Assembly: GCA_030038175.1 (NCBI GenBank)
Contig: JASHPN010000289.1
Location: 1 to 35,297 of the forward strand
Reading direction: 5' to 3'
Source: Verrucomicrobiia bacterium
GTDB taxonomy: Bacteria > Verrucomicrobiota > Verrucomicrobiia > Limisphaerales > UBA11358
DNA: 35,297 nucleotides
Shown: positions 1 through 35,297 of the stretch, piece after piece
How the letters are laid out: every line of letters starts with the position of its first letter
How positions within the stretch are numbered: position 1 is the stretch's first letter
Translations under genes and position numbers: made by a program
Notes under the pieces: model-generated
Database searches by the model: none
Seen by the model: the letters and a program-made list of their open reading frames with translations, nothing else
Told to the model about the DNA's origin: nothing

Positions 1-2
1 CC

Positions 3-1157
3 AAAAGCGAAGCGGAGGCCGTGGCCCTGGCGGAAAAAATCGGCTATCCGGTGGTGCTGAAACTGTATTCGGAAACGATCACGCACAAAACGGACGTGGG
101 CGGCGTGCAATTGAATTTGCGCACGGCCGCCGCGGTGAAGACGGCATGGAAAACCATCGCCAAAGCGGTGAAAGAGAAAGCGGGCGCGGAGCATTTCCTG
201 GGCGTGACGGTCCAGCCCATGATTAAGCTGGGCGACGGTTACGAAATTATTTTAGGCAGCAGCGTGGATCCGCAGTTTGGGCCGGTGCTGCTATTCGGCA
301 CGGGCGGGCAGTTGGTGGAAGTGTTCAAGGATCGCGCGCTGGCTTTGCCGCCGCTGAACGCAACGCTGGCGCGGCGCATGATGGAGCGGACGAAAATTTA
401 CACGGCGCTCAAAGGGGTACGCGGGCGGGCCTCGGTCAACATGGCTGCACTGGAAGAATTACTGGTGCGCTTCAGTCAATTGGTCGTCGAGCAAAAATGG
501 ATTTCGGAAATTGATATCAACCCGCTGCTGGCATCGCCTGAGCGATTGCTGGCGCTGGACGCTCGCGTTGTTGTCCACGGCCAGAATGTAACCGAGGACA
601 AACTGCCCGCGCCGGCCATTCGCCCTTATCCCACGCAATATGTTTCACAATGGAAATTAAAAGGCGCCGAGCCGGTGACGATCCGTCCGATCCGCCCTGA
701 AGATGAACCTCTCATGGTGAAGTTTCACCAGTCATTGTCTGAGGAAAGTGTTTATCAGCGCTACTTTAGTTCGTTGAAACTCACCGAGCGCATTGCGCAC
801 GAACGGCTCACACGAATTTGTTTCAATGATTACGACCGCGAAATTGCTTTGGTCGTCGAGCGCGAGGGCATAACGAGGGACGACAGCCAAATCATTGGCG
901 TAGGCCGTTTGAGTAAATTGCGAGGGCGGAATGAAGCTGAGTTTGCTCTGTTGGTAAGCGATCGCTGGCAGCGGCAGGGGCTTGGCACTGAATTACTTAA
1001 ACGGCTCGTGCAAATCGCCCGTGCGGAAAAACTCTCCCGGGTAAGCGCCGTCATCATGGCCACGAATCGCTCGATGCAGGTTGTCGCCCAAAAAGCGGGA
1101 TTCAGGACCAGTCCTGAATCAACTACGCAGGATTACATCGCTGAAATATATCTTTAA
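3..1157 (+). CDS. Acyl-CoA synthetase (NDP-forming) ATP-grasp domain fused to GNAT acetyltransferase, 5'-truncated
   Basis: The reading frame is open from base 3, so the window edge cuts the gene; the GTG at 21 is internal. About the first 200 residues match the ATP-grasp (beta) part of NDP-forming acetyl-CoA synthetases, with the stretches VVLKLYSETITHKTDVGGV and EIDINPLLA. From about residue 215 of the visible part a GNAT domain follows (VTIRPIRPEDEPLM) with an acetyl-CoA loop in RWQRQGLGTELL. In the family (Pat/AcsD-like proteins of about 900 aa) CoA-binding and ligase domains precede these, and I expect them upstream. Known members either make acetate plus ATP from acetyl-CoA or acetylate protein lysines; the visible part cannot decide. 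It ends 3 nt before the PFOR gene, so co-expression with pyruvate oxidation is likely. Confidence 0.88.
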   Translation, partial: KSEAEAVALAEKIGYPVVLKLYSETITHKTDVGGVQLNLRTAAAVKTAWKTIAKAVKEKAGAEHFLGVTVQPMIKLGDGYEIILGSSVDPQFGPVLLFGTGGQLVEVFKDRALALPPLNATLARRMMERTKIYTALKGVRGRASVNMAALEELLVRFSQLVVEQKWISEIDINPLLASPERLLALDARVVVHGQNVTEDKLPAPAIRPYPTQYVSQWKLKGAEPVTIRPIRPEDEPLMVKFHQSLSEESVYQRYFSSLKLTERIAHERLTRICFNDYDREIALVVEREGITRDDSQIIGVGRLSKLRGRNEAEFALLVSDRWQRQGLGTELLKRLVQIARAEKLSRVSAVIMATNRSMQVVAQKAGFRTSPESTTQDYIAEIYL

Positions 1158-1160
1158 GAT

Positions 1161-4100
1161 ATGAAAGCCGCGCTCGAAACACAGGCCCATGCTTCCAGCC
1201 CCCGGAAATCGGCCTGGAAAACATTAGACGGTTGTGAAGCCGCCGCGTATGTCGCCTATCGCCTGAATGAAACCATGGCGATTTACCCCATAACTCCTTC
1301 ATCTCCCATCGCCGAGTGGTGCGACCAATGGGCCGCCGAAGGGAAAAAAAATCTTTGGGGCACCACGCCGGGCATCATAGAAATGCAAAGCGAAGGCGGT
1401 GCGGTGGGTGCGGTCCATGGAATGTTGCAAACCGGCTCCCTGAGTACCACGTTCACAGCGTCCCAAGGGTTGTTATTGATGATTCCCAACATGTTCAAAA
1501 TCGCCGGCGAATTGCTGCCGACGGTTTTTCACGTGACGGCGCGCACGGTCGCCACGCACGCGCTTTCCATCTTTGGAGATCACAGTGACATTATGGCCTG
1601 CCGCTCGACCGGTTGGGGAATGCTCGGGGCAGCGTCGGTGCAGGAAACCATGGATTTCGCGCTGATTTCCCAAGCGGCTTCGTTGCGGGCGCGGCTGCCG
1701 TTCATCCACTTCTTTGACGGCTTTCGCACGTCCCACGAGGTTTCAAAAATTGAAATGCTTGATGAACAGGTGATGCGAGCATTGATTGATGACAAATTGA
1801 TTGCGGCGCATCGCGATCGGGCAATGACACCGGACCGGCCGGTATTGCGCGGCACGGCCCAAAATCCCGACGCCTTTTTCCAGGGACGTGAAGCGGCCAA
1901 TCCCTTTTACGCGGCCTGCCCGAACATCGTGCAGCAGATAATGGATGAATTTTATAAGCTCACCGGGCGGCAGTACCGTCTGTTTGGCTACGTTGGCGCG
2001 CCGGACGCCGAGCGCGTCATTGTCCTGATGGGTTCAGGATGTGAAACTGTTCACGAAACGGTCGAGCACCTGGTTGCGCGCGGCGAAAAAGTGGGCGTGA
2101 TCAAAGTGCGATTATATCGTCCATTCGATGGCCGACGTTTTTTGGAGGCGTTGCCGAAAACTATCCGGAAAATTGCCGTGCTTGACCGCACGAAGGAACC
2201 GGGCGCGATGGGCGAACCGCTTTACCAGGATTGCCTGACGGCCCTGCTTGAAGGGATTTCCAACGGTCACAAGCATCTTGAACACCTCAAAGTGCTGCCG
2301 CACGTCATCGCGGGGCGTTACGGTTTGTCCTCCAAGGAATTTACTCCGGCCATGGTCAAGGCGATTTATGACAGCATGCTGGACAAGGCTGCGGCGGACC
2401 TGCCCAAAAAACATTTCACCATCGGCATCAACGACGACGTTTCGCACACGAGTTTGCCGTTCGACGCGAAATTTTCAACGGAACCGGACAATGTTGTGCG
2501 CGCGCTGTTTTACGGGCTTGGCTCGGACGGCACGGTGGGCGCGAACAAAAATTCCATAAAAATCATAGGCGAGGAGACGAAAAATTTTGCCCAAGGTTAC
2601 TTTGTGTACGACTCCAAAAAATCCGGCAGCATGACGGTCTCGCACTTGCGATTCGGGCCGCAGCCGATTCGTTCGAGTTATTTGATATCGAGCGCGAATT
2701 TTGTCGCGTGCCATCAGCCGGTTTTCCTGGAGCGTTATGACATGCTTCGCAGCCTGGTGCCGGGCGGGATTTTTTTGCTGAATACGCCATTTTCGGCCAA
2801 GGAAATCTGGCCGAAACTGCCGACACCAGTGCAGGAAGGTTTGTTCGCAAAGAAAGCTAAATTTTATGTGATTGACGCCACGAGCGTCGCGCGGGCGAGC
2901 GGGATGGGTGGGCGCATCAATACGATCATGCAGGTGTGTTTCTTCGCGTTGTCGGGCGTGCTGCCCAAGGAGGAGGCGATTGCGGCGACCAAAAATTCCA
3001 TCAAAAAAACCTACGGCAAAAAAGGCGAAGAGATCGTACAGATGAATTTGAAGGCGGTGGACAATACGCTCGAACATTTGCATGAAGTGGCACTGGCCGA
3101 TTGCCGGTTCAATGGAACGGGCGGATTGTTGCCGCCCATTTCCGCCGACGCGCCGAAATTTGTCCGGGAAGTTCTCGGCAAACTGGCCGCAGGCGAAGGC
3201 GATGACCTGCCGGTGAGCGCTTTTCCGAATGATGGGACATTTCCCATGGCCACGGCACAATTTGAAAAGAGGAATCTCGCGCTGGACATTCCGGTTTGGG
3301 ACGAGAAGACGTGCATCCAATGTTTGAAGTGCGTGGCGATTTGCCCCCATGCCACGATTCGCGCGAAGGTTTACGAGCCGGAAAAATTGAAAGGCGCGCC
3401 GGGGACGTTTAAGTCCACTAATTCGCGCAGCCCGGAATTCAAGGGCATGTCCTTTACGCTGCAAGTAGCGGCGGAGGACTGCACGGGTTGCGGCATTTGC
3501 GTGGATGTATGCCCGGCGAAAAACAAAACGGAAACCAAGCTCAAGGCGATCAATATGCGCCCGCAGGCGCCGTTGCGCGGGGCGGAGCATGAGAACTGGA
3601 ATTATTTTCTGGGCCTGCCGGAAATGGACCGACGTAAAATCAAAACCACGCAGTTGCGGCAGCAGCAGATTTTGCAGCCGCTATTTGAATTCAGCGGCGC
3701 GTGCGCCGGTTGCGGCGAGACGCCTTACATCAAAATGCTCACGCAATTGTTCGGTGACCGCGCCATCATCGCCAACGCCACGGGGTGTTCCTCGATATAC
3801 GGCGGCAATTTGCCGACGACGCCCTATGCTACGAACCAGTGCGGACGCGGCCCCACGTGGTGCAATTCGCTTTTTGAGGACAACGCGGAATTCGGCCTGG
3901 GGTTTCGTGTTTCCATTGATAAACAAAAGGAATTTGCGGAAGAGCTGCTCAAAAAACTTTCACCTAAACTTGGGGATGAGTTTGTCGTCCGAATCCTTCT
4001 GGCGGACCAATCCGATGAAGCCGGGATTTACGAACAGCGTGAATGCGTCGCGGCCTTAAAAGAAAAATTGCAAAAAATGGATTTGCCCGAAGCGAAATTG

Positions 4101-4844
4101 CTCCTGCCGATTGCCGACCAACTCGTCAAAAAGAGCGTCTGGATTGTCGGCGGCGACGGCTGGGCCTATGACATCGGCTACGGCGGACTGGACCACGTGC
4201 TGGCCAGCGGGCGCAAGGTGAACGTGCTTGTGCTCGATACTGAAGTGTATTCCAACACCGGCGGGCAGATGTCCAAATCCACGCCCCGCGGCGCAATTGT
4301 AAAATTTGCCGCGGGTGGAAAACCCGCCGGCAAAAAGGACCTTGGCTTGATTGCCATGAGCTACGGAAATGTTTATGTCGCGAGCGTTGCGCTCGGCGCG
4401 AAGGACGAGCAAACGCTCAAGGCGTTTATCGAAGCCGAATCTTATCCAGGCCCGTCGCTCATCATTGCATACAGCCATTGCATCGCCCACGGCATTGCTT
4501 TGGATGCGGGCGTGGGCGCACGGCAGCAAAAGCTCGCGGTGGAAAGCGGCCAATGGCTGCTGTATCGCTACGACCCGCGCCGTGCCGAACGCGGCGAAAA
4601 TCCGCTGCAAGTGGACTCCCTGGCCGCAAAATCCAAAGTGCAGGATTTCATGCTCTCAGAAAACCGCTTTAAGATGCTCACCAAGAGCAAGCCGGAGGAA
4701 GCGAAGAAGCTATTCGCTCAGGCGCAGACCGACGCGGAGCGCCGCTGGAAATTTTATCAATTCATGCAAACGCGGGACTGCAAACTAAACAATCCCGAAC
4801 TGCCTCCCCCTAAACCGGCAGCAACGGTTGCCGAACACCCTTGA
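1161..4844 (+). CDS. nifJ: Pyruvate:ferredoxin (flavodoxin) oxidoreductase
   Basis: Single-chain PFOR of 1227 aa, the usual length for the homodimeric enzyme. It oxidises pyruvate with CoA to acetyl-CoA and CO2 and reduces ferredoxin or flavodoxin in the cytoplasm. The N-terminal domain has the pyruvate-site stretch AIYPITPSSPIAEW (about residue 40). Domain II includes TKEPGAMGEPLYQD. Two 4Fe-4S motifs lie near residues 717 (CIQCLKCVAICP) and 774 (CTGCGICVDVCP). The proximal-cluster and thiamine-diphosphate region begins near 846 (GACAGCGETPY), and the TPP/Mg motif GGDGWAYDIG is near 997, followed by NTGGQMSKSTPRG. The ATG follows the acyl-CoA synthetase by 3 nt without a clear Shine-Dalgarno sequence. 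A DHOD-like gene follows directly. Assignment is firm; electron partner and physiological direction are not shown by sequence. Confidence 0.97.
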   Translation: MKAALETQAHASSPRKSAWKTLDGCEAAAYVAYRLNETMAIYPITPSSPIAEWCDQWAAEGKKNLWGTTPGIIEMQSEGGAVGAVHGMLQTGSLSTTFTASQGLLLMIPNMFKIAGELLPTVFHVTARTVATHALSIFGDHSDIMACRSTGWGMLGAASVQETMDFALISQAASLRARLPFIHFFDGFRTSHEVSKIEMLDEQVMRALIDDKLIAAHRDRAMTPDRPVLRGTAQNPDAFFQGREAANPFYAACPNIVQQIMDEFYKLTGRQYRLFGYVGAPDAERVIVLMGSGCETVHETVEHLVARGEKVGVIKVRLYRPFDGRRFLEALPKTIRKIAVLDRTKEPGAMGEPLYQDCLTALLEGISNGHKHLEHLKVLPHVIAGRYGLSSKEFTPAMVKAIYDSMLDKAAADLPKKHFTIGINDDVSHTSLPFDAKFSTEPDNVVRALFYGLGSDGTVGANKNSIKIIGEETKNFAQGYFVYDSKKSGSMTVSHLRFGPQPIRSSYLISSANFVACHQPVFLERYDMLRSLVPGGIFLLNTPFSAKEIWPKLPTPVQEGLFAKKAKFYVIDATSVARASGMGGRINTIMQVCFFALSGVLPKEEAIAATKNSIKKTYGKKGEEIVQMNLKAVDNTLEHLHEVALADCRFNGTGGLLPPISADAPKFVREVLGKLAAGEGDDLPVSAFPNDGTFPMATAQFEKRNLALDIPVWDEKTCIQCLKCVAICPHATIRAKVYEPEKLKGAPGTFKSTNSRSPEFKGMSFTLQVAAEDCTGCGICVDVCPAKNKTETKLKAINMRPQAPLRGAEHENWNYFLGLPEMDRRKIKTTQLRQQQILQPLFEFSGACAGCGETPYIKMLTQLFGDRAIIANATGCSSIYGGNLPTTPYATNQCGRGPTWCNSLFEDNAEFGLGFRVSIDKQKEFAEELLKKLSPKLGDEFVVRILLADQSDEAGIYEQRECVAALKEKLQKMDLPEAKLLLPIADQLVKKSVWIVGGDGWAYDIGYGGLDHVLASGRKVNVLVLDTEVYSNTGGQMSKSTPRGAIVKFAAGGKPAGKKDLGLIAMSYGNVYVASVALGAKDEQTLKAFIEAESYPGPSLIIAYSHCIAHGIALDAGVGARQQKLAVESGQWLLYRYDPRRAERGENPLQVDSLAAKSKVQDFMLSENRFKMLTKSKPEEAKKLFAQAQTDAERRWKFYQFMQTRDCKLNNPELPPPKPAATVAEHP

Positions 4845-4861
4845 CCTTGTGGAGAACAGCC

Positions 4862-5866
4862 ATGAATTTGAGCACCACTTATCTCAACCTGAAATTGCGC
4901 ACGCCGCTGGTCGTCTCGGCCTCGCCACTTTCGGAAGAAATTGACAGCATCAAACAAATGGAAGATGCGGGCGCCTCTGCGGTGGTCCTATATTCCATCT
5001 TCGAAGAGCAACTGCGTAGCGAACGCATTGAACTGGCCAAAAGCCTGGAGCAGGGTACCGAAAGCTTTGCCGAGGCCTTGAGCTATTTTCCCGAGCCGGA
5101 GGAATTTCACCTGGGCCCCGGAGAATACCTCAAGCATGTCCTTCGTGCGAAGAGCGCCATTAGCATCCCCATCATTGCCAGCCTCAACGCCTCCGGTTCC
5201 ATCGGCGACTGGACGCGGTATGCGCGGCATATCCAGGAAGCGGGAGCGGATGCGATTGAACTCAATATTTACAGTATTCCCACCGATCCCAACCTCTCGG
5301 CGGCGGCCATCGAGCAAAACTACATAGACATTGTGAACGCTGTGAAATCGGAAGTTTCCATTCCCGTGGCTGTTAAATTAAGCCCGTTCTTCACAAATTT
5401 TGCGTTCATCGCCAAGCGCCTGGACGAGGCCGGCGTGGATGGCCTGGTGTTGTTCAACCGCTTTTACCAGCCGGACATTGACCTGGAAGCGCTGGAAGTG
5501 AAGCCAAACATCTTGCTGAGCACGCCCATGGCCATGCGGTTGCCATTGCGTTGGATTGCAATTTTATATGGGAAGCTGGATGCGAGCCTCGCCGCCACGA
5601 GCGGTATTCATCGGGCCACGGACGTTTTGAAAATGCTCATGGCCGGCGCGGACGTGACCATGCTTTGCTCCACGTTGTTGCGCCATGGCATCCGGCAAAT
5701 TGAAATCATTGAGCGCGAAATGATTGCCTGGATGCAGGAACATGAATACAAATCCGTGAAACAACTCAAAGGCAGCCTGAGCCAGGAAAATTGCGATTCG
5801 CCGGCTGAATTTGAACGCGCCCAATACATGCGCGCGATTTCACATTACCGCCCGTCGCTGGCTTGA
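4862..5866 (+). CDS. Dihydroorotate dehydrogenase-like FMN protein
   Basis: TIM-barrel flavoprotein of 334 aa related to class 1 dihydroorotate dehydrogenases. I chose the ATG at 4862 because GGAG sits about 9 nt upstream; an in-frame TTG at 4841 would overlap nifJ. Visible family motifs are the N-terminal PLVVSASPLSEE, the FMN-contacting Lys in IPVAVKLSPFF, and the C-terminal phosphate-binding region LAATSGIHRATDVLKML. The usual orotate-loop consensus with N-x-S-x-P-N is here ELNIYSIPTDPN, so true PyrD activity is doubtful. Its position directly after PFOR suggests a role tied to pyruvate oxidation or flavin redox chemistry rather than pyrimidine synthesis (inference). No pyrimidine genes are nearby. 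The family is sure, the substrate unknown. Confidence 0.85.
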   Translation: MNLSTTYLNLKLRTPLVVSASPLSEEIDSIKQMEDAGASAVVLYSIFEEQLRSERIELAKSLEQGTESFAEALSYFPEPEEFHLGPGEYLKHVLRAKSAISIPIIASLNASGSIGDWTRYARHIQEAGADAIELNIYSIPTDPNLSAAAIEQNYIDIVNAVKSEVSIPVAVKLSPFFTNFAFIAKRLDEAGVDGLVLFNRFYQPDIDLEALEVKPNILLSTPMAMRLPLRWIAILYGKLDASLAATSGIHRATDVLKMLMAGADVTMLCSTLLRHGIRQIEIIEREMIAWMQEHEYKSVKQLKGSLSQENCDSPAEFERAQYMRAISHYRPSLA

Positions 5867-5906
5867 AGTATTTACGATTTACGATCAACGCGACTAATCG
5901 GCATCC

Positions 5907-6236
5907 ATGAAAAACATAAACACATTTATGCTGTTGATCGGGGTATTGTGGATTTTCATTGGAGCACCTTTTGTGATTAGTCTGCTTCCCATCGGGGAGC
6001 ATCTGGTGCAAAGGTTGCAGTTGCGATTTAAACCACGCGCACAGCCCATTATCGAGATTTCCCGTCTTAGGCGAGTTGTTTTCATTCTCTTTTGTGGTTT
6101 ATACGCGGCAGTCGCATTTGCGAGTGCGTTTCACCACAGTCTGAATTCGCCGGTCGTTATCCTATTCATGATTGCCCTCCCGTTTTTGTACCTTTTTATG
6201 GGCATTTGGGACCGACCGTCCAAGAGCAAGCAATGA
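5907..6236 (+). CDS. Small hypothetical membrane protein
   Basis: Predicted protein of 109 aa. I do not recognise a family. Three hydrophobic stretches are visible: about residues 7-27 (FMLLIGVLWIFIGAPFVISL), 57-73 (VVFILFCGLYAAVAFAS) and 83-99 (VVILFMIALPFLYLFMG). A short basic loop with several Arg lies between the first two. The C terminus is polar and Lys-rich (RPSKSKQ). It follows the DHOD-like gene by 40 nt and precedes adenylate kinase by 190 nt, so it could be the tail of the first operon or stand alone. Its hydrophobic pattern makes it likely to be coding, but no function can be given. Confidence 0.6.
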   Translation: MKNINTFMLLIGVLWIFIGAPFVISLLPIGEHLVQRLQLRFKPRAQPIIEISRLRRVVFILFCGLYAAVAFASAFHHSLNSPVVILFMIALPFLYLFMGIWDRPSKSKQ

Positions 6237-6426
6237 GCCGGTTGGTTCAGAATGGGCTTTCTGCGGGAGCCACGCCGGGCTGAGTCAATCCCTATAAAGC
6301 AGTCACGATTTTTTTGAGCTATCAACAGCCCAACTCCCCCGCGGAACTCGAAACCGGGTCAAACCGTGTTGAGAAAACGCCAATCCAAGTGTAGTCGGGT
6401 CACCTCGAAGCGCCGAGAATCAGTTT

Positions 6427-7185
6427 ATGCAAACTAAAAATGACCGTGACGCATGGCTCAAAGGACCCAATAAGCGCTGTTCCTTACTTCCAGAGCCGCA
6501 GGCACATCCGCATCGGTTGATATTGCTGGGTGCTCCGGGCGTCGGCAAAGGTACCCAGGCCGTGCTTTTGAGCGAACATTTTAAAGCATGCCATCTTTCC
6601 ACCGGCGATGTCTTCCGCGCCGCAAAAAACACTCCGGCAAATGAGCAAAGTGCAGCAATGACCGTAGCTTTGGGCTGCATGGCCCGTGGGGAATTGGTAT
6701 CCAACAAAACGGTACTGAGACTTGTTGCGGAACGCTCGAAGTGCCTACACTGCGGCGGGGGATTTCTAATGGATGGGTTTCCACGTACCGTTGCCCAGGC
6801 CAAAGCACTTGAAAAACTTCTGGCAGAACAAAACGTAAAGTTGGATGCCGTCCTAGACTACGAGTTGCCGTTGAAGACGATCATCGCGCGTTTGAGCGGG
6901 CGCCGTACCTGCGCCAATTGTAAAGCGGTCTATCACATTGAAAGTCTTCCATCCAAAGTTGAAGGCGTTTGCGATACATGCGGCGGCCCTTTGTTCCAAC
7001 GCGAAGACGACCAACCTGAGTCCATCCGCGTCCGAATGGCCGCTTATACGAAGAACGCAGCGCCATTGAAGAGATTTTATAAGCGTCGGGATATGCTGGT
7101 CAGGATTGCGGCGGCGGGCACGCCCGGTGAGACCTTTGAGCGCACAATCGAGGCATTAAAATCAACCAATGACCAACAACTTTGA
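6427..7185 (+). CDS. adk: Adenylate kinase, zinc-LID type
   Basis: Catalyses AMP + ATP to 2 ADP in the cytoplasm. The P-loop GAPGVGKGT is at residues 35-43, followed by the AMP-site region LSTGDVFRAA and the conserved FLMDGFPRT. The LID carries a structural zinc site: Cys162, Cys165, Cys182 and Cys185 (CANC and CDTC). Usual bacterial Adk starts about 7-10 residues before the P-loop; here 34 residues precede it, polar and of low similarity. The only ATG upstream is at 6427, though TTG codons lie just before the P-loop. An extra CLHC pair precedes FLMDGFPRT. The gene overlaps the next small CDS by 17 nt and lies upstream of ppdK, which produces or consumes AMP, so the pairing makes metabolic sense. 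Confidence 0.93.
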   Translation: MQTKNDRDAWLKGPNKRCSLLPEPQAHPHRLILLGAPGVGKGTQAVLLSEHFKACHLSTGDVFRAAKNTPANEQSAAMTVALGCMARGELVSNKTVLRLVAERSKCLHCGGGFLMDGFPRTVAQAKALEKLLAEQNVKLDAVLDYELPLKTIIARLSGRRTCANCKAVYHIESLPSKVEGVCDTCGGPLFQREDDQPESIRVRMAAYTKNAAPLKRFYKRRDMLVRIAAAGTPGETFERTIEALKSTNDQQL

Positions 7186-7393
7186 TGCAAACAATACAGA
7201 TAGAACGCCGTTACGCTGCATCGTATGCGAGAACGTAATTCCGGACGCAGCGTGGTTCGCGCGTTTCAAGCTCGGCGACGGGCGTGTAGCGGCATGCAGC
7301 CCTCATTGCATGGAAAAGTTTTTCGACAATAAACGCGAATGCGCCGCCAAAGTAGGGGTAACGCTCCTGGCTGACCCGCCGAAGACTTATTAG
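7169..7393 (+). CDS. Small Cys-rich, probably metal-binding protein
   Basis: A 74-aa protein whose ATG lies inside the end of adk (17-nt overlap), which suggests translational coupling. It has a CIVC pair near residue 17 and a C-x3-C pair (CSPHC) near residue 44, arranged as in short treble-clef or TRASH/YHS-like zinc-binding modules. I do not recognise a named family. It has no signal peptide or membrane segment. Its place between adenylate kinase and pyruvate phosphate dikinase hints at a link to that enzyme pair, but this is position only. It is likely to be real because of the paired cysteines and the coupling. Confidence 0.6.
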   Translation: MTNNFDANNTDRTPLRCIVCENVIPDAAWFARFKLGDGRVAACSPHCMEKFFDNKRECAAKVGVTLLADPPKTY

Positions 7394-7558
7394 TCAAGAG
7401 CAAATTCCAGCGCAAAACGGCCTGATGTCACCACACCTTTTTTTGGTGATAGCCTTGCAAAATTTGTTCCCGCCCCGGAAGAGATTACGCAAAAAATAAA
7501 AAGCAAATGCCAATAGATGTGAAGAAGCGGCACGCCTGTTTCATTTAGGTTTCATAGT

Positions 7559-10312
7559 ATGATTGCAAAATTTGTTTATCTATTCGGAAATAAAAAGGCG
7601 GACGGCAATGGTTCTATGAAACCCCTGCTGGGAGGCAAGGGCGCCAACCTGGCAGAAATGTCACGCATCGGTCTGCCGGTTCCGCCAGGCTTCACGATTA
7701 CCACGGAGGTTTGCACATACTACTACGCCAATAAGAAAAATAATCCCAAGGCCCTCGCGGCACAGGTGAAGCGCGGCATGGCCCATATCCAAAGGGTTAT
7801 CGGAACAAAATTTGGCGATAAATCCGAAATGCCTCTGCTCGTGTCCGTGCGGTCAGGCGCCCGCGATTCGATGCCAGGAATGATGGACACGATCTTGAAC
7901 TTGGGATTGAATGACGAAACCGTCCTGGCCCTTGTCAACGCCACAAAAAACGAACGATTCGCTTGGGATTGTTACCGCCGTTTCATTCAAATGTATGGCG
8001 ACGTTGTGATGGGCGTGCAAAAGCGGCCGGGCGAAGACCACGAGCCTTTCGAATCCGTCATCCACTCACTCAAACAGGAGCGCCACCACGCCGACGTCAC
8101 AGACACAAAATTGACGTCCGACGACCTGAAGACGCTCATCGTCCGTTTCAAAAAGTTGATCGCCGACCGCACCGGGGAGGAATTTCCACAGGACCCCTGG
8201 AAACAACTGTGGGGCGCCATTGGCGCCGTGTTCGGCTCCTGGATGAATGATCGCGCCATCGTCTATCGCCGCAAATATAACATTCCTTCAGAATGGGGAA
8301 CAGCCGTCAATGTACAGGCGATGGTTTATGGAAATACGGGCGGCAAATCAGGCTCCGGCGTGGCATTTACTCGCAATCCTGCCAATGGCAAAAAGGAATT
8401 TTACGGAGAATTTCTGATCAATGCCCAAGGGGAAGACGTTGTCGCTGGCGTTCGGACTCCCGAACCGGTCAGCCAGCTCAGAAACCATTTTCCGCGTGCG
8501 TTCGCCGAACTGGAGGAAATTCGCGCCAACCTGGAGGCACATTTCCAAGATGTGCAGGACTTCGAGTTCACCATCCAGGACGAAAAAGTGTTTATGCTCC
8601 AAACGCGCAACGGCAAGCGCACCGCCGCCGCCGCGCTTAAGTTCTCGATGGACATGTGCCGCGAGAAACTGATTGATTGGGAAACGGCAGTGCTGCGCAA
8701 TCCCGCCGATCAGCTCGACCAGTTGCTCGCGCCGATTTTTGACGCGACTGAAATCAAGAAAGTCCGCCCGATAGCCAGCGGCCTGCCGGCTGGTCCGGGC
8801 GCGGCCTGCGGAAAAATTTACTTCAACGCCGAAAGGGCCGACGCTGCAGCGAGGCAAGGTGAAAAAGTTTTGCTTGTCCGCAATGAAACATCGCCCGAAG
8901 ACCTGCGCGGCATGATTGCATCACAAGGCATTTTGACGGCCAAGGGCGGCGTCAGTTCGCACGCGGCGCTGGTGGCGCGGCAAATGGGCAAGGTCTGTGT
9001 TTGCGGCGCAGGTGCGCTGTGGATTGATTACAACGGCAGGACGGTGGCCTCCAACGGCGATGTTTTTAAGGAAGGCGATTATTTTTCAATTGATGGCACG
9101 CGCGGGCTGGTTTATGGCGGTGAAATCAAAACCGCGCCGTCGGAAGTCATCGCCGGTCTGCTGCACAATGATCCCATCGCCAAGCGTACGGAAAAATTCA
9201 GGAGTTTCAAGCAATTGATGAAGTGGTGTGACCGGGTCGCCCGCCTGAAGGTCCGCACGAATGCGGACACGCCACAACAGACTCTCAACGCCCTCGCGTT
9301 TGGCGCCACGGGCATCGGCTTGTGCCGCACCGAACATATGTTCTTTGAAGGCAATCGCATAGACGCCATGCGGGAAATGATTCTGGCGGACAGTCTTGAA
9401 GCGCGTAAAACCGCCGTGGCGAAATTGCTCCCTTACCAGCGCAACGATTTTACCGGCATTTTCCGCGCGCTCAAGGGTTTGCCCGCGACGATCCGCTTTC
9501 TTGACCCGCCGCTCCACGAATTTTTACCACATGAGGAGGCTGCCCAAAATGATTTGGCGGCCAAAATGGGCGTGCCAACGGAAAAAATCCGCAATCGCGT
9601 GAGGGAGTTGCATGAGTTCAATCCCATGATGGGTTTCCGTGGTTGCCGTCTCGGCATCGTTTATCCGGAAATCTCCGAAATGCAGGCGCGCGCGATTTTC
9701 GAGGCTGCCGCCGCCGTCCAAAGGGAAGGCACCAAGGTAAAACCGGAAGTGATGATCCCGCTCGTGGGCTTTAAGCGCGAACTGGATTTGCAGGTGGAAG
9801 TGGTCCATCGCGTTGCGCAGGAAGTGATGAAAGAGAAAAAGGTGAAACTGGATTATCTCGTGGGCACGATGATTGAAGTGCCGCGCGGCGCGTTGACGGC
9901 GGATGAAATCGCCCGGACGGCCCAATTCTTCAGCTTCGGCACCAACGATTTGACTCAAATGTGCCTTGGCATGAGCCGCGACGATTCCGGCAGCTTTCTG
10001 CCACCCTATACGGAACGTGAAATTGTGAAAAAAAATCCTTTCGCCACGATCGAACAAATCGGTATCGGCAAGCTGATTCAAATGGCCGTCGAACTCGGGC
10101 GGAAAACCCGTCCCGATATCAAGCTGGGAATTTGCGGCGAGCATGGCGGCGACCCGGATTCCGTGAAGTTCTGCCATAAGGCCGGTTTGACTTATGTCAG
10201 TTGTTCTCCGTTTCGCGTCCCGGTCGCCCGCCTTGCCGCCGCCCAGGCGGCCATTGAAGAGAAACACCAAACCAGCCAAAACAAACGCCAAAATTCAAAC
10301 AAACCCCTATGA
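7559..10312 (+). CDS. ppdK: Pyruvate, phosphate dikinase
   Basis: 917-aa enzyme interconverting pyruvate + ATP + Pi with PEP + AMP + PPi. The N-terminal ATP-grasp domain opens with [20 protein letters not shown]. The swivelling phosphohistidine domain has [17 protein letters not shown] with the catalytic His at residue 468. The C-terminal PEP/pyruvate TIM barrel has [19 protein letters not shown] and the catalytic Cys at 882 in [10 protein letters not shown]. Length and motif order match bacterial PPDK. The ATG at 7559 lacks an obvious ribosome-binding site. A 165-nt gap separates it from the small Cys-rich gene. Its stop overlaps the start of hppA as ATGA, a strong sign of coupled expression with a pyrophosphatase that removes or supplies PPi. 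Confidence 0.97.
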
Positions 10313-12810
10313 AAAAAGTAAAATTCTTTTCGGTCCTCGTTGGTCTCTTGTGTTCAACCTCCGGCGTCCACGCCAGCGACGCGGACATTAAAATTCCGTC
10401 GCTGGACAATGTGACCTTCAGCGGCCTGAATGGCATTAGCGGCACAGGGCTTATGTATTTTGGGCTAGCGGTATGCTCCATTGGTATTGTGTTTGGCCTC
10501 CTGCAATACCATAAAACCCGGATGCTGCCGGTGCATGAGTGCATGGCGCGGGTCTCGGCCATGATTTGGGAAACGTGCAAAACCTATCTGCTGCAGCAGG
10601 GCAAATTTCTGGTCATTCTCTGGCTATTGATTGCCAGTTGCATTTTCTGCTACTTCCGGCTTCTTGAACATAACAGTTTGCGCGACGTGGCGATTATTCT
10701 TGCGGCATCTCTGGTGGGCATCAACGGCACGGGCGCGGTTTCGTGGTTTGGAATTCGCATTAATACCACTGCCAACTCTCGCGCCGCCTTTTCCGCCCTG
10801 CGCGGGAAACCAATTGATACCCTGGCCATTCCGTTGCGTTCGGGCATGAGTGTCGGGTTACTGCTGGTCTGCATCGAATTATTTTTCATGATTTGCATCC
10901 TGGTTTTTCTGCCGCGGCCATTAGCAGGTCCTTGTTTTATCGGGTTTGCCATCGGCGAATCACTCGGCGCAGCCGCGCTCCGCATTTGCGGCGGCATTTT
11001 CACGAAAATTGCTGATATCGGCTCCGACCTGATGAAAATCATTTTCAAATTGCCTGAGGACGACCCGAAAAATCCCGGTGTCATTGCCGATTGCACGGGA
11101 GACAACGCGGGCGATTCCGTAGGGCCGACGGCGGACGGTTTTGAAACTTACGGTGTGACGGGCGTGGCATTAATTGCGTTTCTTGCGCTGACGCTGGCGC
11201 CGACTCCCGTAATTTGCGCCACGCTGATCATCTGGCTGTTCACCATGCGCGCGCTGATGATTGTCACGTCGCTGGTTTCGTATTTTCTGAATGCCGCCTT
11301 CACGCGCCTCCAGTTCAATGGCAAAAGGGATTTTGATTTTGAAGCGCCGCTCACCCAACTGGTTTGGATTACTTCCGGCATTTCCATTTTGATGACCTTC
11401 GCGGCCACCTGGTTTTTGCTCGGCAAGCAACCGAGTTTGGATCCCAAACTGTGGTGGGTCATTTCGGCGATTATTTCCTGTGGCACGGCAGCGGGAGCTT
11501 TGATCCCGGAATTCACGAAAGCTTTTACCAGCATGAACTCGCAACACGTCAAGGAAGTGACCACGTGCTCCAAGCACGGCGGCGCGTCGCTGAACATTCT
11601 GGCCGGGTTTGTGGCGGGAAATTTTTCCGCCTTTTGGATGGGCCTGTGCATCGCGGCTTTGATGATTTGCGCGTGGGTGCTGGCGACGTTTAGCGGTTCG
11701 CCGATTGCGGCACTTTTGCCGGATCAATTTAAATTCGCCGCGCCGGTCTTTGCCTTCGGTCTTGTGGCATTCGGTTTCCTCGGCATGGGGCCGGTGACCA
11801 TTGCCGTGGATAGCTATGGCCCGGTGACCGATAATGCACAGTCCGTCTATGAGTTGAGCCAGATTGAATCCCTCGAAGGCGTCGAGGACGATATTGTGGA
11901 AAAATTTGGCTTTAGGCCGAATTTTGAGCACGCGAAGCTTCTGCTCGAAAAAGGAGACGGGTGCGGTAACACCTTTAAAGCCACGGCCAAACCGGTGCTG
12001 ATTGGAACCGCGGTCGTCGGTGCGACCACGATGGTTTTCGGCATCATCATCTTGCTCCAAAATATGTTTGGCGACGTGGTCAGCCATTTGAGCCTCGTGC
12101 AGCCGGAAATCATCCTGGGACTGCTCATTGGCGGCGCGGTAGTTTATTGGTTTACCGGCGCGAGCACGCAGGCGGTGGTTACCGGCGCATATCGGGCGGT
12201 TGTATTTATCAAAAAACATTTGAACCTCCACGTGCGCACCGCGTCCGCGGAGGACAGCAAGGAAGTGGTCCGTATCTGCACGGTTTATGCACAGCGTGGC
12301 ATGTGGAATATTTTCGTCGTTGTCTTCTCTTTCGCCCTGGCGCTTGCATTTTTCAATCCCTACTTTTTCATCGGCTACCTGGTGGGCATCGCTTTTTTTG
12401 GATTGTTCCAGGCCGTGTTTATGGCCAATGCCGGTGGCGCATGGGACAATGCCAAAAAAATCGTTGAAGTGAATCTCCGCAAAAAGGGGACTGACCTGCA
12501 CGCTGCGACTGTTGTGGGCGACACGGTCGGCGACCCCTTCAAGGACACGTCATCCGTTGCGCTGAATCCGGTAATAAAATTTACAACGCTCTTTGGCCTG
12601 CTGGCAGTGGAGATTGGTGTAACGATGCAGAGTCAAGCAGCAAAAATGTCCATTGCCGGGGCGTTTTTATTCGTGGCGCTGGTTTTTGTCTGGCGCTCAT
12701 TTTACGCCATGCGGATTCCGGAGGAAAATCTGGCAGAGGATGATTCTGATTCCGGGATTGTTTCCGATGAATCCAATGCGGGCAATCATTATATCGGGAA
12801 GGAAAAATAA
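10309..12810 (+). CDS. hppA: Membrane-bound ion-translocating pyrophosphatase
   Basis: 833-aa polytopic membrane protein that couples PPi hydrolysis to H+ (or Na+) pumping. The N terminus looks like a signal or first membrane helix. Catalytic motifs include DIGSDLMK (near residue 238), the Asp-rich [19 protein letters not shown] (near 260) and the later [13 protein letters not shown]. In GNTFKATAK the Lys (residue 557) sits at the site where Lys marks K+-independent H+-pumping enzymes and Ala marks K+-dependent ones (established for the Carboxydothermus enzyme). This suggests a K+-independent proton pump, although the neighbouring T/G position is Ala. The ATGA overlap with ppdK implies one transcript and matched amounts. 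The acidic C-terminal tail (EDDSDSG) is probably cytoplasmic. Confidence 0.95.
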
Positions 12811-12992
12811 CTTCAAATTTTGGAATCTTCAGCAGGAGTGCGGGACAACACCCCGAAGCTTCGTCGTGTCCTGCATCCGCCGCGTTTGCCCCAAAAGCAA
12901 CCGCTCAGTTTAGAATCGACAAAGAACAAAAAATGCAAAGCAATTGCCAAGCGAAGTGCGGATTATTCGCTCCGGCCAGATAAACTGCTTAT

Positions 12993-13598
12993 ATGAAACA
13001 TTTGAGTGATTTCAAAACCCCTGGACCGCTCCTTTTCCTCGCGGTATTACTCCTTCCGGCGGTGGCTTCTGCGCATCCCGGCCTGCCGGGGCATACGCAT
13101 GGTTTCGTCAACGGGTTCGCTCATCCGCTTTCAGGCCTTGACCATTTGCTGGCGATGACTGCAGTCGGCCTTTGGGCCGCGCAACGCGGCGGTCGCGCCC
13201 TCTGGATGGTTCCGCTGGCATTCATTTCCGTGATGGCCTCTGGGGGAATGCTCGGCATGGCGGGCTTTGGACAGATTCCGCTCATTGAGCAGGCCATTGC
13301 CGCATCCGTGCTGGTCCTCGGAATTTTTCTTGCCGTGGCGGCACGATTGCCGATGTGGGCGAGCGTGCTGGTGATTGGATTATTTGCGATGTTTCACGGT
13401 TATGCCCATGGCGCGGAAATGCCTGCAACGGCTTCCGGTTTGCTCTATGGCCTGGGCTTTGTGCTGGCCACGGCAACGCTGCATTTGTTTGGCATCGGCC
13501 TCGGACTGGCTGCTCAAAAAACGAATTCCATGAAAGTGGTTCGCTGTGCCGGCGTCGCCATCGCGGCCTGCGGGATTTATCTGCTCTTTACCGCCTGA
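12993..13598 (+). CDS. hupE: HupE/UreJ family nickel permease
   Basis: 201-aa membrane protein with a cleavable-looking signal peptide ending near VASA, followed by a His-rich segment (HPGLPGHTHG) and the family signature HPLSGLDHLLAM. Further hydrophobic helices and AMFHGYAHGAEMP match HupE/UreJ proteins, which bring nickel into the cell for hydrogenase or urease. It lies 17 nt before hoxE, so nickel supply and hydrogenase are probably co-transcribed. The 182-nt gap upstream is the most likely place for the operon promoter; I could not pick out a convincing one by eye. Confidence 0.9.
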   Translation: MKHLSDFKTPGPLLFLAVLLLPAVASAHPGLPGHTHGFVNGFAHPLSGLDHLLAMTAVGLWAAQRGGRALWMVPLAFISVMASGGMLGMAGFGQIPLIEQAIAASVLVLGIFLAVAARLPMWASVLVIGLFAMFHGYAHGAEMPATASGLLYGLGFVLATATLHLFGIGLGLAAQKTNSMKVVRCAGVAIAACGIYLLFTA

Positions 13599-13615
13599 TT
13601 TGCCAAAGGAAATGT

Positions 13616-14137
13616 ATGTTAGCGGCGTTGCCTAAAGAAAATACGCCCGCCCGCGTTCTGCAACACGCCAGCGGGGACAAGCGCTTCAAAATTCTTGAGG
13701 CGCACATGAAAAAATTTCAATTCCGGCACGATGCCCTGATTGAAATTTTGCACAAGGCGCAGGAACTCTTCGGCTACCTTGATGACGACCTGCTGTTGTT
13801 CATCTCCTACAAGTTGAAACTGCCGCCCAGCCGCGTCTATGGCGTCGCCACGTTCTATCATTTCTTCACACTCAAGCCGCAGGGCCTGCATACCTGTGTG
13901 GTTTGCCTGGGCACGGCGTGTTACGTCAAAGGCTCTGACAAGGTCATCGCCGCCATCGAGGACAAATTGAAAATAAAAGCCGGCGAAACGACTCCGGACA
14001 ACAGAGTTTCATTGCTTACCGCGCGCTGCATCGGCGCCTGCGGTATCGCGCCCGCAGTAGTTTATGACGGCACGGTCACGCCGCGCATCACTCTGGAAAC
14101 GGCGCTCGAACAGTTGAAAAAATGGATGGCAACATGA
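13616..14137 (+). CDS. hoxE: Bidirectional hydrogenase diaphorase subunit HoxE
   Basis: 173-aa NuoE-like subunit of the NAD-linked NiFe hydrogenase. The open frame runs upstream into hupE, but the ATG at 13616 has AAGGA about 6 nt before it and gives the family's usual length. A thioredoxin-like [2Fe-2S] fold is shown by C-L-G-T-A-C and, further on, C-I-G-A-C; YGVATFYHFF is the family's helix signature. HoxE sits with HoxF and HoxU in the diaphorase arm and may pass electrons to ferredoxin. The stop overlaps the hoxF start as ATGA. Confidence 0.92.
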   Translation: MLAALPKENTPARVLQHASGDKRFKILEAHMKKFQFRHDALIEILHKAQELFGYLDDDLLLFISYKLKLPPSRVYGVATFYHFFTLKPQGLHTCVVCLGTACYVKGSDKVIAAIEDKLKIKAGETTPDNRVSLLTARCIGACGIAPAVVYDGTVTPRITLETALEQLKKWMAT

Positions 14138-15777
14138 TTAGCAACCTCATCCAAATTAAAGAACAGGAACTGGCCGCGCGCAAAAAAATCGTTTTGCGCT
14201 GCTGCATGGCTGCCGGTTGCATGTCCTTGGATGCTAAGGGCGTGAGGGAACAACTGGAAAAAGCCGTTGCCGAAGCTGGCCTGCAAAATGAAGTTGAGGT
14301 GCGGGGCGTGGGTTGCATGAGGCTTTGCTGTGAAGGTCCTCTGGTTGCCGCCGACCCGCAAAACACCCTTAACATCAAAGTTACCACCAAAAACGCCCCG
14401 TCCATCATCGCCGCGCTTCGCGACGGGAAGACCGAGGTTTCCCGGACGGACCCCAATTCTTCCTTTTTTACGAAACAGCTATCCATTGTGCTTGCCAACA
14501 GTGGCGTTATAAACCCCGAACGGATTGAGAGTTATATTGCTGCCGATGGTTATCACGCCTTGCACGAGGTATTGCACGAGATGACGCCCAGGGAAGCCGT
14601 CGAGGCCCTGGTCAAAAGCGGATTGCGCGGCCGCGGCGGCGCAGGGTTTCCCACCGGGCTTAAATGGGGCACGGTCGCCAAATCCCCCGGCGCAAAAAAA
14701 TACGTCATCTGCAATGCGGATGAAGGCGACCCCGGCGCGTTCATGGACCGTAGCGTTTTGGAAAGCGATCCCCACGCCGTGCTCGAAGGCATGGCCATTG
14801 CCGCTTACGCCGTTGGCGCCGACCAGGGATTTATCTACGTGCGGGCCGAATATCCACTGGCCATCGCGCGGTTACAAATTGCAATCAAGCAAGCCAAACA
14901 ACTGGGTTTGCTCGGCTCAGGAATTTTTGAATCTCCTTTCAATTTTAATGTTGATATCCGTATTGGCGCGGGCGCGTTCGTCTGCGGCGAAGAAACGGCT
15001 TTGATGGCATCGGTCGAAGGCAAGCGCGGCACACCCCGTCCCCGTCCGCCGTTCCCGGCGGAATCCGGCTTGTGGGGCAGTCCCACTCTCATCAATAACG
15101 TTGAAACGTTTGCCAACGTGCCGCCGATTTATCGCAACGGCGCGGACTGGTTCGCGGGCATTGGCACTGAAAAAAGCAAAGGCACGAAAGTTTTTGCCCT
15201 CGCGGGAAAAATAAGGAACACGGGTTTGATTGAAGTTCCCATGGGCACGCCACTGCGCGTCATCGTTGAGGACATGGGTGGCGGGGCACCCGATGGCGGC
15301 AAAATTAAAGCCATCCAAACCGGCGGGCCATCCGGCGGCTGCATCCCCGCGCAATATTTGGACACGCCGGTGGATTATGAATCGCTAGGCAAACTTGGCT
15401 CCATCATGGGGTCAGGTGGCATGATCGTCATGGACGACACCACCAACATGGTCGAGATCGCCCGTTTCTTTATGGAATTTTGCATGGATGAATCGTGCGG
15501 CAAGTGCGTTCCCTGTCGCGCCGGCACCGTGCAAATGCATCATTTGCTGAACAATATTGCGAACCGCAGGGCCACGGCACGTGACCTTGCCAAACTTGAA
15601 GAGCTTTGTGACATGGTCAAACACACTAGCCTTTGCGGTCTGGGACAGACTGCGCCGAATCCTGTGTTAAGCACCCTGCGGTTTTTCCGAAATGAATACG
15701 AGGAATTACTCCAGCCGGATCCGTTTGGCCCACCGAGCAATGGCGAAGTAAAAAAGCAAACCGCCGCAATGCATTAA
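14134..15777 (+). CDS. hoxF: Bidirectional hydrogenase diaphorase subunit HoxF (NADH/FMN)
   Basis: 547-aa NuoF-like flavoprotein that exchanges electrons with NAD(H). I use the ATG at 14134 (ATGA overlap with hoxE); an in-frame ATG at 14122 adds four residues. An N-terminal thioredoxin-like [2Fe-2S] domain has CCMAAGC and GCMRLCCEGP. The core has the NADH-binding glycine-rich GRGGAGFPTGLKW, then ADEGDPGAFMDR and FVCGEETALM for FMN. The C-terminal 4Fe-4S site is ESCGKCVPCRAGT with a distant CGLGQ. Domain order matches HoxF of group 3d hydrogenases. hoxU follows after 6 nt. Confidence 0.95.
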   Translation: MISNLIQIKEQELAARKKIVLRCCMAAGCMSLDAKGVREQLEKAVAEAGLQNEVEVRGVGCMRLCCEGPLVAADPQNTLNIKVTTKNAPSIIAALRDGKTEVSRTDPNSSFFTKQLSIVLANSGVINPERIESYIAADGYHALHEVLHEMTPREAVEALVKSGLRGRGGAGFPTGLKWGTVAKSPGAKKYVICNADEGDPGAFMDRSVLESDPHAVLEGMAIAAYAVGADQGFIYVRAEYPLAIARLQIAIKQAKQLGLLGSGIFESPFNFNVDIRIGAGAFVCGEETALMASVEGKRGTPRPRPPFPAESGLWGSPTLINNVETFANVPPIYRNGADWFAGIGTEKSKGTKVFALAGKIRNTGLIEVPMGTPLRVIVEDMGGGAPDGGKIKAIQTGGPSGGCIPAQYLDTPVDYESLGKLGSIMGSGGMIVMDDTTNMVEIARFFMEFCMDESCGKCVPCRAGTVQMHHLLNNIANRRATARDLAKLEELCDMVKHTSLCGLGQTAPNPVLSTLRFFRNEYEELLQPDPFGPPSNGEVKKQTAAMH

Positions 15778-15783
15778 ATTTTT

Positions 15784-16506
15784 ATGGCCGCAAAAACATT
15801 AACCATTAACGGCAAACAAATCAGCGCCGAGGAAGGGGCGACGATTTTGCAGGCGGCGGAAGAAGCTGGCGTCAAAATCCCCACATTATGCCATCTTGAT
15901 GGCGTTTATGACGTGGGCGCATGCCGCCTCTGTCTGGTCGAGGTCACGGGTGTGCCCAAGCTTCTTCCCGCCTGCACCACTAAAGTTTCCGAGGGCATGG
16001 AGATCAAGACCGACAGTGAGCAGCTTCAGAAATATCGTCGCCTGACGCTTGAATTGCTCTTTGCCGAGCGCAACCACGTCTGCGCTGTTTGCGTGGCCAA
16101 CGGCCACTGTGAATTGCAAACATTGGCCTATTCGCAGGGCATGGACCATGTCCGTTACGACTACTGCTTTCCGAAGTGGGGCGTGGACAACACTCATCGG
16201 CTGTTCGGCATGGACCACAACCGCTGTATCCTTTGCACGCGTTGCGTTCGGGTTTGCTGGCATATTGAAGGCGCGGGGACGAAAAATGTTGCTGGTCGCG
16301 GCAGCAAGGCGAAAATTATTACCGATCTCAACATGCCCTGGGGAGAATCCGGTTCCTGCACGAACTGCGGCAAATGCGTCCAATCGTGCCCAACGGGCGC
16401 GCTGTTCTACAAGGGTTCCACGGTGGCTGAAATGGAACGCGATCGCTCGCGCCTTGAATTCATTGTCACCGCCAGAGAGAAAAAATTATGGGTCGCATCC
16501 GATTAG
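15784..16506 (+). CDS. hoxU: Bidirectional hydrogenase diaphorase subunit HoxU (iron-sulfur)
   Basis: 240-aa iron-sulfur subunit that links HoxF to the hydrogenase subunits. It has an N-terminal plant-type [2Fe-2S] domain ([19 protein letters not shown], a later CTTK), the His/Cys 4Fe-4S segment around [18 protein letters not shown], and two ferredoxin-type 4Fe-4S motifs ([11 protein letters not shown] and [12 protein letters not shown]). Length and order match HoxU and the N-terminal part of NuoG. Its 3' end overlaps hoxY by 19 nt, supporting coupled translation. Confidence 0.95.
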
Positions 16507-17036
16507 CAACAGTTTGGCTGGGCGGCTGCTCCGGCTGCCACATGTCATTCCTCGACCTGGACGAGTTCCTCATCGAACTTGCCCAAAAAGTGGAAATTGT
16601 CTTCAGCCCCGTAGTGGACGTGAAGGAATATCCGCGTGACGTGGACGTGTGCCTTATTGAAGGGGCTATCTGCAATGAGGACCACGTCGAAATGGTTCAT
16701 AAAATCCGCAAATACACCAAAACCGTCGTTTCCTTTGGTGATTGCGCGGTGACTGGAAACGTGACGGCCATCCGAAACCAGCTTGGCCTTGGCAACCGGG
16801 AAAATGTCCTGCAACGCGCCTATGTGGAGGCCGCCCAATTGAATCCTTGCGTGCCGGAGGATAAAGGCATTGTGCCTCCGTTATTGGAGCGCGTTATGCC
16901 GGTGCATGAAATGGTTTATGTGGATTACTATTTGCCCGGCTGCCCGCCCCCGGCGGCCAGAATCAAATCATTTGTCACGCAATTGCTCGAAGGCAAAGAA
17001 CTGCACCTAGCCGGCGCGGAAATCAAATTTGGGTGA
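16488..17036 (+). CDS. hoxY: Bidirectional NiFe hydrogenase small subunit HoxY
   Basis: 182-aa small subunit carrying the proximal 4Fe-4S cluster next to the NiFe site. The cluster ligands are visible: Cys14 and Cys17 ([10 protein letters not shown]), Cys86 (FGDCAVTGN) and Cys152 (YLPGCPPP). It is short, with no C-terminal extension for medial and distal clusters and no Tat signal, as expected for cytoplasmic group 3d enzymes. It overlaps hoxU and is followed by hoxH after 3 nt. Confidence 0.95.
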
Positions 17037-17039
17037 GTT

Positions 17040-18464
17040 ATGTCAAAGCGAATTTTAATTGATCCAGTCACCCGTATTGAGGGACATGCCAAAATCAGTA
17101 TTTTTCTGGATGATGCCGGGAACGTTTCCGATGCGGAATTTCATGTGGTGGAGTTTCGCGGCTTTGAAAAGTTTTGCGAAGGCCGGCCGCTGGGCGAAAT
17201 GCCGGGCATCACGCCGCGCATTTGCGGTATTTGTCCGGTGAGCCATTTGCTCGCTTCGGCCAGAGCAGGCGACGCCATCCTGGCCGTCAAGGTCCCGCCT
17301 GCGGCGGACAAATTGCGCCGCCTGATGAATCTCGGGCAAATCATCCAAAGCCACGCCTTGAGCTTCTTTCATTTGAGCGCCCCTGATTTTCTGCTCGGCT
17401 GGGAAACACCTCAGGCGCAACGAAATGTGTTTGGTCTTGCCGCCGCCAATCCCGATGTTGCCCGCGCCGGCATTCGCCTCCGCCAGTTTGGACAAGAAGT
17501 CATCGAAATTCTGGGCGGTAAAAAAATTCATCCCTCCTGGGCCGTCCCCGGTGGCGTCCGCAGTCCGCTAAAGTCTGAAGGCCGTGAAAAAATTTGCGGC
17601 TGGCTCCCCGAAGCCTATTCGACGACGAAACATGCCCTCAACTTGTTCAAGACCATTCTCCAGGGCCATCAACGCGAGACGCAGGTCTTCGGAAATTTCC
17701 CCTCCCTGTTCATGGGCCTCGTTGCCCTGGACGGTTCCTGGGAGCATCACGGCGGCAATTTGCGTTTCAAAGACAGTAACGGCAATATCATCGCCGACCA
17801 ACTCGACCCGCAAAAATATTTTGAAGTTATTGCCGAGTCGGTAAAGAAGGACTCTTACCTGAAATCACCTTATTACAAACCTCTTGGCGTCCCTGATGGC
17901 ATGTATCGCGTCGGGCCGCTGGCGCGACTAAACATTTGCGAACGCATGGGAGTGCCGCAGGCAGACGAGGAACTGAAACATTTTAAGGGCCTTGGCCGGG
18001 GCGCGGTCACGTCCTCATTCCTGTATCACTATGCGCGGCTGATTGAAATTCTCGCCGCCGTCGAATTCATCGAGCTTTACATGGACGACAATGAATTGCT
18101 TTCCGATCATCTGCGGGCCGATGCCGGCATCAACGAATTGCGCGGCGTGGGTGCCAGCGAGGCGCCGCGCGGCACACTCTTTCATGATTACACCGTGGAC
18201 CGCGACGGTATCTTAAAAAAGGTCAACCTCATCATCGCAACCGGCCAAAACAATTTGGCAATGAACCGCACAGTCGCCCAAATTGCCAAACATTATGTCC
18301 ACGGGCCGGAAATTTCTGAGGCAATGCTCAACCGCATTGAGCATGGCATCCGCTGTTATGACCCATGCTTGAGTTGTTCGACCCACGCCATCGGCCAAAT
18401 GCCCTTGCAGGTCCGGCTCATTGCGCCGGGCGGCAAAGTCGTCAGGGAAATGACGCGCGGATAA
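17040..18464 (+). CDS. hoxH: Bidirectional NiFe hydrogenase large subunit HoxH
   Basis: 474-aa catalytic subunit that makes or consumes H2. The L1 motif [10 protein letters not shown] holds Cys62 and Cys65, and the L2 motif DPCLSCSTH holds Cys443 and Cys446, the four Ni ligands. After His449 a 25-residue tail remains (ending MTRG). In the family this tail is removed by a dedicated protease after nickel insertion, and hoxW directly downstream is that protease. Together with hoxEFU this is a group 3d NAD(P)-linked bidirectional hydrogenase. Confidence 0.97.
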
Positions 18465-18471
18465 GATTTCT

Positions 18472-18930
18472 ATGCCTGCTACGCAACAGTGTCTCGTCAT
18501 CGGCTATGGCAACACGCTCCGCCGCGACGATGGCATTGGCGTCGAGGTGGCTCAAACGGTCGCGGCCATGGATTTGCCAGGTGTGAACGTCATCGCCCGC
18601 CAGCAGCTCGTCCCGGAACTGGCGGAGCCGATTTCCGGAGCCAACACCGTTATTTTTGTGGACGCGGATGTTACGGCAACAGGCCGACCGGAGCTTCGTC
18701 CGATTGAAGCCGCTCCCGCCGGGCAGATGTTTGCGCACGCCGCCAACCCACGCTCACTGCTCGCGCTGTCAAAGGAAGTTTTTGGCGGCAATCCCAAAGC
18801 ATGGTCGCTCGCCATTCCGGTGGAGGACTTCAGCTTTGGTTTTGGCTTGTCTCCCCGCTCGGAAAAAGGTCTGAACATCGCAATAAAATTGATTCAGCAA
18901 TTCGCGGCAAGCTTGGCAAAAATTGCGTAA
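18472..18930 (+). CDS. hoxW: Hydrogenase maturation protease HoxW
   Basis: 152-aa endopeptidase of the HyaD/HybD/HoxW family that cleaves the C-terminal tail of HoxH once nickel is in place. Visible signatures are the N-terminal IGYGNTLRRDDGIGVEV, whose Asp is a nickel-sensing residue in the family, and the second acidic site VDADV in the middle. It starts 7 nt after hoxH. The last residues and the spacer before hypA give no sign of a terminator. Confidence 0.9.
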   Translation: MPATQQCLVIGYGNTLRRDDGIGVEVAQTVAAMDLPGVNVIARQQLVPELAEPISGANTVIFVDADVTATGRPELRPIEAAPAGQMFAHAANPRSLLALSKEVFGGNPKAWSLAIPVEDFSFGFGLSPRSEKGLNIAIKLIQQFAASLAKIA

Positions 18931-19021
18931 GGATTGGCAATTATCGTTGAGCATAAAAACGCGGGAAGTTTTAACTTTATCCTGTTCGGTGAAAATTGCC
19001 GGATGCAAAAACCATCATACT

Positions 19022-19366
19022 ATGCACGAAGTTGCCCTCGTTAGCGCCATTGTTGAAACTGTGGAAAAACAGGCCGCCGACCAAAAGGCCCAGCGCGTAA
19101 AATGGATTAAAATTCGCTTTAACGCGCTCACCAGCCATAGCGCCGACCACGTCCGCTTCAGCTTTGACATTGTCAAAGCCGAACACCCGCTCATCAAGGA
19201 TGCCACATTGAAATTGAATGAAGTGGAGCCACTGTTGCTGTGCAAGTGCGGGCGCCAGTTTCACGGGCATCATTTGCCGGATGTCTGTCCGCATTGCGGT
19301 TCCCTGGAAGTGACTTCCGTGAACCCCACGGACATGGTGCTCGAAGGTTTTAAAGTCGAGCGTTAG
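19022..19366 (+). CDS. hypA: Hydrogenase nickel incorporation protein HypA
   Basis: 114-aa nickel metallochaperone. The frame is open upstream to 18923, but the ATG at 19022 gives the invariant MHE start; His2 binds nickel in the family. The zinc site is Cys74, Cys76, Cys89 and Cys92. The first pair is C-x-C (LLCKCG) rather than the usual C-x2-C, while the second (CPHC) is standard. HypA normally works with the GTPase HypB, which is not in this window. A 91-nt gap separates it from hoxW; hypF follows after 7 nt. Confidence 0.9.
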   Translation: MHEVALVSAIVETVEKQAADQKAQRVKWIKIRFNALTSHSADHVRFSFDIVKAEHPLIKDATLKLNEVEPLLLCKCGRQFHGHHLPDVCPHCGSLEVTSVNPTDMVLEGFKVER

Positions 19367-19373
19367 GAGCAGC

Positions 19374-21695
19374 ATGAAAACGGTCCCGTCGGCGCGATTG
19401 AAACTAGCGGTTCGCGGAGCGGTCCAGGGCGTTGGGTTTCGCCCGTTCGTCCACCGTTTGGCGGTCGAACATCGTCTCGCCGGCTGGGTCCGCAATTCCC
19501 CGCAGGGTGTATTTATCGAGGCCGAAGGCCCGCGCGTTGATCTGGAAAAATTTCTCCAACGCCTTGAGGCAGAACCTCCGCCGCGCAGTTCCATTCAAGA
19601 CCTCGAAGCCTCCTGGCTTGACGCCGCAGGCTATCGCGGCTTTGAAATCCGCGAAAGCGAAACCTCCGGTAGCAAAACCGCTCTCGTGCTGCCGGACATG
19701 GCCACCTGCCGGGACTGTCTGCGCGAAATTTTTGACCCCGCAGACCGCCGTTACTTGTACCCCTTCACTAATTGCACCCATTGCGGTCCGCGCTTTAGCA
19801 TCATTGAGGCACTTCCTTACGATCGCGCCAACACTTCCATGAAAAATTTCACAATGTGTCCCCAATGCTGGCGCGAATACAATGACCCGACCAATCGCCG
19901 TTTTCACGCGCAGCCCAACGCCTGTCCGCATTGTGGCCCGCGTTTGGAATTACGGGAAAGCAACGCGAATGCCTTGGCGGCGCATTCGCCCCTCGCGCGC
20001 GACCAAACCGCGCTGCGTGTCGCTGCCCAGGCCATTCGCCGCGGAAAAATTGTGGCCGTGAAAGGCATCGGCGGTTTTCATTTGATGGTTGACGCGTGCA
20101 ACTACGACGCCGTTGCCCGCCTGCGAATGCGAAAACATCGTGAAGAAAAACCGTTCGCGCTCCTCTTTCCGTCTCTGCAAAACGCCAGGGCGGTTTGCGG
20201 AATATCATCCCTGGAAGAGCGGCTCCTGCTTTCTCCTGAAGCGCCTGTAGTGTTGCTCGAAAAAAATAACAACGCCCGGTTTCAAATCGCTGATTCCGTC
20301 GCGCCGGGAAATCCGAACCTGGGCGTGATGCTCCCGTCCAACCCGCTGCACCATTTATTGCTGGCTGAATTGAAATTTCCAGTCGTGGCGACCAGCGGCA
20401 ATTTGAGCGATGAGCCAATTTGCATAGACGAATGGGAGGCGCTTGAATGCCTCGGCCCCATCGCTGATTTATTTTTGGCGCACAACCGGACGATTGTCCG
20501 GCACGTGGATGACTCCATCGCGCGCGTCGTGGCAGGCCGTGAAATGATCTTGCGCCGCGCGCGCGGCTACGCGCCTTTGCCCATTCAGATTAAAAGCCGG
20601 GCATTGGAATCTCGAAATTGCCTGGCTGTGGGCGCGCAATTAAAAGACTCCGTCGCGCTAGCCGTTGGTTCCCAGGTGTTCATCAGCCAGCATATTGGTG
20701 ACCTGGAAACTGTGAAAGCCAACCACACCTTCCACCGCGTGATTGCCGATTTTCAGAAACTTTACGACACGAGACCGAACACCATTGCCGCTGATTTGCA
20801 TCCTGATTATCTCTCGACCAAATTCGCCGGCGCGGCCGGCCTTCCACAGCTTCGCGTTCAGCATCACGTCGCACATGTCCTGTCCTGCATGGCCGACAAT
20901 GAAATCGAACCGCCCACCCTCGGTATTGCCTGGGACGGCACAGGCCTTGGGACCGACGGCACTATTTGGGGCGGTGAATTTTTCCACGTTGCCAAGTCGG
21001 AAGTCCGCCGTGTGGCAATGATGCGCCCCTTTCCGTTGCTTGGCGGCGATGCGGCCATCCGCGAGCCGAGCCGCGCGGCCATCGGCTTGCTTTACGAAAT
21101 TTTCGGCGACGCCGCCTTTGAACTGGCCTATCTTCCGGTCATTCAAAGATTGAGCGATCTGGAAATGCGCGCTTTCAAAATCATCCTCCAGCGCCGACTG
21201 CGTTCCCCAATGACCTCCAGCATTGGACGTCTCTTTGATGCCGTCGCTTCAATCATAGGATTGCGCCAAACGACGCATTTTGAAGGCCAGGCCGCCATGG
21301 AACTTGAATTTGCGCTCGTCAAAATGAACCTTTCAGATATGTATCCGCTGGCGTTCCGCGAACAACATCCTGAAATTCAATTTAATTGGCAGCCAATGAT
21401 TGAAGCCATTCTTTCGGATGTCAGGAATGGCGTTTCCATTGGTCGGATTTCCGCGAAATTTCACAACGCGCTGGCCGGAGTGATCGTGGAAATTGCAAAA
21501 CGCTGTCGAGAACCTCGCATCGTCCTTTCGGGCGGCTGCTTCCAAAACCGTTATTTACTCGAACGTGCCGTGGTGCGCTTGCGCGAGGAAAAGTTTATGC
21601 CTTTTTGGCACCGGCGCGTGCCGCCCAATGACGGTGGCATTGCCTTGGGCCAGATTGTCGCCGCGATTCGAGGTCAACAAATCGTCAATGTATAA
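19374..21695 (+). CDS. hypF: Carbamoyltransferase HypF
   Basis: 773-aa enzyme that uses carbamoyl phosphate and ATP to load HypE for making the CN ligands of the NiFe site. Domains in order: acylphosphatase (VRGAVQGVGFRPFVHRLA, from about residue 13), two zinc-finger pairs (CRDC..CTHC and CPQC..CPHC, about 110-185), a YrdC-like domain (KGIGGFHLMVDA, KHREEKPFALL), and a Kae1-like carbamoyltransferase domain (VQHHVAHVLSC, GIAWDGTGLGTDG, VLSGGCFQN). Full length for the family. The ATG has TAGGAG about 6 nt upstream. hypC follows after 5 nt. Confidence 0.96.
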   Translation: MKTVPSARLKLAVRGAVQGVGFRPFVHRLAVEHRLAGWVRNSPQGVFIEAEGPRVDLEKFLQRLEAEPPPRSSIQDLEASWLDAAGYRGFEIRESETSGSKTALVLPDMATCRDCLREIFDPADRRYLYPFTNCTHCGPRFSIIEALPYDRANTSMKNFTMCPQCWREYNDPTNRRFHAQPNACPHCGPRLELRESNANALAAHSPLARDQTALRVAAQAIRRGKIVAVKGIGGFHLMVDACNYDAVARLRMRKHREEKPFALLFPSLQNARAVCGISSLEERLLLSPEAPVVLLEKNNNARFQIADSVAPGNPNLGVMLPSNPLHHLLLAELKFPVVATSGNLSDEPICIDEWEALECLGPIADLFLAHNRTIVRHVDDSIARVVAGREMILRRARGYAPLPIQIKSRALESRNCLAVGAQLKDSVALAVGSQVFISQHIGDLETVKANHTFHRVIADFQKLYDTRPNTIAADLHPDYLSTKFAGAAGLPQLRVQHHVAHVLSCMADNEIEPPTLGIAWDGTGLGTDGTIWGGEFFHVAKSEVRRVAMMRPFPLLGGDAAIREPSRAAIGLLYEIFGDAAFELAYLPVIQRLSDLEMRAFKIILQRRLRSPMTSSIGRLFDAVASIIGLRQTTHFEGQAAMELEFALVKMNLSDMYPLAFREQHPEIQFNWQPMIEAILSDVRNGVSIGRISAKFHNALAGVIVEIAKRCREPRIVLSGGCFQNRYLLERAVVRLREEKFMPFWHRRVPPNDGGIALGQIVAAIRGQQIVNV

Positions 21696-21700
21696 CCCCT

Positions 21701-21955
21701 ATGTGTCTCGCCATTCCAGGAAAAATCGAAAGCGTCCACGGCGAAGACCCGCTGACGCGCAAGGGTCGGGTCAATTTTGGCGGCATTCTCAAGGAGGCCA
21801 GCCTCGCTTTTGTGCCTGAAGCCAATGTGGGTGATTATGTCATCGTCCATGTTGGTTTCGCGCTGAGCAAACTGGACCAAGAGGAGGCACAGAAAGTTTT
21901 TGATTATTTGAAACAAATGGACGACCTGACCGAATTGAAGGAGGAATGGCCATGA
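21701..21955 (+). CDS. hypC: Hydrogenase assembly chaperone HypC
   Basis: 84-aa chaperone with the invariant N terminus MCLAIPGKI; Cys2 carries the Fe(CN)2CO unit together with HypD and delivers it to HoxH. The later stretch [13 protein letters not shown] is the family's beta-barrel core. Its stop overlaps the hypD start as ATGA, and GGAGG inside its last codons serves as the hypD ribosome-binding site. Confidence 0.95.
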
Positions 21956-23064
21956 AATTCCTGGACGAATATCGGAACGTGGAGCTTGCGCGAAAATTGG
22001 CGTGCGAAATCCATCGCATCACGACGAGGCCGTGGGCCATCATGGAAGTGTGCGGCGGCCAGACCCACGCCATCGTCAAATTTGGCATTGATGAATTGTT
22101 ACCCGGCCAAATCACTTTGATTCATGGTCCGGGTTGCCCCGTTTGTGTGACCCCGCTCGAAATCATTGACAAAGCCATCGAAATCGCGGCCTTGCCCAAT
22201 GTTATTTTCGCGTCTTTCGGCGATATGCTCCGCGTGCCGGGCAGCACGTCTGATTTGCTCTCGATGAAAGCCGGCGGCAGCGATGTGCGGATTGTCTACT
22301 CGCCATTGGATGCTGTAAAACTCGCGGCCCAAAATCCCGGGAAAGAAGTGGTTTTCTTCGGGGTGGGGTTTGAGACCACGGCACCCGCCACGGCTATGGC
22401 GATCTTTCATGCCTCGCAACAGGGCTTGAAAAACTTTTCGATGTTGATTTCGCATGTCCTGGTGCCGCCGGCCATCGAGGCGTTGATGTCCTCGCCAAAT
22501 TGCCGCGTACAGGCGTTCCTCGCCGCGGGCCACGTATGCACCGTCATGGGATTTGAGGAATATTTTCCAATTTCGAAGAAGTATCGGGTTCCTATTGTTG
22601 TTACAGGTTTTGAACCGCTCGACATCCTGCAGGGTATTCTGATGACCGTCCGGCAATTGGAATCAGGCCGTTCAGAAGTGGAAAATCAATATGCCCGCTC
22701 CGTCCGGCGCGAAGGCAATTTATCCGCTCAATATTGGATGAGCAAAATTTTTAAAATAGTTTCCCGTTCGTGGCGTGGCCTAGGCGAAATCCCCGAAAGC
22801 GGCCTCTGTTTGAGTGATGCGTATGCGATATTTGATGCTGAGAAGAAATTTGGCCTTGCCGGGCGTGTGGTGCAGGAACCTAAAGAATGCATCGCCGGCG
22901 TCATTTTGCAGGGATTGGAAAAGCCTTGCCAATGTCCTGCTTTCGGCACGCTTTGCACGCCGGAACATCCCCTCGGCGCGACCATGGTTTCAAGTGAAGG
23001 CACATGCGCTGCCTATTACCGGTATCGCCGCCACAACATCATGGAATTGGCCCAAGCCAAATGA
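21952..23064 (+). CDS. hypD: Hydrogenase formation protein HypD
   Basis: 370-aa iron-sulfur protein that, with HypC, is the scaffold for building the Fe(CN)2CO group. I use the ATG at 21952, 7 nt after GGAGG, rather than the in-frame ATG at 21946. Conserved motifs include [31 protein letters not shown] and GFEPLDIL. The C-terminal Cys-rich 4Fe-4S region has [20 protein letters not shown]. The stop overlaps hypE as ATGA. Confidence 0.95.
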
Positions 23065-24113
23065 ATGCCCCTGATTTCAACGCCGTTTGTCCCCTGCCGG
23101 TTTCGGAATACCCGCGCGTCCTTATGGCGCATGGCGGAGGAGGAAGGCTGACGCATCAATTGATTGAGAATGTTTTTGGCAAAGCTTTCAGCAATCCCAT
23201 TCTCGACACGCGTCACGATTCCGCCCAATTCTGCGTTCCCGCCGGTAGACTCGCGATGACGACGGATTCTTATGTCGTTCACCCCATCTTCTTTTCCGGC
23301 GGGAACATCGGTTCCATGGCCGTTTATGGCACAGTTAATGATTTAGCCATGAGTGGTGCGCGTCCTCTCTATTTGAGCTGTGGATTTATTATTGAGGAAG
23401 GATTACCGATGAAATCGTTGGAACGTATTGTTTTTTCAATGCGCGATGCCGCAAGGCGATGCAACGTCCAAATCATCACCGGCGATACGAAAGTTGTAGA
23501 TAAAAGCGAAGGCAACGGTTTGTTCATCAACACGTCAGGTATCGGTGTCATTGAATCTTCGGTGACTATCGCGCCCCGAAATGTCCAACCCGGAGACGTT
23601 GTCTTGGTCAACGGGGATTTAGGCCGCCATGGGATGGCGATTATGGCAATACGCGAGGGGCTGCAATTCGACAGCGCCATAGAAAGTGATTCAGCGCCTA
23701 TTCACGAACCGGTTCTGCAACTCATCGCCGCCGGAATCGAAATCCATTGTCTGCGCGACCTTACCCGCGGAGGGTTAGCGGCCGCCTTAAATGAAATTGC
23801 TGAGGCCGCAGGCATAAAAATTTCGGTCGAGGAAAAATCCATTCCCGTCCGTGAAGATATTCATGCTGCCTGCGAAATGCTTGGCCTTGACCCCCTGCAT
23901 GTGGCAAATGAGGGAAGGTTCGTCGCGTTCGTTCCCTCAAAAAATGCGAAAGAAGCGTTGAAAATCATGCGCCAACATCCGGTCAGCGTTGGTTCGATAA
24001 TGATCGGAAGCGTTTCAGAAACGTCCACGCCGATGGTCACCCTAAAGAGCACTATTGGCGCTACGCGCATTCTGGATATGCCCAGCGGCGAACAATTGCC
24101 CAGAATCTGTTGA
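23061..24113 (+). CDS. hypE: Hydrogenase expression/formation protein HypE
   Basis: 350-aa AIR-synthase/PurM-like protein that dehydrates its own C-terminal thiocarboxamide to a thiocyanate, the source of the CN ligand. The frame opens at 23004, but the ATG at 23061 overlaps the hypD stop as ATGA and gives the normal start. It has the glycine-rich [11 protein letters not shown] near the N terminus, TTDSYVV with metal-binding acidic residues, ITGDTKVVD, and ends exactly in PRIC, where the terminal Cys is the modified residue. It is the last gene of the hox-hyp run. Confidence 0.95.
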
Positions 24114-24125
24114 CAATGGGGTACG

Positions 24126-24344
24126 CTAGATTTTCTTTAATGGAAAAACCTTAGACGCGGCCCAGCAAAGAAGAGATACCAACAGTGTAACAGAGCTTAT
24201 CCAAAGCAGGGTGATAACGACGAAAAACAGCAAAAAACCAAGTTGGCTCTCTTTGATAGGCATCAGCGCCAAGAGTCCAAAAATGGCCAAGAGGGCGCAG
24301 GTGGCGCTGTAAACGATCCATAAAACTGAACCCTTAACCTTCAT
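24126..24344 (-). CDS. Small two-helix membrane protein (intact paralog)
   Basis: 72-aa protein on the - strand, 12 nt beyond the end of hypE and convergent with it. Two hydrophobic segments are visible (about residues 8-29 and 36-64, the latter containing LLWISSVTLLVSLLCWAAS). I do not recognise a family. It is probably real because a second, decayed copy lies at 26708-27294 with the same C-terminal pattern (LWISYVTLLVSFLCWAA). Matching length and conserved protein sequence between the copies argue for past selection on coding. Function unknown. Confidence 0.6.
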   Translation of the reverse strand: MKVKGSVLWIVYSATCALLAIFGLLALMPIKESQLGFLLFFVVITLLWISSVTLLVSLLCWAASKVFPLKKI

Positions 24345-24587
24345 AGCTATTTAATCTAAGATGAAAAAAAATTCTCACTACACCTGTATTGCTCAGGGTT
24401 TCTTACCTTTTGCTATATCCAGACGTGCATGAAACAAAGCAGAGGCAAAAAAGGTTTCATTTTGGGCAATCCGTGTTGGGCGGGAAAACGGCGGGTAGCC
24501 TAACATAGAGAGGTCGGTAAAATTGGGCTCGTTTGCGGTAAGGATGATGGGCGGCGTGCGTGGCAACTGAGAAAGCGATAATGGCAT

Positions 24588-25346
24588 ATGATGCCAGTGT
24601 TAAAACTGATTGAAAGACACCTTGCGATGTCGGAAATTAGGAGCCGACTAAGCGAAGAAACTCCGCGACAACCGGGTCGTTACGTGACCCCTGGAGGAGT
24701 GGGATTTGGTCCTTGCGTGCTGATTTCGCGGGAATGTGGAAGTGGAAGCACTCTTTTGGCGGAAAAGCTTGGAGAAGAATTGGGCTGGAACGTTTTCGAT
24801 TCAAAGATTGTTGATGAAATAGCCAAGGCTGCACATGTGCATCAACGGTTGGTGCAGAGTGTTGACGAGAGTGTTCATTCCCATTGGGAGCAGGCATGGC
24901 GGGAACTTTTGCTGGATGATTTAAGCGACAAAAGATACCTCCATCATTTGGGACAGATTCTGACGGCCCTGGGGCACCAGGGAAATGTCGTGATTGTGGG
25001 CCGTGGCGCGCAATATTTGCTGCCAGCGCAATGCGCGTTGCGCGTGCGTTTGGTGGCACCAATTGAGGCGCGGATCAAACGCATCGCTGAACTTGAAAAT
25101 CTGTCTCCGGAAGAGGCGCGGGTGAAAATAAAGCAAGTAGACGCGACGCGCGCATCTTTTATCGGAAAGATTTTCAAAAAAGAAGTGGGATCGCCTCTGA
25201 ACAATGACATGGTCATCAATACCGGCCAAATCGGCATCGAAAGCGCTGCCAAAATCGTGCTGGTTGCGCTTCATGAGAAGCTTGGAGTCTCTTTTGAAAA
25301 GCATCTTGATTTTTTGACGCCAACGCACAAACCCCTCGCGGCGTAA
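24588..25346 (+). CDS. Cytidylate kinase-like family protein
   Basis: 252-aa P-loop protein. After about 40 polar residues the kinase core begins with CVLISRECGSGSTLLAEKL (P-loop near residues 49-55). It continues with the stretch WNVFDSKIVDEIAKAA, GNVVIVGRGAQYLL, a LID-like LRVRLVAPIEARIKRI, and DMVINTGQIGIESAAKIVL. These match the cytidylate-kinase-like family (Cytidylate_kin_2), whose substrate is generally unproven; it is not the canonical Cmk. Start choice is uncertain: two adjacent ATGs at 24588 and 24591, and another at residue 14. No operon partner: hemC follows after 325 nt. Confidence 0.78.
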   Translation: MMPVLKLIERHLAMSEIRSRLSEETPRQPGRYVTPGGVGFGPCVLISRECGSGSTLLAEKLGEELGWNVFDSKIVDEIAKAAHVHQRLVQSVDESVHSHWEQAWRELLLDDLSDKRYLHHLGQILTALGHQGNVVIVGRGAQYLLPAQCALRVRLVAPIEARIKRIAELENLSPEEARVKIKQVDATRASFIGKIFKKEVGSPLNNDMVINTGQIGIESAAKIVLVALHEKLGVSFEKHLDFLTPTHKPLAA

Positions 25347-25671
25347 AAATGACATGAAGAGGTAGCAGGTCGGACACTGGATTACGTGAACCAGACTGAG
25401 CCAGGCAACGACTTGTTCAGCCAGCCCGGCGGTGATTTTCAGCGCTTGTTTTTGAGGAGTTAGAAAAATCAATCGCCACAAGAACCGGCGGCGTTTATGC
25501 CGAGGCAGAAAAAATAATTATGGAATGTAGGCGGTTATGGCCCTCAAATTTAGCATGGAGAACAAAGGATGATTTATTTTCAATCAAATTCGCGCTCTGG
25601 ATATTCCGGCGGCGAACAATTGTCTCGTATTTGTTAAGCGATCGCGCTACGCTGATAACCTTAAGCACCAA
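25347..25671. other. Intergenic stretch with a hypE 3'-end-like remnant
   Basis: 325 nt between the kinase-like gene and hemC. I see no convincing gene. Positions 25597-25637 resemble the last 42 nt of hypE (24072-24113): about 32 of 42 positions agree with one gap, including a 13-nt identical block (CGGCGAACAATTG). The frame there reads GEQLSRIC and a stop, against GEQLPRIC in hypE. It looks like a relic of a duplicated segment, although the match is short. Confidence 0.35.
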
Positions 25672-26682
25672 ATGCCCAAATGCCCTATCATTATTGCCAC
25701 GCGTGGCAGTGCCCTTGCATTGGCACAGGCTAACTTCATTGCCGACCAGTGTCGTGAATTTTTTCCTCAATTGCATTTCGAATTGAGAATTATTAAGACC
25801 ACCGGTGATAAACTTAAAAAATCATCGCTCGCCAAAGGCGGTTTGCCCAAGGGCCTTTTCACGAAGGAACTCGAAGTCGCGCTCGTCAAAGGCAAGGCAC
25901 ACATGGCTGTCCACAGCCTAAAAGATTTACCCACTGATCTGCCGAGTGGATTGACACTCATCGCCACGCCCGAACGTGCCGATGTCCGTGACGTTTTAGT
26001 TTATCGCTCCGCTGAAGATTTGGAGCGACATGCCAGGAAAAACAGTCTGGATTGTTCTTCTGGCCAAAGCGAGCTTCGTGGTTTCAAACCAGGCATGGCC
26101 CTGAAGGACTTTCCTAATTCTGCAACCATCGCCACTAGCAGCGAACGGCGCAAACTGCAATTGCTCGCCTCCCGGCATGATTTTAAAATCATTGAGATTC
26201 GCGGCAATATTTCGACCCGCCTGCAAAAGGTCGCCAAAGGCGCCGAGTTGGACGGAACCATTCTCGCCCTCGCTGGTTTGACACGGCTTAATTTTAAAAT
26301 TCGACCGAACGGAACATTGACTGGTGATACAGTGCCGGATGGTTTGCTGGCAACGGTTCTGGATTTGGATACGATGTTGCCGTGTGTTGGACAGGCGGCC
26401 ATTGGCATTGAAATTCGCGCAGATGACGAGCGTGTTTCAAAAATATGTGAACGTTTGAACCACTTTAACACGTTCCAATGCATAACCGCCGAACGCGCCT
26501 TTTTACGCGCAATGGGCGGCGGCTGCCAAAGTCCTGTGGCCGCTTATGCGAAAATCGCGGGTAATAAACTTTTTATGCGCGCCGTATCATTCTACAATGA
26601 AACGGGCCGGTGCTTTGAAATGAAACAGCCAATTGCGGAAGCAATTCAGTTAGGCGAAGAGATTGCGGCGAAGCTAAAATAA
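25672..26682 (+). CDS. hemC: Hydroxymethylbilane synthase (porphobilinogen deaminase)
   Basis: 336-aa enzyme that joins four porphobilinogen molecules to hydroxymethylbilane in tetrapyrrole synthesis. Visible: IIATRGSALALAQ at the N terminus, KGLFTKELEVALVKG and AVHSLKDLPTDLP with the active-site Lys/Asp region, ATSSERRKLQLLA, and the cofactor-binding Cys at 285 in MGGGCQSPVAAYA. A stretch of about 20 residues (about 120-140) between DVLVYRS and LKDFPNSATIATS is longer than in common HemC. No other haem gene is adjacent, so it appears isolated within an accessory patch. Confidence 0.95.
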   Translation: MPKCPIIIATRGSALALAQANFIADQCREFFPQLHFELRIIKTTGDKLKKSSLAKGGLPKGLFTKELEVALVKGKAHMAVHSLKDLPTDLPSGLTLIATPERADVRDVLVYRSAEDLERHARKNSLDCSSGQSELRGFKPGMALKDFPNSATIATSSERRKLQLLASRHDFKIIEIRGNISTRLQKVAKGAELDGTILALAGLTRLNFKIRPNGTLTGDTVPDGLLATVLDLDTMLPCVGQAAIGIEIRADDERVSKICERLNHFNTFQCITAERAFLRAMGGGCQSPVAAYAKIAGNKLFMRAVSFYNETGRCFEMKQPIAEAIQLGEEIAAKLK

Positions 26683-26896
26683 TTTACAGCCTTCGTTCAA
26701 GCCGTTTTTAGCTTTTCTCTCCACAAGGAAAAATCGCACATGCAGCCCAACAGAGAAAGGAGACGAGTAGCGTGACATAGCTAATCCATAGGATGTCACA
26801 TAGGTAAAAAACGGGCTGATTGGGCTTAATGGGATCTATGGCAAGAAGAGCAACAGTGCCATACCCCCTGCCAGATCCATTATCATTAATGTAGGT

Positions 26897-26905
26897 GTTC
26901 TACAG
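26897..26905 (+). repeat. Target-site duplication, left copy
   Basis: GTTCTACAG directly abutting the left inverted repeat; identical to 27275-27283. Confidence 0.8.
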
Positions 26906-26921
26906 CATGCTTATCCGGTTG
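26906..26921 (+). repeat. Left terminal inverted repeat
   Basis: CATGCTTATCCGGTTG; perfect inverted match to 27259-27274. Confidence 0.85.
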
Positions 26922-26963
26922 AATGACAAATGAAAAAAACACCACAACCTATAGTTTTCCACT

Positions 26964-27239
26964 TCAAAGACCTTTCCGCTTCTTATGCTGCTTGGCGAAA
27001 TCAAGTGCGAGTGCCTCCAAAGCTGAATGTTCGCCGTCACAAAGGGGGCCAAGCTCTTGCAGTATCGCTTCAAGTTGCAAAAGTCGTGCCTGCCCAAGCT
27101 CCGTTAAATGGGTGTCGAACGATTCTCCGGATACGAGGCTTCGGTCGACCCAGCCAGCTTCTACAAAAAGTCGAGAAATTGTGGCGTAATCCTCTGGGGT
27201 CGCTTCAATCATATAAGAAAGGCCACAAGGTATAGGCAT
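26964..27239 (-). CDS. Passenger ORF inside the inverted-repeat element, hypothetical
   Basis: 91-aa ORF from the ATG at 27239; a TTG at 27257, just inside the right inverted repeat, would add six residues. The protein begins MPIPCGLSYMIEATPEDY and ends in a basic tail (KQHKKRKGL). The middle, around THLTELGQARLLQLEAILQ, has the look of a winged-helix or MarR-like recognition segment, but I cannot assign a family. It is too short for a transposase. A + strand frame over the same DNA is also open (26930-27235) but reads less like protein. Since the ORF spans three quarters of the element, it may travel with it as cargo. Confidence 0.45.
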   Translation of the reverse strand: MPIPCGLSYMIEATPEDYATISRLFVEAGWVDRSLVSGESFDTHLTELGQARLLQLEAILQELGPLCDGEHSALEALALDFAKQHKKRKGL

Positions 27240-27258
27240 GAATCGAGTTTCTGTCAAC

Positions 27259-27274
27259 CAACCGGATAAGCATG
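27259..27274 (-). repeat. Right terminal inverted repeat
   Basis: CAACCGGATAAGCATG on the + strand; exact reverse complement of 26906-26921. Confidence 0.85.
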
Positions 27275-27283
27275 GTTCTACAG
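27275..27283 (+). repeat. Target-site duplication, right copy
   Basis: GTTCTACAG directly after the right inverted repeat; identical to 26897-26905. Confidence 0.8.
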
Positions 27284-27510
27284 TCCTTTATCATTTTGCG
27301 TAGCCTTCGTTGATTAAAAACGCAAGGTTGACCAAAACATGCGCGAAATCTTGTGGAAATGCTTATTTCATCGGTGACAAGGCGTTGATGTCTGACAACG
27401 AGCCTTGTTCGCGACCAATATGATGATAGTACCGAACGCGAAAGAAACAAACGGTGCATATAGTAGAATGAATTGCACTTTGTGCATGTCTGGCGCATTG
27501 GGTTTTCGAT

Positions 27511-29130
27511 TTAATATTGCACTTTGGGTCCGGCTTTTTTGATGTCTATAGGGGCATCACCGGCATTTTCCACGAAATTCTTTTCGAACATGCCAGCCAA
27601 TTCCTGTGCTTTGCGGTCGTAAGCGGCCTTGTCCTTCCAGGTATTGCGCGGATTCAAAATTTCACCTGGCACCCCAGGGCATGATTGTGGCACAGCTATG
27701 CCAAAAATGGGATTAGGGGTAGTTGTCACGTTTTTAAGCGAACCGGAAAGAACGACTTTGACCATCGCCCGCGTGAATCCAAGTTTGATGCGTTGGCCCT
27801 GGCCATAGCCGCCGCCACTCCAGCCGGTGTTCACGAGCCAAACATCCACCTCATGCTTCGCAATTTTTTCGCCAAGTAATTTTGCATAAACCGTTGGCGG
27901 TAAAGCCATGAACGGCGCGCCGAAACAGGGGCTGAAGGTGGCCTGCGGTTCTTTAATTCCAGCTTCGGTGCCCGCGACTTTAGCGGTGTAGCCGGCGAGG
28001 AAATGATACATCGCTTGTTCGGGTGTTAAGCGTGCAACGGGCGGGAGCACTCCAAAAGCATCGCACGTCAACATGATAATGTGTCTGGGATGACCGGCCT
28101 TACCGGCGCGTGTCATGTTGGGGATGTGCGTGATGGGGTAAGCCGCGCGCGTATTTTCGGTGAGAGATGCGTCATCGAGATTGATATGGCGTGTGCCCAT
28201 ATCCATAGTAACGTTTTCCAGAATTGTGCCGAAGCGGCGTGTGGTTTCGTAAATCTCAGGTTCGCTTTCGTGAGAAAGCTTGATCACTTTGGCGTAGCAG
28301 CCGCCTTCAAAATTGAAAACGCCGTCGTCACTCCATCCATGTTCATCATCACCGATCAGCGTCCGTTCAGGGTCAGCGGAGAGAGTTGTCTTTCCGGTGC
28401 CAGACAGACCGAAGAAAATGGCCACGTCGTTTTCGTCTTTACCATAATTGGCAGAGCAGTGCATGGCCATCACGTTTCGCTGAGGCAGCAAATAATTCAT
28501 CACGGTGAAAATGGACTTTTTGATTTCACCGGCGTAGCCGGTGCCTCCGATGAGGATGAGTTTCTTTCCGAAGTGCAGCAGCACGAAGGCTTCCGAATGG
28601 GTTCCGTCAATTTCCGGGTCCGCGTGGAAACCAGGCGCGTGCAACACCGTATATTCCGGGACGTGTTTCGCCAGCTTTTCCGGGTTTAGTTCGCGGATGA
28701 ACATGGTTCGCGCAAACAGGGCGGCGCTGGCGCGCTCGCTAATTACGCGAATGGGGACGCGATATTTTTCATCAGCACCCGCGTAGCAATTTTCAACAAA
28801 AATATCTTTGCCCTGAAGATAGGCACACAGGCGATATTTGAGCGCATCAAATTTTTCCGCGGGCAATGGCCGGTTGATCTTGCCCCACCAAATTTTATTC
28901 TCGCTCGACGGTTCGCGGACGAGGAATTTGTCCTTCGGAAGGCGGCCGGTGTATTGGCCGGTGCGAATCACAATCGGTCCAAGATGGCTTAACGAACCTT
29001 CGTAACGGCGAATGGATTCCTCATAAAGCGCCGGCGTTGACAGGTTCCAATAGACATGGCCGAGGTTATCGAGTCCTAAATGTTTTAGATCGTCCTCGTT
29101 GACGGTGGTTTCAGATGCAATTTCTTTCAT
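27511..29130 (-). CDS. pckA: Phosphoenolpyruvate carboxykinase (ATP)
   Basis: 539-aa enzyme interconverting oxaloacetate + ATP with PEP + CO2 + ADP. The nucleotide-binding kinase-1a motif GLSGTGKTTL is at residues 241-250, and kinase-2 follows at LIGDDEHGWSDDG. The PEPCK-specific stretch AGEIKKSIF (200-208) and substrate Arg in RTGQYTGRLPKDKF (near 56-69) are present. Length and motifs match the ATP-type, not the GTP-type. It lies on the - strand, opposite to most of the window. Directly upstream of it (29131-29470) is a decayed phosphofructokinase gene on the same strand. With ppdK in the window the cell has two routes around PEP. Confidence 0.97.
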   Translation of the reverse strand: MKEIASETTVNEDDLKHLGLDNLGHVYWNLSTPALYEESIRRYEGSLSHLGPIVIRTGQYTGRLPKDKFLVREPSSENKIWWGKINRPLPAEKFDALKYRLCAYLQGKDIFVENCYAGADEKYRVPIRVISERASAALFARTMFIRELNPEKLAKHVPEYTVLHAPGFHADPEIDGTHSEAFVLLHFGKKLILIGGTGYAGEIKKSIFTVMNYLLPQRNVMAMHCSANYGKDENDVAIFFGLSGTGKTTLSADPERTLIGDDEHGWSDDGVFNFEGGCYAKVIKLSHESEPEIYETTRRFGTILENVTMDMGTRHINLDDASLTENTRAAYPITHIPNMTRAGKAGHPRHIIMLTCDAFGVLPPVARLTPEQAMYHFLAGYTAKVAGTEAGIKEPQATFSPCFGAPFMALPPTVYAKLLGEKIAKHEVDVWLVNTGWSGGGYGQGQRIKLGFTRAMVKVVLSGSLKNVTTTPNPIFGIAVPQSCPGVPGEILNPRNTWKDKAAYDRKAQELAGMFEKNFVENAGDAPIDIKKAGPKVQY

Positions 29131-29204
29131 AGATCAATTTTGTTGTTGTTTCGATATTTAATCGTCTTGTTCTTTTTACAACGATCATCGGTTCGATGCT
29201 TCAC

Positions 29205-29470
29205 ATGTATTGCCCATTGCTAGCCGTTTCTTGCTCAGACCAGGACAATAATGAGTTATCCGGCACCTCCGATGATTCCCGGACTGACTTTTTGAGACAG
29301 AGCAGGAATTTAGTTGTTGAAACTGCTCGCGCAGAATGCCTTCGTAACCTGATACGATTTCCAAAGTTATTCAGCCGAGGGCGAGTAACCGCACGAATGG
29401 CGGTGTTCATACGTGGGGCGTAGCCGCCACTGCTCATCACGCCTACAACTTTTACAGAGGTCATTTTCAT
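29205..29470 (-). pseudogene. pfkA: Remnant of a 6-phosphofructokinase gene (N-terminal part)
   Basis: On the - strand from the ATG at 29470 the first 30 codons read VGVMSSGGYAPRMNTAIRAV, a clear match to the PFK start ([20 protein letters not shown] in E. coli). The catalytic-site D and G are changed to Y and R. After a frame change the DNA reads LEIVSGYEGILREQFQQLNS followed by CSVS, matching the PFK segment with GY-x-GL and the SVS turn. After another change it reads GIIGGAG, with in-frame stops, matching the next (RGGT) segment. The homology fades near 29205, about 85 codons in. At least two frameshifts and stops make it non-functional, and the rest of the gene is gone. It is ORF-like only by chance (29201-29470). 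Confidence 0.72.
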
Positions 29471-29637
29471 CGAAACAAAATTACCGGAACGTTGCCGACG
29501 AGGCGGTTAAAAGTCTAAAGATTCAAGCTGCTTTGCAAAAAAAGATGCGAGTCCGGCAAAAAGCGGAGAGCGCGGCGGGGCGTATTCGAGCATTGTGGGA
29601 ATGTGAAAAATAAATTGAATAGCAGGAGACAATCATT
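29471..29637. other. Intergenic region before the small membrane protein/UspA operon
   Basis: A purine-rich stretch, with a + strand frame ending at 29613 that reads Lys/Arg/Ala-rich (QKKMRVRQKAESAAGRIRAL). It has no clear start or family, and I do not call it a gene. CAGGAGAC at 29622-29629 is the ribosome-binding site for 29638. Confidence 0.4.
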
Positions 29638-29934
29638 ATGACCGCTTTATCCAAAGTTCTTTTGACGGTGGCGGTGACCGGACTGACGGGAGGAACCGTT
29701 ATTGATTGTTATAGTGCCAATGCCAACCCTGGCCTGACGGCGGTGCTGCCGCTAGGAGCCATTGCGTTTGGAATGTTTCTCATCGTGTTCATGCTTGAAA
29801 AAGAAATGGCAAAGTATGACGAGGAACAGATGGAAAAAATGCAGCGGCTCCAATGCAGCACCATCCCGCCTTTTAGACAGCAAGAGCCTTCTCCACATGC
29901 CGTTGTTACCCAACTCAAGGAAAAAACGTTATGA
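29638..29934 (+). CDS. Small membrane protein upstream of UspA
   Basis: 98-aa protein with a good ribosome-binding site (AGGAG, about 10 nt upstream). It has two hydrophobic stretches (about residues 5-22 and 32-52, the latter LTAVLPLGAIAFGMFLIVFM) and a charged, coiled-coil-prone segment (EKEMAKYDEEQMEKMQRL) at the membrane edge. I do not recognise a family. Its stop overlaps the uspA start as ATGA, so the two are translationally coupled. A membrane partner or anchor of the stress protein is a reasonable guess but unproven. Confidence 0.65.
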   Translation: MTALSKVLLTVAVTGLTGGTVIDCYSANANPGLTAVLPLGAIAFGMFLIVFMLEKEMAKYDEEQMEKMQRLQCSTIPPFRQQEPSPHAVVTQLKEKTL

Positions 29935-30440
29935 AAAACATTTTAGTGCCGATTGATTTTTCAGATGGCTCCAGAAAAGCGCTGCAATACGCGGTGCATT
30001 TCGCAAAGCAGTTCAGTGCGCGCATTACTTTGGTGCATGTCCTGACGCACGGTACTGCGGCGGACGATCCGTTCGATTCCGAATACTTCAATGTGCTGGC
30101 GAAGGGCGGGGCACTGGCCGAGACGGCGCGAAAATTGAAGGCGTGGGCAGAGGAATTTGTGGCCGGCGAAGTCCAGATCCAAATTCATATATCCCAAGGC
30201 TCGGAAGCGATTGAAATCGTAAACATGGCCAAAAAAACGATGGCCGGTCTCATGGTCATTTCCACACATGGACGCACGGGGCGTGCTCACGCCCTGGCGG
30301 GCAGCCTCGCAGAAAGCCTCGTGCATTTGGCGCCATGTCCCGTGCTCGTCGTGCGCGAACATGAACGGGATTTTATCGAAACTGACGCCGTAAAAAACCA
30401 AACTAAAGGGGCGCATAATTTTATTGGCATGGCTATATGA
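29931..30440 (+). CDS. Universal stress protein (UspA family)
   Basis: 169-aa cytoplasmic nucleotide-binding protein. The N terminus ILVPIDFSDGSRKALQYAV and the ATP-binding loop STHGRTGRAHALAGS-LAES (G-x2-G-x-GS pattern) followed by PCPVLVVREHE are typical of the UspA family. About 20 residues extend beyond the domain at the C terminus. ATGA overlaps at both ends tie it to the small membrane protein before it and the radical SAM gene after it. Usp proteins often respond to starvation or redox stress; the signal here is unknown. Confidence 0.9.
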   Translation: MKNILVPIDFSDGSRKALQYAVHFAKQFSARITLVHVLTHGTAADDPFDSEYFNVLAKGGALAETARKLKAWAEEFVAGEVQIQIHISQGSEAIEIVNMAKKTMAGLMVISTHGRTGRAHALAGSLAESLVHLAPCPVLVVREHERDFIETDAVKNQTKGAHNFIGMAI

Positions 30441-31333
30441 GTGTTCAATTGGCATCCCCGCCTATGCATAAGCCCTTTCGTTCCCACGACCGTTACGGCT
30501 CCGTTTTTAATTATCCGCGCGAGTTTCTAGGCAACCGCTTTGTCTATGCTGTGGTATCTTCGCGTGCCGGGGGTTTATCCATCGGTGTCAACATGAACCC
30601 GGACAAACAATGCAACTTTAACTGCCAATATTGCGAAGTGGACCGGCTTTCCGAGCCCCGTGAAAAGTTTTTGGACGTGGATGCGATGGCGGGTGAATTG
30701 CGGCGGACACTCCTGCTCGCTGATTCGGGTGAACTGAAAAATTTTCCGCGTTATCAGCATGCGCCCTCCGATTTACTCCAATTGCGCCACGTGGCCTTGA
30801 GCGGTGACGGGGAACCGACACTGTGCCCGAATTTTCTGGACGCCGTTCGCGCGGTTGCCCACGTTCGCGCAACAGGGAAGCTCCCCTTCTTCAAAATCGT
30901 GCTGATTACGAATGCCAGCGGCCTGGACCTGCGTGATGTGCAGGACGGTTTAAAATTATTCACTCCACACGATGAGATCTGGGCCAAACTGGATGCCGGA
31001 ACGCAGGCCTACATGGATTGTGTGAATCATTCAGACTGTCCGCTTGAAAAAATTGTGGGCAACATCCTCTTCGTCGCACGCCAGCGCCCGGTGGTCATTC
31101 AAAGCCTTTTTACCTTGATCAACGACCAGGAGCCATCCGAGCAGGAAATTGAGCAATACGTGCAACGGCTGCGCGATTTGAATGCGGGTGGCGCGCAAAT
31201 ATCATTGGTCCAAATTTATTCAGCAGCCCGGCCGATGGCGCATCCCGGCAGCGGTCATTTGCCGCTTAAAACACTGGCGAATATTGCGCGCCGTGTCCGG
31301 GAGGTTGGCGGACTGCCTGCTGCAATTTTCTGA
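30437..31333 (+). CDS. Radical SAM protein (COG0731-like)
   Basis: 298-aa radical SAM enzyme. The 4Fe-4S/SAM motif C-x3-C-x2-C is at Cys59, Cys63 and Cys66 (KQCNFNCQYCEVDRL). The SAM-binding glycine region VALSGDGEPTLCPNFLDAV and the beta-strand IVLITNASGLDL follow. These match the COG0731 group (wyosine-synthesis-like Fe-S oxidoreductases), but the substrate is unknown. It is coupled to uspA by an ATGA overlap. No clear C-terminal extra cluster is seen. Confidence 0.85.
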   Translation: MSVQLASPPMHKPFRSHDRYGSVFNYPREFLGNRFVYAVVSSRAGGLSIGVNMNPDKQCNFNCQYCEVDRLSEPREKFLDVDAMAGELRRTLLLADSGELKNFPRYQHAPSDLLQLRHVALSGDGEPTLCPNFLDAVRAVAHVRATGKLPFFKIVLITNASGLDLRDVQDGLKLFTPHDEIWAKLDAGTQAYMDCVNHSDCPLEKIVGNILFVARQRPVVIQSLFTLINDQEPSEQEIEQYVQRLRDLNAGGAQISLVQIYSAARPMAHPGSGHLPLKTLANIARRVREVGGLPAAIF

Positions 31334-31438
31334 CCAATGGGGTCGCGAACGGCCTTGCGGAATTTCCGCGCAAAATCTGTCTAACAATGAACAACACGCG
31401 GTGAGCGGATTTCGTTGAAAATGGAGATATTGCGGCAA

Positions 31439-31458
31439 GTGAAACACAAAAGTTTCAC
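31439..31458 (+). promoter_or_regulatory. 7-bp inverted repeat before the cNMP-fold gene
   Basis: GTGAAAC (31439-31445) and GTTTCAC (31452-31458) separated by ACAAAA, ending 11 nt before the ATG at 31470. It could be an operator or an RNA hairpin affecting translation start. The sequence does not fit the CRP or FNR consensus. Confidence 0.4.
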
Positions 31459-31469
31459 GAAACGAAAGA

Positions 31470-31949
31470 ATGCCTATGCAAGTCGAAATTAGAACTTTAG
31501 AGGCGCAACCTTTTTTCAAAGGAATGTCTCCGGGGCTGATAAAGATGCTTGCCGAAGACGCGATGACGGTGGAATTCAGGGCAGGAGAGTTAATTTTCAA
31601 CGAAGGCGGCTTGGCGAACCGCTTTTACCTGCTGTTGAGTGGCAAAGTAGAATTGGAATCACCGACCGATTCTGAACACGAACCTGTCGTCATAGAAACC
31701 ATTGGTGAAGGCAACGCGCTTGGCTGGTCGTGGTTATTTCCACCATATTATTGGCATTTTGACGCACGTGCCGTCACCCCCATCAAAGCTATCTTTTTCT
31801 ACGGCACGCGTCTTCGCGAGAAATGCGAAACTGATAACGAGCTCGGTTACGAATTGATGAAACGGGTCAGCGGTATTGTCGTCAAGCGTTTGCAGGCGAC
31901 GCGTCGGCGTTTGGCTGAGCGAAACAGCGAATTGATGACGCCGGTTTAA
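31470..31949 (+). CDS. Cyclic nucleotide-binding-fold (CRP-like sensor) protein without DNA-binding domain
   Basis: 159-aa protein made almost wholly of a cNMP-binding beta-roll: FFKGMSPGLIKMLAEDAM, then FRAGELIFNEGGLANRFYLL, LSGKVELES and GEGNALGWSWLF. The usual phosphate-binding cassette (GE-x-A-L, R-A-A/S) is only partly kept (GEGNALG, then DARAVTPIKAIF), so true cNMP binding is uncertain. The C-terminal helix (MKRVSGIVVKRLQATRRRLA) resembles the dimer helix of CRP proteins, but the HTH domain that would follow in CRP/FNR is absent. An alternate ATG lies six nt inside. Confidence 0.82.
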   Translation: MPMQVEIRTLEAQPFFKGMSPGLIKMLAEDAMTVEFRAGELIFNEGGLANRFYLLLSGKVELESPTDSEHEPVVIETIGEGNALGWSWLFPPYYWHFDARAVTPIKAIFFYGTRLREKCETDNELGYELMKRVSGIVVKRLQATRRRLAERNSELMTPV

Positions 31950-32029
31950 GCCACTGGTTCACAATATTTTAATTCAGCATCTTCTGCTTCGCCGGAATTT
32001 CTCTTGAGCGTTGCGGTATCGCAAGGCCA

Positions 32030-32054
32030 TAGGGGAAATCCCCTAGTTCCCCTA
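32030..32054 (+). promoter_or_regulatory. CCCCTA repeat cluster upstream of the PocR-AraC gene
   Basis: TAGGGG (32030-32035), AAAT, CCCCTA (32040-32045), GTT, CCCCTA (32049-32054). One inverted and one direct hexamer copy, with centres about 10 and 9 bp apart, i.e. roughly one helix turn. This looks like an operator for a dimeric or repeated binding protein. Which regulator binds is unknown. Confidence 0.45.
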
Positions 32055-32126
32055 ATTGTTTCCCATTAAATACGATCGGGGATGCTCCCAATTGTTGGTT
32101 TCGCGGGCTTCACGTATTTTGCTCTC

Positions 32127-32149
32127 ACCAAAACAAATTTAGTTTTGGT
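32127..32149 (+). promoter_or_regulatory. 8-bp inverted repeat in the leader of the PocR-AraC gene
   Basis: ACCAAAAC (32127-32134) and GTTTTGGT (32142-32149) separated by 7 nt, 19 nt before the ATG at 32169. It could be an autoregulatory operator or a leader hairpin. Confidence 0.4.
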
Positions 32150-32168
32150 TTAAAGAAAGAAGAAAATT

Positions 32169-33044
32169 ATGAGCAAACAGTTAATTGAAGCCCTGACTAG
32201 TTCGAAAATCTACCAGGATTACGAACGCGCCTTTAGCGAAGCCACAGGACTGCCCGTCGCCTTGCGTTCAGTAGATTCCTGGCAACTGCCGCACCATAAC
32301 AAACGGTTTGAGAACCCATTCTGCGCCATGCTCGCTCAAAGGAGCCGCGCTTGCGCGGCCTGCCTCCAGGTGCAGCAGCAGCTATCCGAAACCGCCTCAA
32401 ACGAACCGCAAACCGTCACCTGCCCCGCCGGCCTGTGTGACATCGCCATTCCCGTGCGGACGGGCGATCAATTGATTGGCTTTCTCACGACCGGGCAGAT
32501 TTTTTGCAAAAAACCGACCGAAACGCAATTTAACCGCACCCTTAAATTGCTCGCCGATTGGGGTGTGCAGTTGAATGAAGAAGAACTGCACGAAGCGTAT
32601 TTCGACACAAAAATTCTGTCATCGCGGCAGCATGAATCGGTCGTCAAACTCCTGTCTATTTTCGCCGAGCACCTTTCCATGGTGAGCAATCGCATTGTCC
32701 TGCAGGAACAGAATGCGGAGCCGCCGGTCATCACGCGCGCTAAACAGTTTATTAACGATCATCAAACGGAGGAACTTTCGCTGGATCAAGTCGCCAAATC
32801 CGTCCATACCAGTAAATTTTACTTTTGCAAAATGTTCAGGAAGGTCACTGGCATCAACTTCACTGATTACCTTTCACGCGTGCGCACCGAACGCGCTAAG
32901 AATCTACTTCTCAACCCCAACTTGCGAGTGAGTGAAATTGCTTACGAAGTAGGCTTTCAGTCGCTGACGCATTTTAACCGCGTGTTTAAACGCATTCTTG
33001 GGCAGTCGCCAACGGATTATCGGGGGCAATTATCGCGGGCATGA
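32169..33044 (+). CDS. PocR ligand-binding domain + AraC-family transcriptional regulator
   Basis: 291-aa regulator. Residues 1 to about 165 form a PocR-type sensory domain with cysteines in the usual places (FCAMLAQRSRACAACLQVQQ and CPAGLCDIAIPV, GFLTTGQIF). In related proteins this domain senses small ligands or redox state. A short linker leads to an AraC HTH domain (about 190-288) with LSLDQVAKSVHTSKFYFCKM and VSEIAYEVGFQSLTHFNRVF as the two helix-turn-helix units. Its target genes are unknown. The weak purine-rich ribosome-binding site AAGAAAGAAG precedes the ATG. Confidence 0.9.
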   Translation: MSKQLIEALTSSKIYQDYERAFSEATGLPVALRSVDSWQLPHHNKRFENPFCAMLAQRSRACAACLQVQQQLSETASNEPQTVTCPAGLCDIAIPVRTGDQLIGFLTTGQIFCKKPTETQFNRTLKLLADWGVQLNEEELHEAYFDTKILSSRQHESVVKLLSIFAEHLSMVSNRIVLQEQNAEPPVITRAKQFINDHQTEELSLDQVAKSVHTSKFYFCKMFRKVTGINFTDYLSRVRTERAKNLLLNPNLRVSEIAYEVGFQSLTHFNRVFKRILGQSPTDYRGQLSRA

Positions 33045-33049
33045 TATTT

Positions 33050-33113
33050 AGGAACGGGCTGCCCGGCCGCTAATGTGATAGACTCCCCCCAAACAGGCCA
33101 TAAGCCCGTTCCT
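33050..33113 (+). terminator. Long hairpin between regulator and histidine kinase genes
   Basis: AGGAACGGGCT (33050-33060) pairs perfectly with AGCCCGTTCCT (33103-33113). An inner GGCC (33065-33068) can pair with GGCC (33096-33099). CTTTGTTT follows. This fits a terminator after the PocR-AraC gene, although the T-tract is imperfect; an attenuator or the root of a short repeated sequence are alternatives. Confidence 0.45.
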
Positions 33114-33150
33114 CTTTGTTTCGGCGCTGGGACTTGTTATCATCGCCGCG

Positions 33151-34635
33151 ATGAACGACATCTCCCGTTTGACGCGCGCTGAACTGATTGAATTGGCCAG
33201 AGAGTTGCAGGAAAAGGCCATGCGCGACGCTACGCAACGAACTGAACATCGTAAGACCCGGTCCGCTTTGCGCGACAGCGCCGAGCGGCTCCGCGCCATT
33301 CTGGAAACGGCCGTGGAGGGCATCATCACCATTGACGAGCGGGGCATCATCGAATCCTTCAATCAAGCTGCGGAAAAAATTTTCGGCTACACGGCGAAAG
33401 AAACCATCGGGCATAATATTAAGATGCTCATGCCTGAACCTTTTCGGCATGAGCACGACAGCTACCTCGAAAATTATCATCGCACCGGCCATGCGAAAAT
33501 TATCGGCATCGGGCGCGAAGTTGTCGGTCGCCGCAAAGATGGCTCAGTTTTTCCCATGGATTTGTCCGTAAGCGAGGTGCGGCTGGCTGACGCCCGGATG
33601 TTCACGGGTTTTGTGCGGGACATTACTGAACGCAAGGAAGCGGAAAAATTTTTGTCTCATTACGCGGCACTGGTGGAATCCTCGGATGACGCGATTGTGG
33701 GTAAGACCCTCGAGGGTTACATTACTAGCTGGAACCGCGGAGCGGAAGTGGTCTTTGGTTATAAACGGGAGGAAATCATAGGCAAACATGTATCCGTTCT
33801 CATTCCCTCGGACCGCAGGGGGGAAGAACCAGAGATTTTGGAAAAAATCCGGCGCGGCGAATCGGTGGAGCATTACGAAACGGTGCGGCGGCGCAAGGAC
33901 GGTAGGATGATAGACATTTCGGTGACCGTTTCGCCCATTCGGGACATGGGGGGAAGAATTATCGGCGCGTCAAAGGTGGCGCGTGATATTACTGAACGCA
34001 AGCGGCTCGAAACGGAAATCACCGAAATCAGCAATCGCGAGCAGCAGCGCATCGGGCAGGATTTGCACGACGGTTTGTGCCAGGAATTGACCGGCATCGA
34101 ATTGATGTGCCAGGTTCTCGAAAAGAAGCTGGAGGCCAAGTCCAAGGCCGAGGCGAAGCAAGTCGAGGAGATTGCGGACCATATTCGAGAGGCTATCGGC
34201 CATACACGGAAGCTGGCGCGGGGGCTTTTCCCGGTGGAACTGGAAACCAACGGGTTTGTGTCCGCGCTGGATGAATTGGCCCAGCATGTGCAGAAGATAT
34301 TTCACGTGGAATGCCGATTTGAATGCGCCGTGCCAGTCTCTATCGGTGACAATGTTGCTGCGACGCATCTTTACCGCATTGCGCAGGAAGCCATTAATAA
34401 TGCCATCAAGCACGGCAAAGCCAAAAATATTAAAGTTTCCTTAAAACCCGCTGGGGATAAAATGTCGCTGTCTGTCACGGACGATGGCATCGGTTTTTCA
34501 AATGAATCCAGGAAAGGTTCAGGCATGGGGTTACATACGATGAAATACCGGGCAGGCGTGATTCGCGCCACACTGGAAGTACATTCCGCCGGCAACGGTG
34601 CGACAGTCACGTGCGTATTCAGTAAAAATTTATGA
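33151..34635 (+). CDS. PAS-PAS sensor histidine kinase (NarL-type, FixL-like first PAS)
   Basis: 494-aa cytoplasmic kinase with no membrane segment. The first PAS domain (about residues 45-160) closely resembles the haem PAS of FixL: MPEPFRHEHDSYL places His102 at the site of the haem-ligand His200 of Bradyrhizobium FixL, and KIIGIGREVVG places Arg122 at the distal Arg220. The second PAS is about 170-285 (SWNRGAEVVFGYKREEIIGK). A HisKA_3 dimerisation domain follows with phospho-His306 in QDLHDGLCQELTGIEL. The HATPase has EAINNAIKHGKA and TDDGIGFS. Its stop overlaps the response regulator as ATGA, so the two are partners. Oxygen sensing is an inference from the PAS residues. Confidence 0.92.
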   Translation: MNDISRLTRAELIELARELQEKAMRDATQRTEHRKTRSALRDSAERLRAILETAVEGIITIDERGIIESFNQAAEKIFGYTAKETIGHNIKMLMPEPFRHEHDSYLENYHRTGHAKIIGIGREVVGRRKDGSVFPMDLSVSEVRLADARMFTGFVRDITERKEAEKFLSHYAALVESSDDAIVGKTLEGYITSWNRGAEVVFGYKREEIIGKHVSVLIPSDRRGEEPEILEKIRRGESVEHYETVRRRKDGRMIDISVTVSPIRDMGGRIIGASKVARDITERKRLETEITEISNREQQRIGQDLHDGLCQELTGIELMCQVLEKKLEAKSKAEAKQVEEIADHIREAIGHTRKLARGLFPVELETNGFVSALDELAQHVQKIFHVECRFECAVPVSIGDNVAATHLYRIAQEAINNAIKHGKAKNIKVSLKPAGDKMSLSVTDDGIGFSNESRKGSGMGLHTMKYRAGVIRATLEVHSAGNGATVTCVFSKNL

Positions 34636-35297
34636 GCAAAAAATCGGCTGCTCAGAATAAAAAGCGCATTTTAATCGTGGACGACCATCCGATGATGCGG
34701 CATGGGCTGGCTCAACTCATCGGCATGGAGGCAGACCTGGCCATTTGTGGGGAAGCTGAAAACGCCGGCGGCGCACTCGACGCCGTCAGCAAGTTGAAAC
34801 CGGATCTGGTGCTGGCGGACATATCATTGCCAGGCAGAAACGGGCTCGAACTGATTAAAGATTTCCAGGCCATGCAACCCGGCCTGCCGGTCCTGGTGAT
34901 TTCCATGCACGACGAATCGCTTTACGCGGAGCGTGTGTTGCGCGCGGGCGGGCGCGGTTACATCATGAAACAGGAAGGCGGTAAAAAACTGATGCTGGCC
35001 ATCCGCCAGGTGCTCGACGGGAAAATTTACGTCAGTGAAAAAATGTCCGCGAATATTCTCGAAATGTTTTCCGGCCGCCGTTCCGGCGAGGAAGGTTCAC
35101 CGATAGAAAAACTAACGGACCGTGAATTCGAAATTTTCCAGCTTATCGGCCAGGGCCAGGGAACCAAGGAAATCGCGGAAAAACTACACTTGAGCGTGAA
35201 GACCATTGACGTGCATCGCGCCAACATCAAAACGAAACTGAAATTAAACTCGGCTCCCGAATTGATTCGCCTTGCCGTGCGTTGGTCGGAATCGCAA
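34632..35297 (+). CDS. NarL/FixJ-type response regulator, 3'-truncated by the window
   Basis: 222 codons are visible without a stop, so the end lies just outside the window. The receiver domain has the acidic pair and VDDHPMMRHG, the phospho-acceptor Asp63 in VLADISLPGRNG, and YIMKQEGG with the conserved Lys. A LuxR-type HTH follows (LTDREFEIFQLIGQG, TKEIAEKLHLSVKTIDVHRA). The frame probably ends within a few codons after WSESQ. ATGA overlap with the histidine kinase marks a cognate pair. DNA targets are unknown; the CCCCTA cluster at 32030-32054 is one possibility. Confidence 0.93.
   Translation, partial: MSKKSAAQNKKRILIVDDHPMMRHGLAQLIGMEADLAICGEAENAGGALDAVSKLKPDLVLADISLPGRNGLELIKDFQAMQPGLPVLVISMHDESLYAERVLRAGGRGYIMKQEGGKKLMLAIRQVLDGKIYVSEKMSANILEMFSGRRSGEEGSPIEKLTDREFEIFQLIGQGQGTKEIAEKLHLSVKTIDVHRANIKTKLKLNSAPELIRLAVRWSESQ

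Follow-up and report, generated by a model that had tools for sequence, protein, structure and literature searches.

A 369-bp insert between hemC and pckA of a Verrucomicrobiia bacterium, very probably a transposase-less cassette of the IS1595 family with a single passenger gene

We analyzed a stretch of 35,297 nucleotides from a Verrucomicrobiia bacterium of the order Limisphaerales (here called the window). Between hemC, which encodes porphobilinogen deaminase and ends at position 26682, and pckA, located at 27511 to 29130 on the minus strand (both names were read from the translations), the window contains a 369-bp insert at 26906 to 27274. The insert is bounded by CATGCTTATCCGGTTG at 26906 to 26921 and by its exact reverse complement at 27259 to 27274, and the 9-mer GTTCTACAG abuts both ends, at 26897 to 26905 and 27275 to 27283, as a perfect 9-bp duplication. 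The terminal inverted repeat reaches 23 nt at 91% complementarity, with the left and right ends agreeing at 21 of 23 positions. The features of the locus are as follows (TSD, target site duplication).

26897 to 26905, no strand: left TSD copy GTTCTACAG, 9 bp
26906 to 26928, plus strand: left terminal inverted repeat CATGCTTATCCGGTTGAATGACA, 21/23 match to the right end
26906 to 27274, no strand: whole non-autonomous element with ISAcr1-like IS1595 ends, 369 bp
26964 to 27212, minus strand: passenger gene, 82 amino acids, no transposase; start codon ATG at 27212, picked by the homologues
27229 to 27257, minus strand: putative promoter-like pair for the passenger gene
27252 to 27274, minus strand: right terminal inverted repeat CATGCTTATCCGGTTGGTTGACA, 23 nt
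27275 to 27283, no strand: right TSD copy GTTCTACAG, 9 bp

With up to three mismatches allowed, CATGCTTATCCGGTTG was found in the window at the two insert ends and had no further match (0.32 expected in shuffled sequences). Besides, the window has one perfect 16-bp inverted repeat with arms within 4 kb, and it is accompanied by an abutting 8- to 9-bp direct repeat; 60 simulated Markov windows of similar dinucleotide make-up contained a mean of 0.07 such inverted repeats and none with a duplication. The initial annotation had described a 369-bp element with exact 16-bp inverted ends and gapless 9-mer flanks, which proved correct to the base, and its judgment that ends and duplication would hardly arise together by chance agrees with the simulation, in which 0 of 60 windows gave both. 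Its statement that the insert has no transposase also held: the insert contains a single 82-amino-acid passenger open reading frame (ORF) without a transposase match. This ORF, which occupies most of the insert on the minus strand, had been absent from that annotation.

The ends had been expected to recur in the host genome and in relatives, and they did so in the relatives, around other inserts, whereas the host yielded no second copy. Among 39 relatives, the sole similarity to the insert was its last 23 bases, present exactly in two genomes of the same genus (G024 and G010). In G024, two facing ends, perfect over 25 nt, surround a 589-bp element with a different interior and the TSD CGAATATT on both sides, and in G010 the exact 23-nt end occurs singly. 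This unpaired end (L036:1116-1138, on contig G010:C448) has an oxidoreductase-like gene on one side and a long, repetitive ORF of surface type on the other; it is either a remnant or belongs, as one of two ends, to a longer element. Ends with up to three mismatches were detected in 11 of the 49 genomes of the genus, host included, and ends with up to one mismatch in 10 of the 320 genomes of the order; many end pairs in these relatives are about 130 to 280 bp apart and have 8- to 9-bp duplications, the related elements so delimited in genus and order measuring 132 to 276 bp. Three elements of 223 to 225 bp in G017, 82 to 94% identical, occupy three sites with three different duplications, a distribution indicating that transposase-less elements of this kind multiply. 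Within the loci collected, no empty sites for these other elements were found.

At least five contigs of a JACPZS metagenome-assembled genome (MAG), G117, carry near-identical copies of a 141-bp element with these ends (L054:1062-1202, L062:6107-6247, L063:1482-1622, L056:4250-4390, and L060:5177). None of the four complete copies has a target duplication, which may reflect assembly chimeras formed at repeats or recombination among the copies.

Neither a second copy of the insert nor a cognate transposase was found in the host genome, which counts against the explanation that we prefer below, although the assembly is a draft (5.39 Mb, 431 contigs, 92% complete). Sites with up to three mismatches to the end numbered 39, against 36 for a reversed control, and none was paired; they are thus at chance level and were rejected as further copies. 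The sole IS1595-type transposase of the host (L185:27-983, on G000:C227) stands at the start of a short contig and belongs to another branch, and no window-type ends were found near it on that contig. When the hemC-pckA gap was compared with 49 genomes of the genus, the 3' end of hemC alone aligned; the intergenic flanks were not conserved, and no empty site was seen. A stretch of another host contig (G000:C240:2283-2464) matches the 3' end of the window hemC at 72% identity and represents either a paralogue or a contaminating contig. At present the window element could be inactive, a stranded remnant.

A complete insertion sequence (IS) with matching ends, the search for which had been proposed along with the element, does exist. 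A Verrucomicrobia MAG of the same order (locus L059) contains an 1,826-bp element whose left end is identical, at 23 of 23 nt, to the right end of the window element and to both ends in G024. It is flanked by the 9-bp duplication ATATAATAT; including the outermost base of each end lengthens this repeat to 11 bp. Its 331-amino-acid transposase matched PF12762 (IS1595 DDE domain) at 3.4e-26, the zinc ribbon PF12760, and the NCBIfam IS1595 model at 1.7e-50, above the cut-off. Behind the transposase, two small ORFs on the opposite strand read inward from the right end, and one of them, the passenger ORF at 3477 to 3722 (minus strand, 81 amino acids), is homologous to the 82-amino-acid ORF of the window. 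This homologue was found blind, by a two-sequence profile run over 320 genomes (E = 6e-6 for the L059 genome); the pairwise comparison of the two passengers gave 37% over 51 amino acids (E = 6e-9), and both have equal orientation relative to the shared end. The window element resembles the L059 arrangement minus the transposase, and the passenger homology in L059 is the strongest single result of this analysis.

In the complete elements examined, the transposases that accompany such ends are of the IS1595 type. A DDE_Tnp_IS1595 transposase with an N-terminal zinc ribbon lies between the same ends in L059 and in elements of viral contigs and is absent from the window element. In a transposase tree, L059, 18 viral-contig elements with these ends, ISAcr1, and two sphingomonad elements formed one clade (100/99), outside which fell the only IS1595 transposase of the host and those of the other genus members examined; the program cautioned that long branches join at a deeper split. 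ISAcr1 of Acidiphilium cryptum, an IS1595-family element, has the end CTTGCCTATCCGGTTG, which agrees with the window end at 14 of 16 positions, and the transposases of ISAcr1 and L059 are 58% identical. The window/L059 type has its end and transposase clade in common with ISAcr1. The latter, however, is autonomous, with a length of about 1.1 kb, and the window element has a passenger gene instead of a transposase. The third catalytic residue of ISApl4, a member of the IS1016 subgroup, is E (PMC12561309); at this position, matched by eye to the published motif, about 95% of the rows of the ISAcr1/L059 clade have N. Target duplications of the IS1595 family are usually 8 bp (PMC8101967). The 9 bp duplicated at the window element and at L059 depart from this length, which counts against the assignment to the family. 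Among the matches listed, at least 78 of at least 84 elements have 8-bp and at least six have 9-bp duplications, but five of the six 9-bp cases listed are from Limisphaerales (the window, L043, L044, L050, and L059).

The passenger gene is one of a small family that is patchily distributed in Limisphaerales and has a motif around GWV..S.VT and T..G..R; homologues of about equal length occur in G010, G156, G052, G179, and other Limisphaerales, in addition to L059. The 82-amino-acid protein matched no Pfam, PHROG, or NCBIfam family, and a comparison with phage records, plasmids, and viral contigs gave no match. A cytochrome profile match was dismissed, as no matched stretch passes alone. Its predicted fold, computed from seven sequences, consists of three helices (pLDDT 83). 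Searched against the PDB, this model retrieved mostly MarR regulators on top, none of them significant (best E, 0.31), and it retrieved nothing from a viral structure library; the passenger is perhaps, by this subthreshold likeness of a model, a relative of part of a MarR winged helix, and we name no function for it. The right end of the element holds TTGACA (27257 to 27252) facing the passenger gene, followed by a 17-nt spacer and TATACC (27234 to 27229). A consensus promoter scan, which requires a final T, did not call this pair, and its role as a promoter from which the passenger might be expressed is suggestive only.

The initial annotation had offered two forms, a MITE or a mobile insertion cassette. 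A plain MITE would consist of these ends around noncoding DNA, the 82-amino-acid ORF being a chance reading frame. The insert is short, its ORF matched no family and is overlapped by similarly long ORFs on the opposite strand, and relatives have true MITEs with the same ends (141, 149, and 223 bp), all of which points in this direction, but the ORF has homologues of about equal length in other Limisphaerales, one of them within L059. We consider a plain MITE improbable. Since the homologue inside L059 reads inward from the same end, the mobile insertion cassette, with a gene inside that has homologues, is the form that stands.

We conclude that the insert is very probably a mobile insertion cassette, assigned to the ISAcr1-like branch of the IS1595 family, whose one passenger gene reads inward from the right end. 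It would have entered the hemC-pckA gap by transposition in trans with a 9-bp duplication and have derived from an element with transposase plus passenger. The transposase would have been supplied by an element such as the 1,826-bp one of L059, and the transposition into the gap would have duplicated the 9 bp. The cassette would have originated, most simply, when an element with transposase and passenger lost its transposase part, the direction of this change being our reading of the comparison. As a mobile cassette it is small and ordinary, and gene calling would overlook it.

Cassettes of this kind, which are transposase-less units with IS ends, a duplication, and a passenger gene (MIC231 and others; the term is used as in PMC3129680), were defined on IS231, to judge from the references given in PMC3129680 and PMC2266710. 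The window element likewise combines inverted ends of a known IS type with a passenger unrelated to transposition, and it encodes no transposase. Whereas MIC231 has the ends of IS231, of the IS4 family, the window element has IS1595 ends. Mobilization in trans has been demonstrated for MIC231. Furthermore, the IS1595 family includes transporter ISs with passenger genes, an arrangement credited to Siguier et al. 2009 in a citation within PMC3129680. Transposase and passenger stand together in L059 and in the phage elements L081, L127, and L141, and the window element is the transposase-less form.

The window element also resembles integron gene cassettes in that each mobile unit holds one small gene, often of unknown function; integron cassettes, however, have attC, which is absent from the window element; the latter is bounded by a pair of inverted IS ends with a target duplication. 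The passenger might once have been an integron gene cassette and the insert might have been placed by integron-type recombination, a proposal to which contig C470 of G010 lends some color: repeated GCCTAAC/GTTAGGC boxes surround small ORFs there (L218:1320-1868), apparently a chromosomal integron cassette array by its sequence, and one of these cassettes encodes a homologue of the passenger. This homologue is only 28% identical to the window protein and is a different gene, and no attC-like boxes border the window insert, so that the insertion step is largely refuted by the IS ends and the 9-bp duplication and the proposal as a whole is very unlikely; an integron source for the distant origin of the passenger gene is possible. 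The least probable reading, a cassette of the IS4/IS231 family, can practically be discarded on transposase type: IS231 ends likewise begin with CATGC, and the cassettes of IS231 are the type case, but the complete elements with these ends that we examined carry IS1595 transposases, and none had an IS4-type transposase.

The window element has many counterparts in viral contigs. A scan of IMG/VR for the exact 16-mer end gave at least 120 stretches, and at least 84 different elements among all loci collected combine the two ends with an exact duplication of 8 or 9 bp; these counts describe a sample selected by its ends, IMG/VR included, rather than a census. Among the matches listed, at least 19 of these elements have a transposase (1,567 to 2,636 bp) and at least 65 do not (223 to 1,516 bp), and the latter mostly contain one ORF that fills the element. 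In 48 of the 51 single-ORF cassettes of viral contigs among the matches listed, the ORF starts within 63 bp of one end, and in 39 of the 51 it stops within 45 bp of the other; ORF and strand were picked by length, and this placement follows partly from the ORF filling the element. A frequent subtype has a leader ...CACACACAAACGCTGAGACCTACTAGATGTTG and a tail ...GGGCTGTGTGTCTAAACCGG that recur around genes unrelated to one another, and the stop codon can be the TAA of the tail. One 365-bp cassette was found at two sites (L068 and L104), where its copies are 98% identical and have different duplications.

The cargo includes DNA methyltransferases, PAPS-reductase-like proteins, NADAR, and TnpB, and the rest mostly lacks a Pfam family. 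Some kinds of cargo occur both with and without a transposase, namely Dcm-like genes (L081 versus, by sequence, L119 and L111) and a PHROG 12600 protein (L127 and, by similarity, L171). Several cassettes have genes for terminase, DNA polymerase, primase, and tail fibers next to them; therefore, at least those contigs are phage.

We tentatively raise the possibility, in which our confidence is clearly limited, that these elements form a general mobile gene-cassette system, with single small genes held between IS1595-type ends whose inner parts give start-proximal and stop signals, residing mainly in environmental phages and mobilized by transposase-bearing relatives of the same pool, the window element being a chromosomal outpost. 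Such a system would act like integron cassettes, but via transposition. The phage cassettes may form one coherent system, or they may have arisen through many separate losses of the transposase. If the family is as broad as the IMG/VR sample suggests, it would give a cheap handle on mobile accessory genes of phages and a testable route for genes of unknown function between phages and bacteria; this population is of more interest than the window element, which is itself of a known kind. A literature search, falling short of most subscription journals, found no account of these phage cassettes.

Two further observations concern individual viral contigs. In L096 (1253 to 2408), a TnpB-like gene (OrfB_IS605, Cas12f1-like) is the sole cargo between IS1595-type ends. 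Two or three elements share one viral contig in L134, L154, L171, L182, L145, and L131, and L131 and L145 each contain one element with and one without a transposase.
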